From: an uncultured Litoreibacter sp. | GTDB taxonomy: Bacteria > Pseudomonadota > Alphaproteobacteria > Rhodobacterales > Rhodobacteraceae | Length of the DNA stretch: 64,000 nucleotides | NCBI GenBank assembly: GCA_947494645.1 | Contig: CANLVO010000001.1 | Coordinates: forward strand, 1,302,001 to 1,366,000 | Reading direction: 5' to 3' | Part shown: piece after piece, positions 1-64,000 of the stretch | How positions within the stretch are numbered: position 1 is the first letter of the stretch | How the letters are laid out: each line of letters opens with the position of its first letter | Translations under genes and position numbers: made by a program | Notes under the pieces: model-generated | What the model was told of the DNA's origin: nothing | What the model saw: only the letters and a program-made list of their open reading frames with translations | Databases searched by the model: none

Positions 1-188
1 GCCTCAATGACGCGCTGGTCTTTGGCTGTGTGACTGTGGCCTCCTTGGCCTCCGGCGGGCTGATGAACTGCTCAGGCGGCACACCCGTGGAAGGCTGGAA
101 CGCCGTGAACTATGCCATGGGCCCATTCCTTGCCCTCGCAGGCGGTGCACTTGTCTGGCTGATGGTCGAGCGCCGCAGGGCTGCCTAG
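1..188 (+). CDS. MFS transporter, C-terminal end (partial)
   Basis: The open frame enters from the left edge (first full codon at base 3) and stops with TAG at 186-188. The 61 visible residues contain two hydrophobic stretches, a loop with NCSGGTPVEGWNAVNYAMGP and a basic end (VERRRAA), as in the last two membrane helices of a 12-TM major facilitator. The substrate cannot be read from this fragment. Its stop codon overlaps the stop of the convergent downstream gene in a CTAG palindrome, so there is no room for a terminator between them. Confidence 0.7.
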   Translation, partial: LNDALVFGCVTVASLASGGLMNCSGGTPVEGWNAVNYAMGPFLALAGGALVWLMVERRRAA

Positions 189-955
189 CGCCACCATCCC
201 AGTAGGCTCAACTTCAAGATCCTGTAGCGCCGGGCAAATTCGCTTTGCGCATAACCCTCTTCGTAGACCTTCGCCGCGTCATGGCGCACCGCTTTGAATG
301 TGGGGTATGCGTTCCAACCGGAAAGCAGGACAGGCTCAAGGGACCTCGACAGGCTCTTGCGCGCGCGGATGGCATAATTCATGTTGAAAAACCCATGCTT
401 CGCCAGCTTTCGAAACGCCACAACATCATCCTGAAACAATGGGTTACGCCCAACTGACTTCAGCCGAGCCGTTGCCCGCAGCATAGCCGCCACACCACAG
501 CCATAAGCAAATTTGCGAATGATCTTTTCATCTGCACCCGGAACAATCAGCCGCGCTGCGGTCCAGATCAAATTGCCATAGGTCGCGTCAACATAGGCAT
601 CAAAGCTCTCGCGGTTTGGAAAAGGGTCCGCGTAGATATCCCAGGCGCGGGCTTCGACAAGTTTGTCCAATACCATGGCTCCCTCGGCGTCGAGAATGTC
701 GGACAGTGGCACCGTAACCGCATGCGCCCTGACCTGCTTGCCCTCACGGATCTCGGCCAACGCGTCGCGCCACCATTGCAAGCGGATTTCGGCAATCATG
801 GGCTCTTGCGTGAGCCAAGGCGCTCGCGTCACCTCGACATTAAACGCATAAAGAGGCCACAGAATTTTCTGAATTTTTTCAGGAGCTAACACCGTAACGT
901 CAAAGCGATCCGGGTCACCGATCCGCACCAGTTCCTTGCAGGCTTCAAGGCTCAT
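185..955 (-). CDS. Squalene/phytoene synthase-like protein (NDUFAF6-like)
   Basis: This 256-residue protein has the all-helical squalene/phytoene synthase fold signature, including IRLQWWRDAL near residue 60 and AYVDATYGNLIWTAA near residue 125. I do not see the two Asp-rich DxxxD motifs that bind prenyl diphosphates: the second-motif region reads AAMLRATARLKSVGRNPLF. Family knowledge suggests a non-catalytic relative such as the mitochondrial complex I assembly factor NDUFAF6, found widely in alphaproteobacteria, rather than a carotenoid enzyme. No crt genes are nearby. Its ATG overlaps the stop of cimA by 4 bp (ATGA), so the two are probably co-translated. Function is inferred; fold assignment is fairly secure. 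Confidence 0.75.
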   Translation of the reverse strand: MSLEACKELVRIGDPDRFDVTVLAPEKIQKILWPLYAFNVEVTRAPWLTQEPMIAEIRLQWWRDALAEIREGKQVRAHAVTVPLSDILDAEGAMVLDKLVEARAWDIYADPFPNRESFDAYVDATYGNLIWTAARLIVPGADEKIIRKFAYGCGVAAMLRATARLKSVGRNPLFQDDVVAFRKLAKHGFFNMNYAIRARKSLSRSLEPVLLSGWNAYPTFKAVRHDAAKVYEEGYAQSEFARRYRILKLSLLGWWR

Positions 956-2568
956 GCCTTGGCACCCTCCTGTATCAGCTTCCAGTTGATCGCGTCCAAC
1001 AAGGCCTCAAAACTCGCATCCACAATGTTCGGAGACACACCCACGGTCGACCAGCGACGCCCCGCGCTGTCGGCGCTGTCGATGATGACGCGGGTCACAG
1101 CTTCAGTCCCGCCTTGGGTAATTCTAACTTTGAAATCAACAAGATGCATGTCTTCTAGGATTGCGGAATACGGACCCAAATCCTTGGCGAGCGCCTTGGA
1201 CAGAGCATTGACGGGGCCGCGATCATGCCCGTCGGCGTCCATGCTTTCACTGACCGAGAGCATTTTTTTACCGCCAACCTTCACGACAACCATCGCCTCT
1301 GACAAGCTAACCATTTGATTATACTTATTTTTGCGACGCTCTACCGTAACCTTGTAGCGCTTGACCTCGAAAAATTGCGGGATCAGGCCCAATTCATCCC
1401 GCGCCAAAAGCTCGAAGGAGGCCTGCGCGGTGTCGTAGCTATAACCGCTCTCTTCAGCGGTTTTGATCCGGTCAAGAATACGCGGCAGCGCCGATTGGTC
1501 AGTGACCTCGACACCCATTTCCAACAATCTTTTCCGTAGGTTAGACTGCCCCGCTTGGTTGGACATCGGCACCACGCGGCTATTGCCTACGGCGGCGGGA
1601 TCGACATGCTCATAGGTGCTAGGGTCCTTCAAAATCGCGGAAGCATGCAGGCCTGACTTGTGGGCGAAGGCGGAGGCGCCGACATAGGCGGCGTGTTTGT
1701 TGGGGACGCGGTTGAGGATATCGTCCAACTTGCGGCTGGCGAGCGTCAAAGGGTGCAGATTTTCAGGCGCAATACCACATTCAAAGCGGTCCCTATAGCT
1801 TTGTTTTAAAAGCAAAGTTGGGATGATTGAGGTGAGGTTGGCGTTGCCGCAGCGCTCGCCCAGACCGTTGAGGGTGCCTTGCACTTGGCGGGCCCCGGCG
1901 TCGATGGCGGCTAGACTGCCTGCGACGGCGTTTTCGGTGTCATTATGGGTGTGGATCGCGACGTGATCGCCCGGAATACCGGAGGCGATAACCTGCTGAA
2001 CTATATCACTTATTTCGGATGGAAGCGTGCCACCATTGGTGTCGCAAAGCGCTATCCAGCGGGTGCCGGCGTCGTATGCGGCGTGGATGGCTTGCAATGC
2101 GTAGTCGGGATTGGCTTTGTGGCCGTCGAAAAAATGCTCTGCGTCGAAGATCGCTTCGCGGTTATTGGCGGCTATGTGTTTGAAAGATTGAGAAATATTC
2201 TCGATGTTCTCTTCCAGAGAGATGCCCAAAGCGGTCTTCACGTGGAAGTCGTGGGTCTTGCCAACGAGGCAGACGGCGGGGGTTCCGGCATTCATCACGG
2301 CGGCCAGCACGTCGTCGTTTTCGGCCGACCGCCCTGCCCGTTTGGTCATCCCGAACGCGGTCATTTTTGCTTTGGTTACAGGGGGTTGCGCAAAGAATTC
2401 CGTGTCAGTCGGGTTGGCTCCGGGCCAGCCGCCTTCGATGTAGTCGATGCCGATCTGGTCCAAAAGCTGGGCGATCTGCACCTTTTCAGCGGCGGAGAAC
2501 TGGACGCCTTGGGTCTGGTTTCCGTCCCGCAGCGTGGTGTCGAAGATGTAGAGGCGCTCTTTTGTCAT
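952..2568 (-). CDS. cimA: (R)-citramalate synthase
   Basis: The 538-residue product condenses pyruvate and acetyl-CoA to citramalate, the entry to threonine-independent isoleucine synthesis. The DRE-TIM metallolyase motif DTTLRDGNQ is at residues 10-18, the metal-binding HTHNDTENAVAGS and the NGLGERCGNANL motif follow near residues 205-240, and a LeuA-type allosteric/dimer domain fills the last 130 residues. Length and the GNANLTSIIPTL region fit CimA better than 2-isopropylmalate synthase or homocitrate synthase. It lies downstream of cysS on the same strand, with a long perfect inverted repeat 10 bp before its start codon, and overlaps the next gene by 4 bp. Isopropylmalate synthase activity is the main alternative. 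Confidence 0.9.
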   Translation of the reverse strand: MTKERLYIFDTTLRDGNQTQGVQFSAAEKVQIAQLLDQIGIDYIEGGWPGANPTDTEFFAQPPVTKAKMTAFGMTKRAGRSAENDDVLAAVMNAGTPAVCLVGKTHDFHVKTALGISLEENIENISQSFKHIAANNREAIFDAEHFFDGHKANPDYALQAIHAAYDAGTRWIALCDTNGGTLPSEISDIVQQVIASGIPGDHVAIHTHNDTENAVAGSLAAIDAGARQVQGTLNGLGERCGNANLTSIIPTLLLKQSYRDRFECGIAPENLHPLTLASRKLDDILNRVPNKHAAYVGASAFAHKSGLHASAILKDPSTYEHVDPAAVGNSRVVPMSNQAGQSNLRKRLLEMGVEVTDQSALPRILDRIKTAEESGYSYDTAQASFELLARDELGLIPQFFEVKRYKVTVERRKNKYNQMVSLSEAMVVVKVGGKKMLSVSESMDADGHDRGPVNALSKALAKDLGPYSAILEDMHLVDFKVRITQGGTEAVTRVIIDSADSAGRRWSTVGVSPNIVDASFEALLDAINWKLIQEGAKA

Positions 2569-2578
2569 GTCAGGCCTC

Positions 2579-2631
2579 TTTTGTACAAAATGGGGTCAAT
2601 TGAAACAGGCCAAAACCCATTTTGTACAAAA
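2579..2631. promoter_or_regulatory. 16-bp perfect inverted repeat upstream of cimA
   Basis: Arms TTTTGTACAAAATGGG (2579-2594) and CCCATTTTGTACAAAA (2616-2631) are exact reverse complements across a 21-bp spacer. Each arm contains the 12-bp palindrome TTTTGTACAAAA, so this reads as two identical dimer sites about 37 bp apart (near 3.5 helical turns), or as a single long RNA stem. It lies 10 bp upstream of the cimA ATG and 58 bp after the cysS stop. A two-site repressor operator overlapping the cimA promoter or leader is the simplest reading; the cognate regulator is unknown. Confidence 0.65.
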
Positions 2632-2688
2632 CTCGAGGGGTGGTTTTGGTAAGGGTTTGGTAACGATTGGGGCGCTGTGCGGTGAGGG

Positions 2689-4107
2689 TCATTTCACGTC
2701 CTCCAACAAGGCCGCCAATTCGGTGTCGGAAAACACCACAGGATCAACCGAATCTTCACCATTGGGGCTTAGCTTCCATTTTGTCAGGTCCAATCCAAAA
2801 CCCAACGCGCGGGTCCGGATGGAATCCGCGTCTGTGTAGTTTTTAGCATCCCTCAAGGAGGTCCATATTGAAACAAGCTCAGTGATGTTCTGTCGGTCTG
2901 CCGCCGTAAGGCCATAGCCGTAATTCGGCTCTTCATTGTCCACGTCCAACCACGGGAATGACGGGTCAATTCCGAGGATGGAGAGTGATGCCGCGAGACT
3001 GTCGAGCGCATCTGCACCCCCATCCTTCCAAAGCGCATGAAGCCGCGCAATAGCGAGGGGTGTGTTCAGATCGTTTGAAAGCGCCTCTACGATACCTGCG
3101 TCCACCTTCGCAGGATTTGGTGCACGGTTTTCCAACCCGGTGCGCCAGCGTGTGAAATGCGCGCGGGCCTCAGCAGCCTTACGCTCCGTCCAGTCCATCG
3201 GTTTGCGGTAATGGGTGGACAGCATGACGAAGCGGATGATTTCTCCGGGGACGCCTTGATCCAGCAGATCGCGCACGGTGAAGAAATTGCCCAGCGACTT
3301 GGACATCTTCTTGCCCTCGACCTGCAGCATCTCGTTATGCATCCAGATATTTGCGAAAGCGTGGCCTGCGCATTTGGACTGGGCAATCTCGTTTTCATGA
3401 TGGGGGAAGGTCAGGTCGTTGCCACCGCCGTGGATGTCGAAGCGCTCGCCCAAAAGCTCGTAGGCCATGGCGGAGCATTCGATGTGCCAGCCGGGGCGGC
3501 CTCGGCCCCACGGACTGTCCCAGCCGGGCAGATCATCGGCGGAGGGTTTCCACAGGACGAAATCCATCGGGTCTTCTTTGTAGGGTGCGACCTCTACCCG
3601 AGCGCCGGCGATCATGTCATCGACGCTGCGACCGCTTAACTTTCCGTAATCGTCGTAGCTGCGAACCTTAAAGAGGACATGCCCCTCGGCGGCGTAAGCG
3701 TGGCCTTTCTCGATCAGGGTTTCGATCATCTTGACCATGTGGGGCACATAGGCCGTGGCGCGGGGCATTTCGTTTGGCTCCAGCGCACCGATGGCGGCCA
3801 TGTCGTCGAGAAACCACTGCGTCGTCTCGGCGGTGATGTCGGAGATATCGCGGCCCGTCTCGGCGGCGCGGGCGTTGATCTTGTCGTCTACGTCTGTGAA
3901 GTTCCGCACGTAAGTCACTGCATCCGCACCATATTCATGGCGCAGCAGGCGAAAGAGCATGTCGAACACTACCACAGCGCGGGCATTGCCCAGATGGGCG
4001 CGGTCATAGACGGTGGGGCCGCAGACATACATGCTGACCTTGCCCGGAGTGATCGGTGCAAGCTCCTGTTTGGAGCGGGTCGCAGTGTTGTAGAGTTGAA
4101 TGGTCAT
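2689..4107 (-). CDS. cysS: Cysteinyl-tRNA synthetase
   Basis: A class I aminoacyl-tRNA synthetase of 472 residues that charges tRNA-Cys. Visible signatures are the zinc-site Cys29 in VCGPTVYD, the HIGH-equivalent HLGN at residues 38-41, the zinc-binding segments [10 protein letters not shown] and [11 protein letters not shown] near residues 205-240, and the KMSKS loop in [10 protein letters not shown] near residue 270. Length matches the bacterial family (about 460-470). It is preceded on the same strand by a 14-codon ORF rich in TGC cysteine codons and a strong stem, suggesting control by the supply of charged tRNA-Cys. cimA follows 120 bp downstream. Confidence 0.97.
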
Positions 4108-4132
4108 GAGGCCTCACGCGCGCAGGGGGTGC

Positions 4133-4180
4133 GGCGGGCTTAGCAAACTCAATCTGTGAAGAAAATGGTTAAGACCCGCC
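4133..4180 (-). promoter_or_regulatory. Stem-loop between Cys-rich leader ORF and cysS
   Basis: On the minus strand GGCGGGTCTTA pairs with TAAGCCCGCC (one bulged T) around a 27-nt loop. It begins 8 nt after the stop of the cysteine-rich leader ORF and ends 25 nt before the cysS ATG. There is no U-run after it, so it is not an obvious intrinsic terminator. It could act on translation, RNA stability or Rho access. The placement is what makes it worth noting. Confidence 0.5.
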
Positions 4181-4188
4181 TGAATTGT

Positions 4189-4233
4189 TCAGATGGTAAT
4201 GCAGCAGCAAATGATGATGCAGGTCTTGGTCAT
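4189..4233 (-). CDS. Cysteine-rich leader peptide (14 aa) of cysS
   Basis: The minus strand reads ATG to TGA as MTKTCIIICCCITI: four Cys in 14 codons, all TGC, three of them consecutive, opening 126 nt upstream of the cysS start codon on the same strand. There is no Shine-Dalgarno; instead a TGCTAA hexamer ends 9 nt before the ATG with TTGCCT 15 nt further up, so the message could be leaderless or nearly so. Polycysteine short ORFs that sense cysteine or Cys-tRNA supply are established in mycobacteria; the analogy to cysS control here is my inference. The opposite strand gives a Met/Gln-rich frame with no gene downstream, so this strand is preferred. Confidence 0.55.
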   Translation of the reverse strand: MTKTCIIICCCITI

Positions 4234-4234
4234 G

Positions 4235-4264
4235 TGAGGGGCTTAGCACAGGGCCAGCCCCTCA
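4235..4264. other. 9-bp perfect hairpin upstream of the leader ORF
   Basis: TGAGGGGCT (4235-4243) and AGCCCCTCA (4256-4264) form an exact stem around 12 nt. On the minus strand it lies between the VOC gene stop (4274) and the Cys-rich leader ATG (4233). No U-run follows on either strand. It may be a processing or transcription-end structure for the VOC transcript, or it may overlap the promoter of the leader/cysS unit. Confidence 0.45.
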
Positions 4265-4273
4265 GGCAATGAT

Positions 4274-4660
4274 CTAGCTGTAGGAGACAACCTCGAACTC
4301 GATCCCGTCGGGGTCGTGGAAATAGAAGCGGCGGCCCGGCTCATAGTCGCCGTGCATCGTGGGCTTGAGGCCGCGGGCAATGACCTTGGCCTCGACCGCG
4401 TCGATATCATCGACCACGACGCCCACATGGTTCAGCCCACCGGTGGTGGTGTAGTTGCTGTTTGTCTTGGCCCCGACTTGGGTTTTTGGCGCATAGACCG
4501 CGAGATAGGTGTCGTCATTGCCCACATGAATGGTGTGGCCGCCATCCTTGGCCTCGCCCTGCCAGCGAATGTGCCAGCCGAAGAGGTCATCGAGCATCGC
4601 GGCCATTGCCTGCGGGTCAGAGGAGGTCAGGTTGAGGTGTTCGAGACGTGGCTCAGGCAT
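4274..4660 (-). CDS. VOC-family (glyoxalase/bleomycin-resistance type) protein
   Basis: This 128-residue protein has two beta-alpha-beta-beta-beta modules of the vicinal oxygen chelate fold. Its metal-ligand-type positions are LEHLNLTSSD at the N-terminus, GGLNHVGVVVDD near residue 72 and the closing FHDPDGIEFEVVSY. The substrate (glyoxal adduct, antibiotic or ring-cleavage dioxygenase type) cannot be decided. It is transcribed divergently from soxR, and its upstream region carries a SoxR-like box inside a 19-bp-spacer promoter pointing at this gene. A role in redox-cycler or electrophile stress is therefore likely. Confidence 0.85.
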   Translation of the reverse strand: MPEPRLEHLNLTSSDPQAMAAMLDDLFGWHIRWQGEAKDGGHTIHVGNDDTYLAVYAPKTQVGAKTNSNYTTTGGLNHVGVVVDDIDAVEAKVIARGLKPTMHGDYEPGRRFYFHDPDGIEFEVVSYS

Positions 4661-4697
4661 GGGAGTGCCCCTTCTTCTTTGATTACATGGTGAAACC

Positions 4698-4728
4698 AGT
4701 GTAATTCCTCAAGTAAACCTTAGCTCAA
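4698..4728 (-). promoter_or_regulatory. SoxR-type box in a 19-bp-spacer promoter
   Basis: Plus-strand 4707-4724 reads CCTCAAGTAAACCTTAGC, matching the E. coli soxS operator CCTCAAGTTAACTTGAGG at 14 of 18 positions (consensus from memory). On the minus strand it lies between -35 TTGAGC (4723-4728) and -10 TACACT (4698-4703), separated by 19 bp. This over-long spacer is the hallmark of MerR-family activated promoters. The promoter points at the VOC gene, whose ATG is 38 bp downstream of the -10; SoxR is encoded on the other side. Confidence 0.75.
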
Positions 4729-4741
4729 GCGGAGAATATGT

Positions 4742-5212
4742 ATGAAAGCCAATGCGTTGGGAAAACGGGGGCTGTCGATTGGGCAATTGTCGGAGCGCAC
4801 GGGGCTGTCTGTGTCGGCGATCCGGCATTACGAGTCGGAGGGGCTGGTGCAGGCCTGGCGGACCGACGGGGGTCAGCGACGCTTTGACCGGGCCGATATC
4901 AGGCGGCTGTCATTTGTGATGATCAGTCAGGAGCTGGGATTTTCGCTGGCGCAGATCAGGGCGCATTTGCAGGGTTTGCCCGAGGGGCGGACGCCGACGC
5001 AGGCTGACTGGAACCGGATTGCAGTGGGCTTTCGGCGTGACATTGACGCGCGGATCGAGGGGCTGGTCACATTGAGGGACCGGTTGGAGGGCTGCATCGG
5101 CTGCGGGTGCCTGTCGCTGAAGCGTTGCGCTTTGTGGAACCCGCGCGACCGCGCACGGCGCTATGGGACCGGCCCGCGTTACCTGCGCGGCGACCCGGTC
5201 GAGGGTGATTGA
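4742..5212 (+). CDS. soxR: Redox-sensitive MerR-family activator SoxR
   Basis: The 156-residue protein opens with a MerR winged helix (LSIGQLSERTGLSVSAIRHY, residues 11-30), continues into a dimerisation coil, and carries the [2Fe-2S] ligands Cys118, Cys121, Cys123 and Cys129 in CIGCGCLSLKRC, essentially the spacing of E. coli SoxR. Oxidation of the cluster by redox-cycling compounds switches the protein to an activator. The start codon has GGAGA 6 nt upstream. The adjacent divergent VOC promoter holds a SoxR-like box, so this is likely a self-contained SoxR-VOC response unit. No soxS is present, as expected outside enterics. Confidence 0.93.
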   Translation: MKANALGKRGLSIGQLSERTGLSVSAIRHYESEGLVQAWRTDGGQRRFDRADIRRLSFVMISQELGFSLAQIRAHLQGLPEGRTPTQADWNRIAVGFRRDIDARIEGLVTLRDRLEGCIGCGCLSLKRCALWNPRDRARRYGTGPRYLRGDPVEGD

Positions 5213-5283
5213 AACAATCACGAAATCCGGTTTGACTTTGGCCGCGCACGCTGGCTCCATCCGGGCAGATAACGGAGGCAGCG

Positions 5284-6456
5284 ATGCAGGTATCTCAGCG
5301 GATTTCCGGACTGACCGGCGGCGGCTCGGACGGGTGGGACGTGTTCTACCGGGCGCGCGACATGATCGCGCGCGGCGAGGCTGTGACGGAGCTGACCATC
5401 GGGGAGCATGACATCCGCACCGACCCGTCCATTCTGGCCGCGATGAACGGCGCGGCGGTGGGCGGGCATACGGGATATGCCAGCGTGCCGGGCGTCGCAG
5501 CCTTGCGCGACGCGGTGGCCACAAGGCTGACGGAGCGCACAGGCGTGGCCACCACCCGCGACAATATCGTGATCACGCCAGGCGGTCAGGCGGCCCTGTT
5601 TGCCGCGCATATGGCGGTCTGCGACGAGGGCGACGCGGCGCTGTATTGCGATCCGTATTACGCCACCTACCCCGGCACGATCCGAGGTGTGGGCGCGGTG
5701 CCGCGTGCGGTGATCACCCGGCCCGAGGCGGCGTTTCAGCCGACATTTACCGACATTGCCAAACACGCGCGGGGGGCACGCTCGATCCTTGTGAACACGC
5801 CGAACAACCCCACGGGCGTGGTCTATGACCGCGCCACGGTGGAGGCGATTGCGCGGGCGTGTTGCGAATACGAGCTGTGGTGCATCTCGGACGAGGTCTA
5901 TGACACGCAGGTCTGGGAGGGCACCCATATCAGCCCGCGGACCATGGACGGCATGGTGGAGCGAACGCTGGTGGTGGGCTCGATGTCGAAAAGCCACGCG
6001 ATGACCGGCAGCCGCGTGGGCTGGGTCGCGGGGCCAGCGGAGGTGGTGGCGCATCTGGTGAACCTGGCCACGCACACGACCTACGGCGTGCCGGGCTATA
6101 TTCAGGACGCCGCGCTCTTTGCGTTGAACGAAGGGCCGGAGCTGGAGGCGCGCGTGGGGGCTCCGTTCGAGCGGCGGCGCGGGCTGGCGCGAGGGCTGCT
6201 GGAGGCCCAGAATGTGGTGAAGCTGGTGCCCTCGGGCGGCGCGATGTATCTGATGCTGGATTGCCGGGCCACGGGGCTGAGCGGCGAGGACTTCGCCAAC
6301 CAACTGCTGGACACGCACCGCATCGCGGTGATGCCGGGCGAAAGCTTTGGGCAGGCGGCGGCGGGGCATATCCGCGTGGCGATGACGGTCGAAGACGGCG
6401 CGTTCGAGGCCGCTTTGGCCACAATACTGACCTTTGCACAGGAGCTGGCGGCATGA
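5284..6456 (+). CDS. Class I/II PLP-dependent aminotransferase
   Basis: A 390-residue fold-type I aminotransferase. NTPNNPTGVV (residues 171-180) and SDEVYD (202-207) hold the Asn and Asp that contact the cofactor; the Schiff-base lysine is Lys236 in SMSKSHAMTGSRVGW; the substrate-carboxylate Arg lies in GHIRVAM near the C-terminus. The amino-acid substrate is not evident; aspartate-, arginine-pyruvate- and aromatic-type enzymes share this pattern. It starts 71 bp after soxR and its stop overlaps the start of the PEP mutase-like gene (ATGA), implying a joint catabolic job. Confidence 0.88.
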   Translation: MQVSQRISGLTGGGSDGWDVFYRARDMIARGEAVTELTIGEHDIRTDPSILAAMNGAAVGGHTGYASVPGVAALRDAVATRLTERTGVATTRDNIVITPGGQAALFAAHMAVCDEGDAALYCDPYYATYPGTIRGVGAVPRAVITRPEAAFQPTFTDIAKHARGARSILVNTPNNPTGVVYDRATVEAIARACCEYELWCISDEVYDTQVWEGTHISPRTMDGMVERTLVVGSMSKSHAMTGSRVGWVAGPAEVVAHLVNLATHTTYGVPGYIQDAALFALNEGPELEARVGAPFERRRGLARGLLEAQNVVKLVPSGGAMYLMLDCRATGLSGEDFANQLLDTHRIAVMPGESFGQAAAGHIRVAMTVEDGAFEAALATILTFAQELAA

Positions 6457-7259
6457 GTTTCAGGGACCTTCACCAACCGGGCAGCCCGTTTGTTCTGGCC
6501 AATGCGTGGGATGTTGGCTCGGCCCGCGTGCTGGCGGCGATGGGGGCCAAGGCAATCGCGACCTCGTCGGCGGCTTATGCGTTCACCCTCGGGTTGCCCG
6601 ATGGCGGGCACGTGTCGCGCGACGACCATTTGGCGCATGCGCAAGACCTGATCGCGGCGGTGGATTTGCCGGTCTCGGGCGATTTTGAAGACGGGTTTGG
6701 GCCCGACCCTGACACTTGCACAGAAACCGTGCGGCTGTCGGGCGAGATCGGGCTAGCCGGGATTTGCATTGAGGACACGATCGGCGCGTCTGAGCAGGTG
6801 TATGATTTCGATCTGTCCGTGGAGCGCGTGCGGGCGGCGAGTGCTGCGGCGCGGGCCTTGAAGGACGACTTCTTCTTCGTGGCGCGGGCGGATGGCGTGA
6901 TGACCGGCGGCTATGACATGGAAGAAGCCCTGCGCCGGGTCCGGGCCTTTGACGCGGCGGGGGCGGACGGGATCTATGTGCCGCTGCCGCCAGACATTGA
7001 CGCGCTCAAACAGATCGTGGCGGCGACCCAGAAGCCCGTGAACGTGTTGGCGGCAGGGCCGATCACCAAGCACAGCCAAGCCGAGTTTGCCGCTGCAGGT
7101 GTGGCACGCATCTCGCTGGGCTCGGCTTTGGCCCGCGTCACGCACCGCGCGTTGGTCGAGACCGCCGACGCCATTCTGGGTGGTGACTTTACCGGGCTGA
7201 AAGCCGCCATGTCAGGGGCCAAGGTGGATGCGATGCTGTCCAAGGGCATGTCTTCGTGA
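6453..7259 (+). CDS. Isocitrate lyase/PEP mutase-family protein
   Basis: I place the start at ATG 6453, overlapping the aminotransferase stop; a longer in-frame reading back to 6261 lies inside that gene. The 268-residue product has the (beta/alpha)8 PEP mutase/ICL features: LANAWDVGSARVLAAMGAKA, GDFEDGFG and GICIEDT for Mg binding. The KKCGH-type catalytic loop of true isocitrate lyase is absent, pointing to the carboxyvinyl-phosphonate mutase or 2-methylisocitrate lyase-like subgroup that cleaves or rearranges C-C bonds next to carboxylates. The substrate is unknown. The following gene overlaps its stop by 4 bp. Confidence 0.85.
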   Translation: MSFRDLHQPGSPFVLANAWDVGSARVLAAMGAKAIATSSAAYAFTLGLPDGGHVSRDDHLAHAQDLIAAVDLPVSGDFEDGFGPDPDTCTETVRLSGEIGLAGICIEDTIGASEQVYDFDLSVERVRAASAAARALKDDFFFVARADGVMTGGYDMEEALRRVRAFDAAGADGIYVPLPPDIDALKQIVAATQKPVNVLAAGPITKHSQAEFAAAGVARISLGSALARVTHRALVETADAILGGDFTGLKAAMSGAKVDAMLSKGMSS

Positions 7260-8332
7260 GAGCGCTGCTTTATGTCTGCGCTGTGCTTATCTGGGCCCTG
7301 CCCGGCCATGCGCAACAATTGCCGGATTGGCAATCGATCTATGTCAACGACTTCGCCAACATCCTGTCGCCAGAGGCCGAAGCTGAACTGGAAGACATGT
7401 TGAAAACCGCCCGCGCGGAACGCGATCACGAGATGACGGTCGTCACCATCGACAAGGTCAACAACTACACCAACAACCACACGATAGAGAAATTCGCCAA
7501 GGACCTGTTCAATCATTGGGGCGTCGGCAATGCAGAGCGCAATGACGGCATCTTGCTGCTTGTCGCCGTCGAGGACCGGAGGATGCGGATTGCGCTGGGC
7601 TCTGGCTACCGTGCGCGGTTCGACGGGGTGGCCAAGCGGATCATCGACAGCATCATGTTGCCAGAGTTCAAAGCCGGGCGGATGGAGCAAGGTATTCTGG
7701 AAGGCACTGCGGCCAGTCTGGAGCGTTTGCGCTTTGACGCAGAGCCGCCAGAGCCCACCGTCAGGGACCGGATCCGGACGGGTGTTGAATCCTCACCTCT
7801 AGGGGTCGGGCTGACCATGGTGCTGGGGGTTCTTGCTATTCCGGCGACAGCGATCCTTGGCTTTTTCGGCCTGCGGCTGGGGCAGCGCAAACTGCCTCGC
7901 AAATGCCCAGAATGCGGGCGGCGGATGTTTGTTTTGGGGAATGTGCAGGAAAAGCAATATCTCGACCCCGGCCAGATTGTGGAGGAGCGGATCAAGTCAA
8001 AAGATCACTGCGTCTGGCAATGCCCCCATGATGAGCACATCACGATCAAGTCCTTCCCGCGCATGTTCTCGAAGAAAAGCGCCTGTGTGAATTGCACCTA
8101 CCACACGTCAGAGGCCACGCGGACAGTAACCATTCCTGCCACCTATTCGGCTGCTGGCGAGGCGCGGATGGATCACCTTTGCGCCAATTGCGGGCACGCT
8201 CGTGAGGAATATGTCTCCATCCCGCGCAAGACCCGTAGCGAGTCGCGCTCGGGCTTCGGCGGCAGCAGTGGCGGTGGTGGTGGTTTTGGTGGCGGCAGTT
8301 CTTCTGGGGGTGGCGGCTCGGGCAGTTGGTAG
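7256..8332 (+). CDS. TPM-domain membrane protein with zinc-ribbon region
   Basis: The start is GTG 7256 overlapping the preceding stop (GTGA). The 358-residue protein has a signal peptide (cleavage near GHAQQL), a periplasmic TPM (YgcG/Psb32-like) domain of about 150 residues with DFANILSPEAEAELEDML and NDGILLLVA, one membrane helix near residues 182-208, then a cytoplasmic part with Cys pairs CPEC, HCVWQC, CVNC and CANC typical of zinc ribbons, and a Gly/Ser tail rich in GGGG ending GSW. Ordinary YgcG proteins have the TPM-TM-Gly tail; the intervening zinc-ribbon region is the unusual part. Membrane-protein or stress turnover is the usual guess for TPM proteins; no specific role is shown here. 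Confidence 0.8.
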   Translation: MRALLYVCAVLIWALPGHAQQLPDWQSIYVNDFANILSPEAEAELEDMLKTARAERDHEMTVVTIDKVNNYTNNHTIEKFAKDLFNHWGVGNAERNDGILLLVAVEDRRMRIALGSGYRARFDGVAKRIIDSIMLPEFKAGRMEQGILEGTAASLERLRFDAEPPEPTVRDRIRTGVESSPLGVGLTMVLGVLAIPATAILGFFGLRLGQRKLPRKCPECGRRMFVLGNVQEKQYLDPGQIVEERIKSKDHCVWQCPHDEHITIKSFPRMFSKKSACVNCTYHTSEATRTVTIPATYSAAGEARMDHLCANCGHAREEYVSIPRKTRSESRSGFGGSSGGGGGFGGGSSSGGGGSGSW

Positions 8333-8347
8333 CTGCGCGCCGGCGGT

Positions 8348-8377
8348 ATGCCGCAAACAGACCGGGATGCCGCAAAC
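8348..8377. repeat. Direct repeat of ATGCCGCAAAC
   Basis: Two exact 11-bp copies (8348-8358 and 8367-8377) start 19 bp apart in the 238-bp gap between the TPM gene and the MttB-like gene. Each is followed by an A/G-rich word (AGACCGGG, GGGACAGA). This could be a pair of regulator half-sites; the rest of the gap shows no gene or clear terminator. Confidence 0.3.
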
Positions 8378-8570
8378 GGGACAGACGGTGGACCTTTGCG
8401 CCTAAAATCTGGGCATAAGATCAAGGTCCGGGAGGCCATCTTGCAAAGACCACGGTGTAAATCTTTTCTCGTCAGCCGCACCATCGGAGCGCGGCGTGGA
8501 CGGGCGGCGCGGGGCAGACCGCAGGCGGCTTGATCGCCTTTTCCTGCACTCCAAAGCCAAGAGAGTCTTC

Positions 8571-10133
8571 ATGACCGAACAGATCCGCACCCCCTCCTCC
8601 CGCCGCTCCGGTGGCCGTGCCGCACGCCATGCCCTGCGGGCAGCGCCTCCGACCGAAGATCAACGCTCGATTACCCCCGGCATGTCCGGCGGGCTGTACA
8701 AGCCCCTGAGTGACGCCGAGATCGCCCGTATTCACGACACCGCATTGTCCGCGCTGGAAGAGATCGGGTTGGTTGACGCGCCGCCCTCGGGCGTCGAGAT
8801 CATGACCCAAGCCGGGGCCATTCTGGGTGACGATGGCAGGCTGCGGTTCCCGCGCGCACTGGTCGAAGACATGCTGGCCACGGCCGCGCGCGGCATCACC
8901 TTGCATGGCCGCAACCCGGTCAATGACATGGAGCTGTCCGGCACCCGCGTACATTACGGCACGGCAGGCGCTGCGGTGCATATGGTTGACGTACATGGCC
9001 GCGATTACCGCGAAAGCACGGTGCAGGATCTGTTTGATGCGGCGCGGATTGCCGATCAGCTGGACAATATCCACTTTCTGCAACGCCCCATGGTGTGCCG
9101 CGATATCACGGATAATGCGTTGATGGACCTCAACACGGTTTACGCCTGCACCAGCGGGACGGCGAAACATGTGGGCACCTCGTTCACCGAGGCGAAGTTC
9201 GTCCCCGACTGCATTGAAATGCTGCATATGATTGCGGGCGGCGAGGACAAATGGCGCGAGCGGCCTTTCGTGTCGAACACCAATTGCTTCGTGGTGCCGC
9301 CGATGAAATTCGCCACCGACGCCTGTCTGGTGATGGAGGAATGCATCCGCGCGGGCATGCCGATCCTGCTGCTGAGCGCGGGCATGGCAGGCGCGACCGC
9401 GCCGCCGACGATTGCAGGCGCGATTGTGCAGGCGGTGGCCGAGTGTCTGGCGGGGATCGTCTATGTGAACGCTGTGAAGCCGGGCCATCCGGCGGTGTTC
9501 GGCACATGGCCCTTCGGGCTGGATCTGCGCACAGGCGCGATGTCCGTGGGCTCGGGCGAGCAGGCCTTGCTGACGGCGGGCTGCGCCCAGATGCACCAGT
9601 TTTATGGCCTGCCGGGAGGCGCGGCTGCGGGGGCGTCAGACTCGAAGTTGCCGGATATGCAGGCGGGCTGGGAGCAGATGTGCTCAAATGTGATGGCGGG
9701 GTTGTCGGGGCTGAACATGGTCTATGAGGCGGCGGGCATGCATGCCTCCCTGCTGGGGTTCTGCCACGAGTCGCTGATCCTGGGCGACGATCTCATTGGT
9801 CAGGCGCAGCGCTGCGTGCGCGGCATTGAGGTGAATGACGACACGCTAGGGCTGGAGGAAATCCGTGCCACGTGTATTGGGCCAGATGGCGGCCCGGGGC
9901 CGGGGCATTATCTGGGCACCGCGCAGACCCTGAGCCTGATGGAGAAGAACTATGTCTACCCCGCGCTGGGCGACCGGACCTCGCCTAAGGAATGGGCGGA
10001 GGTGGGCAAGCCGGACCTGCTGGAAAAAGCCACCGCGCGGAAGGAAGAGATTTTGGGCCAGCCTGCACCGTCGGCGTTTGACCCGATGCTGGATCAGGCC
10101 ATCCGGAAGCGGTTTACCATCCATTTGGGGTGA
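8571..10133 (+). CDS. MttB-family (COG5598) trimethylamine methyltransferase-like protein
   Basis: The start is set at ATG 8571 (GAGAG just upstream); the frame is open to 8496 without support. The 520-residue protein has an Arg-rich head (SSRRSGGRAARHALR) and a TIM barrel of the MttB family. The frame contains no in-frame amber codon, so this is a non-pyrrolysine member; characterised relatives demethylate glycine betaine, proline betaine, carnitine or butyrobetaine by methylating a corrinoid protein. No corrinoid protein gene is present in the window, so the acceptor must be elsewhere. The marR gene follows at once. Methylated-amine or betaine metabolism is likely; the exact substrate is not readable. 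Confidence 0.85.
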   Translation: MTEQIRTPSSRRSGGRAARHALRAAPPTEDQRSITPGMSGGLYKPLSDAEIARIHDTALSALEEIGLVDAPPSGVEIMTQAGAILGDDGRLRFPRALVEDMLATAARGITLHGRNPVNDMELSGTRVHYGTAGAAVHMVDVHGRDYRESTVQDLFDAARIADQLDNIHFLQRPMVCRDITDNALMDLNTVYACTSGTAKHVGTSFTEAKFVPDCIEMLHMIAGGEDKWRERPFVSNTNCFVVPPMKFATDACLVMEECIRAGMPILLLSAGMAGATAPPTIAGAIVQAVAECLAGIVYVNAVKPGHPAVFGTWPFGLDLRTGAMSVGSGEQALLTAGCAQMHQFYGLPGGAAAGASDSKLPDMQAGWEQMCSNVMAGLSGLNMVYEAAGMHASLLGFCHESLILGDDLIGQAQRCVRGIEVNDDTLGLEEIRATCIGPDGGPGPGHYLGTAQTLSLMEKNYVYPALGDRTSPKEWAEVGKPDLLEKATARKEEILGQPAPSAFDPMLDQAIRKRFTIHLG

Positions 10134-10172
10134 GGGTCTGAAGGGCTGGCGTTTCGGGCACTTGATATTTTC

Positions 10173-10195
10173 ATGCAATATGCTTGCATATGCAA
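10173..10195. promoter_or_regulatory. Overlapping palindromes upstream of marR
   Basis: ATGCAA-TATGC-TTGCAT (10173-10189) is a perfect inverted repeat overlapping a second exact palindrome TTGCATATGCAA (10184-10195), followed by a third related TTGCA word at 10201. The cluster starts 47 bp before the MarR start codon in an AT-rich island. MarR proteins usually bind 16-20 bp palindromes like this and repress their own genes. Confidence 0.6.
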
Positions 10196-10219
10196 TTATT
10201 TTGCACTAAGTGGTGCCGC

Positions 10220-10666
10220 ATGATGGATATACACACAACCAACGCCCTGCGCCTGCTGCAGGTCGCGGACGAGTTTCGCGCCAGCCTTGCGGGGGAGTTT
10301 TCTTCTGTTCACGGGATATCTGTGAACGAGTTCCTGTTGATGCTGCATCTCAAACAGGCCACGGCCCACCGTTTGTCGCGGGTCGATCTGGCCAAGCGGA
10401 TGCATGTCAGCGCGTCGACAATCACCCGCATGGTCGCCCCGATGGAGAAGATCGGCCTTGTGGGGCGCGATGTGGACGCCCGCGACGCGCGGTTGGTCTT
10501 TGTCGTGGCCACGCCAGCCGGGCAGGAAAAGCTGTCGGACGCCTTGGCGACCTTTGCGAAGCGGGCGGGCTATCTGTTTGCGGATCGCTGGGAGGAGGAC
10601 GAGCTGGGGCAGCTGTCCCAGATGCTGCACCGGATGACCGCGCGGAAAGCTGACATGCTGGCCTAA
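10220..10666 (+). CDS. MarR-family transcriptional regulator
   Basis: This 148-residue winged-helix protein has HTH residues LSRVDLAKRMHVSASTITRM and the wing DARDARLVFVVATPAG, standard for MarR. I use ATG 10220 (or the adjacent ATG 10223); a TTG at 10184 would run through the palindromic operator. It follows the MttB-like gene by 86 bp on the same strand, with operator-like palindromes between, so autoregulation and control of the methyltransferase locus are plausible. The ligand is unknown. Confidence 0.9.
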   Translation: MMDIHTTNALRLLQVADEFRASLAGEFSSVHGISVNEFLLMLHLKQATAHRLSRVDLAKRMHVSASTITRMVAPMEKIGLVGRDVDARDARLVFVVATPAGQEKLSDALATFAKRAGYLFADRWEEDELGQLSQMLHRMTARKADMLA

Positions 10667-10718
10667 GGCCGCCAGCCGCTGCCGCTGCCGCTGACAATAC
10701 GCATGCGAACCGCGCGTT

Positions 10719-11360
10719 CTAGCGTGGCAGCTGCGCGGCCTCGCGAGCGAGGGTTTCAATGGCGTCCCAGTCCCCGGCGATCATCTTGTCCTTGGGAGCA
10801 ACCCATGAGCCACCGGCACAGACCACGTTGGGCAGGCTCAGATAGTCCTGCGCGTTCTTCATCGACACGCCGCCCGTGGGGCAGAAATTGATCTGCGGAA
10901 TGGGTGCGCCGATGGCTTTGAGTGCAGGCGCGCCACCTGAGGCTTCGGCGGGGAAAAATTTCAGCATGGAGTAGCCACGCTCCAGAAGCGCCATGGCCTC
11001 GGATGCGGTGGCCGCACCGGGCAGAAGCGGCAGGTCATTGGCCTCGCAGGCGTCAAGCAGCCGTTCCGTGGCGCCGGGAGAGACGCCGAAGGTCGCCCCT
11101 GCCTCCTTGGCGGCCATGACATCATCGGGCGTCAGCAACGTGCCTGCGCCAACAACGCCGCCTGTGACCTTGGCCATTTCCGCGATCACCTCAAGTGCTG
11201 CGGGGGTGCGCAGCGTGACCTCGAGCGCAGGCAAACCGCCTGCCACCAAAGCGCTGGCCAAAGGCCCCGCATGGGCCGGGTCCTCGACCACCAGCACGGG
11301 CACGATCGGCGCCAGATTGCAGATTTCGAGAGCTTTCTGGCTGGCTTCGAACGCGATCAT
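10719..11360 (-). CDS. eda: 2-dehydro-3-deoxy-phosphogluconate (KDPG) aldolase
   Basis: I start at ATG 11360, which has AAGGAC upstream; a longer reading to 11444 would run through the intergenic repeat. The 213-residue product is a class I aldolase splitting KDPG into pyruvate and glyceraldehyde-3-phosphate, the last Entner-Doudoroff step. Visible features are ALEVTLRTPAALE (catalytic Glu/Arg), GVVGAGTLLTPDD, FGVSPG, and the Schiff-base Lys in MLKFFPAEASGG. It lies 96 bp downstream of edd on the same strand and probably shares its transcript. Confidence 0.95.
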   Translation of the reverse strand: MIAFEASQKALEICNLAPIVPVLVVEDPAHAGPLASALVAGGLPALEVTLRTPAALEVIAEMAKVTGGVVGAGTLLTPDDVMAAKEAGATFGVSPGATERLLDACEANDLPLLPGAATASEAMALLERGYSMLKFFPAEASGGAPALKAIGAPIPQINFCPTGGVSMKNAQDYLSLPNVVCAGGSWVAPKDKMIAGDWDAIETLAREAAQLPR

Positions 11361-11382
11361 AGAGGTCTGTCCTTCTTGTGAC

Positions 11383-11426
11383 GCCGGAGCCTCCGGCGGG
11401 AGTATTTTTGAAGCAATGATAGGGGG
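11383..11426 (+). repeat. Dispersed intergenic repeat, copy A
   Basis: A GCCGGAG/CTCCGGC hairpin (11383-11397) is followed by GGGAGTATTTTTGAAGCAATGATAGGGG. Copies with the same GGAGTATTTTTGAAGCAATGAT core occur near 28.05 kb and 30.2 kb. This copy lies between edd and eda but reads in the opposite direction to those genes, unlike the other two. Confidence 0.7.
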
Positions 11427-11456
11427 GTGATGCGCGATGTACAAACGCCTCGGCTG

Positions 11457-13262
11457 CTAGACGACCACCCCTGCCCCGTGATCTGCCCGCCCGACGCTGG
11501 CGCGGAAGCTTTCAAACAGCTCGCGACCGATGCCATGGCCATTGTCGCTGAGATCAGGTGTTGCCGGGGCGCGGTCCGCGACGCCTTCGGTCAACACCTC
11601 GAGCGTGCCTTTGATGGCGTCGACCCGGATGAGATCACCGTCCTGAATTTTGGAGATCAGCCCGCCATCAAGCGCCTCGGGCGAGACATGGATTGCGGCG
11701 GGCACTTTGCCCGATGCGCCCGACATGCGGCCATCGGTGACCAGCGCGACGTTGAAGCCACGATCCTGCAGAACGGAGAGCGTCGGCGTGAGCCCGTGCA
11801 GTTCGGGCATGCCATTGGCCTTGGGGCCCTGAAAGCGCACCACGATGACGCAGTCCCGGTCCAGCTTATGGGCGCGCCACGCCTCTTTGACCTCTGCCTG
11901 ACCAGAGAAGACCCGCGCGGGGGCCTCGATCACATGACGGTCGGGATCGACGGCGGAGGTCTTGATCACTGCGCGTCCGAGATTGCCGCTGAGCTGCTTG
12001 AGCCCGCCATCCTTGGAGAACGGGTTGGTGACCGGGCGCAGGATCTTCTCGTTCTCGGATTTGGCAGCGCCTTTGCCCCAGGTGAGGCGGCCGTCTTTCA
12101 ACTGCGGCTCGGCGTGGTAATCTTTCAGGCCGTTGCCATGCACCGTCATCGTGTCGGGGTGCAGATGGCCTGAGCTGAGAAGCTCGCCGATCATGTAGCC
12201 CAGCCCGCCTGCGGCGTGGAAATGGTTCACATCGGCCAGCCCGTTTGGATAAACCCGCGCCATCAAGGGCGTCGCGTCGGAGATGTCAGAGAGGTCCTGC
12301 AGGTCCAAGAGCACGCCCGCCGCCCGCGCCATGGCGATGATATGGATGATCAAGTTGGTGGAGCCGCCGGTGGCCATCAGCCCGACCAGCCCGTTTACGA
12401 AGGTGCGCTCGTCGAGGATGTCGCAGACGGGGCGGAAGTCATTGCCGAGTTTGGTGATCTGCAGCGCGCGCTTGGTGGCCGCGTCTGTCAGCGCGTCGCG
12501 CATCTCGGAGCCGGGATTGACGAAGCTGGCGCCGGGCAGGTGCAGCCCCATGAACTCCATCAGCATCTGGTTGGTGTTGGCGGTGCCGTAGAAGGTGCAG
12601 GTGCCGGGGCCATGATAGGAGGCCATCTCCGCGGCCATCAGCTCTGCCCGGTCGCATTCGCCCTTGGCGAAGCGTTTGCGCACGGCGGTCTTCTCGTCGT
12701 TCGGGATGCCGGAGGTCATCGGCCCCGCGGGGATGAAGATGCCCGGCAGGTATCCGAACGTTGCGGCAGCGATGATCAGACCGGGCACGATCTTGTCGCA
12801 GACACCCAGATAGACGGTGGCGTCAAAAGTGTTGTGGCTGAGCGCCACGCCAGCCGACAGCGCGATGACGTCGCGCGAAAACAGGCTGAGCTCCATGCCG
12901 ACCTGGCCTTGCGTGACCCCGTCGCACATCGCGGGGACCCCGCCTGCCACCTGCGCCGTGCCACCCGCCGCGCGGGCCGTGGCCTTGATTTTTTGTGGAT
13001 AGGTCTCGAACGGCTGGTGGGCCGAGAGCATGTCATTATAGCTGGTCACGATCCCAAGGTTCGGGGCTTGCTCGGCCACCAGCGTGTCTTTGTCGCCTGC
13101 CATGGCCGCATAGGCATGGGCCTGATTGCCGCAAGTGAGATGCCCCCGGCGCGGGCCTTCCTCTGCCGCTTGCGCCATGCGCGACAGATAAAGCGCACGG
13201 CTTTGGGCGGAGCGTCGGATGATCCGGGCGGTGACGTCTTCGATGCGAGGGTTTAGGGACAT
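11457..13262 (-). CDS. edd: Phosphogluconate dehydratase
   Basis: The 601-residue enzyme dehydrates 6-phosphogluconate to KDPG. It belongs to the IlvD/Edd family of [4Fe-4S] dehydratases: the cluster cysteines lie in [11 protein letters not shown] and [11 protein letters not shown], and [17 protein letters not shown] near residue 510 is the C-terminal family signature. Length equals that of Edd (about 603) rather than IlvD (about 560-615 with different motifs), and the neighbour eda settles it. A 16-bp LacI-type palindrome lies 33 bp upstream of the start codon. Together with glk and agl genes it forms a sugar-degradation block. Confidence 0.95.
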
Positions 13263-13294
13263 GGGGCTTCTCCTGCGTTACCGCTCATCTAGGC

Positions 13295-13310
13295 CTGTTA
13301 GCGCTAACAG
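13295..13310. promoter_or_regulatory. LacI/GntR-like palindromic operator upstream of edd
   Basis: CTGTTAGCGCTAACAG is a perfect 16-bp palindrome with the central CG and TGTTA..TAACA arms typical of LacI-family operators. It is nested in wider symmetry: CTAG on both sides and CCTGCGTT (13272-13279) against AACGCAGG (13321-13328). It differs from the AglR sites (AAAGCGCTTT), so a separate sugar-acid regulator probably acts here. Confidence 0.7.
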
Positions 13311-13361
13311 TCTAGAGGAAAACGCAGGAAGACTACGGTGAATTTGCCGGAGCTCTCGCGG

Positions 13362-14162
13362 TTAAGGCTCTGCCCAGATGCTTTGCCGTTCTTTCCAGAT
13401 CTTTTCGCCGATGCGGCAATCGGTCGGATCGCGCCCGCTTGATTGGGTGCGGATGATCTGGGCGCCGGTCGGGCGTGACACCATCTCAAGCACCAGTTTG
13501 CGGCGCACGGCCTGTGCGAAATCGGCCCAATCCAAGACCGCGATCACGAACGCGCCCAGCCCGCCAATGACGCAGGCCTCGTAATAGAGATCGAGACGGT
13601 CGAGATGCCAGGCCTGCCCGAGCCCCTCGCGGGTCAGAAGCGGCAAACCGTTGATCGTGATGCCGCGCGCCACAGCGCGGTCCCGTGCAGATGTGACGTC
13701 TTGGCCAAGATTGTTGGGACCGTCCCCTGAAATGTCGATCACCTGCCGCAGGCCTTCAAATGCGTTGCTGTCGAGTGACCGCATCCCGTGCAGGATGGCA
13801 CCGGAAATTGACGTGCGCCGCAGCGCAGGGTCGAACTTCGTGGTCAGCACCTGAGCGAAGGCCTCAAGGTCTTCGCGGTTTTCCAGAAGCCTCCAGTCTA
13901 CGACAACCTCTTGCGTGCCCGCCCATTCCACATAGGTCATCGCGACACGTTGCAGCAACCCAGAGCGCAGCGCGGTCGAGACGGCTTCTGAGCGAAGGGC
14001 TTCGGCATAGCCGCGTCGCTGGATTTCCAGCTCCCTTTCGGACATGGAGCGCGAGACATCGACCATGAGAACGAGTTCCAGATCGACCTCCGTGATCTGA
14101 TCCTGCGCCTGTGCAGGCCCGTGGAGCAGGGAGAAAAGCAGGAATGTCAGCAGCGCGCGCAT
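13362..14162 (-). CDS. DUF1194 (von Willebrand A-like) secreted protein
   Basis: I use ATG 14162, which gives a clean signal peptide (MRALLTFLLFSLLHGPAQAQ); an in-frame ATG at 14198 would add 12 residues. The 266-residue mature-type protein has a VWA-like fold with the MIDAS motif DVSRSMS just after the signal region and ISGDGPNNLG further in, so it should bind a divalent metal and a partner protein in the periplasm. DUF1194 proteins have no assigned function. It sits between edd and aglK on the same strand, but about 100 bp separates it from each, so a functional link to sugar use is not shown. Confidence 0.8.
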   Translation of the reverse strand: MRALLTFLLFSLLHGPAQAQDQITEVDLELVLMVDVSRSMSERELEIQRRGYAEALRSEAVSTALRSGLLQRVAMTYVEWAGTQEVVVDWRLLENREDLEAFAQVLTTKFDPALRRTSISGAILHGMRSLDSNAFEGLRQVIDISGDGPNNLGQDVTSARDRAVARGITINGLPLLTREGLGQAWHLDRLDLYYEACVIGGLGAFVIAVLDWADFAQAVRRKLVLEMVSRPTGAQIIRTQSSGRDPTDCRIGEKIWKERQSIWAEP

Positions 14163-14256
14163 GAGCAGAGCATGCCCCGTCCAGACGTGACGATCCAATC
14201 ACGTTTGCACCGTCAGGGTCCGCGGGACCCTTTTGACGTGGCTTTGATCCGAATCC

Positions 14257-15375
14257 CTACCGGTACAGCAGCGACTTGCCGTCTGCGAAGAGGTGCAACT
14301 TGGCCGGGTCGGCGGACATTGTCATGGTGGTGCCGCGTTGGCTTTTGTGGATGCCGGCGAGTTTGGCGATGACAGGTGAGGCGTCGGGGGTGACGGGTTT
14401 GAAGTAGAATTGCGTCACCTCGCCCAGCCGCTCGGTCACTTCGAGGGCGCCGCTGAAGGCATAGTCTGCGGCGTCCGTTTCGACCATGTCCTCAGGACGG
14501 ATGCCGACATTGACGGCGCGGCCCTGATCGGCGTCGGTGGTGGGGATGTTGGCCATGATGGTCCCTGCTCCGTGATCCAGCGTCACACCGGTGACAGGGC
14601 CGGTGCTGACGATCTTGCCGGGCATCAGGTTCATCGAAGGCGAGCCGATGAACTGCGCGACAAACTCGTTCTCGGGAGTCTCATAAAGCTCCAGCGGGGT
14701 GCCGACCTGCGCGATGGAGTGGCTGTAGCCGTTGTCCTTCAACGCATCGAGCACCACGATGCGGGAGGCGAGCGTCATCGCCTCCACCTGGTCGTGGGTG
14801 ACGTAGATCATTGTGGAGTTCGGCATCGACTCCTTGAGCTGCGCGATTTCGATGCGGGTGGCGACGCGCAGGCCTGCGTCCAAGTTCGAGAGCGGCTCGT
14901 CGAAGAGGTAGACCTTCGGGTCACGCACAATGGAGCGGCCGATGGCCACGCGCTGACGTTGCCCGCCGGACAGCGCCTTGGGCAAACGGTCGAGATATTC
15001 CTCAAGCTGCAGCACGGTGGCCGCGCGGTTGATTGCGGCGTCGATCTCGTCAGGGGTTTTCTTGGCCAGCTTCAGCGCAAAGGCCATATTGTCACGCACG
15101 GTCATGTGCGGATAGAGCGCGTAGGACTGGAACACCATGGCGATGCCGCGCTGGGCGGGTGGCACATCGTTCATCACTTCGCCGTCGATCTTCAGCTCGC
15201 CGCTGGTGATCTTTTCCAGCCCCGCAATCATCCGCAGAAGCGTGGACTTGCCACAGCCCGAGGGTCCCACGAAGACGATCAGCTCGCCCGTCTGGATGTC
15301 GAGATCAATGTCCTTCAAGACCTCGATCGTGCCGCCGTATTTCTTGCCAACATCGGTGAGTTTGAGATCAGCCAT
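14257..15375 (-). CDS. aglK: Alpha-glucoside ABC transporter ATPase
   Basis: A 372-residue MalK/UgpC-class ATPase. Walker A GPSGCGKST (residues 37-45), signature LSGGQRQRVAIGR near residue 136, Walker B VYLFDEPLSNLD and the switch His in YVTHDQVEAMTL are intact. The C-terminal 130 residues form the OB/TOBE regulatory domain. It is last in the aglE-F-G-A-K order, the same as in Sinorhizobium meliloti, 3 bp after aglA. It powers uptake of maltose, sucrose or trehalose-type glucosides. Confidence 0.93.
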   Translation of the reverse strand: MADLKLTDVGKKYGGTIEVLKDIDLDIQTGELIVFVGPSGCGKSTLLRMIAGLEKITSGELKIDGEVMNDVPPAQRGIAMVFQSYALYPHMTVRDNMAFALKLAKKTPDEIDAAINRAATVLQLEEYLDRLPKALSGGQRQRVAIGRSIVRDPKVYLFDEPLSNLDAGLRVATRIEIAQLKESMPNSTMIYVTHDQVEAMTLASRIVVLDALKDNGYSHSIAQVGTPLELYETPENEFVAQFIGSPSMNLMPGKIVSTGPVTGVTLDHGAGTIMANIPTTDADQGRAVNVGIRPEDMVETDAADYAFSGALEVTERLGEVTQFYFKPVTPDASPVIAKLAGIHKSQRGTTMTMSADPAKLHLFADGKSLLYR

Positions 15376-15378
15376 GGG

Positions 15379-17064
15379 TCAGCTCCCTTCCCTGTGTGAC
15401 ATGTCATAAACGTCCAAATCGAGCGCGAAACAGGGCTGCCACGGGCCCAGATGCAGTTTGCCGTCTTCGGCTGGGCCGGTCACACCCAGCTCTGCCCCGA
15501 TGGGCTGCCAGCGGCCCTCAGGCATCGCGATTGTGGAGGGCGTGTCAGAGAGGTTGAAGGCGCAGAAGATGCGCTCACCTGCCTCCTGACGGATAAAGCT
15601 TAGCACGTCACCATGGGCCGCAAGCGCCTCATGCGTGCCATGCACCAGCGCCGGATGCGCACGGCGAAAGCCGATGGCGCGGCGGTAATGATGCAGCGGC
15701 GCGCCGGGGTCGGCCTCCTGATCGGTGACATTGCGCGACAGATGCTCGGAGCTTACAGGCAGCCATGGTTGGCTGTCAGAAAAACCACCGTTCTGGTTCG
15801 ACGGCTCCCAAACCATCGGCGTGCGGCAGCCGTCGCGGCCCTTGAACTCGGGCCAGAAGGCGATGCCGTACGGGTCTTGCAGATCCTCGAAAGCCACGTC
15901 TGCCTCGGGGAGACCCAGCTCCTCGCCCTGATACAGGCACGCCGAGCCGCGCAGGCTCATCAGCATGGTCAGGTAAAGCCGCTTGGCGGCGGGCGTCAGG
16001 TTCCAGCGCGTAACGTGGCGCATCACGTCATGGTTTGAGAACGCCCAGCAGGCCCAGCCATCCGGGGCTGCGGTGTCGAGCCGGTTCATCACCTCGACCA
16101 CTCGAGCGGCGGTCAGCTGGTCCTTTGACAAGAACTCGAACGCGTAGCACATGTGGATCCGGTCGGACCCGGAGGTGTATTCACCGAGCAGCTCAAGACC
16201 GCGTTGCGCGTCCCCCACCTCGCCCACGGCGGCGCGACCGGGGTATTCATCCAGCAGCGCCCGGAACCGTTTCAGGAAGGCGATGTTTTCAGGCTGGTTC
16301 TTGGAGTACAGATGCTCCTGGTGATTGTAGGGGTTTACGGAAGGCGCGATGGTGGCGTTCCGGGCCTCGGGCGGTAGTGGTGGATTGTCCCTGAGCGCCT
16401 TGTCGGCGAAGTAGAAGTTGATCGTGTCGAGGCGGAAACCGTCGACGCCGCGGTCCAGCCAGAAGCGGGTCACATCCAGAAGCGCGTCCTGCACCTCCGG
16501 CTCGTGGAAGTTCAGGTCGGGCTGCGACGACAGGAAGTTGTGCAGGAAATATTGCTCCCGGCGCGGCTCCCATGTCCATGCGGGGCCGCCGAAGATCGAC
16601 AGCCAGTTATTGGGCGGCGTGCCATCGGGTTTGGGGTCGGCCCAGACATACCAGTTGGCCTTGTCATTGTCGCGGCTCGCGGCGCTTTCCTTGGACCATG
16701 GGTGCTGATCTGACGTGTGCGACAAGACCAGATCAATCATCACCTTCAGGCCCAGCTGATGCGCGGTTTCCACCAGCGCGTCGAAATCGCTGAGCTGGCC
16801 GAACATCGGGTCCACGTCGCAGTAATCGCTGACGTCATAACCGAAGTCCTTCATAGGCGACGTGAAGAAGGGCGAAATCCAGATCGCATCGACGCCGAGC
16901 GAGCGGATATAGGGCAGCCGCTGGGTGATGCCCAACAGATCGCCAATACCGTCGCCATTGCTGTCTTGATAGGAGCGCGGGTAGATCTGGTAGATCACCG
17001 CCCCGCGCCACCAATCTTCGGCGGCTTTGGCTTGGGAGACGAGTTTCGGGTCTTGTTGCGTCAT
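15379..17064 (-). CDS. aglA: Alpha-glucosidase, GH13
   Basis: The 561-residue cytoplasmic GH13 enzyme hydrolyses imported alpha-glucosides to glucose. It has a catalytic TIM barrel beginning at WWRGAVIYQIYPRSYQDSNG, nucleophile Asp in DGFRLDTINF, acid/base Glu in AVGEVGD, and the transition-state Asp in FSNHDVMRH. Lack of a signal peptide and its place between aglG and aglK agree with hydrolysis after uptake. Oligo-1,6-glucosidase or trehalose-6-phosphate hydrolase are family alternatives, but the operon context supports AglA. Confidence 0.93.
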   Translation of the reverse strand: MTQQDPKLVSQAKAAEDWWRGAVIYQIYPRSYQDSNGDGIGDLLGITQRLPYIRSLGVDAIWISPFFTSPMKDFGYDVSDYCDVDPMFGQLSDFDALVETAHQLGLKVMIDLVLSHTSDQHPWSKESAASRDNDKANWYVWADPKPDGTPPNNWLSIFGGPAWTWEPRREQYFLHNFLSSQPDLNFHEPEVQDALLDVTRFWLDRGVDGFRLDTINFYFADKALRDNPPLPPEARNATIAPSVNPYNHQEHLYSKNQPENIAFLKRFRALLDEYPGRAAVGEVGDAQRGLELLGEYTSGSDRIHMCYAFEFLSKDQLTAARVVEVMNRLDTAAPDGWACWAFSNHDVMRHVTRWNLTPAAKRLYLTMLMSLRGSACLYQGEELGLPEADVAFEDLQDPYGIAFWPEFKGRDGCRTPMVWEPSNQNGGFSDSQPWLPVSSEHLSRNVTDQEADPGAPLHHYRRAIGFRRAHPALVHGTHEALAAHGDVLSFIRQEAGERIFCAFNLSDTPSTIAMPEGRWQPIGAELGVTGPAEDGKLHLGPWQPCFALDLDVYDMSHREGS

Positions 17065-17073
17065 ATCAGGTCT

Positions 17074-18195
17074 CTATTTCACGGAGCCAGCCAAGAGGCC
17101 GCGCACCAGATAACGTTGCATGGTAAAGAAGACGATCAGCGGCACTGCAATGGAGACAAACGCCGCCGCCGCCAATATGCCCCAGTCACCGCCACGGGAG
17201 CCCAGAAGGTCGTCGGCGATCTTGACGGTCATCACCCACGATTCCGAGTTGGAGGGCAGGAAGACCTTGGCCACCAGCAGATCGTTCCATGTCCACAGGA
17301 ACTGGAAGATGGCAAAGCTGGCCAAAGCCGGGAAGGACAGCGGCAGCACGATCTTTGTGAAGACCTGAAAATCCGTGGCCCCATCCACCTTGGCGCTTTC
17401 AATGATGTCGCGCGGCAGACCGACCATGTAGTTGCGCAGCAGATAAATCGCGAGCGGCAGCCCGAAGCCCGTGTGGGCCATCCAGATGCCCAGAAAGCTT
17501 TGCCCCACCCCCATGGCGTTGTGCAGCTTCAGCATCGGCACGAGGGCCAGCTGCAGCGGGACCACCAAGAGCCCGACCACCATGGCGATGAGCAGCCCAC
17601 GGCCCGGAAACTCCATCCAGGCAAGCGCGTAAGCCGCAAAGGCCGCGATCAGGATCGGGATGATCGTGGCGGGGATCGTCACCGTCAGCGTGTTTATGAA
17701 CGCCCTGTCCATGCCGTTGGAGTTGAAGATTTGCTCGTAGTTTATCAGCGAAAACTCGGGCGGGGTCTCGGAGGCGAAGTAGATCGAGGGCGCGCGTTTG
17801 ATCTCGGCTGGCGAGGTGTAGACATAGGACCCGTCGGCCTGAACCGTCAGCGTACGGTCGCGGGTCAATGCGCCGGTTTCGCCAATGGCAAATTCCGTGG
17901 GTGCGGCGCGGCGTCCGCCAAACTCCGACACGGTGCCGGAACCCTCGCCAAAGACATTGCCTTCGAGCACGAACAGCCCGTCACGCTCCACCGGGTCGCC
18001 CTCCGCCTTGACGGCGAAGTTTTGCGTGACCGGCAGCGGTGACAGCCACCATCCGGAGGCGGTGATCTGGTCGCGGTCACGAAAGCTGGAGACCATCAGC
18101 CCGACGGTCGGCACCAGCCAGATGATGACGAGCAGTACGACCGAGATATGCACGGCCCATGTGAGCGAGGATTTAGTGCCTGCGATGTTGTCCAT
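17074..18195 (-). CDS. aglG: Alpha-glucoside ABC transporter permease
   Basis: A 373-residue MalG-type permease. One N-terminal helix is followed by a long periplasmic segment of about 120 residues (from FRDRDQITASGWW to NYEQIFNSN), then five membrane helices with the EAA loop IIESAKVDGATDFQVFTKIVLPLS. The long periplasmic insertion is a known trait of AglG compared with MalG. It starts 3 bp after aglF and is followed 9 bp later by aglA. Confidence 0.92.
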   Translation of the reverse strand: MDNIAGTKSSLTWAVHISVVLLVIIWLVPTVGLMVSSFRDRDQITASGWWLSPLPVTQNFAVKAEGDPVERDGLFVLEGNVFGEGSGTVSEFGGRRAAPTEFAIGETGALTRDRTLTVQADGSYVYTSPAEIKRAPSIYFASETPPEFSLINYEQIFNSNGMDRAFINTLTVTIPATIIPILIAAFAAYALAWMEFPGRGLLIAMVVGLLVVPLQLALVPMLKLHNAMGVGQSFLGIWMAHTGFGLPLAIYLLRNYMVGLPRDIIESAKVDGATDFQVFTKIVLPLSFPALASFAIFQFLWTWNDLLVAKVFLPSNSESWVMTVKIADDLLGSRGGDWGILAAAAFVSIAVPLIVFFTMQRYLVRGLLAGSVK

Positions 18196-18198
18196 GAC

Positions 18199-19179
18199 TT
18201 ACCTCATCTCCTGGCGGGCTTGGCGTATGTTCCAGATCATCACCGGCAGCACGATCAGCATGATCACGAAGGCCACAGCAGTGGCGCGCCCGTCATCGCG
18301 GAACATGTAGCTCATCATGTATGAGGGCAGAATTTCGGTGCCAAAATTGCCGCCGGTCATCGTGTAGACGATGTCGAACACTTTCAGCACCAGAATGGTG
18401 ATGGTGGTCCAGACGACCACGATCGTGCCCATGATCTGCGGCACCTTGATCTTGAAGAAGATCTCGAACGGGTTCGCGCCGTCAATGATCGCAGCTTCAA
18501 TGGTTTCTTCGGGGATGCCGCGCAGGGCGGCGGACAGGATGACCATGGCAAAACCCGTCTGGATCCAGATCAGAATGGCCATCAGGAAGAAGTTGTTCCA
18601 GAAGCGCAGTTGCAGCACGTCAAGCGGCTCGGACGCGCCGAAAAAGAAGCGCAGCGCGTTGATCAGGCCAATGTCAGGGTTGTTGGCGTAGACGAATTTC
18701 CAGATCAGCGACGCCCCCACAAAGGAGATCGCCATCGGCATGAAGATCAGCGATTTGGCGATGTTGCCCCATCTGATGCGGTCGGTGAGCTGCGCGACCA
18801 AGAGGCCGAGAAACGTCGACGCGGCGGGCACGACCAGCATCCACAGCAGGTTGTTCAGAAACGCGGTTTGAAACGTGCTGTCGGCGGCCAGCGAGGCGTA
18901 GTTGCCCAAGCCGATGAACTCCTCACCCGAGCGGTTGAACAGCGAGCGCCAGAAGGAGCCGACCACCGGGTAGAGCAGATAGAGCGACAGCGCGAACATC
19001 GCGGGAAAAAGGAAGAGCCACGGGCGCACCATATTGGCCCGGTTGATGTTGCGGCCCGGGTTTTTGGCCTGCACCGGGAAGATGACTTTGTCGAGGATCA
19101 GGTTGGAGGCGTAGAAATAGCCTATGCAGCCGCCCACACCGATCACGATGGTCAATAGGCCTTGAATGATAGGTGACAT
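18199..19179 (-). CDS. aglF: Alpha-glucoside ABC transporter permease
   Basis: The start is ATG 19179, with GGAGGGA 8-9 nt upstream; an in-frame ATG at 19206 lacks this site. The 326-residue protein is a MalF-type permease with about eight membrane helices and the EAA motif ETIEAAIIDGANPFEIFFKI near residue 240. The aglE gene precedes it by 73 bp, including a GC-rich hairpin that probably makes permease levels lower than binding-protein levels. Confidence 0.92.
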   Translation of the reverse strand: MSPIIQGLLTIVIGVGGCIGYFYASNLILDKVIFPVQAKNPGRNINRANMVRPWLFLFPAMFALSLYLLYPVVGSFWRSLFNRSGEEFIGLGNYASLAADSTFQTAFLNNLLWMLVVPAASTFLGLLVAQLTDRIRWGNIAKSLIFMPMAISFVGASLIWKFVYANNPDIGLINALRFFFGASEPLDVLQLRFWNNFFLMAILIWIQTGFAMVILSAALRGIPEETIEAAIIDGANPFEIFFKIKVPQIMGTIVVVWTTITILVLKVFDIVYTMTGGNFGTEILPSYMMSYMFRDDGRATAVAFVIMLIVLPVMIWNIRQARQEMR

Positions 19180-19206
19180 GGCAGATCCCTCCCCGAACTG
19201 CGCCAT

Positions 19207-19234
19207 GGCCCCGCCGCACCATCGCGCCGGGGCC
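19207..19234 (-). other. Hairpin between aglE and aglF
   Basis: On the minus strand GGCCCCG and CGGGGCC form a perfect 7-bp stem around 14 nt, placed 18 nt after the aglE stop and before the aglF Shine-Dalgarno. No U-run follows. Such structures after binding-protein genes commonly stabilise the upstream message, giving excess binding protein. Confidence 0.5.
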
Positions 19235-19252
19235 GTTTGTGTGGACTGGAGC

Positions 19253-20608
19253 CTAGTTCAAGGCATCCCAGCGTTCCTGAATGCTGGCCGCCACGTCGCC
19301 AGCCGACGCTCCGGTGGCGTAATCCACCATGCCGGTCCAGAAGGCGCCCGCGCCGATCTCGGCAGGCATCAGGTCGGATGCGTCGAACCGGAAGGTTGTG
19401 GCGTCCTGCAGGATTTTACCTTGCGCGCGGAGGCTGTCCTCGGCGTAGGTTTCGAGGTTCACGCCGCCATGTGCGGTCAGGAACCCGCCTTGCGCCATCC
19501 ATGCTTCATGCGCGATGGGCAGCTTCAGGAACTCGAGGAACGCCGTGGTGGCATCTGATGGGTTGGTGATCGCAAAGAGCGTCCCTGCCCCAAGCACCGG
19601 AGCGCCCAGATCCTTTTCCGCATAGGCCGGGAAGTAGAAGAAATCTACGTCCTCGCCAACCGTGGTGCCCTCAGGGAAGAAGGCCGGGATAAAGGACGCC
19701 TGACGGTGCATGTAGCACTTTGGCGGGATCTCGAAGAGGCCTGTCGGGCTGTCACGGAAATCCGTGTTGGCCACAGCGGACGCGCCGCCATCGACAAAGG
19801 CGTCATTGCGCGCGAAGAAGCCGAACTCCTCGATGGCCGCGACCACTTTGGGGTCGTCGAACTTCATCTCGTTGGCCACCCATGCGTCGTAATCCGCGGG
19901 CGAGTTCGTGCGCAGCATCATGTCCTCGACCCAGTCGGTGGCAGGCCAACCTGTTGCCGCACCAGACCCCAGACCGATGCACCACGGTGTCTCGCCTGCG
20001 TCAGCGATTTCCTGTGTCAGCGCTTTGAGGTCTTCCATTGTCTCGGGGATGTCGTAGCCCGCCTCGTCAAAGGCTTCGGGCGAATACCAGACGAGCGATT
20101 TGAGATCGACGCGGTAGAACATGCCGTACATCTGATCAGTGCCGTCTGCGTCTGCATATGTACCCAGATCAACCCAGGACTGACCCGCCGCGAAGTTTTC
20201 GGCAATCCAATCGGACGTGCCATCCGGCAGAGGCGTCAGCAGGCCTTGGCTTGCCATATCAGCGGCCAGACCCGGCTGCGGGAACACGGCGAGGTTGGGC
20301 GCAGAGCCCGCACGGGCGGACACGACGATATCCTGCTCGAAGCTGTCAGAGCCGGAATAGTTCACCGCGGCGCCAGTGGCCTCTGTGAAATACGCGACGA
20401 CGGCGTCGAATTTCTCTTTCTCATTGCCGGTCCAGGGCCCTGTGATGGTGACCGTCTGGCCTGCGAAGTCATTGCCTTCGGCAAATGCGGTGTAGCTGTC
20501 CCAGCTGAACGCGCCCTCACCAGGCGCAAATGGCAGATGCCCGTCAGCCAGAGCGGTCGTGCTCATCAGCGCTGCGGCGGCAAAGCCTGCAAAGAAGTGT
20601 CTTGTCAT
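19253..20608 (-). CDS. aglE: Alpha-glucoside ABC transporter substrate-binding protein
   Basis: A 451-residue periplasmic binding protein with a signal peptide (MTRHFFAGFAAAALMSTTAL, cleavage near ALADG). It belongs to the type 1 extracellular solute-binding family: FAGQTVTITGPW opens the first lobe and the two lobes are about 200 residues each. It is first in the aglEFGAK operon. An AAAGCGCTTT operator lies 71 bp upstream of the ATG. It captures alpha-glucosides (sucrose, maltose, trehalose type) for AglF/G. Confidence 0.92.
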   Translation of the reverse strand: MTRHFFAGFAAAALMSTTALADGHLPFAPGEGAFSWDSYTAFAEGNDFAGQTVTITGPWTGNEKEKFDAVVAYFTEATGAAVNYSGSDSFEQDIVVSARAGSAPNLAVFPQPGLAADMASQGLLTPLPDGTSDWIAENFAAGQSWVDLGTYADADGTDQMYGMFYRVDLKSLVWYSPEAFDEAGYDIPETMEDLKALTQEIADAGETPWCIGLGSGAATGWPATDWVEDMMLRTNSPADYDAWVANEMKFDDPKVVAAIEEFGFFARNDAFVDGGASAVANTDFRDSPTGLFEIPPKCYMHRQASFIPAFFPEGTTVGEDVDFFYFPAYAEKDLGAPVLGAGTLFAITNPSDATTAFLEFLKLPIAHEAWMAQGGFLTAHGGVNLETYAEDSLRAQGKILQDATTFRFDASDLMPAEIGAGAFWTGMVDYATGASAGDVAASIQERWDALN

Positions 20609-20678
20609 GATATCCTCCCATTGGTGGCACGCAATTTTCGTGCCGTCATGTCACCTCTCGCGCGTTGGAGAATCGTTT

Positions 20679-20692
20679 CCAAAGCGCTTTGG
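20679..20692. promoter_or_regulatory. AglR operator O1 (aglE side)
   Basis: CCAAAGCGCTTTGG is a perfect 14-bp LacI-family palindrome, 71 bp upstream of the aglE start. Its core AAAGCGCTTT is repeated in a second site 162 bp away, centre to centre, next to aglR. The pair suggests repression of both divergent operons, possibly with looping. Confidence 0.8.
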
Positions 20693-20840
20693 ATGCCGGA
20701 AAGGTGAACCAGCCAAACCCAACTGTCAATCTGAACCTATGTTGTGGCTGAATTATTGAAGGAAATCGGAAGATTCTTCAAAAAATACACGCTGACCCTT
20801 TGACCAATGCGAATTTCCCCCCTACCAATTGGCCATCCGC

Positions 20841-20854
20841 TCAAAGCGCTTTGA
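20841..20854. promoter_or_regulatory. AglR operator O2 (aglR side)
   Basis: TCAAAGCGCTTTGA is a perfect 14-bp palindrome ending 14 bp before the chosen aglR start codon, where it would block transcription or early elongation of aglR-GH1-glk. It shares the AAAGCGCTTT core with the aglE-side site. Confidence 0.8.
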
Positions 20855-20868
20855 GGTACCAAGGCAAC

Positions 20869-21927
20869 ATGAACCTGCGTGAACTCTCCGAGGAACTGGG
20901 CCTGTCCCAGACAACCGTCAGCCGTGCGCTGAACGGTTTTCCCGAGGTGAATGAGGCGACCCGCAAGCGCGTTCAGGCCGCCGCCGAGGCGCATAATTAC
21001 CGCCCGAACCAAAAGGCAAAATCGCTGGCCACGGGCAAATCCATGCAGATCGGCCATGTGATCCCCTTCTCGCCGCAGCATGACATGGTCAGCAACGTCG
21101 TGTTCTCTGACTTCATCGGCGGCGCGGGCGAGGTCTACGCCCAGCACGGCTATGACATGTTGCTATCGCTGGTGAATTTCGACGACGAGGAGCGGGCGTA
21201 TCGCGAGCTGGCCCGCAAAGGATCTGTTGACGGGATCATCGTGCATGGCCCGACGCAGGATGATCCGCGCATTGGGCTGCTGCAGGAATTGGGCATTCCA
21301 TTCTTTGTGCATGGCCGCTCAACAGATGTAACAACGGCCTATAACTACCTTGATGTGAATAGCAAAAGCGCGTTTCGGCGGGCGACGGAATTTCTGCTGG
21401 ATCTGGGGCATGAGCGGATCGGGCTGATCAACGGATCAGAGCGGATGGACTTCGCGCAGCGTCGCCGTTCGGGCTATGAAGCGGCGCTGATCGCGCGCGG
21501 TATTGAGGTTGATACGGATGTCATGCGCTCCGCTGAGATGACGGAGCCTTACGGCTTCAGCGCCGCGCAGGAGATGCTGGCCTCCGACAACCCGCCCACC
21601 GCGTTCATGGCGTCGTCCATTGTGCCCGCCCTTGGGGTGCGCCGCGCCATTGAAAGCCGCAACCTGACGGTTGGGCGGGACGTGTCGGTGATCTGTTTTG
21701 ACGACGCGATTTCCTACATGCCCAATGGCGAGGGCGAGCCGATTTTTACGGCCGCGCGGTCCTCTGTGCGCGATGCGGGGCGACGCTGTGCGGAGCTGCT
21801 GATCGGGTTGATCAACGACCCCGACACGCCGCCGGTGGCCGAGCTGTGGGAGGCCGAGCTGGTGGTGGGGCAATCCACCGGGCCCGCGCCCAAATCAGCC
21901 GCGACCATCGCCGCGAAGAAAGCCTGA
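20869..21927 (+). CDS. aglR: LacI-family repressor of alpha-glucoside genes
   Basis: I start at ATG 20869, so that the LacI HTH (MNLRELSEELGLSQTTVSRA, residues 1-20) is N-terminal as usual; the frame is open back to 20800 but that would place the operator inside the gene. The 352-residue protein continues with the hinge helix KRVQAAAEAHNYRPN and a periplasmic-binding-like sensor domain. It is divergent from aglE with two matching operators between. The GH1 gene follows 3 bp later, so regulator, hydrolase and kinase share a transcript. Confidence 0.92.
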   Translation: MNLRELSEELGLSQTTVSRALNGFPEVNEATRKRVQAAAEAHNYRPNQKAKSLATGKSMQIGHVIPFSPQHDMVSNVVFSDFIGGAGEVYAQHGYDMLLSLVNFDDEERAYRELARKGSVDGIIVHGPTQDDPRIGLLQELGIPFFVHGRSTDVTTAYNYLDVNSKSAFRRATEFLLDLGHERIGLINGSERMDFAQRRRSGYEAALIARGIEVDTDVMRSAEMTEPYGFSAAQEMLASDNPPTAFMASSIVPALGVRRAIESRNLTVGRDVSVICFDDAISYMPNGEGEPIFTAARSSVRDAGRRCAELLIGLINDPDTPPVAELWEAELVVGQSTGPAPKSAATIAAKKA

Positions 21928-21930
21928 ACC

Positions 21931-23244
21931 ATGCAATTCAAACGGTCGGACTTTCCCGAAGGCTTCCTGTTTTCCGCCGCGACATCTTCGTACCAGATCG
22001 AGGGCCACGGCTTTGGCGGCGCAGGCAAAACGCATTGGGACACGTTTGCGGCCACCCCCGGCAATGTGGTGCGCGCCGAGCATGGGCAAGTGGCGTGCGA
22101 CCACTACCACCGGTTCGAAGAAGATCTGCATCTGGCGCGGGACATGGGACTAGACGCCTACCGCTTCTCAACCTCATGGGCGCGGGTGATGCCGGAGGGG
22201 CGCGGCACGGTGAATGCCGAGGGCCTCGACTTCTACGACCGGCTGGTCGACGCGATGCTGGAGCGCGGGCTGAAGCCGCAGGCGACGCTCTATCATTGGG
22301 AATTGCCAGCGGCTTTGGCTGATCTGGGCGGCTGGCGGAACCCCGATATCTCCCATTGGCTGGCGGATTTTGCGACCGTGGTGATGGGGCGAATTGGCGA
22401 CCGGGTGTTCTCGGCGGTGCCGATTAATGAGCCGTTCTGCGTGGGGTGGCTCAGCCATTTCGAGGGCCATCACGCGCCGGGCATGCGCGACATCAGATCG
22501 ACCGCGCATGCGATGCATCACGTGCTCACCGGCCATGGGCGTGCCATTCAGGCGATGCGGGCGTTGGGGATGAAGAACCTCGGGGCTGTGTGCAATTTCG
22601 AGTTCGCGGCCCCGGCAGATGACAGCGCGGGCGCTGCCAAGGCCGCGCATCTGTACGACGGGATTTACAACCGCTTCTTCATGGGCGGGCTGTTTCACGG
22701 CGCCTACCCCGCTGAGGTGCTGGAGGGCATGGAAGCGCATATGCCCAACGGCTGGCAGGACGATTTCGAGGTGATTGGCCAGCCGCTTGATTGGCTGGGG
22801 TTGAATTACTACACCCGCCAGTTGCTTGCGCCCAATGACGGCGCGTGGCCGTCCATTGACTATGTGAAGGGCCCGCTGCCCAAGACGCAAACCGGCTGGG
22901 AGATTTATCCCGACGGGCTGCATCACTTCCTGACTTGGGTGCATGAGACCTACACCAAGGGCCTGCCCCTGTTTGTGACCGAGAACGGTATGGCCAATGA
23001 CGACCACCCAGGCCGCGATGATGTGGAGCGGATGGCCTATCTGGACCAGCATCTGGATGCCGCAAAGCGTGCGATCAAAGACGGCGTGCCGCTGCAGGGC
23101 TACACGTTCTGGTCGCTTCTGGACAATTACGAATGGTCGCTGGGCTACGAGAAACGCTTCGGGCTGGTGCATGTCGATTTCGACACGCTTGAGCGCACGC
23201 CCAAAGCGTCCTATCACGCCCTTGCCCGTGCGTTAGCCGCATGA
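21931..23244 (+). CDS. GH1 beta-glucosidase
   Basis: The 437-residue cytoplasmic GH1 enzyme has the family start FPEGFLFSAATSSYQIEGH, acid/base Glu in PINEPFCVGW near residue 168, nucleophile Glu in LFVTENGMAND near residue 350, and the terminal aglycone-site region GYTFWSLLDNYEWSLGYEKRFG. It cleaves beta-glucosides such as cellobiose. It is interesting inside an alpha-glucoside regulon because the transporter may serve both linkages. It is translationally close to aglR and followed by glk after 24 bp. Confidence 0.93.
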   Translation: MQFKRSDFPEGFLFSAATSSYQIEGHGFGGAGKTHWDTFAATPGNVVRAEHGQVACDHYHRFEEDLHLARDMGLDAYRFSTSWARVMPEGRGTVNAEGLDFYDRLVDAMLERGLKPQATLYHWELPAALADLGGWRNPDISHWLADFATVVMGRIGDRVFSAVPINEPFCVGWLSHFEGHHAPGMRDIRSTAHAMHHVLTGHGRAIQAMRALGMKNLGAVCNFEFAAPADDSAGAAKAAHLYDGIYNRFFMGGLFHGAYPAEVLEGMEAHMPNGWQDDFEVIGQPLDWLGLNYYTRQLLAPNDGAWPSIDYVKGPLPKTQTGWEIYPDGLHHFLTWVHETYTKGLPLFVTENGMANDDHPGRDDVERMAYLDQHLDAAKRAIKDGVPLQGYTFWSLLDNYEWSLGYEKRFGLVHVDFDTLERTPKASYHALARALAA

Positions 23245-23268
23245 CCCCGCCGCGATAAGGACATCAAG

Positions 23269-24240
23269 ATGAGCACCCACCCGGCCAATCTCTACACGCT
23301 GGTCGCCGATATTGGCGGCACCAACACGCGTGTCGCTCTGGCCGAGGGGGAAAGCCTGCTGACGACCACCGTGCGGCGGTTCGAGAATGCCAAACATGCC
23401 GGGCTGGAATCGGTGCTGCGCACCTATATCGAGCTGGAAGACGGCGTGGATTGCAAAGGCGCATGTGTGGCTTTGGCGGGGCCCGTCAAGGACGGGCGCG
23501 GCACGCTGACCAACCTGAATTGGGAGATCGACGAGGCCGCATTGGCCCGCGCCACGCAAGCCGAAAACGTGGCGATCCTGAACGACCTGCAAGCGCAGGG
23601 ACATGCCATCGGGCGGCTGTCGGACGGATCGGTACGCACGCTGGTGGATGCCCCCTCCCCGCCGGATCCTGCGGCCACAAAGCTGGTGGTGGGCGTCGGC
23701 ACCGGGTTCAACATTGCCCCGGTTTACGAGACCCCCGGCGGGCGGTTTGTTCCTGCCTCTGAGGCTGGCCACGCCAACCTGCCGGTCCGCGCGGAAGAAG
23801 AGCTGGCGTTGATCCGCTATTTTGAGACGGCGCATGGCTTTCCGGCAGTCGAGGACATGCTGTCAGGCCGCGGCTTTGAGCGCTGCTATCTGTGGCTTTC
23901 AGAGCAAGCCGGCACGCCAACAGAAAAATCAGCGGCAGACATCATGCGGAGTTTCGAGGATGGCTCGGACCCCGTGGCCCGCGAAGCGGCGGTGATGTTC
24001 GTGCGCATGCTGGGCACGGTTTCGGGCAACCTGTCCCTGATCCAGCTGCCCTTTGGCGGGGTGTATTTTGCTGGCGGCGTTGCGCGCGCGTTCTCCGCCC
24101 ATTTCGACGATCTGGGCTTTCTGGCGGCGTTTCGGGACAAGGGACGGTTTGCGGGCTTCATGCAAAACTTCGGCGTCCACGTCATCGAGGACGATTACGC
24201 CGCACTGACGGGCTGCGCCACCTATCTGCAGAACAGATAG
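23269..24240 (+). CDS. glk: Glucokinase
   Basis: The 323-residue ROK/Glk-family kinase phosphorylates the glucose released by the neighbouring hydrolases. The phosphate-binding motif ADIGGTNTRVALAEG is at residues 13-27, LNDLQAQGHAI contains the catalytic Asp, and VGVGTGFNIAP plus EAGHANLPVRAEEEL form the sugar site. The length fits bacterial Glk (about 320). Its stop TAG directly abuts the stop of the convergent acetyltransferase gene with no gap. Confidence 0.93.
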   Translation: MSTHPANLYTLVADIGGTNTRVALAEGESLLTTTVRRFENAKHAGLESVLRTYIELEDGVDCKGACVALAGPVKDGRGTLTNLNWEIDEAALARATQAENVAILNDLQAQGHAIGRLSDGSVRTLVDAPSPPDPAATKLVVGVGTGFNIAPVYETPGGRFVPASEAGHANLPVRAEEELALIRYFETAHGFPAVEDMLSGRGFERCYLWLSEQAGTPTEKSAADIMRSFEDGSDPVAREAAVMFVRMLGTVSGNLSLIQLPFGGVYFAGGVARAFSAHFDDLGFLAAFRDKGRFAGFMQNFGVHVIEDDYAALTGCATYLQNR

Positions 24241-24714
24241 CTACGGATCGTCCAGCGACAGATCGAAATGCAAGACATCCTCCCGGGTGCCAAGTTTTGA
24301 ATAAAGCGCCACGGCGGGCGCGTCACCTAAATCGGCCTGAACATAGATCGAGGCACTGCCCCGCGCCTTTGCGATAGTGCCCAGCTCTGCAATCAATGCG
24401 GTCGCCACGCCCTTCCGCCGCTGCTCCTGTGACACTGCCAGGTCGTAGATGTAGAATTCAGAGCGCTCCTGCTCGAACTTGCGCAGCTCATAGGTGACCA
24501 GCGCCCCGATGACGCGGGCGTCTGCAATTGCGACCAAGGCAACGAAGTCGTCCCTCGCGAGAAGCGCCTTGCGGTAGTCGGATCCGGGCCGCGCCGTGCT
24601 GTAATTCTCGGTGTCCTCAAATGCCGCCGCGAACAGATCCAGCATGGCGTCGAAAGACTGCGCATCCGCCGGGGTTAGTCGCACGATCCGAGGTGGGTCA
24701 CCGCTGTGTGTCAT
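24241..24714 (-). CDS. AAC(3)-I-like GNAT acetyltransferase
   Basis: This 157-residue GNAT protein closely follows the pattern I remember for aminoglycoside 3-N-acetyltransferase I: KFEQERSEFYIYDLAVSQEQ, RRKGVATALI (acetyl-CoA loop), SIYVQADLGDAPAVALYSKL and HFDL occur in the same order and spacing, with little length difference. AAC(3)-Ia inactivates gentamicin, but a chromosomal environmental copy may have another amine substrate. It is a single gene, convergent with glk and next to a monooxygenase, with no integron or transposon sequence around it, so it looks resident rather than recently acquired. Confidence 0.8.
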   Translation of the reverse strand: MTHSGDPPRIVRLTPADAQSFDAMLDLFAAAFEDTENYSTARPGSDYRKALLARDDFVALVAIADARVIGALVTYELRKFEQERSEFYIYDLAVSQEQRRKGVATALIAELGTIAKARGSASIYVQADLGDAPAVALYSKLGTREDVLHFDLSLDDP

Positions 24715-24765
24715 GTCACATATCCTTTTCGCGGTCTTCTTGCGCCCAATAATGAGACCCCGCTC

Positions 24766-25953
24766 TTAACCGCCTTTCGTGACATCTCGCGCATAAATCC
24801 AGTCCTGTTTGGAGTGGATCAATGCGGGGCTAAGACGGGCCGCTGCCCAGATCGGGCCATAGGCCATAAGCGACGGCAACACCGCACCTTTGTGAAACAG
24901 CTCGAGGTTTTCCATAGAGCGTTGCTGGATGCGTCCCGTCCGGTTACGACGCAGACCAAAGTAGCGGCCCAAGCCCTCAGAGACCACTTTGCCGCTCGAC
25001 ACGCACTCCGCCAAAACCCACGCATCTTCAAGCGCTTGCACAGCCCCTTGCGCCATGGATGGCACCATCGGATGGGCCGCATCCCCCAAAAGGCCGACCG
25101 GCCCATCAGACCACGCCCCCAGGGGCGGACGGTCGAAAAGCGCCCAGCGGTTCAGCTCCCGTGCGGTGTGCAAAATGCTGGTGACCTGCGGCACCCAGCC
25201 TTCAAAGGCGGCAAGCGCTTCCGAGCGGCGACCCGTCAGATCCCAGCCTTCTTCCTGCCAGCTGTCTTCCGCCACGATACCCACGAAATTGACCATCTCG
25301 CCGCCCCGGATCCGCGTGGTGACGGCGTGCCGCCCCTGCCCGGCCCAGATACAGGCCCCCGGCCCCGGCGCGTCCTCTTTCAGCACCGAGATCGGCACCG
25401 TGGCGCGCCACGCGACATAGCCAGTGAAACGCGCGCGTTCCGTTCCGGTCATCTGGCCGCGAATTTTGGAATGCACCCCGTCTGCGCCGATCACAAGATC
25501 ACCGTAAACCCGGCTGCCATCCTGCAGATAGACGCTCGCCCCGCCCCGTTCACGCACATAGCCCGTGACCTGCGCGCCCGTGCGAATCTCGCTGCCCGTA
25601 GCATGTGCCAGCCGCTCTGCCAGCACCCGGTGCAGATCGGCGCGGTGGATATGCAGATATTTCGCGCCCCAGCGGTTCTCTGCATAGCCTTTTAGTGGAA
25701 GCTCGAAGATTTTGCGCCCGGTGCGACCCATCGACAGGCGGATAAACTCAGGTTCAAAGCTGAGGGGCGCAAGCGCCTCCATCAGATTGAGCGCGGCAAG
25801 CACCTTGACCCCGTTCGGGCTGATCTGCAGCCCGGCGCCGACCTCCGCCAGCTCTTCTGCTTGCTCCAGCACGGTCACTTCCCAGCCGACCCTGCTCAGC
25901 GCCAACCCAGCCGCGAGCCCGCCGATGCCTGCCCCGACAATGACCGCCTTCAT
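24766..25953 (-). CDS. FAD-dependent aromatic monooxygenase (salicylate hydroxylase-like)
   Basis: A 395-residue group A flavoprotein hydroxylase. It has the Rossmann motif GAGIGGLAAGLALSRVGWEV at the N-terminus, the DG motif VIGADGVHSKIRG near residue 155, and the GD motif GDAAHPMVPSMAQGAVQALE near residue 290, the pattern of salicylate and 3-hydroxybenzoate 6-hydroxylases. Substrate is not determined. Its start overlaps the SDR stop by 4 bp (ATGA), so the two probably act on successive steps. Confidence 0.87.
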   Translation of the reverse strand: MKAVIVGAGIGGLAAGLALSRVGWEVTVLEQAEELAEVGAGLQISPNGVKVLAALNLMEALAPLSFEPEFIRLSMGRTGRKIFELPLKGYAENRWGAKYLHIHRADLHRVLAERLAHATGSEIRTGAQVTGYVRERGGASVYLQDGSRVYGDLVIGADGVHSKIRGQMTGTERARFTGYVAWRATVPISVLKEDAPGPGACIWAGQGRHAVTTRIRGGEMVNFVGIVAEDSWQEEGWDLTGRRSEALAAFEGWVPQVTSILHTARELNRWALFDRPPLGAWSDGPVGLLGDAAHPMVPSMAQGAVQALEDAWVLAECVSSGKVVSEGLGRYFGLRRNRTGRIQQRSMENLELFHKGAVLPSLMAYGPIWAAARLSPALIHSKQDWIYARDVTKGG

Positions 25954-26705
25954 GGCAAACGGATCCCGCCATCCAGCCGGATCACCGAGCCGTTGAGATA
26001 GGGGCTGGCGATGATCGTGTTGACCATCGCGCCAAACTCCGCAGGGCGGCCAAGGCGTTTGGGAAAGAGCGGCTGCTGCGCCAGAGCCTCTTGGGCGGCC
26101 TCGGGCAGGCCTTCGAGCATCGGCGTCAGAAACAGCCCCGGCGCGATGGCCATCACCCGGATGCCCTGCTCCGCCAAATCACGCGCCATGGGCAGCACCA
26201 TCCCCACAACCCCGCCTTTCGACGCCGCATAGGCAGGCTGGCCCTTTTGCCCCTCAAAGGCGGCTACAGAAGCGGTGTGGATAATCACCCCCCGCTGGCC
26301 ATCTGCATCGGGTGCGTTGTCCTGCATGGCCTCGGCCGCGAGCCGGGCGAGATTGAAACTGCCCACCAGATTGATGTCGATGGAGCGCTGAAAGCTGTCG
26401 AGCGGATGCGCCCCGTCACGCCCCACGGTTTTGGATGCAACCGCAATGCCTGCGCAGGACACAGCCGCGGTAATCGTACCAAATTCGCTGAGCGCCCAGT
26501 CGCGGGCCGTTTGCAGCGAGCCCTCATCCGTGACATCGGCCTCCGCAAAGCGTACTGCGTTGCCAAGCTCCGTCGCCAAGGCCCGGCCCTTGTCTGCATC
26601 GCGGTCGAGCATGACGACCTTGCCGCCCGCGCCCACAATTGACCTCGTCGTTGCGGCCCCAAGCCCAGAGGCCCCGCCGCTCACCAATGCCACCACCTGA
26701 TCCAT
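25950..26705 (-). CDS. SDR-family NAD(P)-dependent dehydrogenase
   Basis: The 251-residue short-chain dehydrogenase has the cofactor motif SGGASGLGAAT near residue 9, the NAD-favouring acidic residue in VMLDRDADKG, the catalytic Ser in IHTASVAAFEG and the YAASK Tyr/Lys pair near residue 160. The overall pattern resembles 3-hydroxyacyl-CoA dehydrogenase type 2 (HSD17B10-like). It is first in a two-gene unit with the flavin monooxygenase and divergent from the YcaQ-like gene. Confidence 0.87.
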   Translation of the reverse strand: MDQVVALVSGGASGLGAATTRSIVGAGGKVVMLDRDADKGRALATELGNAVRFAEADVTDEGSLQTARDWALSEFGTITAAVSCAGIAVASKTVGRDGAHPLDSFQRSIDINLVGSFNLARLAAEAMQDNAPDADGQRGVIIHTASVAAFEGQKGQPAYAASKGGVVGMVLPMARDLAEQGIRVMAIAPGLFLTPMLEGLPEAAQEALAQQPLFPKRLGRPAEFGAMVNTIIASPYLNGSVIRLDGGIRLP

Positions 26706-26791
26706 GATCTTTCCGACCCTTTGTGTTTTGTTGTGACGGTTTTAGCAGGTTCCGGGTGGTGCGAAAGGCCCAGCTGCAGCATTATCACCAG

Positions 26792-28009
26792 ATGAGCAAT
26801 CACCTGCGCCTGACCAACAGCCAAGCCCGCGCTATCTTTCTGGAGCGCCACGCGCTTGGCAGCCGCCCGAGCGGGTCTGGCACCGGTGCTGATCTGGCCG
26901 GATTGGTGCATCAACTGGGCTTTGTGCAGCTTGACAGCATCAACACCGTGGCCCGCGCCCATCACATGATCCTGCACGCCCGCCGCCAAAGCTACCGGCA
27001 AGGTGCGCTGGACCGCGTGTGTTTCGGCACGCGGCCCGAGACCACCCGGCAAGGCTTCGAGCATTGGACGCATGACGCCTCGATGATCGCGATGGAGTTC
27101 TTCCCCCATTGGCGGCACAAAATGACCCGCAGCGCCGCCAGGCTGAAAAGCAATTTCAAGAATTGGCGGCGCGACGGGTTTGAGCAGAAATTCGACGCGG
27201 TGCTCGATCAGATCGCGCAGCACGGGCCCTGCTGCTCGTCAGATGTGGGCACGGATGAGGCGCGCAGCTCGGGCGGATGGTGGGATTGGCACCCCTCCAA
27301 GACCGCGCTGGAATACCTGTGGCGCTCCGGCGCGTTGTCCGTGTGCCACCGTCAAGGGTTCCGCAAATATTACGACCTGACAGAGCGGGTCATCCCGGCC
27401 CCGGTGCTTGCGCGCGAAACCGTGCTGGAGGACACCATTGACTGGGCTTGCCATGCCGCGTTGGACAGGCTGGGTTTTGGCACCTCAGGCGAGATCGCGA
27501 AATTCTGGGAATTGGTCACCAAAGAAGAGGCCCGCGACTGGTGCGCCAAAGGCCTTGCCGCGGGCCAGCTGCAAGAGATCGAGATTGAGGGCGCAGACGG
27601 CCAGATGCGTAAGAGCCTCGCCTTTGCCGATATTGAAACCCGACTGGACACCCCGCCGCAGCCCGGCATGGCCCGTATCCTGTCGCCCTTTGATCCGGCC
27701 CTGCGCGACCGCACCCGAGCGGAGCGGCTGTTCGGCTTCCACTACCGGATTGAGGTGTTCGTGCCGGAAGCCAAACGCCAATACGGCTATTACGTGTTTC
27801 CGGTGCTGGAGGGCGACCACCTGATGGGCCGCATCGACATGAAATGCGACAGCGCCAGCGGCGTCATGACTGTGCGTGCATTCTGGCCGGAGGGGACCGT
27901 CAAGATGGGTAAAGATCGCCGCGCCCGGCTGCACACCGCCATTGAGCGCACCGCCCGCCTTGCTGGCAGCTCTGACATCACCTTCGCCGCGGACTGGCTC
28001 CGGAACTAA
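26792..28009 (+). CDS. Winged-helix YcaQ-like protein (HTH_42 / DNA glycosylase AlkX-like)
   Basis: I use ATG 26792 (405 residues); the frame extends to 26723 without family support. Features are LTNSQARAIFLERH at the start, LGFVQLDSINTVARAHHMIL, and tandem winged-helix segments ending near FYPEAKRQ-type beta strands and WPEGTVKMGKDRRARLHTAI. Members of this family (E. coli YcaQ/AlkX, Streptomyces AlkZ) unhook DNA interstrand crosslinks, and the QxD-like catalytic motif is seen here as VQLDS. Crosslink repair is therefore probable but not shown. It is divergent from the SDR gene. Confidence 0.8.
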   Translation: MSNHLRLTNSQARAIFLERHALGSRPSGSGTGADLAGLVHQLGFVQLDSINTVARAHHMILHARRQSYRQGALDRVCFGTRPETTRQGFEHWTHDASMIAMEFFPHWRHKMTRSAARLKSNFKNWRRDGFEQKFDAVLDQIAQHGPCCSSDVGTDEARSSGGWWDWHPSKTALEYLWRSGALSVCHRQGFRKYYDLTERVIPAPVLARETVLEDTIDWACHAALDRLGFGTSGEIAKFWELVTKEEARDWCAKGLAAGQLQEIEIEGADGQMRKSLAFADIETRLDTPPQPGMARILSPFDPALRDRTRAERLFGFHYRIEVFVPEAKRQYGYYVFPVLEGDHLMGRIDMKCDSASGVMTVRAFWPEGTVKMGKDRRARLHTAIERTARLAGSSDITFAADWLRN

Positions 28010-28042
28010 CGCTCGCTCGATCCCCCCGTGATCGCCTCTCGT

Positions 28043-28074
28043 CCATCATTGCTTCAAAAATACTCCGGGGGAGG
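28043..28074 (-). repeat. Dispersed intergenic repeat, copy B
   Basis: The minus strand reads CCCCCGGAGTATTTTTGAAGCAATGATGG, 42 bp downstream of the M20 gene stop in that gene's direction, after a GC-rich GGGGCGCTGCCCC hairpin. The arrangement of GC stem then TATTTTT suggests it works as a terminator for the M20 gene. Confidence 0.7.
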
Positions 28075-28115
28075 AGCGCAGCGACGGGGGCAGCGCCCCT
28101 TTCCCAAGACCACCA

Positions 28116-29279
28116 CTACCGCAGCGGCTGCGCCGTCTCTACCAACCGGGCAAAAAAGCTGGCTCCAATCGGCGCAATTGCGTCGTTGAAATCATATTCC
28201 GGGTGATGCAGCCCCGCGCTGTCGCCTTGGCCAATGAACAAATATGCCCCCGGCCGCGCCTGCAACATGTAGGAAAAATCCTCTGCCCCCATCTCAGGCT
28301 CTGCATCCTCGACCACCATTGCTTCGCCCGCAACATCGCGGGCAACAGCCGCCGCAAACCCCGCCTCGCGCGCATGATTGATGGTGGGCGGGTACCCTTT
28401 TTCGAACTCAAACACGACCTCCACACCAAATGCGGCCGCGTGACCGTCGCAGATCGCCTGCATGCGCTCGATCACCATCTCCTGAACGCCGCTATCAAAG
28501 GTCCGGACCGTGCCGTTGATATAGGCCGTGTCGGGGATCACATTGTCCGTCGTGCCGCTATGAAACTGCGTCACAGAGACCACCAAATCCTCAAGACCTT
28601 TGCGGTCGCGCGACACGATGCTTTGCAGCGCGTTGCAAATACCGAGCCCCGCAATGATCGGGTCCTTGCATTCATGCGGATAGGCGCCATGCCCGCCTTG
28701 GCCGGTGACATGGATATGAAACGTATCCGCCGCCGCCATGATCGGGCCGGGGGTCGTATAAAACGAGCCCTCCGCGACGCCGGGCGCGTTGTGCAGCGCG
28801 TAGACGGAGCTGATGTCAAACCGTTCCATCACGCCCTCTTCAACCATCACGCCCGCGCCGCCGCCGCCTTCTTCAGCAGGTTGAAAGATCAACGCGACCC
28901 GGCCCGCAAAATTCCGCGTCTCCGCCAGATATCGCGCGGCTCCCAGAAGCATCGTCGTGTGCCCATCATGTCCGCAGGCATGCATCTTGCCCTCGGTTTG
29001 CGAGGCATAGTCTTTGCCCGTCGCCTCGAGGATCGGCAGCGCGTCCATATCGGCCCGCAGCCCGATGGTTGGGCCCGCCCCCTGCCCCTCGATGATGGCA
29101 ATCACGCCGCTGGTAGCGATGTTTTCGTGGATCTCCGTGATCCCAAACCCGCGCAGCTGCTCCACGACAAAGGCCGCGGTTTTGTGGCAGTCAAACTGCA
29201 GCTCGGGGTTCTGATGCATCCAGCGCCGCCATGCGGTCATGTCCTCGGCAAAATCGGCAATCCGGTTGACGGGTGGCAT
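28116..29279 (-). CDS. M20-family amidohydrolase (hippurate hydrolase-like)
   Basis: This 387-residue dimetal hydrolase has HACGHDGHTTMLLGAARYLA (metal ligands) near residue 100, the catalytic Glu pair in FQPAEEGGGGAGVM near residue 135, and MGAEDFSYMLQARPGAYLF near the C-terminus. A lid/dimer domain sits in between. Such enzymes remove acyl groups from N-acyl amino acids (hippurate, N-acetyl-cysteine, IAA conjugates). The substrate is unknown. It is divergent from mazG with 57 bp between the starts. Confidence 0.88.
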   Translation of the reverse strand: MPPVNRIADFAEDMTAWRRWMHQNPELQFDCHKTAAFVVEQLRGFGITEIHENIATSGVIAIIEGQGAGPTIGLRADMDALPILEATGKDYASQTEGKMHACGHDGHTTMLLGAARYLAETRNFAGRVALIFQPAEEGGGGAGVMVEEGVMERFDISSVYALHNAPGVAEGSFYTTPGPIMAAADTFHIHVTGQGGHGAYPHECKDPIIAGLGICNALQSIVSRDRKGLEDLVVSVTQFHSGTTDNVIPDTAYINGTVRTFDSGVQEMVIERMQAICDGHAAAFGVEVVFEFEKGYPPTINHAREAGFAAAVARDVAGEAMVVEDAEPEMGAEDFSYMLQARPGAYLFIGQGDSAGLHHPEYDFNDAIAPIGASFFARLVETAQPLR

Positions 29280-29336
29280 CTGGCGCTCCTTCGTGATGAA
29301 TTGCGGCTACGTTCGCTGAAATGAGGACCGCGCGCA

Positions 29337-30149
29337 ATGAGTGACCTGATCTACGACACCTCCCGGCCCATGGAGCGCTTGATCGAGATCATGGCCCGGC
29401 TGCGTGACCCCAACACCGGCTGTCCGTGGGACATCGAGCAGGACTTCGCCAGCATCGCGCCCTACACGATCGAAGAGGCCTATGAGGTCGCGGACGCCAT
29501 TGAGCGCGCCGATTGGCCGGAGCTAGAAGGCGAGTTGGGAGACCTGTTGTTGCAGACCGTGTATCACACACAGATGGGCAGCGAGGCGGGGCATTTTACC
29601 TTCGCCTCCGTGGCCAACGGTGTCAGCGACAAGATGATCGCCCGCCACCCGCATGTCTTTGGCGACGAGACCCGCGACAAATCTGCTGAACAGCAAACCG
29701 CAGACTGGGAGAAGATCAAAGCCAGCGAACGCGCAGGCAAAGCCCAAAGCGGGACGCTGGACGGGGTCGCCATCGGCCTGCCTGCGCTATTGCGCGCTGT
29801 GAAATTGCAAAAGCGCGCCGCGCGCGTGGGCTTTGACTGGCCTTCTACCGATCAGGTGCTCGACAAAATCGTGGAGGAAGCCGGCGAAGTGGTTGAGGCC
29901 CGTGACACGCTTTCGCAGGCTGAACTCGGCGAGGAAATCGGGGACCTGCTTTTCGTGATGGCCAATCTGGCACGTCATCTCAAGGTCGATCCCGAAGAAG
30001 CCTTGCGCGCGGCCAACCACAAATTTACCCGACGGTTTGAGCGGATCGAGGCGATCTTGGCAGAGCGCGGCAAAGAGCCCGCGCAATCCGATCTGGCGGA
30101 AATGGATGCGCTCTGGGATCAGGCGAAGCGGGAAGAGAAACAGCGTTAG
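29337..30149 (+). CDS. mazG: Nucleoside triphosphate pyrophosphohydrolase
   Basis: The 270-residue protein has two MazG domains, each with EExxE-type metal sites: TIEEAYEVADAIERAD and GELGDLLLQTVYH in the first, KIVEEAGEVVEA and GEEIGDLLFVMANLARHL in the second. It hydrolyses NTPs to NMP and pyrophosphate, cleaning damaged nucleotides. Length and architecture equal E. coli MazG (263). No mazE/mazF toxin pair is present. A terminator-like dispersed repeat follows 45 bp after the stop. Confidence 0.95.
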   Translation: MSDLIYDTSRPMERLIEIMARLRDPNTGCPWDIEQDFASIAPYTIEEAYEVADAIERADWPELEGELGDLLLQTVYHTQMGSEAGHFTFASVANGVSDKMIARHPHVFGDETRDKSAEQQTADWEKIKASERAGKAQSGTLDGVAIGLPALLRAVKLQKRAARVGFDWPSTDQVLDKIVEEAGEVVEARDTLSQAELGEEIGDLLFVMANLARHLKVDPEEALRAANHKFTRRFERIEAILAERGKEPAQSDLAEMDALWDQAKREEKQR

Positions 30150-30194
30150 CGCAGGAGGGTCTTCGGATCGACGCGCCTTCGGCCCGCCGACAGG

Positions 30195-30246
30195 GCGGGG
30201 GCTCTGCCCCCGCACCCCCGGAGTATTTTTGAAGCAATGATAGGGG
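30195..30246 (+). repeat. Dispersed intergenic repeat, copy C, with terminator hairpin
   Basis: A perfect GCGGGGGC-TCT-GCCCCCGC hairpin (30195-30213) is followed by ACCCCCGGAGTATTTTTGAAG (in two blocks, 30214-30234) and CAATGATAGGGG. It reads in the direction of mazG, whose stop is 45 bp upstream, so it probably terminates mazG transcription. It shares the GGAGTATTTTTGAAGCAATGAT core with copies A and B. Confidence 0.75.
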
Positions 30247-30361
30247 ATGGGCTTGGCCCGACTGGGCGTGATGGGATCAAGCAAAGCGCCAGCCGAGACC
30301 GCAGCCGGAGGAGCAGGGCGAGACGAAAGAAACGCGCCGCAAGGTGCTCAATTTGGTGACG

Positions 30362-31918
30362 TCAGCGTCCCTTGAACAGGCTTCCCATAACGCCGCGCAC
30401 AATTGCGGTTCCGGCCTTCGTGCCGATGGATCGCATCATTGATTTGGCAAAGGCCGTGCCCACGCTATCACCGCGCCGCGAGCGGGTCTTGCGCTTTGTC
30501 GTGGACCGCCCCACCCTTGTGCCCGAATAGCGTCGTCCGGTTTGGTATTCCCGCTCGCGGGCTTCCATTTCCTCCTCCCGCGCTTCGGCCTCTTCCGCCT
30601 CTTTCGCAGCTTTCGCGGCGCGTTCAGCGAGCATTTCAAACGCGCTGTCGCGATCCAGCGTGGTGTCGTATTTGCCCGCCACCGGGGAGGCCATCATCAC
30701 CGCTTTGCGTTCGATCTTGCTCAAAGGGCCAAGCTGGGAAGATGGGGGTCTGATCAAAGTCCGCTCCGCCACACCGGGCATGCCCTTCTTGATCAAAAGG
30801 GAGGTCACTGCCTCGCCGACGCCGACCTCCTTGATTGCGTCTTCAATGTCGAAGCGCGGGTTTTCCCGGTAAGTATCTGCAGCCGCACGCAGGTCTTTTT
30901 GATCCTTGCGGGTAAAGGCCCTGAGCGCATGCTGCACCCGGTTCCCGAGCTGGCCAAGGATGTCTTCGGGCACATCCGCGGGGTTCTGGGTCACGAAATA
31001 GACACCCACCCCTTTCGAGCGGATCAGCCGGGCAACTTGCTCGACCTTGTCGATCAGCGCCTTGGGCGCCCCGTCAAACAGGAGATGCGCCTCGTCGAAG
31101 AAGAACACGAATTTCGGCTTATCGGGGTCGCCGATCTCGGGCAGGTTTTCGAAAAGCTCAGCCAGCAGCCACAAAAGGAATGTCGCATAAAGCTTGGGCG
31201 CGCCCATCAATTTGTCAGCGGCCAGAATGTTGATCTGGCCGCGCCCGTCCTCGTCGATATGGAACATGTCTTCCAGCTCCAGCGCAGGCTCCCCGAAGAA
31301 ATCCGCCGCGCCCTGATTTTCCAGCACCAGCAGGCGGCGCTGGATCGCGCCCACCGATTGCGAGGAGACGAAGCCGTAGCGCAAAGCCAGCTCCTTGGCA
31401 TTCTGGCCGATCCAGACCAGGAGCGATTGCAGGTCCTTCAGATCGAGAAGCGGCAGGCCTTCTTCATCAGCCACGCGGAAGGCGATGTTCAGAATGCCTT
31501 CTTGCGCCTCTGACAGTTCCATCAATTGTGACAGCAGGAGCGGCCCCATCTCCGAAACCGTGGTACGCACCGGGTGGCCCTGTTCGCCGTAGAGGTCCCA
31601 AAAAGTCACCGGGAAGGCTTCGTAGCGGTAGTCGTCAAAACCGATCTTGGCGGCGCGTTCCATGAAAGGCGTGTGTAGCTTGGCCTGCTCGGAGCCTGCC
31701 TCAGCCAGCCCGGACAAATCGCCTTTGACGTCGGACATGAAGACCGGCACGCCCTGGGCGGAGAAGCTTTCAGCGAGGATCTGCAGCGTCACCGTTTTGC
31801 CGGTCCCCGTGGCGCCCGCGATCAGCCCGTGGCGGTTGGCATAATCCAGCCGCAAATACTGTTTCTCACCGTAGCCTTCGCCGCCGCCACCGACAAAAAT
31901 TCCCTCAGCCTCAGACAT
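30362..31918 (-). CDS. HerA-like ATPase, DUF853 family (YjgR-like)
   Basis: I use ATG 31918 (518 residues), which fits the family N-terminus [13 protein letters not shown]; in-frame ATGs at 31930 and 32011 lie in the promoter region. Walker A is GATGTGKT (residues 35-42), Walker B lies in [15 protein letters not shown] near residue 245, and [20 protein letters not shown] is a sensor region. The last 90 residues are charged and coiled-coil prone ([16 protein letters not shown]), ending in a Gly/Lys-rich tail. Relatives resemble HerA/FtsK translocases, but the role of DUF853 is not established. Confidence 0.85.
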
Positions 31919-31958
31919 CTGCGCCCCCATTTGGTCCCTCATTTTGACCGAACATACA

Positions 31959-31985
31959 TTGTTAACCACCTTGTGCCAGTATGAT
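31959..31985 (+). promoter_or_regulatory. Candidate promoter of sRNA 1
   Basis: A near-consensus -10 TATGAT at 31980-31985 has TTGTTA at 31959-31964 (15-bp spacer) or, less likely, TTGACC at 31944 further up. It points into a short transcript that ends at a strong terminator about 85 nt later, away from the divergent HerA-like gene. Confidence 0.5.
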
Positions 31986-31991
31986 CGCGTC

Positions 31992-32076
31992 GTCCGGCTT
32001 GGCCTGCTCATGGCCTGTGTCGGAGTGACCTCCTCCCTGTCGACTGGCCGTGTCCTCGTGGCACGGCCCTTTTTTT
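31992..32076 (+). ncRNA. Candidate small RNA 1 with CCUCCUCCC motif (suhB/ar14-like)
   Basis: An approximately 85-nt plus-strand unit lies between a TATGAT -10 element and an intrinsic terminator. It contains a GGCC-7nt-GGCC stem (32001-32015), an apparently single-stranded CCTCCTCCC (32029-32037) that is complementary to Shine-Dalgarno sequences, and a terminator hairpin. This order and size resemble the alphaproteobacterial suhB/ar14 family as I remember it. No ORF with a ribosome site fits. The 5' end is an estimate. Confidence 0.6.
32046..32076 (+). terminator. Intrinsic terminator of sRNA 1
   Basis: GGCCGTG (32046-32052) and CACGGCC (32062-32068) form a perfect 7-bp stem around 9 nt, followed by CTTTTTTT. 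On the plus strand there is no protein-coding gene upstream for it to end, which supports a small RNA gene. Confidence 0.85.
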
Positions 32077-32111
32077 AGGCAATTCAACCTCTAAGCGCAT
32101 GATATTCATGC

Positions 32112-32140
32112 TTGACCCCACCCGTTAGCGCCCATATTCT
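32112..32140 (+). promoter_or_regulatory. Promoter of candidate sRNA 2
   Basis: TTGACC (32112-32117) and TATTCT (32135-32140) are separated by exactly 17 bp, a good sigma-70 type promoter. It points toward a hairpin-plus-terminator unit that ends about 70 nt downstream. Confidence 0.65.
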
Positions 32141-32146
32141 TTGCTC

Positions 32147-32210
32147 AATAAGTCGGCCAGTCCGACAGGGAGAAATACGGAAGAAGGGTCTGATTGCAGG
32201 CCCTTTTTTC
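32147..32210 (+). ncRNA. Candidate small RNA 2
   Basis: About 65 nt lie between a 17-bp-spaced promoter and an intrinsic terminator. The 5' part has a perfect GTCGG-CCAGT-CCGAC hairpin followed by AGGGAGAAA, a purine-rich stretch complementary in type to the pyrimidine motif of sRNA 1. It contains no credible ORF. I do not recognise a family. It lies 70 bp downstream of sRNA 1 on the same strand. The 5' end is estimated from the -10 position. Confidence 0.6.
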
Positions 32211-32215
32211 TTTTT
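32186..32215 (+). terminator. Intrinsic terminator of sRNA 2
   Basis: GGGTCTG (32186-32192) pairs with CAGGCCC (32197-32203), with one G-U pair and a 4-nt loop, followed by TTTTTTCTTTTT. It is a strong plus-strand terminator with no upstream protein gene. Confidence 0.85.
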
Positions 32216-32423
32216 GAGGCTCCGAGTCCGCAGACAATGAGCCGCACCACACCGCTCGCGCAGCAAGCCTTATAGATACGAGATCGGACGCACGCCCTAT
32301 TGGCCCGGTTACAGATTTCGCCCCGATCGGCGATGATCCGCGTGCCTTCGCCGCAATTCGGCCCTGACACCGCCAAATCCGCATGGTACTGAAACCGGAA
32401 GTTAATCTGTGTATGGAAAACAA

Positions 32424-33044
32424 ATGTCCGACTTTTTCAAATTGTTGACGCTGGCTGCAGCCATTGCCCTTGGCATCCCTGCCGCCGCGCAAACGACCAC
32501 TGACGAGACAACAACCGAAGCCGAGGAAGGCACAGGCGAGCGGGCCGACGGGCTGTCCACCGGCACCGAGCTTGAGCAAGTAGGCCAGACCTATGTCGTC
32601 TCGGAGCATGGCGATTGGGACCTGCGCTGCATCCGCGCGCCTGAGGGCCAGCAGGACCCTTGCCAGCTGTACCAGCTGCTGGAAGATCAAAACGGCAACT
32701 CCGTGGCCGAGATCAATATGTTCAACCTGCCCGAAGATGACGAGCTGGCAGCGGGCGCGACCATCGTGACCCCGCTGGAAACCTTGTTGACCCGTCAGGT
32801 GCGCCTGTCGGTCGATGGCGGCACGCCCAAGGTTTACCCGTTCACCTTCTGCACCCCGGTCGGTTGTTTCGCCCGCGTAGGCTTCACCGAAGGGGACATC
32901 GCGTCCTTCAAGGCGGGCAACGAAGCGCTTGTGGTCGTGGTGCCTGCACAGGCGCCTGACCAGCAAGTGCAACTGACTGTGTCGCTGACAGGCTTCACCG
33001 CCGGGTTCAACGCGGTCATTGAGGCCACGAAACCGGCCGAGTAA
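32424..33044 (+). CDS. Invasion-associated locus B (IalB) family protein
   Basis: I use ATG 32424; a GTG at 32409 is possible but less natural for the signal peptide. The 206-residue secreted protein has a signal sequence (MSDFFKLLTLAAAIALGIPA, cleavage near AAAQT), an acidic Thr/Glu-rich linker (TTTDETTTEAEEG), then the IalB domain with GDWDLRCIRAPEGQQDPCQLYQ and PFTFCTPVGCFARVGF, whose four cysteines probably form disulfides. IalB proteins are common in alphaproteobacteria and their role outside Bartonella is unclear. A strong terminator follows. Confidence 0.87.
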   Translation: MSDFFKLLTLAAAIALGIPAAAQTTTDETTTEAEEGTGERADGLSTGTELEQVGQTYVVSEHGDWDLRCIRAPEGQQDPCQLYQLLEDQNGNSVAEINMFNLPEDDELAAGATIVTPLETLLTRQVRLSVDGGTPKVYPFTFCTPVGCFARVGFTEGDIASFKAGNEALVVVVPAQAPDQQVQLTVSLTGFTAGFNAVIEATKPAE

Positions 33045-33070
33045 ACCCCACCGGGTTTTGGAAAACCTGA

Positions 33071-33107
33071 CGCCTCGGGTCCTGACGGCTCCGGGGCGTT
33101 TCTTTTT
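33071..33107 (+). terminator. Terminator after the IalB-family gene
   Basis: CGCCTCGG (33071-33078) pairs with CCGGGGCG (33091-33098), allowing one T-G pair, followed by TTTCTTTTT. A smaller AAACCC/GGGTTT stem overlaps the stop codon just upstream. Confidence 0.8.
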
Positions 33108-33112
33108 GCGCG

Positions 33113-33406
33113 CTAGTCGTTGGGCGGATTGACCCGCGCCGCACGGCCACCGCGACGGCCACCGCTGGGCTTCTTGGCCAGCCCCTCGCGCAAGGTCAGC
33201 GTCATCGGGTGGTCGGGATAGGCCTCGCCATATTGCGCCAGCAAGGTCTCGATCAGCGGATAGGTGTCCGCGCCCAAGGGCAGGCTCAGCGCCCAATCGA
33301 GAAATATCGAGCGGCACTCGCCGCCTGTGATGCCTTCGATGCGGTAGGATTCGCGCACCAACCCTTTGGGGTCATGCGGCAAGCGGACGCCTCTTGGATC
33401 AGTCAT
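33113..33406 (-). CDS. Conserved hypothetical protein (97 aa)
   Basis: I do not recognise a named domain. The 97-residue protein has a compact N-terminal part (YRIEGITGGECRSIFLDWAL, then TYPLIETLLAQYGEAYPDHP) and a basic, disordered tail (KKPSGGRRGGRAARVN). The composition suggests a small cytoplasmic protein, perhaps nucleic-acid binding at its tail. It has its own start 48 bp downstream of glnE on the same strand, so it may be co-transcribed with it. The frame is well bounded and codon use looks like its neighbours. Confidence 0.7.
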   Translation of the reverse strand: MTDPRGVRLPHDPKGLVRESYRIEGITGGECRSIFLDWALSLPLGADTYPLIETLLAQYGEAYPDHPMTLTLREGLAKKPSGGRRGGRAARVNPPND

Positions 33407-33454
33407 ATGCGCTCTCTTTGCGGTTCAGCCGATACGCGGCCCTTGCCCTTAAGG

Positions 33455-36235
33455 CTAGGCCTGCATAGCGTTTAAGACCTGATCAATGATCGCTCTGGCG
33501 GTTTTGCGACCGTTTAGAAGCGTTTTCTCCAGCTCTGGCAAGCTTGAGGCGTTCAAATCGCGCAAGACCATCGCCTGACCCTCCGCTCCCAGCTGCGCGG
33601 GCTCAAACGGCTGGTCTGACAGCAAGCGCCCCGCAGAGGTCAGCCGGAAGAACAGCGCATGGTTCTCGGTCAGGCTGTCGCGTTGGTCCGCGTCGATCAG
33701 TCCGGCGGCCTCTGCCGCCTGCAACTGGCCTGCCGTGTCACGCACCACGGCACCCGCCTGCAGCGCCATGGCTTGGGCAAAAATCTCGATATCCTGCACC
33801 CCGCCGGGGCCGTCCTTAACGCCCCATGCGCTGCCGGTTCGACCCGCATCGGCCAGCCGCGCGCGCATCTCTTGGGTTTCCTTAGCCGTTTCAGCCGCAA
33901 CGCGGGCGCGGGTCAGCATCGCTTTGCGCACCGCGTTGATGCGGGAGATGATTTGTTCGTCCCCGGTCAACGCACGAGCACGGGTGAGCGCCATATGCTC
34001 CCACAGCCATGCCTCCTGCGCCTGATAGCTTTCAAAGGATTGCAGCGACGTCGCGACCGGGCCGGATTGGCCGGACGGGCGCAGGCGCATATCGACCTCG
34101 TAGAGCTTGCCCTCCGCCGTGGGGGCGGTCAGCGCGGTGACCAGCATTTGGGTGAAGCGTGCGAAATAGGGCCGCGTGGCGAGCGGGCGCGGACCGTCTG
34201 AGGCCTCCGCCCCATCCGCATCATAGATAACGATGAGATCCAGATCAGAGCGGGCGCTCAACCGCCCGACCCCAAGCGAGCCCATTGCCAGCACCACCGC
34301 GCCACGCCCCGGTGGGGGCCCATGCTTGACGGCAAACTGCGCCTCGACCACAGGGGTGAGCGCCTGCAGGACCGCCCCTGCCAGTTGGGCATATTGCGCG
34401 CCTGCGTCTTCCGGCGTGATCAACCCGCGCAGCTGATGGACGCTGATCCGAAAGTGCCATTCCTTTTGCCAGCGGCGGGCCATATCGAGACGCGCCTCAT
34501 AATCCGCGGCCTGAGCCAGTTGCGATGACAGCGCGGCGCGCAACCCGTCCTGACCTGGCCAGTCCCGGAAGAAATCCCCACCGAGCACGGCGTCAAAGAC
34601 CTGCGCATTGCGCGACAGATAGGCGGCCATGTCGGAGGACGCGGTGCAGATCTCGACGATCAGCTCGCTGAGCTGAGGATTGGCCTCGAAAAGAGAAAAC
34701 ACCTGCACCCCAGCTGGCAGGCCAGAGACGAACCGCTCGAACGCTTGCATCGCCTCTTCGGGCCGGGCGGCGACATTCAACTTGGCGTGGATGGCAGGAA
34801 ACACGCGTTGGAAAATCTCGGCGGCGCGAGGGCTGCGCAGAGCCGGAAAGCTGCGCCACTTCTCAAGATACTGCGCGGTATCCGCCGCTGGGGCTTGCGG
34901 CGTGTCGGGGGCAAAGAAGGCCTCCGTCAGATGCGCGGTTTCGGTCAGGCGGCGGGTCAGCTCTGAGCGCAAGGCCTCGACTGTGACCCCCATGAAGGCC
35001 GCGAGACGCGCAAACCCGTCCTTGGTTGTGGGCAGCATATGGGTCTGGGCATCCTGGATCATCTGCAGGCGGTGTTCGACCTGCCGAAAGTAGCGGTAAT
35101 TGTCGGTCAGCGTGGCGGTCACTTCCTCAGACACCCACCCCGCCTTGGCCAACAGCGCCAGACCTTCAACCGTGCCGCGCACCCGCAGCTTGGCATCCCT
35201 GCCCCCTGCGATGATTTGGCGAGTTTGGGTGAAGAACTCGATCTCGCGAATGCCGCCTGAGCCGAGCTTCATGTTGTGGCCCTCAAGCGTGAAGGCCCCA
35301 CCAAGTTTCTTGTGATCGCGGATACGCAGCCGCATATCATGGGCGTCCTGAATGGCGGCGAAGTCGAGATGCTTGCGCCAGACAAAGGGCGTGAGCCGCG
35401 CGAGAAACGCCTGCCCCGCCGCAATGTCGCCCGCGCAGACCCGCGCTTTGATAAAGGCCGCACGCTCCCAAGTGCGTCCGACGCTCTCATAATAGCGCTC
35501 CGCCGTTTCCATCGCGATGCAAACGGGCGTGACGGAGGCGTCGGGACGCAAACGCAGATCAGTGCGGAAAACGTAGCCTTCTGCGGTGACATCAGACAAC
35601 AACGCGGCCAACCGGCGTGTAACGCGGACAAAGGCTGTGCGGGCCTCCATATAGGTGTCGGGCGTATAGCGCGTCTCGTCAAATAGACAGATGAGGTCGA
35701 TGTCTGAGGAATAGTTCAGCTCTGCGGCGCCCATCTTGCCCATCGCCAGCACCGCCATGCCTGCCGCATCCTCAGCGTCTTTCTCGGTCATGCCGGGCAG
35801 CTTGCCACGCGAAATTTCGGCTCCGACGAGGGTTTTCAATGCGTGATCAACGCAGGTATCGGCCAGATCGGTCAGGGCTTGCGTGACCTGCTCAAGCGTC
35901 CAGACGCCGCCCAGATCCGCAAGGCCTGCCAGAAGCGCGATCCGGCGTTTGGCCTGTCTTAGCCCGGCGGACATATCTGAGGCACTGGTGGCACGAACAT
36001 CGGTCAGGACCTGCGCGCACATCTCTTCTGCGTCGCGGGTCTCCAGCCCGATGATCCACTCATGCTCCTTGGCCAGGAGCCCTGCCAGATAGGGGCTGCA
36101 CCCGGCTGTGCCTGAGATCAGGCGAAGGAAGGCCTCCGAGCTGCCTGCAAACCGCGCCTCGGCCTCCGCCGCGATGTCGGGTTGGAATTTGTCAGGGAAC
36201 TGCGTGATCTTGGTGGCAAAGGACATGGTCGCCAC
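33455..36235 (-). CDS. glnE: Glutamine synthetase adenylyltransferase/adenylyl-removing enzyme
   Basis: A 926-residue bifunctional enzyme that adds or removes AMP on glutamine synthetase in response to PII. The N-terminal removase domain has AVLAMGKMGAAELNYSSDID near residue 165, and the C-terminal transferase domain has VLAMGSLGVGRLSARSDLDL near residue 655, each with the DxD metal pair of nucleotidyltransferases. The length matches E. coli GlnE (946). glnA and glnB are not in the window. Confidence 0.96.
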   Translation of the reverse strand: MATMSFATKITQFPDKFQPDIAAEAEARFAGSSEAFLRLISGTAGCSPYLAGLLAKEHEWIIGLETRDAEEMCAQVLTDVRATSASDMSAGLRQAKRRIALLAGLADLGGVWTLEQVTQALTDLADTCVDHALKTLVGAEISRGKLPGMTEKDAEDAAGMAVLAMGKMGAAELNYSSDIDLICLFDETRYTPDTYMEARTAFVRVTRRLAALLSDVTAEGYVFRTDLRLRPDASVTPVCIAMETAERYYESVGRTWERAAFIKARVCAGDIAAGQAFLARLTPFVWRKHLDFAAIQDAHDMRLRIRDHKKLGGAFTLEGHNMKLGSGGIREIEFFTQTRQIIAGGRDAKLRVRGTVEGLALLAKAGWVSEEVTATLTDNYRYFRQVEHRLQMIQDAQTHMLPTTKDGFARLAAFMGVTVEALRSELTRRLTETAHLTEAFFAPDTPQAPAADTAQYLEKWRSFPALRSPRAAEIFQRVFPAIHAKLNVAARPEEAMQAFERFVSGLPAGVQVFSLFEANPQLSELIVEICTASSDMAAYLSRNAQVFDAVLGGDFFRDWPGQDGLRAALSSQLAQAADYEARLDMARRWQKEWHFRISVHQLRGLITPEDAGAQYAQLAGAVLQALTPVVEAQFAVKHGPPPGRGAVVLAMGSLGVGRLSARSDLDLIVIYDADGAEASDGPRPLATRPYFARFTQMLVTALTAPTAEGKLYEVDMRLRPSGQSGPVATSLQSFESYQAQEAWLWEHMALTRARALTGDEQIISRINAVRKAMLTRARVAAETAKETQEMRARLADAGRTGSAWGVKDGPGGVQDIEIFAQAMALQAGAVVRDTAGQLQAAEAAGLIDADQRDSLTENHALFFRLTSAGRLLSDQPFEPAQLGAEGQAMVLRDLNASSLPELEKTLLNGRKTARAIIDQVLNAMQA

Positions 36236-36307
36236 ATTGCGAGGGACATGCGCTTGCGGTCAATGGGCGTTTGCGGCTTGATGCGACCAGATGAAAGGCG
36301 GGGGCAG

Positions 36308-36778
36308 ATGAGCAAGAGTTTGAAGCGTGTAAAAGCGGCCTTGGCCGATGCCGGGATTGAGGCCGAAATCATGGAAACCGGCACCGACACGCGCACCGCG
36401 GCGCAGGCCGCGGAGGTGGCCGGGTGCCATGTGGACCAGATCGCGAAATCGATCATTTTCCGGGGGGAAACATCAGGCACGGCGATCCTGTTTCTGACCG
36501 CTGGCGGCAACCGGGTTTCAGATGTGAAGGCCTCAAGCGTTGCGGGCGAGGCGCTTGGCAAGGCGGATGCGGCGCTGATCCGGGCGCAGACGGGCTTTGC
36601 CATTGGGGGCGTGTCGCCGGTCGGTCACCTGACCCCAATCCGCGCTTTCATGGACCCAAGACTGGCGGAGTTCGATACGGTCTGGGCCGCCGCCGGCACC
36701 CCGCATCACATATTTCCGATTGCGCCGGACGTGCTGGAACGGCTCACAGACGCAGTTGTGGCTGAGTTTACCGATTAG
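36308..36778 (+). CDS. YbaK/EbsC-family aminoacyl-tRNA deacylase
   Basis: I use ATG 36308 (156 residues; GGGGC upstream); the frame continues upstream to 36182 antisense to the glnE start. The YbaK fold shows in HVDQIAKSIIFRG with the conserved Lys, FLTAGGNRVSDVK and IGGVSPVGHL, the catalytic-loop GxxxPxG motif. These proteins clear misacylated tRNAs (Cys-tRNA-Pro, Ala-tRNA-Pro or similar). Its stop overlaps the 3' end of the convergent lpxB by 4 bp. Substrate specificity is not readable. Confidence 0.87.
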   Translation: MSKSLKRVKAALADAGIEAEIMETGTDTRTAAQAAEVAGCHVDQIAKSIIFRGETSGTAILFLTAGGNRVSDVKASSVAGEALGKADAALIRAQTGFAIGGVSPVGHLTPIRAFMDPRLAEFDTVWAAAGTPHHIFPIAPDVLERLTDAVVAEFTD

Positions 36779-37944
36779 TCGCCGAAGAGGTCATAGACAG
36801 ACTGCGCCGCCCTTAGGCCCGGTTCTCTGCCGCCGCGCCCGAGCCGTTCCATCGTCACTGCGCAGGCGTCAAGCTGTGCTGCGCGGGCGGTGTCATCCGC
36901 CATCAGTTCACCCAGCGCACGGGCGATGTGATCAGGCTGGCACGCCTCCCCCAGAAACTCTGGCACGGCGCGGGTGTTCGAGACGATATTGACCAGAGTG
37001 ACCGTGTCGATCAGCATTTTCTTGGCAATGATGCGGCGTGAAAACCAGTTCATGTCGTAGGCCACAACCATCGGCGTGGCGCTGGCCGCCAGCTCGAGCG
37101 ACACGGTGCCCGAGGCCGCAAGCGCCACATGGGCCGCCTTGAACGCGGCGCGTTTGGCGGTGGCAAAGTCAGCCGCGTCCAGATCGCGGGGGTCGAGGAC
37201 AATCGGCGTGCCGGGCCATCCGGCGACAAGCTCCTGCACCTTGCCTGCCACGCTGGCCACGGTCGGGACCACCACGCGAGCCGTGGGATGATCGGCACAG
37301 ACCTTGCGCAGCGCGTCGCCGAAGCGGTCGGCAAGCCGGGAAACTTCCCCCATCCGCGAGCCGGGCAAGGCCAGGATGATCGGCGCCGCGTCAAGCCCGT
37401 AGGTGCGGCGGAACAAGGCGACGTCGCCGTCACTGGCCACGGGTTCGCTGACCACCGGGTGGCCCACGAAATCGCAAGTCATGCCTGCGGCCTCCATCAA
37501 CGGCGGCTCAAAGGGGAAGAGCGCCAGAACATGATCGATGCACCCTGCCATCTTCTGGGCGCGCTCGGGACGCCACGCCCAGACGGTCGGGGCCACGTAA
37601 TGGGTGGTCGCCAGATCAGGCATCTGCATCCGCGCCTTGCGGGCCACGCGCAGGCAAAAATCGGGGCTGTCGATGGTGATCAGAAGATCTGGTTGCTCGG
37701 CTACGATTTGCGCCACAACCTCGTCACGGCGTTTGAACAATCCACGCAGCTTTGGCAGCACCTCAGCCAGCCCCATGACGGAAAGCTCCTGCATCGGAAA
37801 GAGGCTCGAAAGCCCCTGCCCGCCCATCATAGGCCCGCCAACACCCAAAAACGAAACGCCGGGGACAATCTGCTTGAGCCCCGCCATCAAGGCCGCGCCA
37901 AGCCGGTCGCCCGAAGGTTCCCCCGCGATCAGATAGACCTTCAC
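36775..37944 (-). CDS. lpxB: Lipid-A-disaccharide synthase
   Basis: The start is GTG 37944, overlapping the lpxI stop (GTGA), giving 389 residues; longer in-frame readings run inside lpxI. The GT-B glycosyltransferase joins UDP-2,3-diacylglucosamine and lipid X into the disaccharide of lipid A. Visible motifs are VYLIAGEPSGDRLGA at the N-terminus, FLGVGGPMM, DSPDFCLRVA, YVAPTVWAWRPER and LPGSRMGEV, plus ASGTVSLELA for UDP binding. It is last in the fabZ-lpxA-lpxI-lpxB run. Confidence 0.95.
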   Translation of the reverse strand: MKVYLIAGEPSGDRLGAALMAGLKQIVPGVSFLGVGGPMMGGQGLSSLFPMQELSVMGLAEVLPKLRGLFKRRDEVVAQIVAEQPDLLITIDSPDFCLRVARKARMQMPDLATTHYVAPTVWAWRPERAQKMAGCIDHVLALFPFEPPLMEAAGMTCDFVGHPVVSEPVASDGDVALFRRTYGLDAAPIILALPGSRMGEVSRLADRFGDALRKVCADHPTARVVVPTVASVAGKVQELVAGWPGTPIVLDPRDLDAADFATAKRAAFKAAHVALAASGTVSLELAASATPMVVAYDMNWFSRRIIAKKMLIDTVTLVNIVSNTRAVPEFLGEACQPDHIARALGELMADDTARAAQLDACAVTMERLGRGGREPGLRAAQSVYDLFGD

Positions 37945-38810
37945 CCGCGCACCCAAAGGAACAGGCCCTGCTGGTCCGCGATCTTGATACAGCGCGGCGC
38001 GTCGAGCACCATGACGCGTCCTGCCTCGATCACCACGCCTTCGAGCTGCACCTGTGCTGCGCGGCGCAGCGTGTCGGGGCCGATCACTGGCATGTCGATG
38101 CGCAGCTCTTGCCCCGGCTTGGCGGCTTTCACCAGCACCCCTCCTGAGCCGAGTTTGCTGCTGCGTTGAAGCGACCCGCCATAGCCCAGCGCAGCCGCGA
38201 CCAGATCGTGGTTTAGGCCGATATTCTGGACCATCAGCGATTGCATCATCCAATCGGTGCCGGGCTGCGCCTCGATTGCGAGGGCCTGACCTTTGGCCAC
38301 GATGCAGGACTGGCCCACATCCGCCTGCGCCATGGCGGCGATGATCTGAGCGCCCCGGTCCGCGTCTTTGTGGTGGCGGTCCTCGGGTTGGGCTTTGGTC
38401 AGGACGCCGGGCTCTGGCAACAGATCAGGCCGCAACTCATGTGCGCCGACGCTGGTGATGCCGGCCTCTTCAAAGAAGCTCAGAAGCGTGCGCAGGGCCG
38501 CGTCATCACCTTGTTGAAGGGCTGCCATCATGCGCGGCACCAACGGCACGGTGAGCGGGTCAATCTTTGACGGGTCAAGCGGAGGCCGCGCCACGCGGCC
38601 GACAAAACAAATACGGTCCACGCCCTTGTCGCGCAGCGCGGCGATAAAGCTGCCCAGCGTTTCGATCCGGAACCGGATCACCGGCCTGTCGCCCCGCGCC
38701 TCGCTTGGATAACCTTCCAATTCGCACAGCTGGAACGGTGTTTTTTGCGCGGCGAGCGTCTCGAACACCAGCGCGGGCAAGTCACCCTCGCCTGCAACAA
38801 TCGCCAGCAT
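37941..38810 (-). CDS. lpxI: UDP-2,3-diacylglucosamine pyrophosphatase LpxI
   Basis: A 289-residue LpxI (formerly DUF1009) that hydrolyses UDP-2,3-diacylglucosamine to lipid X, replacing LpxH in most alphaproteobacteria. The sequence opens MLAIVAGEGDLPALVFETLA and holds RICFVGRVARPPL, GAHELRPDLL and GGVLVKAAKPGQELRIDMP, the conserved catalytic-domain blocks, with the active-site Asp expected in RIDMPVIG. It starts 5 bp after the lpxA stop. Confidence 0.94.
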   Translation of the reverse strand: MLAIVAGEGDLPALVFETLAAQKTPFQLCELEGYPSEARGDRPVIRFRIETLGSFIAALRDKGVDRICFVGRVARPPLDPSKIDPLTVPLVPRMMAALQQGDDAALRTLLSFFEEAGITSVGAHELRPDLLPEPGVLTKAQPEDRHHKDADRGAQIIAAMAQADVGQSCIVAKGQALAIEAQPGTDWMMQSLMVQNIGLNHDLVAAALGYGGSLQRSSKLGSGGVLVKAAKPGQELRIDMPVIGPDTLRRAAQVQLEGVVIEAGRVMVLDAPRCIKIADQQGLFLWVRG

Positions 38811-38815
38811 CGCCG

Positions 38816-39601
38816 CTACCGTGGGGTCAGAAACGACCGGTCGCTCTGCCCCAGTATGAAGTCTACCACCTCATGTACATATGCGCTGTCTGTCTCGTCA
38901 CGCAGCCGGGCCGCGCGGTCCTGAAACGCGCCGTCGCCCTGGCGCAGCATCTGGTAGGCCGCCCGCAAGGCGGTGATATCGCTGCGTGCGACGCCTGCCC
39001 GTTTGAGGCCCACGTAATTCAGCCCATCCAGATCGCCACGCGGCGCCTGCACCAGCCCGTAGGGAATGACGTCATTGGTGACCATGGTCACAGCGCCAAT
39101 GATCGCCCCTCGCCCGATGCGCACGAACTGGTGGATGCCCGACAGCCCGCCAATAATCACGTGATCCTCGATGATGCAGTGACCCGCAAGTGCGGCCTGA
39201 TTGGCCATGATCACCCCGTTGCCGACAATCGCGTCATGGCCCACATGCGCGCCGGTCATGAACAGGCAATCGTCGCCCACTTTCGTGAGCCCGCCGCCGC
39301 CCTTGGTGCCGGTATTCATCGTCACGCCTTCGCGGATGCGGTTGCGTGCGCCGACCTCAAGGCGGGTCTCCTCACCATCGAATTTCAGATCCTGAGGGAT
39401 TTCGCCAATGACCGCGAAGGGAAACACCACCGTGCCCTCCCCAACGGAGGTCTTGCCGGTCACCACCACATGGCTTTTCAATTCGACACCTGCAGCCAGC
39501 GAGACATTTGCGCCGACAGTGCAAAACGGCCCGACCTTGGCGGAGGGGTCGATCTGCGCGCCGTCCTCAATCACGGCGGAGGGGTGAATGTGCCCGCTCA
39601 T
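38816..39601 (-). CDS. lpxA: UDP-N-acetylglucosamine acyltransferase
   Basis: The 261-residue left-handed beta-helix acyltransferase performs the first committed lipid A step. Hexapeptide repeats run from [20 protein letters not shown] through about residue 185, with the catalytic-region His in [13 protein letters not shown], then a C-terminal helical domain. The start overlaps the fabZ stop by 4 bp (ATGA), the usual coupled pair. Confidence 0.96.
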
Positions 39602-40062
39602 GCTTTGGGCATATCCATCATCGCGGTGAACTCCGCCTCTGCGGCCATTTCGCCGTCGACATGGGCGTTGCCCTTGAACTTCCAGACCTTGCCGCCCGGT
39701 TTGCCCCGCGTCACGGTGACGTCCATTTGCAGCACGTCGCCCGGCACGACCTTACGGCGGAATTTGCAACCGTCGATGGCCATGAAGTAGACCAGCATAT
39801 CCTTGTCGGCCAGGTCCATCGTGACACCGACCATCACAGCGGCGGTCTGAGCCATGGCCTCAATGATGGTCACGCCGGGCATGATTGGCGCGCCCGGGAA
39901 ATGGCCCTGAAAATGCGGCTCGTTGAAGGTCACATTCTTGATGCCTGTGGCCGAGACCCCATGCTCGATATTCACCACCTTGTCGATCAGCAGGAACGGG
40001 TAGCGGTGCGGGATGATCCGTTGGATCAGGTCAATATCGGCACTGTTGGGCAGGTCGGTCAT
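39598..40062 (-). CDS. fabZ: 3-hydroxyacyl-ACP dehydratase
   Basis: I use ATG 40062 (154 residues); the frame is open to 40293 but the extra 77 residues are not family-like. The hot-dog dehydratase has [14 protein letters not shown] and the catalytic His/Glu in [20 protein letters not shown]. It supplies the 3-hydroxyacyl-ACP pool balance for fatty acid and lipid A synthesis and is placed, as usual, between ompH/bamA and lpxA. Confidence 0.95.
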
Positions 40063-40156
40063 ATGCTCGCTCTTCTTTTTGTCGGCAATGAGGGTCGCCC
40101 CCCTTTGAGCACAAGAATTAGCAGCGCCCTTGGCCCCGCACAAGTCACGCGCTGTT

Positions 40157-40813
40157 TCAGTCTTGCGTCTCTTGAGCAGGGTCTGTCGTCGGTGCATCAG
40201 CCGGGTCTTCGACGAGATCAGAACCACCCTCAGGGCGCGGAGATGGCGACACGTCTGGGGCTGGCTGCGGTGCTGCTGCACCGATCTCTGCATCGATCCG
40301 TGCGATTGCCTGATCGGTGACGTCGATGGAACGCGACGACAAAATCACGGCGTTTTGGTTCAAGATCGCGAGGGCTCCGGTTTCCTCGACAAGAGCGAAT
40401 AGCACAGGAAAAGCCAGCTCGAAAAACCGGGTTCGTTCAGCGTCAGCCGCGCGTTGCAGCGCGTCTCGCTTTTCTGACTGGGCTTGGCGAATACCGGTAA
40501 CACGTTCGTCGAATTCTTCTGCGAGCTCGCGAAATTCCGCGGGCTCCATCGTGGCGCGGTCTTCAACCAATTGGCTTTCTTCAGTGACGAGCGCGGCCTC
40601 AATCCGGCGGTTCTCGGCCACGAGATCGGCAGAGGCCGCTTCAAGGTCGTCCCGCACCCTTTGGCCGAATAGCGAGTTGGCGTAGAGCCGCTCTTGATTG
40701 AGCGTCAGGATCGGTGCCGGAGCAGGCCCTGAAACTGGCGATTGCTGGGCGATGGCAGCCCCGCTGATCGCTGCCAGCAGGCCGACGCCAAAGGCGAGCG
40801 CGCGCCAGCTCAC
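40157..40813 (-). CDS. OmpH/Skp-family periplasmic chaperone
   Basis: GTG start at 40813, 4 bp after bamA. The 218-residue protein has a signal peptide ([20 protein letters not shown], cleavage after IAQ), then a long coiled coil (about residues 45-135, [19 protein letters not shown] and neighbours) and a Pro/Asp-rich C-terminal tail of about 50 residues that ordinary Skp lacks. Skp carries unfolded outer-membrane proteins to BamA. Context with bamA makes this role likely, though sequence similarity in this family is low. Confidence 0.85.
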
Positions 40814-40817
40814 CGCG

Positions 40818-43145
40818 CTAGAACCGCGTGGATACGGTCAGATCGAAGCTGCGCTCGCGGTCAAAATCCTCTTTGACCAAGGCCTTCGAGAAGTTGAACC
40901 GCAATGGCCCGATTTGGGTGTTCCAAAAGACCGACACACCGACCACGGCCCGCAAGCTCAAATCATCGTCGACCACGCCTGACACGCCCGCCGTGTCATC
41001 AAGCCCCCAGACAGACCCCACATCAAAGAAGGCACCGCCGGTGATGCCGTATTCCTCGGGAAGACCCAGCGGGAATTCCGCTTCCATACGGGCGACAGCA
41101 AAGTAATTGCCGCCGAGCGCATCTTGATTGGGCGTGCCAAGGTCCCGCGGGCCAACGCCGTCGCCTTCAAAGCCGCGCAAACGGCGTGAGCCCAGGAAGA
41201 ACCGCTCAGTGATACGGCTGTTGCCGGTCAGTTGGGTCTGTGCGCCAAATTCGAACTCAGCGCGCAGGGTGACTTCTTCGCGGGCGACCCGGGTCTCAGC
41301 CGAGATCAGACCTGTGGTGTTGATGTATTCGCGATCCCCACCCACGCCTGCAAATTCTTGCGCGAAGCGCAAGAGCACGCCTGATGTCGGGTTCAACCCC
41401 GTCCGACGCGTATCGTAGGTGTACTGATAACCCAGCGAGGACGTGTAGGCGTCCCCTTCGTCACGTTGAATGATCGGGCTGACATCAGGCTGCACATCTT
41501 TGATCGAGTCGCGCGACAGCTGATAGCTCAGCTGCAGCCGACCATTGGGTGAGACGGGGAACTCGATGCTTGGCCGGAAGCCAATATTGAGCGTGTCGAA
41601 ATCGGCAAACTCGCTGTCTGTGGTGCGGTAGAAGGCGGTGAAGCCAGCCCGCAAGTCGCGGCCCAGAAACGCGGGCTCAAAGAAAGACAGGGACGTGTCT
41701 TGCGTGTCCGACCCGGTATCGAAGGAGAAAGCCAGCGTCTGGCCACGGCCCAGGAAGTTCCGCTCAGAGAAATTGACGTTAAAGCCCACACCGTTCTCAG
41801 AGCCATAGCTGACCCCGAAGCCCAGCGTCCCCGTTGTCGTCTCTTCGACATCGACATCGACGACGACTTGGTCGGGGCCGGAGCCCTGACGGGTGTTGAC
41901 GTCCGCTGTGGTAAAGTAGTTCAGCGCCCGAATACGCTCTGCCGCGTCACGAATTTCGCGGGGGTTGAACGGATCGCCCTCGACTGTGTTGAACTGACGA
42001 CGGATCACGCGGTCGAGCGTTGTGGCGTTGCCTTCAATGTCGATGCGCTCAACAAAGACGCGCGGACCGCGGATTACGGCGAACTCGACGTCCAGTGTCA
42101 GGTCCGCGTCATTGCGGGTGATGCGTGGCTCAACCCGGATGAAGTCAAAACCTTTCTGGATCGCAAGACGTTCCATGCGTGTGATGGTGTTCTCGACGCG
42201 TGCGGGCGAGTAGATCTTGCCCGGCTTGATCTTGTTGACGGCTAGGAACTCGTCGACGTCAATCTCGGGCAGGTCGGAGAATGTGGTGATTTCGCCGAAG
42301 CGGAACTGCTGGCCCTCTTGCACCTTGAAGGTGACGAAGAAGGAATCTCGCTGACGTGTCAGCTCTGGCGAGGAAGACAGGACTTGAAAATCGACATAGC
42401 CGCGCGACAGATAGAAATCGCGCAAGAGCTGGCGGTCAAAGGCGATGCGGTCATTGATGAACGTGTCGCTTTGCACCAACAGGCGGAAGATACCGGCCTG
42501 CTTGCTTTCCACCACGCGGCGCAGGCGGCGGTCAGAATATGCGCGGTTGCCGACAAAGCTGATCCGCTCCACTTCAGCAACGCGGCCCTCGGTGACTTCA
42601 AAGACCAGATCGACGCGGTTGTTCGAGCGCGGAATGATACGCGGCGTTACCGTTGCGGCGATCCGACCGGCTTGGCGGTAGCCTTCCGTCAGGGTCGCGG
42701 CATCCGCTTCGGCTGTCGCAGGGCTATAGACCCGGCGCGATTGTGATTGCAGAAGCGGGATCAGGTCTTCGTCTTTGAGGCGCTCATTGCCCTCGATGTT
42801 GACGCGGTTGATCGTTGGAAATTCCTTGACCGTTACGATCAGGGTGTTGCCTGCGGGCACAATATCGACCGTCTCGAACAGGCCGGAGTTTTGCAGGCGC
42901 TGAAACCCGTCATTGATCTGCCCGGCTGAAAGAGGCTGGCCACGCGGAATGTTCAGAAAGCTCAGCACTGTCGCATCGTCAATGCGCTGGTTGCCGTTGA
43001 TCTCGACATTGGTGACGGTGATATTCTGCGCATAGGCAGGGGCGAGTGTGACCGGTGCAATCGTGACACCCAGCCCAAGCGCGGCCATAACCGACAGACA
43101 TTTAACGGAATATTTGATCCGCCGCATAAAATTAGCGATCTTCAT
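40818..43145 (-). CDS. bamA: Outer membrane protein assembly factor BamA
   Basis: I use ATG 43145 (775 residues), which gives a basic N-terminus and signal peptide ending near AYAQN. Five POTRA repeats occupy roughly residues 35-425 (for example VEINGNQRIDDATVLSFLNI and ISFVGNRAYSDRRLRRVV), and a 16-strand barrel follows with the VRGF/IRGF-type L6 motif seen as RRLRGFEGDGVGPRD. The last residues are VSTRF, ending in the Phe of outer-membrane signals. It inserts beta-barrel proteins into the outer membrane. Confidence 0.96.
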   Translation of the reverse strand: MKIANFMRRIKYSVKCLSVMAALGLGVTIAPVTLAPAYAQNITVTNVEINGNQRIDDATVLSFLNIPRGQPLSAGQINDGFQRLQNSGLFETVDIVPAGNTLIVTVKEFPTINRVNIEGNERLKDEDLIPLLQSQSRRVYSPATAEADAATLTEGYRQAGRIAATVTPRIIPRSNNRVDLVFEVTEGRVAEVERISFVGNRAYSDRRLRRVVESKQAGIFRLLVQSDTFINDRIAFDRQLLRDFYLSRGYVDFQVLSSSPELTRQRDSFFVTFKVQEGQQFRFGEITTFSDLPEIDVDEFLAVNKIKPGKIYSPARVENTITRMERLAIQKGFDFIRVEPRITRNDADLTLDVEFAVIRGPRVFVERIDIEGNATTLDRVIRRQFNTVEGDPFNPREIRDAAERIRALNYFTTADVNTRQGSGPDQVVVDVDVEETTTGTLGFGVSYGSENGVGFNVNFSERNFLGRGQTLAFSFDTGSDTQDTSLSFFEPAFLGRDLRAGFTAFYRTTDSEFADFDTLNIGFRPSIEFPVSPNGRLQLSYQLSRDSIKDVQPDVSPIIQRDEGDAYTSSLGYQYTYDTRRTGLNPTSGVLLRFAQEFAGVGGDREYINTTGLISAETRVAREEVTLRAEFEFGAQTQLTGNSRITERFFLGSRRLRGFEGDGVGPRDLGTPNQDALGGNYFAVARMEAEFPLGLPEEYGITGGAFFDVGSVWGLDDTAGVSGVVDDDLSLRAVVGVSVFWNTQIGPLRFNFSKALVKEDFDRERSFDLTVSTRF

Positions 43146-43249
43146 GTGCCTGCAGCCCCGCCCATATACACTATCTAGTGCCAACAAGTACCCCGCTTCT
43201 GACGGGTTGTCAAAACGAAGACTGTGGAAAACTTGAGCCCCAAAATGGC

Positions 43250-43278
43250 AAAAACCGCGCCCGTTAAGACGCGGTTTT
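43250..43278 (-). terminator. Terminator between the small gene and bamA
   Basis: AAAACCGCG (43251-43259) and CGCGGTTTT (43270-43278) form a perfect 9-bp stem around 10 nt. Read on the minus strand the stem ends in TTTTTG, an intrinsic terminator 47 bp after the stop of the small ORF. Most transcripts reading from rseP or the small gene should stop here, giving bamA its own promoter. Confidence 0.75.
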
Positions 43279-43325
43279 AAAGACAGAAAAGTCGGGAGAA
43301 ATGCGCCGGGCGGAGCGCAAACAGA

Positions 43326-43466
43326 TCAGATGGAGACGGCGTAGCCACCGAGCATCAAGGCGGCAGCAATCGCAGCAGGCCACAACAGCCGATCAAGGTT
43401 CAACTTCACCAAAAGGTGCAACCCGCGATATCCGTGTTCTAATGTGTGCATGAGATCAACGCCCAT
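43326..43466 (-). CDS. Small membrane peptide (41-46 aa), function unknown
   Basis: A minus-strand frame from ATG 43466 to TGA 43326 encodes 46 residues; the internal ATG 43451 gives 41 and may be the real start. The peptide begins MGVDLMHTLEHGYRGLHLLV and continues with basic, amphipathic residues KLNLDRLLWP, then a Gly/Ala-rich hydrophobic segment (AAIAAALMLGGYAVSI) that ends the protein in one membrane span. It lies alone in the 468-bp gap between rseP and bamA and is followed by a terminator. TTGAGC and TATTGA (16-bp spacer) upstream may be its promoter. I know no family for it; the neat ORF-terminator layout argues it is real. Confidence 0.55.
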   Translation of the reverse strand: MGVDLMHTLEHGYRGLHLLVKLNLDRLLWPAAIAAALMLGGYAVSI

Positions 43467-43613
43467 CCTGTTTCATAGATGAACTCAATATGAACGTTAA
43501 AATATGGCTCAATTGGGGCAGGACCACGTCAGCTTGGGGGCAATTCACCCGCCGCCACAAGATGTAGTAACGCTAACCTGCTGACGGACTTAACAAATCT
43601 TAAACGTACCGCC

Positions 43614-44948
43614 TTATGGGCAGAACAGGTCATTGCTCAGCGCAAACACCATCAAGGACAACAACAACACCAAACCTGTCGTCATCATCACATTGAGCGC
43701 GCGGTCGCTTGGCGGCTGGCCTGCCACGGCCTCATAGGCGTGAAACACAAGATGGCCGCCATCGAGCACCGGGATCGGAAACAGGTTCAACAGGCCAACA
43801 GCGGTAGACAACACCGCAATGAACCAGATGAACTCCTGCACGCCTTGGCTCGCCATATCGCCCGAGGTTTGCGCGATGCCGATGGGTCCCTGAATGTTGC
43901 ATGAGCTGATCGCGCCGGTGATCATGTGCCACAGGCCCGACAGGCTGGAAGAGGCCACGAAATAGGTTTGCTGCGCACCGCCGGTCAGCGCCTCCCAGAC
44001 GCCGAGCGTTACGCGCGGAGGCTCAAAGAATGCTCCGCCCGAAAAGCCGATCAACCAGCGGGTCTCGAACCCGTCTTCGGTGGGCAGGTCACGTTGGCGC
44101 GGGGTCAGCTCGACCTGCAAGGACTCCCCTGCCCGCCAAACGTCCAATGCAACGGTCTTGCCTGCGCCTTCCTGCACCAAGGCCTGCACTTCGCTCAACG
44201 ACCAGACAGGCGCGCCGTCCACGGCCGTGATCACATCACCCACGGCCAGTCCTGCATCCATCGCCGCTGATTGCGGCTGCAATTGATCGAGCACAGGCGG
44301 GAACGGATAGACGCTGTCAAACGAGGTCTCTGCCCCGTCGCGTTCCACGACATATGACACGGTTTCCGCCGGATCAGCCGCGCGGGCCACTTCGTAAAAA
44401 CCAGCCAGATCCGGGATCGGCTCGCCTGCGACGCGTAGCAGCCGGTCACCGGGCTCAAACAATTCTTCTGCCCCCGGAAGTGGCTTCACTTCGCCGATGA
44501 CCGCCTCGTCCTCGATGGTGCCTGAGAAGATGAAAATCCCAGCAAAGACCAACGTGGACAGAATAAAATTGAAAACCGGCCCTGCCGCCACCGTCGCGGA
44601 GCGGCGCCAGAGGGCGGCCCCGTGCATGGTGCGTTTCAGCTCGGCCTCGGACAGGGTGCCCATGGCCTCCCCATCTTTGCCGGACGCGGCATCCGCGTCG
44701 CCCAGAAACTTGACGTAGCCGCCAAAAGGCAACGCTGCGACCTGCCACTTGGTGCCGTGCTTATCAACGCGAGAATACAGTACCGGGCCGAAGCCCAGCG
44801 AGAACACCTCCGCATGGATGCCGCACCAGCGGCCGACGATGTAATGGCCGTATTCGTGGATCGCGACGATCACCGATAAAGCCACGACGAAGAACAACAG
44901 TACCCAGCCGACGCCGCCTGCAGCGGAGATCAAACCTGCAAAATCCAT
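43614..44948 (-). CDS. rseP: Site-2 protease RseP/MmpA
   Basis: The 444-residue intramembrane zinc protease cuts transmembrane anti-sigma factors and other membrane substrates. The HExxH motif is HEYGH (residues 31-35) in the first helix, a periplasmic PDZ domain follows (SAAMDAGLAVGDVITAVDGAP near residue 230), and the third zinc ligand is in PVLDGGHLVFHAYEA near residue 392. It starts 24 bp after dxr. Caulobacter MmpA is the closest studied type. Confidence 0.95.
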   Translation of the reverse strand: MDFAGLISAAGGVGWVLLFFVVALSVIVAIHEYGHYIVGRWCGIHAEVFSLGFGPVLYSRVDKHGTKWQVAALPFGGYVKFLGDADAASGKDGEAMGTLSEAELKRTMHGAALWRRSATVAAGPVFNFILSTLVFAGIFIFSGTIEDEAVIGEVKPLPGAEELFEPGDRLLRVAGEPIPDLAGFYEVARAADPAETVSYVVERDGAETSFDSVYPFPPVLDQLQPQSAAMDAGLAVGDVITAVDGAPVWSLSEVQALVQEGAGKTVALDVWRAGESLQVELTPRQRDLPTEDGFETRWLIGFSGGAFFEPPRVTLGVWEALTGGAQQTYFVASSSLSGLWHMITGAISSCNIQGPIGIAQTSGDMASQGVQEFIWFIAVLSTAVGLLNLFPIPVLDGGHLVFHAYEAVAGQPPSDRALNVMMTTGLVLLLSLMVFALSNDLFCP

Positions 44949-44972
44949 ATACCCTTGCCCTTTACTCGCGCT

Positions 44973-46136
44973 TTACTGTGCCGTGACATGGCCTGCGGCA
45001 GTCTTACGTGCCAGATGGTCCGCGGCCAAGACACAGTCAAGGGTAAGCGGCTTTGATGTGACAATCTCACTCGAAAGTGTCGAGAGCGTGGCCTCGACCA
45101 GCTCGGCCATTTGCGTAAAGCCGATCTCGCCCGCGATGAACCTGTCGAGCGCGACCTCCTTGGCTGCGTTGAACACCGCGCCCGCCAGCCCACGGGCCTC
45201 CATGACTTCATAAGCGAGGCGCAATGCGGGAAACCTTTTCGGGTCAGCGGGGCGAAAATTCAGCTGCGCGATCTGCGCCAGATCCAGACGGTCCACGGGG
45301 ACGTGGCCCCGGTCCGGCCAATGCAGCGCGTAACCGATCGCGTGGCGCATATCTGGCGGGCCGAGATGCGCCATCAACGCCCCGTCATTGAAGCCCACCA
45401 GCGCGTGGATCAGGCTTTCAGGATGGATCACGGCCTCGATCTGGTCAGGGCGGACGCCGAAAAACTCACGCGTCTCGATCAGCTCCATCGCCTTATTGAA
45501 GAGCGTCGCGCTGTCGATGGTGATGCGTTGCCCCATATCCCAATTGGGATGGGTGCACGCGTCTTTCAGGGTCGCCTTGTGCAGCGCCTCCGCAGGCCAG
45601 TCGCGCAGCGCGCCGCCCGAGGCTGTGACGATGATCCGTTCCACTGCCGCGATGTCTTCGCCCACCAAGGCCTGAAATATCGCCGAGTGCTCGCTGTCGA
45701 CGGGCAGGATCGTGGCCCCATGCGCCTTGGCCTCGGACAAAAGCAACGGTCCTGCGGTGACCAAGGATTCCTTATTGGCCAGCGCCAGCACTTTGCCCTG
45801 CTTGAGCGCTTCAAGCCCTGGCACAAGCCCCGCCGCCCCGACAATCGCGGACATGGTCCAATCGGCAGGCCGGTGCGCGGCCTCTTTGATTGCGTCTGCC
45901 CCGGCGGCGACCTCAATCCCTGTGCCGCTCAGCGCATCGCGTAAATCGTCGTAGCACTCATCATAAGCGGTGACGGCCAGATCAGCGTTCAGCGCAATGG
46001 CCTGTTCGGCCAGTAAAGCCACGTTGCGCCCGCCTGTCAGGGCCGACACGTCATAGGCGTCTGGCGCGCGCGCAATAAGATCAACGGTGTTGACCCCGAT
46101 GGAACCCGTCGAGCCAAAGATCGTGACCCGGCGCAT
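44973..46136 (-). CDS. dxr: 1-deoxy-D-xylulose-5-phosphate reductoisomerase
   Basis: A 387-residue enzyme that makes MEP in non-mevalonate isoprenoid synthesis. NADPH motif GSTGSIGVNT is at residues 8-17; LANKESLVTAG, PVDSEHSAIFQAL (metal Asp/Glu) and TASGGALRDW follow, then the substrate-loop HPNWDMGQRITIDSATLFNK. It begins 2 bp after cdsA, within the pyrH-to-rseP run, which is the usual order. Confidence 0.97.
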   Translation of the reverse strand: MRRVTIFGSTGSIGVNTVDLIARAPDAYDVSALTGGRNVALLAEQAIALNADLAVTAYDECYDDLRDALSGTGIEVAAGADAIKEAAHRPADWTMSAIVGAAGLVPGLEALKQGKVLALANKESLVTAGPLLLSEAKAHGATILPVDSEHSAIFQALVGEDIAAVERIIVTASGGALRDWPAEALHKATLKDACTHPNWDMGQRITIDSATLFNKAMELIETREFFGVRPDQIEAVIHPESLIHALVGFNDGALMAHLGPPDMRHAIGYALHWPDRGHVPVDRLDLAQIAQLNFRPADPKRFPALRLAYEVMEARGLAGAVFNAAKEVALDRFIAGEIGFTQMAELVEATLSTLSSEIVTSKPLTLDCVLAADHLARKTAAGHVTAQ

Positions 46137-46138
46137 CT

Positions 46139-46939
46139 TCAGAAAAGGACGGCGGGCACGGGCGGGAAGTCGACGATCTGCTCGATCATCAGCAGAAAGA
46201 CCGAAGCGCCCAGCATACCGTCAAAGCGGTCAAACACGCCGCCATGGCCGGGGATCAGGTTCGAGCTGTCTTTTACGCCCATCTTCCGCTTCATAGCACT
46301 TTCGGCGATGTCGCCCATTTGCGATGCCATTGAGATGGCGATGGAGATCCCCACAACCTCAGCGCCGACGCCGGGCTGCGCCATGAAGAATAGGCCGACA
46401 ACGCCCGCACCAACCCAGCCCGCAACGGTGCCGGACCATGTTTTCTTGGGGCTCACGCGGGGCCAAAATTTTGGCCCGCCGATAAACCGCCCCGCAAAAT
46501 AGCCGGCCACGTCGGTGACGATGACGACCAGCGCCAGCCACAGCATCCAGGTGAAGCCGAAATCGACACGCTGCACGGCCAGCCCGTAGGCGGCCATGAT
46601 AATCAGCGCGGTGAAGATCATGTAAAGCGTGCGATTGCGCGGCAACAGCGCGATACCTGCAATGGAGGGCAGCAAGATGAACGGCAGCCCCACGCCCAAA
46701 GGCAACAGCCGTGCGGCCAGAAACGCCACGCCTGCGCCGACGCCAAGCATCAAGGCCCGTTTCGGCCCGCCGCCCAACATGGTTACCAGCTCCCAGACCA
46801 GCACACCGGTCAGAATGCAACATAAGGCCAGAAACGCCACGCCGCCAAGCCAGACACAGACCAGCCCGACCACGGCAATCACTGCACCTGAGGCCATACG
46901 GACCCAGAGGTCGGAAAACTTCTCCGCCTGCAGGCTCAT
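46139..46939 (-). CDS. cdsA: Phosphatidate cytidylyltransferase
   Basis: The 266-residue multi-spanning membrane enzyme forms CDP-diacylglycerol, the precursor of all phospholipids. About seven membrane helices are visible. The family signature is at the C-terminal end: SPKKTWSGTVAGWVGAG and MKRKMGVKDSSNLIPGHGGV-FDRFDG, which holds the metal-binding Asp. Its ATG overlaps the uppS stop (TGATG, 1 nt). Confidence 0.96.
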   Translation of the reverse strand: MSLQAEKFSDLWVRMASGAVIAVVGLVCVWLGGVAFLALCCILTGVLVWELVTMLGGGPKRALMLGVGAGVAFLAARLLPLGVGLPFILLPSIAGIALLPRNRTLYMIFTALIIMAAYGLAVQRVDFGFTWMLWLALVVIVTDVAGYFAGRFIGGPKFWPRVSPKKTWSGTVAGWVGAGVVGLFFMAQPGVGAEVVGISIAISMASQMGDIAESAMKRKMGVKDSSNLIPGHGGVFDRFDGMLGASVFLLMIEQIVDFPPVPAVLF

Positions 46940-47664
46940 CAGGCTTTCACAGCGCCAAAGCGGCGGTCACGCCCGCCAAACCGACCGACCACGGCCTCGA
47001 ACACATCAGGCGTGAAATCAGGCCAATGCGTGTCGATAAACTCGTATTCCGCGTAAGCCGACTGCCAAAGCAGGAAGTTGGAAATACGCGCCTCACCAGA
47101 GGTGCGGATTACCAGATCGGGGTCTGGCAGCATGCAGGTGTCGAGGAACGACGCCAGCACCTCGGAGTTCACCTGCTCAGGCTGCAAACGCTTCTCTGCA
47201 ATCTCTACCGCGAGGCGCTGCGTGGCGCGTGTCACCTCGTCCCGCGCGCCGTAGTTCAGCGCAATGGTCAGATGCGTGGTGTCGTTATTTTCGGTCAGCT
47301 TCTCAAGGTAATCCATCAGCTTTTGCAGCTTCAGGTCCAGCTTTTCGCGCTCGCCGATGAAGCGCACGCGGGTGCCCAAACGGTGCAGGTAGTTCGCCTC
47401 CCGCTGGATGTAGCGGCGAAAGAGTGCCATCAGGCCCGCCACTTCTGATTGTGTGCGTTTCCAGTTTTCGGTCGAGAAGGCAAAGATCGTCAAATATTTC
47501 ACCCCCAGCGACGGGCAGGTTTCCACCGCCTGGCGGACCCGCTTGGCCCCCGCCTGATGCCCAAAGAGCCGTGGGCGGCCACGTTGCGTGGCCCAACGGC
47601 CGTTGCCGTCCATAATGATCGCTACGTGGTTGGGGCCATCTGGGTGGATCGGTGTCACTGTCAT
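46939..47664 (-). CDS. uppS: Undecaprenyl diphosphate synthase
   Basis: The 241-residue cis-prenyltransferase makes C55-PP for peptidoglycan and LPS carriers. IIMDGNGRWATQRG contains the catalytic Asp near residue 18, FAFSTENWKR is the second conserved block, and RTSGEARISNFLLWQSAYAE near residue 190 closes the diphosphate site. It overlaps cdsA by 1 nt and follows frr. Confidence 0.96.
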   Translation of the reverse strand: MTVTPIHPDGPNHVAIIMDGNGRWATQRGRPRLFGHQAGAKRVRQAVETCPSLGVKYLTIFAFSTENWKRTQSEVAGLMALFRRYIQREANYLHRLGTRVRFIGEREKLDLKLQKLMDYLEKLTENNDTTHLTIALNYGARDEVTRATQRLAVEIAEKRLQPEQVNSEVLASFLDTCMLPDPDLVIRTSGEARISNFLLWQSAYAEYEFIDTHWPDFTPDVFEAVVGRFGGRDRRFGAVKA

Positions 47665-47733
47665 CTCGGAAATCCTTGCGTTTCAAAAGCAAAAGCCGCG
47701 TCCACATCTAGGGCGCGGCTTCTGACCAAAGTC

Positions 47734-48297
47734 TTAAACTTGCATGATCTCTTCTTGTTTGGCGTCAAGCGCTGCATCAATGGCCTTGATCTGTGCGTCG
47801 ATCATGTCCTGCACCTCGCCTTGCCAAAGTTTCTCGTCATCCTCAGACATGCCATCGGCCTTGGCCTTCTTGATTTGGTCCATCGCGTCGCGTCGAATGT
47901 TGCGCACGGAAACGCGGGCATTCTCTGCGTAAGACCCCGCCACCTTGGTCAGCTCGCGGCGGCGCTCCTCGTTCAATTCGGGGATGGGCAGCATGATGAT
48001 TGTGCCGTTGAGCTGCGGATTGATCCCCAGCCCGCTTTCACGAATGGCCTTCTCTACCTTGCCGACGAGGCCTTTGTCCCAGACGTTGATCGTCACCATC
48101 CGCGGCTCTGGTACATTGACCGTTCCCACCTGGTTGATCGGGGTCATCGAGCCATATGCATCCACCATGACCGGCTCCAACATGGAGCCCGAGGCTCGTC
48201 CGGTCCGCAGCGAGGCAAATTCGGTGCGCAAGCTGTTCATCGCGCCGTCCATACGGCGCTGAACATCGTCGGTATCTAGCATGAAGTCGTCTGACAT
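47734..48297 (-). CDS. frr: Ribosome recycling factor
   Basis: A 187-residue factor that, with EF-G, splits post-termination ribosomes. The three-helix bundle and domain II are clear: [40 protein letters not shown], and [26 protein letters not shown]. Length equals that of E. coli RRF (185). It lies 168 bp downstream of pyrH, a gap with no recognisable gene. Confidence 0.97.
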
Positions 48298-48465
48298 AGC
48301 TGTCCTGTGCGTGTTTTTATTTATGTTGTGAGTGGTTTAAAGCATCAATGCGGCCAAGGGAAGAACGCTTTGTGGCACGCTCTTGGCGGCAGAATAAGAC
48401 CTGGCGCATAAACGCCGATTGGCTGCGATGCAGCATGACCCAACATAAACCCACGCGTGGTCCGG

Positions 48466-49200
48466 TCAGTCTTTCACGATGGTATAGGTGCCTTCGCCTG
48501 CCAGAATGCCTTTGAAGCCGCCGGGTTCGTCGAGTGAGAACACGATGATCGGCAGATCATTGTCGCGTGCCAGAGCAATCGCAGACGCATCCATCACCTT
48601 CAGCCGCTTCGTCAGCACATCATCATAGCTGATCTGGTCATACCGCACCGCATCAGTGTGCTGGGCCGGGTCTTTGTCGTAGATGCCATCGACACCGTTT
48701 TTGCCCATGAAAATCGCCTGACATGACATCTCGTTGGCCCTGAGCGCGCAGGCGGTATCTGTGGTGAAATAAGGGTTCCCTGTGCCAGCCGCGAATATGC
48801 AAACCCGCTTTTTCTCAAGGTGGCGCACGGCGCGGCGGCGAATGTAGGGTTCGGCAACCTCGTTCATCGTGATGGCCGAGATCACCCGTGTATGAATGCC
48901 CAAAGCCTCCATCGCGCCCTGCATTGCAAGCGCGTTCATCACGGTGGCGAGCATCCCCATATAGTCCGCCGTGGTCCGCTCCATCCCTTGGGCCGAGCCT
49001 TGCAACCCACGGAAAATATTGCCGCCGCCAATCACCATGCAGATCTCAACGCCCATATCATGGACGGTCTTTATCTCCTGCGCGATGCGTTCAACCGTTG
49101 GCGGATGCAGCCCGAACCCCTGATCCCCCATCAGCGCCTCGCCCGAGATTTTCAGAAGAACGCGCTTGTAGGTGGTGGCGGGGGCGGTGCTGCTCATCAT
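48466..49200 (-). CDS. pyrH: UMP kinase
   Basis: The 244-residue hexameric amino-acid-kinase-fold enzyme phosphorylates [22 protein letters not shown] marks the ATP site near residue 12, [10 protein letters not shown] the phosphate loop and [13 protein letters not shown] the UMP-binding region, with [19 protein letters not shown] at the end. Two adjacent ATG codons (49200 and 49197) are possible starts. It heads the pyrH-frr-uppS-cdsA-dxr-rseP series and is divergent from miaA. Confidence 0.96.
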
Positions 49201-49311
49201 CGGGCCTCATAGTTGGCTGCTTGCAAATCTGTCGCAAAATGTCGGAAAACCGGAGCAGTTACAACGCCCAACTTGCCCCAACCGCAACTTCCCGCCGTTC
49301 TCAGGACCTTC

Positions 49312-50181
49312 ATGCAAAGATTGCTCGACCAGATTGATCCTGAACGGCCCGTGCTCATTGCCGGGCCCACGGCCTCGGGCAAGTCATCGCTGGCGCTCGC
49401 CATTGCGCGCTCGCAAGGCGGGACGGTGGTCAATGCCGATGCGCTGCAGGTGTTTGATTGCTGGCAGCAGCTTTCTGCGCGCCCCGATGCGGACGAGTTG
49501 GCGCAAGCCCCGCATGCGCTTTACGGCCATGTCCCTTACACAGCGCCCTACTCCACCGGCACGTGGCTGCGCGAGGTTACGCCGTTTCTGAGCAACACGC
49601 GGCCCATTATCGTCGGCGGCACCGGGCTGAACTTCACGGCGCTTACCGAAGGGCTCGCAGATATCCCCCCCATACCCGATGCGGTCCGGGCGGAGGCCAA
49701 CGCCATGCCCCATGACGCGAAGCTGGCCGATCTAGATGACGACACCCGCGCCCGCATCGACACCGCCAACCCGGCCCGTGTGCAACGCGCGTGGGAGGTG
49801 CTTCGCGCGACCGGGCGGTCCATCGCCACGTGGCAGGATGAGACGCCCCCGCCGCTGCTGCGATTGGAGCGCGCCACGGCGCTGGTGCTGAACGCGGAGA
49901 AAGAGTGGCTCAATGACCGCATCTCCCGCCGCTTTGATCAGATGCTGGAACGCGGTGCGCTCGACGAGGTTCGGGCCATGCAAGACGATTGGGACCCTGA
50001 CAGACCATCGGCCAAAGCGATCGGCGCACCTGAACTAATGGCGCATCTGAACGGCGAATTGACGCTCACGCAGGCAAGAGAGCGTTCCATAATCGCGTCG
50101 CGTCAATATGCTAAGCGGCAACGCACCTGGTTTAAGGCGCGGATGAAATCTTGGCACCAAGTTGATGCAGAAGATCCTTAA
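49312..50181 (+). CDS. miaA: tRNA dimethylallyltransferase
   Basis: I use ATG 49312 (289 residues, AGGA upstream), which puts the P-loop GPTASGKS at residues 18-25 as usual; an ATG at 49213 would add 33 residues. The enzyme prenylates A37 of tRNAs reading U-starting codons. Further motifs are [20 protein letters not shown] and the tRNA-binding helix [14 protein letters not shown] at the end. It is divergent from pyrH. Confidence 0.95.
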
Positions 50182-50231
50182 GATTGACGTTTTTCAACCT
50201 TTGACTCGAATCGAACAGAGGATTAGCCGTT

Positions 50232-51065
50232 ATGCCTGACCAATTCGAACCTATTGATTTAAAAGAGCCTGCTGCCGCTATGCCCTTGAAACGCTTGCCA
50301 TTTGTGGAAACCATCGGGGCATTGCAACGCCGTGAGACGTGGAAATCCGACGCTGCACGCTCGCTCGACCACCCGGTTTTGTTCTGGATCACCCGCGGCC
50401 AGGGCCGCTTCATGGTCGATTGCCGCCTGCGCGGGGTCGGCCCAAATACGGCAATTTACATCCCCCGCAACACGCTCTTTAGCTACGACATGTTCGCCCA
50501 ACCGCAAGGCATGGTGCTGTCCCTGCCCAACGACGAAAACGCGGGCTTTCCACGTCGCCCTGCGCTGGTGCGGGCAAGCTCCGTTCAGTCGCAGGCAGAA
50601 CTTGGCGGGCTGATCGACGCGCTTGGTCGCGAACTCTCCGAATTGCGCACCGGCCAACGCCGTGCAGTGCAAGCGCATGTGATGATGATTGCCGTGTGGC
50701 TCGACCGGCTGCTGTCAGACCAGCCGATGGAACAGCTTGGCAAGTCCGACCAGCTTTTGTCGCGCTTCAGCCATGTCGTGGCCATCGGCCATCACGAAGG
50801 CAAATCCGTGGGCGAATTCGCCTCCGAACTGCGCGTCACGCCGACCCATCTGACACGGCTCACACAAGGCTCCGTCGGCAAACCTGCCTCCACACTACTG
50901 AACGAGCGGATTATCAATGCTGCCTGTGAAGCGCTGGTACACACCAATGAGCCGATCAAGGTGATCTCGGAGCGGCTGGGCTTCTCGTCTCCCGCGTATT
51001 TCACGCGGGCGTTTCTGGCCCAGACCGGCCAGAACCCAACCGCGTTTCGCAAAACGCGCCGCTGA
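50232..51065 (+). CDS. AraC-family transcriptional regulator
   Basis: The 277-residue protein has a cupin-like N-terminal sensor (LFWITRGQGRFMVDCRL, IYIPRNTLFSYDMF) and a C-terminal double HTH with SVGEFASELRVTPTHLTRLT and VISERLGFSSPAYFTRAFLA, the AraC signature. It sits between miaA and a peptide-type ABC operon on the same strand, 263 bp before the binding-protein gene, so it probably controls that operon. Its ligand is unknown. Confidence 0.88.
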   Translation: MPDQFEPIDLKEPAAAMPLKRLPFVETIGALQRRETWKSDAARSLDHPVLFWITRGQGRFMVDCRLRGVGPNTAIYIPRNTLFSYDMFAQPQGMVLSLPNDENAGFPRRPALVRASSVQSQAELGGLIDALGRELSELRTGQRRAVQAHVMMIAVWLDRLLSDQPMEQLGKSDQLLSRFSHVVAIGHHEGKSVGEFASELRVTPTHLTRLTQGSVGKPASTLLNERIINAACEALVHTNEPIKVISERLGFSSPAYFTRAFLAQTGQNPTAFRKTRR

Positions 51066-51082
51066 AAACCTTTCCCCAACGT

Positions 51083-51100
51083 CAACGAGCGATGTCGTTG
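51083..51100. repeat. Inverted repeat downstream of araC-like gene
   Basis: CAACGA-GCGATG-TCGTTG is an exact 6-6-6 inverted repeat, flanked by GTCAAC and GTTGAC that extend the symmetry. It begins 17 bp after the regulator stop and could end its transcript or be a regulator site. No U-run follows. Confidence 0.4.
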
Positions 51101-51257
51101 GTTGACAGGGATAATGTCGCAAAAAAGCCCTTTATTGGCGGATACAACCGTTGACCTTCCTTGTGAATTCGGGCGGAATGTCGGCTCACGCTTTACGCGT
51201 GTAGCCAATGGGAGACGGAGTAAACGACCAAGTCGGGCGACAGACGCAGAGCTGTGA

Positions 51258-51273
51258 TTTGTATCTATACAAA
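51258..51273. promoter_or_regulatory. GntR/HutC-like palindrome upstream of ABC operon
   Basis: TTTGTAT-CT-ATACAAA is a perfect 16-bp palindrome 55 bp before the binding-protein start. The GT..TA..AC pattern is typical of GntR-family operators (HutC/TreR type) rather than AraC sites, which are usually direct repeats. Some other regulator may therefore act on this operon. Confidence 0.55.
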
Positions 51274-51328
51274 CGACCCGCTACCCTATCTTCTCTAGAA
51301 TTCGTCAATGTCCAACAGGGAGAAAGAC

Positions 51329-52996
51329 ATGACAACGAAAACGCTGACCGGAGCGCAAGTGCACTCCGCCGCAGAAATGTATGCGCAGGAATATAAGGCG
51401 GGCCATATGGACCGTCGTGAATTTATGTCGCGCGCGACAATGCTGGGCGTCACCTCCGCTGGCGCCTACGCGCTGATCGGTGGCACCAAGCCCGCCATGG
51501 CCGACGGCCACGCCCAACAGGGCGGCACCGTGCGCATGGAAATGGAAGTTCGCGCTTTGAAAGACCCGCGCACTTATGACTGGACACAGATCGCTACGGT
51601 CACCGCTGGCTGGCTGGAATATCTGGTCGAGTACAACTCCGACGGCTCATTTGAACCGATGCTGCTCGAGTCGTGGGAAGTCAATGAGGACGCCACCAAA
51701 TACACGTTGAACGTCCGTCAGGGCGTCAAGTGGAATGACGGCTCCGACTTCACCGCAGAGGATGTTGCCCGCAACATCGAGGGCTGGTGCGAGAAGGACG
51801 TGGAGGGCAACTCCATGGCCGGCCGCTTCGCGATCCTGATCGGCGAAGACAACAAAGCGCTGCCGGGCGCCATCGAGGTCACCGGCCCGCACACCGTCGT
51901 GCTGAACCTGCCTGCGCCTGACATCACGCTTGTTGCTGGCATGGCCGACTACCCGGCTGCTATCGTGCCTGCGGGCTTCAACGGCGACGACATGTTGGGC
52001 AACCAGCTGGGCACCGGGCCTTACCTGAACGAAAGCCACGAAGTGGGCGTCAAATCCGTTTTGGTCCGCAACGAAGGCCACGACTGGTGGGGCTATGCCG
52101 CTGGCAAAGGCGCATTCCTCGATCGCATCGAGTTCATCGACTACGGCACCGACCCGGCAGCACATCTTGCCGCCTACGAGGCCGACGAGATCGACATGAA
52201 CTGGGAAAGCCAAGGCGAATTCATCGAAGTGATGTCGAGCCTCGGTCTGGTGCATTCCGAGGTTACCTCAGGTGCGACCCTGGTTATCCGCCCCAACCAG
52301 CTGGCCGAAGTTGACGGCAAGCGCCCCTACGAGGACAAGCGCGTCCGTCAGGCGCTGGCCATGGCTTGCGACAACGCTGTTCTGCTTGAGCTGGGTCTGG
52401 CCGGTATCGGCGAGACCGCTGACAACTGCCACGTGGGCCCGGTTCACCCCGAACACAATGCAGACGTCACCCGTATCCCGCATGACCCCGCTGGCGCCAA
52501 GGCGCTGATGGAAGAAGCAGGCATGGGCGACTACGAGCATGAGCTGATCTCTATCGACGGCGGCTACCGCATGGACACAACCGACGCCGTGGCAGCCCAG
52601 CTGCGCGACGCGGGCATCAACGTCAAGCGGACCATCATGCCGGGCTCGACCTTCTGGAACGACTGGTCCAAGTACCCGTTCTCCTCGACCAACTGGAACC
52701 ACCGTCCGCTCGGCACACAAGTGCTGTCGCTGGCTTACCGTTCTGGCGAGGCATGGAACGAGTTTGGCTGGGCCAATGCCGAGTTCGACGCGCTGCTGGC
52801 TGAAGCCAACTCCATTGCTGACGTAGAGGCCCGCCGCGAGGTGATGGGCAAACTGCAAAGCATGGTCATTGAAGAAGGTGTGACGATCCAGCCGTACTGG
52901 CGCAAAATCTCGCGTCACCACAAGGACAACCTTGTGGGCGTGGATATGCACATCGCCTATCTGCCACAAATCTATAAGTGGGCCCTCAAAGCCTAA
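51329..52996 (+). CDS. Peptide/opine-type ABC transporter substrate-binding protein
   Basis: I use ATG 51329 (AGGGAGA 6 nt upstream), giving 555 residues; an ATG at 51308 precedes the ribosome site. The N-terminus carries a twin-arginine type signal, [20 protein letters not shown], with cleavage near AMADGHA, so export is probably by Tat. The body is a family 5 (DppA/OppA) binding protein: [20 protein letters not shown] near residue 130, and later [19 protein letters not shown]. The substrate is not readable. It heads a four-gene operon with two permeases and a fused ATPase. Confidence 0.9.
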
Positions 52997-53006
52997 CTGA
53001 GACATG

Positions 53007-53042
53007 AAAAAGGGCCGCCTCTGCAAAGAGGCGGCCCTTTTT
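53007..53042 (+). terminator. Terminator-like hairpin inside the ABC operon
   Basis: A perfect 16-bp stem with core GGGCCGCCTCT and AGAGGCGGCCC, a GCAA tetraloop and an A5/T5 base (53007-53042) follows the binding-protein stop by 10 nt. As an intrinsic terminator it would let only part of the transcription reach the permease genes, giving binding protein in excess. Confidence 0.85.
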
Positions 53043-53125
53043 CAGCTTCCCCGCCAGGTCACTCAAAGGCCCTAGCTAGAATGGGTCAGGCTGTCCCGGG
53101 GCAACCGCACTAACAGGGAATTCCC

Positions 53126-54211
53126 ATGGGACTGTTTCTCCTCCGGCGTGTCGGGGTGATGCTGCTGACGGCTTTGTGCCTGACCTTCATCGTCTACTTC
53201 ATGACGACCCTTTACCCGAACCTCGAAAAGCTGGCCAAGACGCAAGGCAACTTCCGCATGTCGGACGAGGCCGTGGCCAGCTATCTGGATCGGGAGGGCT
53301 ATCTGGAGCCGGTCTTCAAGGGCTATGGCCAATGGTTGGGAATCCTGCCGGGCCACACTTTCACCGACGAGGACGGCACCATCACAGGCCGCTGCATTGC
53401 ACCGGGCTCTGACCCCGCAAACGCGCCCACCTATTGCGGCGTGTTGCAAGGCGACTGGGGCCAGTCGGTCACCTTCAAGGATGACGCGGGCGAGATCATC
53501 TCCAAACGGCTGGGCCTCACCGGCTGGCTGGCGCTTGCCGCCTTCGCGGTGATGATCCCGGCTGCGCTGATCATCGGCATTCTGGCAGGCATGCGGGAGG
53601 GCTCGCGCATGGACCGGTCTCTGTCGACCTTTGCCATCGCCTCCTCAGCCACGCCTGAATATGTGTCAGGCGTTATTTTCATCGCGGTCTTCGCGGCCTC
53701 CGCCTCGCCGCTCAATGCGTTTCTGGCGGATATGGGCTGGATATCGGGGCGCACGCTGCTGAAAGGCTCCGCGACGTCCGCCATGGAAGACATCACATGG
53801 GCCAACTTCACCCTGCCGGTGGCCACCATCGCGCTGTATGGCGTGGGCTATATCGCCCGGATGACACGGGCCTCTATGGCCGAGGTGATGACCGCGCAAT
53901 ATATCCGCACCGCCCGGCTGAAAGGTGTGAACTTCCGCACGGTCGTCCTGAAACACGCGCTCCGCAACGCGCTGATTGCCCCCTTCACGGTGATCATGCT
54001 GCAATTCCCGTACCTGCTGACGGGCGTGGTCATCACCGAGACGCTCTTCAACTACAAGGGCTTCGGCTGGCTGCTGGTGCAGGCCGCCTCCACCAATGAC
54101 ATCCAGCTGCTTCTGGGCTGCTCGGTTGTCGCTGTTTTCGTGGTGCTCGTCACGCAGCTGATCTCAGATATCGGCTACGTGTTCCTGAACCCACGTATCC
54201 GAATTTCGTAA
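53126..54211 (+). CDS. ABC transporter permease (DppB-like)
   Basis: The 361-residue inner-membrane protein has an N-terminal helix, a periplasmic stretch of about 100 residues and five further helices of the binding-protein-dependent transport domain. The EAA region is MAEVMTAQYIRTARLKGVNF followed by RTVVLKHALRNAL near residue 265. It is longer than DppB (about 330) because of the periplasmic insertion. It pairs with the next permease, 14 bp downstream. Confidence 0.9.
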   Translation: MGLFLLRRVGVMLLTALCLTFIVYFMTTLYPNLEKLAKTQGNFRMSDEAVASYLDREGYLEPVFKGYGQWLGILPGHTFTDEDGTITGRCIAPGSDPANAPTYCGVLQGDWGQSVTFKDDAGEIISKRLGLTGWLALAAFAVMIPAALIIGILAGMREGSRMDRSLSTFAIASSATPEYVSGVIFIAVFAASASPLNAFLADMGWISGRTLLKGSATSAMEDITWANFTLPVATIALYGVGYIARMTRASMAEVMTAQYIRTARLKGVNFRTVVLKHALRNALIAPFTVIMLQFPYLLTGVVITETLFNYKGFGWLLVQAASTNDIQLLLGCSVVAVFVVLVTQLISDIGYVFLNPRIRIS

Positions 54212-54225
54212 GGGAGGGCTGATCA

Positions 54226-55683
54226 ATGGACCCGTTAACCTGGACAGGCAGCCTCGGCACCGCGCTGAACCCTTTGTTTCTTGTCGCCGCCGTCGTCTTT
54301 ATCGGCTCGACCCTCGCCTATGTTGTCGCCAGTTTCGTGAGCCCCGTGCCGCAAGTGCGCGCCATCAATGAGACCACGGCCATCGCTGGCAACGGCGTGA
54401 CGGAACTTCTGGGCCGCCTCGCCTTAGTCAGCCTGCTCGCGCTGCTGATCCTCGCCATTGTCTATCTGATGGGCGGCATCGTCTCTCCTTATGGCGCGGC
54501 TGGCATCATCGGAGAGATCGGGCAACGTTTCCTTCCTGTGTGGATCGCGCTTTTGGCTACCTTCGTGCTGTCGATCACGTTCAAGCGCAAGCTGGGCCTC
54601 TACGGAAAGCTCTTTGACAGTCCCATCGGCATGGTCGGTTTCGGCCTGACCATGTTCTGGGTCTTCACTGCCATTTTCGCAGGGCTTTTCGACATGATCA
54701 TCACCCATGAGGTGCTGGTTCAGGAATCCGGCATGAAGAACAAGGTCCCCGGCACGCCCCTGCGCGGCGCCGAGGAGGGTGAGTTCCCGCATTACTTGCT
54801 GGGAGGCGACACGCTGGCGCGTGATGTGTTCTCGCGCATGGTATCAGGTTCGATCACCGTATTGCTGATTGCCCCTGCCGCGACGGCCTTTGCCTTCATG
54901 GTTGGCATCACACTTGGCCTGCCGGCAGGCTATTACGGTGGACGCTTTGACACGATCATCAGCTTTCTGGCCAACTTGGTTCTCGCCTTCCCGGTGATCC
55001 TGCTGTTCTTCCTTCTCGTCACGCCCGAAATCCGCAGCTACGAGATGTTCTCTGTCTTTGGCAAAGGCATCACGTTCCCTCGCGCCATGGCAGCGGTGCT
55101 GTTCCTTTTCCCGGTGATCTTCCTGCTGGTCCTCTGGCAGTCGCGCTATTTCACGCAACCCTCCAAACGGAACCTGTTTGTGGGCGTGACCATTCTGATC
55201 GGCGGCTGGCTCTATCTGGGCCTTGCATGGGATGCCGATCCGTTGGGCCAGGTTTCCATGGATGCGGGCGTGTTGATCGTTTTCGTCTCCGTGGTCTTCG
55301 TGAACGCGCCCACGGTCTTCAGGATCGTGCGCGGTCTGGTGCTTGACATAAAAACCCGCGACTACGTGGCTGCGGGCCAGACCCGTGGCGAAGGACCGTG
55401 GTACATCATGCTGTGGGAAATCCTGCCCAACGCGCGCGGGCCGCTGATCGTCGATTTCTGCCTGCGCATCGGCTACACTACAATCCTTCTGGGCACCCTG
55501 GGCTTCTTCGGCCTCGGCCTCAGCCCCGAAAGCCCCGACTGGGGCACCACGATCAACCAGGGCCGCCGCTTGCTTAGCGTCTACCCCCACCCGGCCATCG
55601 CACCCGCCTTGTCACTGATGAGCTTGGTGTTGGGCCTGAACTTGCTGGCCGACGGGCTTCGCGAAGAAAGCCTGAGAGACTGA
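54226..55683 (+). CDS. ABC transporter permease (DppC-like, enlarged)
   Basis: At 485 residues this is about 190 longer than typical DppC. An N-terminal block with three or four extra membrane helices (residues 1-150) precedes the usual first transport-domain segment (GGDTLARDVFSRMVSGSITV near 190), and about 90 residues containing FPRAMAAVLFLFPVIFLLVL and two more helices are inserted before the EAA loop (TRDYVAAGQTRGEGPWYIML near residue 380). The C-terminal LGFFGLGLSPESPDWGTTIN is normal. The expansion is in frame and the codon use matches, so it is not a frameshift artefact. Confidence 0.88.
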   Translation: MDPLTWTGSLGTALNPLFLVAAVVFIGSTLAYVVASFVSPVPQVRAINETTAIAGNGVTELLGRLALVSLLALLILAIVYLMGGIVSPYGAAGIIGEIGQRFLPVWIALLATFVLSITFKRKLGLYGKLFDSPIGMVGFGLTMFWVFTAIFAGLFDMIITHEVLVQESGMKNKVPGTPLRGAEEGEFPHYLLGGDTLARDVFSRMVSGSITVLLIAPAATAFAFMVGITLGLPAGYYGGRFDTIISFLANLVLAFPVILLFFLLVTPEIRSYEMFSVFGKGITFPRAMAAVLFLFPVIFLLVLWQSRYFTQPSKRNLFVGVTILIGGWLYLGLAWDADPLGQVSMDAGVLIVFVSVVFVNAPTVFRIVRGLVLDIKTRDYVAAGQTRGEGPWYIMLWEILPNARGPLIVDFCLRIGYTTILLGTLGFFGLGLSPESPDWGTTINQGRRLLSVYPHPAIAPALSLMSLVLGLNLLADGLREESLRD

Positions 55684-55744
55684 TGGTCGATTTTTCCCAA
55701 AAATCGACCAAGTGCGGTGTAGCGAAAAAGCACAGCTTTTTCGC
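55684..55744 (+). repeat. Two tandem perfect hairpins after permease gene
   Basis: TGGTCGATTTTT-CCC-AAAAATCGACCA (in blocks, 55684-55710) starts immediately after the permease stop codon and is a 12-bp exact stem. GCGAAAAAGC-ACA-GCTTTTTCGC (55722-55744) is a 10-bp exact stem. Both have 3-nt loops and A/T-run stems. Neither has a trailing U-run. CCCC/GGGG symmetry continues at about 55753-55770. Confidence 0.7.
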
Positions 55745-55792
55745 GGGCCGGCACCCCTCTCAATTGGGGCACCTGAAGACAATAGTTAACAC

Positions 55793-55819
55793 CGCGTCTG
55801 GACACCGTGTCACGACGCG
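55793..55819. repeat. Nested palindrome upstream of ATPase gene
   Basis: CGCGTC (55793-55798) and GACGCG (55814-55819) flank GACAC-C-GTGTC (55801-55811), separated on each side by 2 unpaired bases, so the whole 27 bp is symmetrical about one base. It is suitable as a dimeric regulator site. Confidence 0.55.
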
Positions 55820-55820
55820 A

Positions 55821-55853
55821 TGTGTACGGGTTGTGTACGCATTGTGTATGCCC
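55821..55853 (+). repeat. Three 11-bp tandem repeats (TGTGTAYG)
   Basis: TGTGTACGGGT, TGTGTACGCAT and TGTGTATGCCC lie head to tail (55821-55853), a period of one DNA turn, ending 26 bp before the ATPase start codon. Helically phased sites are a plausible regulator array or promoter element for separate expression of the ATPase. Confidence 0.6.
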
Positions 55854-55879
55854 CAAATGACGCTGAGAGGAGAAGGTTA

Positions 55880-57967
55880 ATGGCTGTAGACGAGACCTAT
55901 GACGGCCCCATTCTGGAGATCGACAAGCTCTCCATTTCCTTCTTCACCCGGCTGCGCGAAATCCCTGCTGTCATGGATTTTTCCTGCACCGTCATGCCCG
56001 GCGAGGCCATGGGTCTGGTGGGCGAATCCGGTTGCGGTAAATCCACCGTTGCTTTGGGCGTCATGCAGGATCTGGGCGTCAACGGGCGCGTCGTCGGCGG
56101 CTCCATCAAGTTTAAAGGCCGCGACCTTGGCGAGATGAGCGCCGAAGAATTGCGTGACATCCGTGGCAGCCAGATTGCCATGATTTATCAAGAGCCTATG
56201 GCCTCCCTTAACCCCGCCATGCGGATCGGCAAGCAGCTCATGGAAGTGCCGATGATCCATGAGGGCGTGTCGGAAAAGGAGGCTTACGCGCGGGCCTTGG
56301 AAGTGGTCACAGACGTCAAACTGCCCGACCCCGAACGCATGCTCAAAAGCTTCCCGCATCAGCTCTCCGGCGGCCAGCAACAGCGCATCGTCATCGCCAT
56401 GGCCTTGATGTCGAAACCCTCGCTCCTGATCCTCGACGAGCCCACCACAGCGCTCGACGTGACCGTGGAGGCGGCGGTCGTCGAACTGGTCAAAGACCTC
56501 GGCAAGAAATACGGCACCTCGATGCTGTTCATCTCCCACAACCTTGGTCTGGTTCTCGAAACCTGCGACCGTCTTTGCGTTATGTATTCCGGCGAAACCG
56601 TTGAAACTGGTAAGATTTCTGACGTCTTCGACGAGATGCAGCACCCCTACACGCAAGCGCTGTTCCGCTCCATCCCGCTGCCCGGTGCGGACAAGAACGC
56701 CCGGCCATTGGTGGCCATTCCGGGCAACTTCCCCCTGCCCCATGAGCGCCCTCAGGGGTGTAATTTCGGGCCTCGCTGCGACTATTTTGAGCCCGGCCTG
56801 TGCGACCAATCACAGATCGACATGTACCCCGTGCTCAGCGGCGACCGGCATGAAACGCGCTGCTTGAAGTTTATGGAAATCGACTGGAACGCCCCGATCT
56901 CTGCCGGCGCGCAAACCGAGAAGCCCGCACCGGGCGACGTGGTGCTGCGGATGGACAACCTGAAGAAATACTACGAGGTCGCGGCCAACGCGCTCTTTGG
57001 CGGCGGCAACAAGAAGGTCGTGAAAGCCAATGAAACCCTCAGTTTCGAGGCCCGCGAAAGCGAAACACTGGCCATCGTCGGCGAGTCCGGTTGCGGCAAA
57101 TCCACCTTCGCCAAAGTTCTCATGGGGCTGGAAACGGCAACGGATGGTAAAATCCTGCTAAACAACGCCGAGATTCAAGACACGCCAATCGAAGAACGCG
57201 ACACGAAAACCATTTCCAACGTGCAAATGGTCTTCCAAAACCCGTTTGATACGCTGAACCCGTCCATGACCGTGGGCCGCCAGATCATCCGAGCGCTGGA
57301 AATCTTCGGCATCGGCGACAGCGAGAAAGCCCGCGAAACCCGCATGCTGGAACTGCTTGATCTGGTGAAACTGCCGCGAGAGTTCGCCACGCGCATGCCG
57401 CGCCAGCTGTCAGGTGGGCAAAAACAACGCGTAGGTATCGCTCGCGCATTTGCCGGTGACGCCAAGATTGTGGTCGCAGACGAGCCTGTTTCGGCCCTCG
57501 ATGTGTCGGTTCAGGCGGCCGTCACGGACCTGCTGATGGAGATCCAGCGCGAGAATAAAACCACGCTCCTGTTCATCAGCCACGACTTGAGCATCGTCCG
57601 CTATCTATCTGATCGCGTTATGGTAATGTATCTTGGCCATGTGGTCGAAATGGGCACGACCGATCAGGTGTTCCAGCCGCCTTATCACCCATATACGGAG
57701 GCACTGCTCTCTGCTGTGCCGATCGCCGATACCAGCATCGAGAAGCAACATATCGTGCTGGAGGGCGACATCCCCTCTGCCATGAACCCACCTTCGGGAT
57801 GCCCGTTCCAGACCCGTTGCCGCTGGAAAGATCAGGTCCCCGGAGGCCTCTGCGATAAAGAGGTGCCGCCCGTGCGCAATCTGGCGCAGGGCCATCAGGT
57901 CAAGTGCCACCTCTCAGACGAGATCCTGGCCCGCATGGAACCAGTCATCAAGATCGCCGCTGAGTAA
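55880..57967 (+). CDS. Fused double ABC ATPase (DppD-DppF type)
   Basis: I use ATG 55880 (695 residues; GAGAGGAGAAGG upstream). Two complete oligopeptide-transporter ATPases are joined: the first has Walker A GESGCGKST near residue 50 and signature LSGGQQQRIVIAMAL, the second Walker A GESGCGKST near residue 403 and LSGGQKQRVGIARAF, each with DEP Walker B motifs. Each half ends in the OppD-type cysteine-rich C-terminal motif (CNFGPRCDYFEPGLC and CPFQTRCRWKDQVPGGLC). One polypeptide can serve both permeases. It follows a repeat-rich 196-bp gap. Confidence 0.94.
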   Translation: MAVDETYDGPILEIDKLSISFFTRLREIPAVMDFSCTVMPGEAMGLVGESGCGKSTVALGVMQDLGVNGRVVGGSIKFKGRDLGEMSAEELRDIRGSQIAMIYQEPMASLNPAMRIGKQLMEVPMIHEGVSEKEAYARALEVVTDVKLPDPERMLKSFPHQLSGGQQQRIVIAMALMSKPSLLILDEPTTALDVTVEAAVVELVKDLGKKYGTSMLFISHNLGLVLETCDRLCVMYSGETVETGKISDVFDEMQHPYTQALFRSIPLPGADKNARPLVAIPGNFPLPHERPQGCNFGPRCDYFEPGLCDQSQIDMYPVLSGDRHETRCLKFMEIDWNAPISAGAQTEKPAPGDVVLRMDNLKKYYEVAANALFGGGNKKVVKANETLSFEARESETLAIVGESGCGKSTFAKVLMGLETATDGKILLNNAEIQDTPIEERDTKTISNVQMVFQNPFDTLNPSMTVGRQIIRALEIFGIGDSEKARETRMLELLDLVKLPREFATRMPRQLSGGQKQRVGIARAFAGDAKIVVADEPVSALDVSVQAAVTDLLMEIQRENKTTLLFISHDLSIVRYLSDRVMVMYLGHVVEMGTTDQVFQPPYHPYTEALLSAVPIADTSIEKQHIVLEGDIPSAMNPPSGCPFQTRCRWKDQVPGGLCDKEVPPVRNLAQGHQVKCHLSDEILARMEPVIKIAAE

Positions 57968-58046
57968 CAGGCTGTTAAAGTGAACACGCGCGCTCCCAAA
58001 CAGGTGCGCGGTCTAGCTTCGCTCTGGCAAAAAAGCCGAAGCCCCA

Positions 58047-59516
58047 TCAAAGCCCGTAGAGCGCTCCGAATTTGGCATCGAGATAGTCCAGCAAAGGCGC
58101 CTCTGTCGGCTCAAATCCGCAGGCATGCCGGATCGTCTCACGCGGCTCGCGTAGACCACCAAACTGCTGCAGGTTCTCCCGCAGCCAGCCCGTCGCAGCA
58201 CTTGTGTCGCCTTTCGCGAGTTGGTCGTCCAGCGCCGGTACGGCCCCGCGAAGGCTTTGATACAAACACCCCGCATAAACATTGCCCAGCGTATAGGTCG
58301 GGAAATATCCGAACAGCCCGAACGACCAATGCACGTCCTGCAAGACCCCGTTAGAGGCCACATCCACCGCCGTTCCGAAATCCGCCGCGAACCGTTCGTT
58401 CCAGGCCTCTTCCAGATCAGCGACTTCCAACCGACCGTCGACCAGCTGGCGCTCCAAATCAAAGCGCAGCATGACGTGCAGATTGTAATGCACCTCATCG
58501 GCCTCGGTGCGGATATAGCCCGAGCCCACCCGGTTCACGACACGGTAAAACGCATCCTCATCAGCCACGCCGAAATCGCCAAACTGATCGCGCATCTGGC
58601 CAAAGAGCCAGCCCGTAAAGGCGCGTGAGCGGCCAAGCTGGTTTTCATAAATCCGCGATTGGCTTTCATGCACGCCCATCGACACGCCCGCGCCCAAGGG
58701 CGTCAGCTCATAGGCACGGTCGATGCCCTGCTCATAGCAGGCATGGCCCACCTCATGGATGGTTGAGTAAAAGCAATTGAACGGATCGCGCGGGCTGGTC
58801 CGGGTGGTGATCCGCACATCTGTACCTGAGCCCGAACTGAACGGGTGCACCGCCTTGTCGATCCGGCCGATCTCAAGATCATACCCGAAGGTTCTGGCCA
58901 GCACAGTGGACAGTGCCATCTGACCGGCTTCATCAAAGGCATGGTCTATTGGCGCAGGGCCGTCTTCAGCCAAGACCTGAGCGCGCAGGTCCACAAGGCG
59001 TGGGCGCATCCGGTCAAACATGGATTGCAGCTCCGCCCCGGTGACGCCCGGCTCGTAATCATCAAGCAGCGCATCATAGAGATCGCCGCCCGCCGCAAGA
59101 CAGGCCGCCTCTTCGCGCTTCAGGCGGATCATTTCCGTCAGGGTTGGTGCGAAGCTGGCAAAGTCATTCTCCGCCCGTGCGGCGGCCCAAATGCCCTGCC
59201 CTTTGGAGGTATGGCGCGCGATCGCGGTCGCCAATGTCGCTGGGACTTTGGTGGCCCGATCAAAGGACCTGCGGATATGGCGCAGGTTGGCGCGAGAGAC
59301 GTCATCTGCGCTCTCCGCCGCCTCTAGCAGATCTCCGAGTTTCGGGTTTGTGCGCCGCGCGTGCAGCACCTCTTCCAGGGCGGCCATCTCCTCTGCACGT
59401 AACGCGGCAGAGCCTGCAGGCATCATGGTTTCCTGATCCCAGCCCGTGCGGCCTGCAACAGACCCCAAGGCCTGTGTCACCCGCTCATAGGCCATCAATT
59501 GGTCATAGGCGCTCAT
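58047..59516 (-). CDS. M32 family carboxypeptidase
   Basis: A 489-residue Thermus/Pfu-type metallocarboxypeptidase. The HExxH zinc motif appears as HEVGHACYEQGI near residue 256, the downstream Glu ligand is in MGVHESQSRIYENQLGRS near residue 288, and the substrate region DVRITTRTSPRDPFNCFYS precedes. It removes C-terminal residues from peptides in the cytoplasm. Its start overlaps the ctaA stop by 4 bp. It is convergent with the peptide ABC operon, which may be coincidental. Confidence 0.92.
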   Translation of the reverse strand: MSAYDQLMAYERVTQALGSVAGRTGWDQETMMPAGSAALRAEEMAALEEVLHARRTNPKLGDLLEAAESADDVSRANLRHIRRSFDRATKVPATLATAIARHTSKGQGIWAAARAENDFASFAPTLTEMIRLKREEAACLAAGGDLYDALLDDYEPGVTGAELQSMFDRMRPRLVDLRAQVLAEDGPAPIDHAFDEAGQMALSTVLARTFGYDLEIGRIDKAVHPFSSGSGTDVRITTRTSPRDPFNCFYSTIHEVGHACYEQGIDRAYELTPLGAGVSMGVHESQSRIYENQLGRSRAFTGWLFGQMRDQFGDFGVADEDAFYRVVNRVGSGYIRTEADEVHYNLHVMLRFDLERQLVDGRLEVADLEEAWNERFAADFGTAVDVASNGVLQDVHWSFGLFGYFPTYTLGNVYAGCLYQSLRGAVPALDDQLAKGDTSAATGWLRENLQQFGGLREPRETIRHACGFEPTEAPLLDYLDAKFGALYGL

Positions 59517-60655
59517 GCGGGTCCCCTTACAGATTGTTCGCTTGGATACATGGTCAGGAAACGGGCGCGCAGGATCAGGCAGATGAGCACCACCGCGCCG
59601 AACTGATGCACCAGCGCAAGATGCACCGGAGCTGCATAAAGCACCGTGCCAATGCCCAAAACCATCTGGCCAAAGAGCATCACCGCCACCCAGTCATAGG
59701 CCTGTTTGGTGGCGCGATTGCCAGAGCTGCGGGACCGCCGCCACACGACCAGCCCGAAGATGAGAACGATATAGCCCAGAAGGCGGTGGTTGAACTGCAC
59801 CAGCGCTTCGTTCTCGAAGAAATTGACCCACCATGGGCTTAGCTCGAAGGCCAAAGCTGGGAAGACGTCGCCGCCCATCAGGGGCCAGTCCGTATAGGTG
59901 CGACCTGCATCGATACCAGCGACCAAGGCACCCAGAATGACCTGCAGATACGCCGCGTGCATCAACCCAGTGACCATCCGCCTCAGACGCGGCTCGGCAT
60001 GCCTGCGCGCCTGCATCAACTGCGCCTCTGTGCGACCCAGCTTTAACACAAACCAGCAGATCAGTCCAAGTATCACGAAGGCCAGCCCAAGATGGATCGC
60101 GAGCCGGTAAGAGGCCACGTCCAGCCGTGTTCCTTCCAAGCCCGAAGACACCATCCACCAGCCTATGAAGCCCTGAAGGCCACCCATTGCCCCGAGAAGC
60201 AATAGACGCCCGTTCCAGCCCGCAGGCACCTGTTTGCGCAGGGCGAAATAGGCAAAACCCAAGGCCCAGACCAAACCGATGACGCGGCCAAGCTGCCGAT
60301 GGCCCCATTCCCACCAATAAATGACTTTGAACTCCTCAAGCGTCATGCGGTTGTTTTGCAATTGGAATTCGGGGATCTGCTTATATTTCTCAAACTCCTC
60401 GTTCCAGACCTCTGCGCTCATAGGCGGGATGGCTCCGGTGACGGGTTTCCATTCGGTGATCGACAGCCCTGAATCCGTCAGCCGCGTGGCCCCGCCCACG
60501 GCAATCATCAGCACAACCAAGGCAAAGAGCGCCATAAGCCAGACCCGGATCGCGCCACGCGCGCCGGGACGTTTGGCGCGGTCAATCACGCCTGCTGACG
60601 TCGCAGGTTTTTCGGCCGTCGAGACCTCCTCGAATATCGAACGTTTCTCAGCCAT
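59513..60655 (-). CDS. ctaA: Heme A synthase
   Basis: The 380-residue eight-helix membrane protein oxidises heme O to heme A for cytochrome aa3 oxidase. Heme-ligand histidines lie in WWEWGHRQLGRVIG, LAIHLGLAF, FNHRLLGYIV and LALVHQFGAVV; GGATRLTDSGLSITEWKP near residue 55 is the family signature. The N-terminal 30 residues are soluble, as is usual for alphaproteobacterial CtaA. No ctaB or cox genes are in the window. Confidence 0.95.
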   Translation of the reverse strand: MAEKRSIFEEVSTAEKPATSAGVIDRAKRPGARGAIRVWLMALFALVVLMIAVGGATRLTDSGLSITEWKPVTGAIPPMSAEVWNEEFEKYKQIPEFQLQNNRMTLEEFKVIYWWEWGHRQLGRVIGLVWALGFAYFALRKQVPAGWNGRLLLLGAMGGLQGFIGWWMVSSGLEGTRLDVASYRLAIHLGLAFVILGLICWFVLKLGRTEAQLMQARRHAEPRLRRMVTGLMHAAYLQVILGALVAGIDAGRTYTDWPLMGGDVFPALAFELSPWWVNFFENEALVQFNHRLLGYIVLIFGLVVWRRSRSSGNRATKQAYDWVAVMLFGQMVLGIGTVLYAAPVHLALVHQFGAVVLICLILRARFLTMYPSEQSVRGPA

Positions 60656-60711
60656 TTCTGCCTCCGCTTGGTCGAGCGTAACCTAGGCCCCCACATCCCG
60701 GGCGGCAACTG

Positions 60712-61473
60712 TTAGCCACGGGTTTTCCAACGCACGAATTGCCGCAGCATCCCGTGAAAAATCTGCACGTCCTGCGGGGTCAGCGGCATGCGCGATAACA
60801 TGTTGCGCAGGTGCAGCTTCATGGAAGCCGCCTTGGTCTCGGGAAAGAAGAAGCCAGCGACATCCAGCCGCTCCTCGAAATGGGCATAGAGCGCGTCAAT
60901 TTCATGCTGAGCGGCCTGCTCGATGTCAGGCATTTCGATCTGGCCCGCCTCCGATTGTCTGCGCCATTCATAGGCCGTCAGCAACACGCATTGCGACAGG
61001 TTGAGCGACGCAAAGCCGGGGTTTACCGGCACTGAGATAATCGCATTGGCCTGCGCCACATCACTGTTTTCCAACCCTGCGCGTTCTGGCCCAAAAAGTA
61101 CGCCGACCTTCTTGCCCTCGCCGATCATTGCTCGGGCCTGACCCATCGCTGTCTCGGGCGTCACCACGGGCTTGGTCAGATCGCGGCTGCGTGCCGTCGT
61201 GGCGTAGACGTAATCCAGATCACCCACGGCCTGCGCGGTGGTGTCAAAAACGCCGAGCTTATCAAGCACCTTGGCCGCGCCTGACGCAGTCGCGGTGGCC
61301 GCTGGATTGGGCCAACCGTCGCGCGGGTTAACCAGCCGCATATGCTCTAACCCGAAATTCAGCATCCCACGCGCTGCGGCTCCGATGTTCTCCCCCATCT
61401 GCGGGTCGACGAGCACGATAACAGGTTGCGGGCCATCCCAGCCGGGCTGCGCGTTGTGATCAGTGCCGGACAT
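60712..61473 (-). CDS. trmJ: TrmJ/TrmH-family RNA methyltransferase
   Basis: A 253-residue SPOUT methyltransferase with the trefoil-knot SAM motifs VLVDPQMGENIGAAARGMLN, VGVLFGPERAGLEN and ISVPVNPGFASLNLSQCVLL. The following helical tail of about 80 residues matches TrmJ, which 2'-O-methylates position 32 of several tRNAs. The gene symbol is by family resemblance. It is divergent from the ThiE-like gene, with a 10-bp inverted repeat between. Confidence 0.85.
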   Translation of the reverse strand: MSGTDHNAQPGWDGPQPVIVLVDPQMGENIGAAARGMLNFGLEHMRLVNPRDGWPNPAATATASGAAKVLDKLGVFDTTAQAVGDLDYVYATTARSRDLTKPVVTPETAMGQARAMIGEGKKVGVLFGPERAGLENSDVAQANAIISVPVNPGFASLNLSQCVLLTAYEWRRQSEAGQIEMPDIEQAAQHEIDALYAHFEERLDVAGFFFPETKAASMKLHLRNMLSRMPLTPQDVQIFHGMLRQFVRWKTRG

Positions 61474-61490
61474 CTGCGAATTCCTTTGTG

Positions 61491-61528
61491 TTGCAGGCGG
61501 TTTACGCGAGCAGCAGCCCCGCCTGCAA
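61491..61528. repeat. 10-bp inverted repeat between trmJ and thiE-like gene
   Basis: TTGCAGGCGG (61491-61500) and CCGCCTGCAA (61519-61528) are exact reverse complements around 18 bp. It lies in the divergent gap, 17 bp from the trmJ start and 58 bp from the ThiE-like start, where an operator could affect both. Confidence 0.5.
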
Positions 61529-61586
61529 TGCCCTTGTGAGCTGGCATCCCCAGCGTTAAGACAAGGCCGAAAGAGAAGGCCCGCAT

Positions 61587-62231
61587 ATGACCCATCCCGC
61601 CCTACCAGATGAAGACGGCCCGCAGGCCCCTCAGATTTACCTGATCACCCCGCCCCAGATTGAGCTGTCCAGCTTTCCCGCGACCTTGGCCGAGATTATG
61701 GATCAGGTCGATATTGCCTGCGTAAGGCTCGCGCTGGCCACGTCTGATGAAGATGATGTCAGCCGCGCCGCTGATCTGTTGCGCGAGACATGTCATGCCC
61801 GCGACGTGCCATTGATCCTCGATACCCATGTCAGGTTGGTCGAAAAGCTAGGGCTCGACGGCGTGCATCTGACCGACGGCGCACGCACCGTACGCTACGC
61901 CCGCAAGGAGCTTGGAGCGGACGTCGTCATTGGGGCATTTGCCGGAGCGTCGCGCCATGAGGGGATGAATGCAGGCGAAAGCGGCGCGGATTATGTGGCG
62001 CTCGGTCCATTGAGCGACACGGGGCTCGGCGCAGGCGCATTGGCGGCGCGTGAGGATTTTCAGTGGTGGTCCGAGATGATCGAGCTGCCCATTGTGGCCG
62101 AAGGTGGCCTGACATTGGAAACGGTCGAGACCTTCGCGCCCTTCGCAGACTTCTTCGCCATTGGGCCGGAAATCTGGTCAAATGAAGCGCCGCTGGAGGC
62201 CCTTAAGGCTCTGACCGCTCCGATACGCTGA
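61587..62231 (+). CDS. Thiamine phosphate synthase-family protein
   Basis: This 214-residue TIM-barrel protein of the ThiE/TenI family has YLITPPQIELSSFP at the N-terminus, PLILDTHVRLVEKLGLDGVH, GAFAGASRHEGMNAGESGAD (replacing the usual GxSxH-type loop), YVALGPLSDTG and VAEGGLTLETV. Some ThiE active-site residues look altered (LILDTHVRLVEKL where INDRVDVAL is typical), so it may be a ThiE-like paralogue. No THI-box riboswitch or other thi gene is nearby. Its 3' end overlaps the convergent olsA by 29 bp. Confidence 0.75.
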   Translation: MTHPALPDEDGPQAPQIYLITPPQIELSSFPATLAEIMDQVDIACVRLALATSDEDDVSRAADLLRETCHARDVPLILDTHVRLVEKLGLDGVHLTDGARTVRYARKELGADVVIGAFAGASRHEGMNAGESGADYVALGPLSDTGLGAGALAAREDFQWWSEMIELPIVAEGGLTLETVETFAPFADFFAIGPEIWSNEAPLEALKALTAPIR

Positions 62232-63033
62232 GCCCGCTACTCACCGCAGCTTCACAAGCCGCAGCAAGCTGTTTGCGATCTGCGAAATCCGCGACCTTTA
62301 GCGGCGCATGATACGTGACCTCAATGCGCCCCTGTTTGGGCGCGGCCAGCACCTGCAGCATATGCGGCGCAAATTCCATATCGCCCCACCAGCCGTAGAA
62401 ATGCGGGTTCTTCGCGTCCGGAGCGATGTAGCTGACAGAGGCCGGTTGAATATAGCTGAACTCCCGCAATGTGTCGCTGAAGAACGCCGCAAAAAGCGTT
62501 GATTTAAATGGCAAAACCCGCAACCCGTCGCTGCTCGTGCCTTCTGGAAAAAATAACAACTTATGGCCGGCGTGTAAGCGTGCCTCAAACGTCGTTTTCT
62601 GCGCGCCCGCATCCCGTGGATCGCGTCGAATGAACACGGTGCCTACGCCCCGGGCCAGCATGCCAATTCCGGGCCACGCGGCAACGTCGGCTTTCGATAC
62701 AAAATAGACTCGCTGGGATGCGTTTAAAGACAAGATATCAAGCCAGGACGCGTGGTTGCTGACGACCCCGCCGGGATGATCCATCGGCTTGCCGTGGACC
62801 GTGTAGCGAATACCGAGGATGCGCAGCGCCGTTCGGCAAACAAAACGGGTGATAAACGGCGTCATGGGGCGCTGCGGGCCAAAGAGGGGCCGCTCAATGA
62901 GCCGCAGGAGCAGCAGCAGGACAAAACCTCCGAAAATCAGCAAAGCCAGAGGTACGCCACGCAGCACCGCTCGCAGCCAGCCAGCCGCATCTGGCCGGGA
63001 CAGCTCCGGTTCAGGGACATCTCTCCAAGTCAC
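62203..63033 (-). CDS. olsA: Lysophospholipid/lyso-ornithine lipid O-acyltransferase (PlsC family)
   Basis: A 276-residue membrane-bound 1-acyl-glycerol-phosphate-type acyltransferase with a membrane helix near residue 35, the HxxxxD motif as NHASWLDIL near residue 92, and the substrate motif FPEGTSSDG near residue 167. The ATG overlaps the preceding olsB-like stop by 4 bp, the classic olsBA layout, so O-acylation of lyso-ornithine lipid is more likely than plsC housekeeping. The tail overlaps the ThiE-like gene. Confidence 0.83.
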   Translation of the reverse strand: MTWRDVPEPELSRPDAAGWLRAVLRGVPLALLIFGGFVLLLLLRLIERPLFGPQRPMTPFITRFVCRTALRILGIRYTVHGKPMDHPGGVVSNHASWLDILSLNASQRVYFVSKADVAAWPGIGMLARGVGTVFIRRDPRDAGAQKTTFEARLHAGHKLLFFPEGTSSDGLRVLPFKSTLFAAFFSDTLREFSYIQPASVSYIAPDAKNPHFYGWWGDMEFAPHMLQVLAAPKQGRIEVTYHAPLKVADFADRKQLAAACEAAVSSGLSVSERSEP

Positions 63034-63797
63034 GGGCGTGGCTTTGTGTAGAGGTCCCGATGTTTGGCCGACATACGCGCGGTATCAAGGACCAGACAGA
63101 CATCGACGGTGTTGAAGGCCCTGTCGATAAAGGCGCCCTCACCAACAACGCCCCCCAATCTGAGATAGGCCTTGATGAGCGACGGCGTGGCCTTCATGGC
63201 CGCCGGTCTGTCAATCTCGGCGGCAGGCACGAGGTCCATGCGCTGATGGCTCCGCGCTCTTGGGCGCAGCTCTGCCGGGGCCAAGTGAGCGTGGTGAAGA
63301 TGGGACAACGGCTGCGCAAGGGCCTCCGGATCTGTTCCGTGAAAACTGGCCACACCAAAGAGGATATCGATCTGATGACGCGCGACGTAGCGGGCCAGAC
63401 CCTGCCAAAGCTGAAACATCGCTGTGCCGCCGCGATGCTCGGCATCTACACAAGACCGGCCAAGCTCAAGGAGCCGCCGTCCAGAGGCTAGAAGCGGCGA
63501 GAGGTCATACTCCGCATCGGAATAGTAGCGTCCGGCCTGCTGGTATTGCTCCGGCCGCATCAGGCGGTACACACCGATCACGTGGTCACCGGCCTCAGGA
63601 TCGCGCGCAGGATCGACCAGAACAAGCTGGTCGGTGTGGTCATCAAACGCGTCCCGTTCGATCCGCGCGGCATGGTCTACTGCGGGGCCATCGCCGCCCA
63701 GTTCCTCCACGAACACACGGTATCGCAACCGCCCGGCGCCCCGCACATCCTGCGGCGTCTGCGCCAACCGCAGCTGAAATTGAGAAATGGTTTCCAT
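63030..63797 (-). CDS. olsB: Ornithine-acyl-ACP N-acyltransferase (OlsB-like)
   Basis: I use ATG 63797 (255 residues). The GNAT-like fold has RLRYRVFVEELGGDGPAVDH near residue 25, GVYRLMRPEQYQQAGRYYSD, and ELGRSCVDAEHRGG, which are the OlsB family blocks. It N-acylates ornithine with 3-hydroxy fatty acid, the first step to ornithine lipids, followed by OlsA downstream. Ornithine lipids can replace phospholipids under phosphate limitation; I see no clear Pho box upstream. Confidence 0.85.
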   Translation of the reverse strand: METISQFQLRLAQTPQDVRGAGRLRYRVFVEELGGDGPAVDHAARIERDAFDDHTDQLVLVDPARDPEAGDHVIGVYRLMRPEQYQQAGRYYSDAEYDLSPLLASGRRLLELGRSCVDAEHRGGTAMFQLWQGLARYVARHQIDILFGVASFHGTDPEALAQPLSHLHHAHLAPAELRPRARSHQRMDLVPAAEIDRPAAMKATPSLIKAYLRLGGVVGEGAFIDRAFNTVDVCLVLDTARMSAKHRDLYTKPRP

Positions 63798-64000
63798 CAC
63801 TGTAGGAGCAGACCAAAGCATACGCGACGTTCCGACAGCATTAACGAATTGGCTTGCCAGCTGGTGCTGTCCTCTGTTTGAGTGTGTGTATTGAACTTGA
63901 CGCCTTGCACGACCTGACCTTTATCCCGCCCGTTGCTCAATGGTGAGCAAAACCTGGGCCCCATTTATTGTAACCTTGCCTTGATGCTCAAAGTTAACTG
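63798..64000. other. Upstream region of olsBA; no gene seen
   Basis: This 203-bp edge region has no convincing ORF. A perfect TTGCTCA-ATGG-TGAGCAA inverted repeat (63933-63950) lies 136 bp upstream of the olsB start. AT-rich words around 63961-63975 may belong to a promoter for a gene beyond the window. Confidence 0.4.

Follow-up and report, generated by a model that had tools for sequence, protein, structure and literature searches.

The closest described system to the locus studied here is uORFC-8-2, a computational candidate with 145 examples upstream of cysS in the Rhodobacterales (PMC8632094, RNA Biol 2021). In the consulted sections of that article, ribosome-mediated attenuation is proposed, two prominent stems are described, the first with the Cys codons, the terminal U-run is taken as part of an intrinsic terminator, and the motif is reported exclusively in Rhodobacterales. 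Within the openly licensed literature the name uORFC-8-2 was found only in PMC8632094, and no experiment on the motif was recognized there from titles and the beginnings of abstracts. The cysS attenuator is already known as a prediction (2021, PMC8632094), which overtakes an earlier note on this DNA whose author knew of no alphaproteobacterial cysS case: such a case exists, and related bacteria widely retain it. In mycobacteria, leaderless polycysteine short ORFs were described as mediating cysteine-dependent attenuation of downstream genes (Canestrari et al. 2020, PMC8764745, as reviewed in PMC9031893).

The window, by which we mean the whole stretch of 64,000 nucleotides that was analyzed, was read directly at this locus. 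Its minus strand holds a 14-codon ORF between 4233 and 4189, MTKTCIIICCCITI, with the codons ATG ACC AAG ACC TGC ATC ATC ATT TGC TGC TGC ATT ACC ATC TGA. Codons 9 to 11 are three tandem TGC, bearing out the earlier claim of a Cys-rich 14-codon leader ORF 5' of cysS with three consecutive TGC codons. That a complete ORF lies shortly before cysS on the minus strand also stood, with the distance corrected from 82 nt to 81 nt (4188-4108) between its stop codon and the cysS ATG at 4107. The gene at 4107..2689 is taken to be cysS from the earlier note and from known CysS sequence. The features from the leader promoter to cysS are the following.

4240..4269, minus strand: putative leader promoter P1, with -35 TTGCCT at 4269-4264 and -10 TA at 4245-4244
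4189..4233, minus strand: very probably leaderless uORF MTKTCIIICCCITI, with Cys at codons 5, 9, 10 and 11, of a conserved family
4112..4115, minus strand: probable cysS ribosome-binding site, GAGG as read, its role presumed
2689..4107, minus strand: presumed cysS, cysteinyl-tRNA synthetase, 472 aa, read as an ORF, with usually one clear match per genome

Further upstream, the minus strand encodes a 128-aa ORF (4660-4274), which we take to resemble the glyoxalase/VOC superfamily. It ends 40 nt 5' of the uORF ATG, and the P1 -35 starts a few bases past its stop codon. Among the best 80 of 592 cysS matches, the closest relative belongs to an uncultured Litoreibacter (L001), with a CysS 85% identical over the best segment; such relatives presumably place the window's genome in the Rhodobacterales. 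When the genome that contains the window (3.44 Mb) was searched with a pattern of the uORF end, allowing up to three mismatches, one match was obtained, at this locus; a backward control pattern gave two.

The regions upstream of cysS were compared in two samples. The first, hereafter the top-match sample, came from a search of genome contigs and comprised the best 80 of 592 cysS matches, or 81 upstream regions with the window. The second, the order sample, was drawn evenly from the order and supplied 58 upstream regions from 61 genomes; the three not used were the genome of the window itself, one that had no match and one whose match was partial. The samples overlap (6 of 57 order-sample loci were at least 0.85 alike to the 80 loci), so that the 138 pooled regions are not all independent. 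The earlier note had let its idea stand or fall with the conservation of the ORF and its Cys codons; such a uORF was carried by 107 of the 138 regions in these overlapping samples, the first of which holds the best 80 of 592 matches. It had also proposed looking for Cys codons and a stem that are kept while the rest drifts, and this is the pattern observed: codons 2 to 7 of the uORF drift and the start, the stop, the Cys codons and the stems are conserved.

In the top-match sample (best 80 of 592 plus the window), 58 of 81 regions contained an ATG ORF of 8 to 22 codons with at least two Cys, ending at least 70 nt before cysS (with another, unrelated ORF also listed at two of these loci); 61 of 81 contained an ORF of 10 to 16 codons with Cys near its end. 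In these 61 uORFs, 172 Cys codons were in frame, 154 of them TGC and 18 TGT, compared with 5 and 8 in the other frames, and tandem Cys occurred in 46, both of which support an attenuator. The tandem started at codon 5 to 11, mostly 9, among uORFs that had been chosen at 10 to 16 codons. In the order sample, an ORF with at least two Cys was found in 49 of 58 regions, 40 of which also had the P1 spacing; the remaining nine include G198 and G200, whose spaced-Cys ORFs have tails exceeding the counting rule. The uORF is apparently absent from some loci, including L037 and L054 of Paracoccus and L040 and L064 of Gemmobacter. Chance controls from the same loci (897,306 bases, both strands counted) held 1,715 ATG ORFs of 10 to 17 codons, 45 of them with two or more Cys arranged as CC or CxC. 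The combination of at least two Cys with promoter spacing was found in none of the control ORFs and in 54 of the 61 top-match uORFs, whose ATG had been chosen in favour of the promoter where several were possible.

In the 61 top-match loci (best 80 of 592 plus the window), a TA started 14 to 12 nt before the uORF ATG in 58, a TTG stood at -36 or -35 in 49 and a C at -1 in 50, while an SD-like 4-mer preceded the uORF in 2; in this profile, the choice among several possible ATGs favoured the promoter. For uORFs with a single possible ATG, a set free of that choice and taken from the overlapping samples, TA was at the promoter position in 76 of 81, compared with 36 of 642 control ATGs from the same regions. 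A TTG or CTGG near -35 accompanied 69 of these 76, and SD-like 4-mers occurred in 5 of the 81. The fixed position of TA before the ATG indicates that transcription probably starts at or next to the uORF ATG, as P1 predicts, and the uORF is very probably leaderless. The leaderless appearance pointed out in the earlier note is thus strongly supported by the promoter position and by the near absence of SD motifs. A strict sigma70 consensus scan found no promoter here, either at P1 or at the second promoter-like element considered below (P2). Most alphaproteobacterial sigma70 promoters are described as lacking a -7T (PMC8407463), as do both P1 and P2, and a miss of P1 by the strict scan is expected where -7T is lacking. 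A sigma54 reading of TTGCT was ruled out, the profile having no GG at the right distance.

Downstream of the uORF start, three stems and a U-rich tract were delimited.

4219..4227, minus strand: stem A, 5' arm AAGACCTGC, uORF codons 3-5 (window fold; permutation tests)
4171..4179, minus strand: stem A, 3' arm GCGGGTCTT (window fold; permutation tests)
4180..4192, minus strand: hairpin C, CTGAA-CAA-TTCAG, reaching arm b, with the stop codon of the uORF inside (fold; permutation)
4175..4180, minus strand: stem B, 5' arm b, GGCGGG (permutation)
4133..4138, minus strand: stem B, 3' arm b', CCCGCC (permutation; predicted fold)
4141..4165, minus strand: TTTTCT-N17-TA with TGCTAAG (4145-4139), the U-tract of the published terminator and/or the putative second promoter P2

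The leader from 4233 to 4150 folded at -18.3 kcal/mol (z -1.8; 9 of 200 shuffles as good). Since this is only moderately better than shuffles, the window alone is no proof of a stem, and the support comes from comparison; the strong stem that the earlier note placed behind the ORF fared likewise, moderate in the window fold and upheld across relatives. The preferred fold of the window consists of A and C, with A predicted to enclose the Cys codons and hairpin C, and B is predicted once the leader lacks its first 28 nt. In this genome the 3' arm of stem A holds five of the six bases of arm b, which makes A and B mutually exclusive. By sequence comparison, stem B excludes both A and C, and matching changes preserve all three stems. 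The predicted folds are thus mutually exclusive ones between which a ribosome on the leader ORF could select.

The pairing was assessed by an alignment-free test in which the arms of each locus were compared with arms swapped between loci, near-duplicates having been removed. For A, uORF codons 1 to 6 were paired with the 16 nt that start at the final G of GCGGG; for C, the end of the uORF with the bases leading up to and into GCGGG; and for B, GCGGG with CCCGC. L050, L055, L063 and L071 were dropped from the 61 top-match loci (best 80 of 592 plus the window), leaving 57, or 47 after removal of near-duplicates. The z values for A, C and B were -7.6, -8.8 and -5.7 at n = 47 (controls -1.3 and -0.2), -6.0, -5.5 and -3.6 at n = 23 (controls -1.3 and -1.8), and -4.2, -3.6 and -2.7 at n = 10 (controls -2.0 and -0.9), all of them optimistic because the arms had been chosen after viewing the same sequences. 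B was weakest at n = 10, where 69 of 10,000 permutations were as good and one control reached -2.0. The order sample is the fairer test. Minus loci at least 0.85 alike, it consisted of 51 loci, in 35 of which a script assigned a uORF and arm b (a uORF is nevertheless present in several of the remaining 16), and at n = 30 the z values were -6.1 for A, -5.6 for C and -4.3 for B (controls -0.1 and -0.2), with none of 10,000 permutations as good for any of the three. The outer pair of B, scored in 55 top-match loci, was G:C in 24, C:G in 16, G:T in 1 and non-standard in 14. RNAalifold on a plain alignment yielded three pairs, none with both sides changed, because MAFFT misaligns the drifting uORF start, which is why the alignment-free swap tests were used. 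A search of Rfam with 3800-4700 gave no family match, the two sub-threshold matches both lying outside the leader.

From these comparisons we put the probability that cysS is controlled by a cysteine-responsive leader-peptide attenuator at roughly 85%. The leader ORF is rich in codons of the amino acid handled by the controlled gene, and the ribosome-stalling layout before cysS recognized in the earlier note gains support from the ORF, its Cys codons, the promoter position and the stems alike. RNA polymerase would start at P1, right at the uORF ATG or next to it, with ribosomes loading on the leaderless start. With ample Cys-tRNA, the ribosome would read through and leave, and the leader would close into an OFF fold in which stem A ties up the first codons of the uORF around hairpin C, itself tying up the stop codon, A and C together trapping arm b. 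If charged tRNA-Cys runs short, the ribosome would presumably stall on the Cys codons near the ORF end and block the 5' arms of A and C; the OFF fold would fail and more cysS would be made, the sense of the response being likewise presumed. In the read-through RNA, arm b would pair with b' as stem B. The sensor and the switch are well supported by the comparative data, whereas the read-out is not. Output is the least certain step. The option we favour is the published one, that transcription ends intrinsically at the U-rich tract following A; this tract may also, or solely, belong to a second, basal promoter P2.

Folding with a stalled ribosome was simulated in 52 loci, after L074, L077 and three loci without an SD-like 4-mer had been dropped. 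Removing the RNA up to the leading edge of the ribosome raised the mean predicted pairing of B from 0.25 to 0.63, a rise that arises partly by construction since the removal takes away the competitors of B. Pairing rose by more than 0.1 in 27 of the 52 loci and did not in 25. Stem B would form only after the polymerase passes the supposed terminator, so that a pure termination model leaves it without a job.

The U-rich tract itself admits more than one role. In the window, the U-run is TTTTC at 4165-4161 within an interrupted tract (AACCATTTTC); a terminator scan of the window found no intrinsic terminator, and the tract overlaps the P2-like element. According to the most viable rival, which is compatible with the attenuator and to which we give somewhat less than an even chance, P1 and the uORF form a regulated booster, and TTYY-N17-TGNYA is P2, supplying basal cysS transcripts that start in or just after b'. 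The U-run would then be mainly the P2 -35, and the output from P1 would be Rho-dependent or act through stem B rather than through intrinsic termination. The pattern, counted without L061 and L078 (contig ends), is enriched both with and without the uORF: in the top-match sample (best 80 of 592 plus the window) it matched 49 of 61 uORF loci (shuffles, 1.4) and 8 of the 18 loci scored without a uORF (shuffles, 0.28), the 18 including L036, which has an 18-codon uORF and no match. It also matched 36 of 51 order-sample loci, 10 of these among the 16 without an assigned uORF and arm b. Its persistence in 8 of 18 loci scored without the ORF suggests that it may be a second cysS promoter. The bases between its halves carry little information, and the tract lies anywhere from 7 to 18 nt away from arm b, both consistent with a promoter; in the window, P1 and P2 moreover share TGCTAAGCCC as well as the lack of -7T typical of alphaproteobacterial sigma70 promoters (PMC8407463).

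Against P2, its -35 half is without the TTG that is described as over-represented in most groups, apparently including Alphaproteobacteria (PMC8407463), the sigma70 consensus scan did not find it, and 12 of the 61 top-match uORF loci have no match. The spacing was exactly 17 nt in 50 of 52 loci, but the best-fit choice leans towards 17; spacing 16 shows a peak too, since T-runs can slide by one, and spacing 22 matches 15 of the 61. The rigid spacing fits a promoter, and the roles of terminator and promoter may coexist. The stricter version, a second promoter inside the switch with the U-run as the -35 of a basal cysS promoter, b' as its start region and no intrinsic termination, we regard as rather doubtful. 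If it were true, P1 transcripts would carry the cysteine-sensing leader and P2 transcripts would escape it, with about 140 nt acting simultaneously as a sensor, a switch and a basal promoter. G198 (L177) and G200 (L199), in which, by eye, the uORF and GGCGGG are present and the U-rich tract is absent, offer a natural experiment on the terminator idea. Among loci scored without a uORF, L027, L029, L040 and L051 keep TTYY-N17-TGNTA; L051 also keeps CCCGC, suggesting recent loss of the attenuator.

Translational attenuation is a less probable form of output. In this reading, b' pairs with the cysS SD region in the OFF fold and stem B frees the SD. In isolation, b' does fold onto the SD region in many loci, and narrow pairing tests gave z of about -2 (n = 45) and -1.5 to -2.4 (n = 17); however, the whole-hairpin swap test (z -0.14) and the first pairing test (z +0.5) were flat. 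The narrow and whole-hairpin tests dropped L053, L038, L058, L062, L074, L077 and L070. RNA starting after b' had a more open SD (0.55 versus 0.41, n = 52), but the SD exposure that the reading itself calls upon hardly differed between free and stalled leaders (0.385 versus 0.405, P = 0.15), with an increase in 25 of 52 loci and a decrease in 14. Ten loci in which no uORF was scored were not more open: their SD exposure spanned 0 to 0.8, on either side of the mean of 0.42 for uORF loci.

It is very unlikely that the peptide itself acts, either by arresting the ribosome or as a small peptide that binds metal or thiols, in place of codon-dependent stalling. The end of the peptide is conserved beyond its Cys, with Ile making up 29% of residues in the 61 top-match uORFs (best 80 of 592 plus the window), and the 14-aa peTrpL of S. 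meliloti has a reported function of its own (PMC10117765), but in the same 61 uORFs the Cys vary in number (1 to 5) and spacing, and are in tandem in only the 46 counted above, and codons 2 to 7 drift. That the uORF is a chance ORF without function is, on the comparative counts, the in-frame Cys codons, the promoter position and the permutation tests of the stems, virtually excluded, and we conclude that it is not one.

A survey of the class covered 142 genomes, of which 137 besides the window's own matched cysS; the upstream regions of 60, mostly high scorers, were taken, one of them (G022) from the same family as the window and one (L106) incomplete. Among the 59 from other families, 4 had a short ORF with at least two Cys before cysS, none of these with P1 spacing and none with P2; a short ORF that ends in Cys and has P1 spacing occurred in none of the 59. 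Two of the four are possible distant analogues beyond the Rhodobacterales: G057 (L117) has MSNAHTIFICPIICR, an ORF ending in FICPIICR, and G052 (L088) an ORF ending in CIIDWIICDR, both before cysS. The MDxxxICYR-like mini-ORFs of G135 (L100), G097 (L107) and G081 (L118) were rejected as probably the out-of-frame end of an upstream gltX-like gene; such readings are a trap for uORF surveys. In the window's own genome, no ORF of 6 to 25 codons with at least two Cys was found within 600 nt upstream of the cysE match (start unrefined). The best cysKM match, below the cut-off and with its start unrefined, has a MTRCGIGYC ORF 539 nt upstream, without P1 spacing.

The locus agrees with uORFC-8-2 in its target cysS, the order, the AUG uORF with tandem Cys codons that are mostly UGC, the presence of predicted stems around it and the U-run (PMC8632094). 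It differs in that tandem Cys are usually at positions 14 and 15 there and start at codon 5 to 11, mostly 9, here; in that the consulted text of PMC8632094 does not use the word leaderless and mentions neither a second promoter nor a stem arm beside cysS; and in that G057 may be a case outside the family. What goes beyond that text is the predicted leaderless start, stem B and the P2-like element. A start of this kind, a competing third stem and a rigid promoter-like element in the supposed terminator tract change what experiments should measure. The S. meliloti trpL leader is likewise an alphaproteobacterial leaderless 14-aa ORF of a transcription attenuator, but it precedes a Trp biosynthesis gene (PMC10117765), whereas the Cys codons of this locus stand before the gene of a tRNA synthetase. 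The mycobacterial polycysteine ORFs, as described in PMC9031893, share the leaderless short ORF (leaderless here by promoter position), the contiguous Cys codons and the cysteine-dependent attenuation, proposed in our case; they belong to a distant phylum, cysS is the target here, and the likeness is one of description. If the leaderless start is true, similarly laid-out leaderless ORFs of cysteine codons would be present in two distant phyla, by descent or by convergence.
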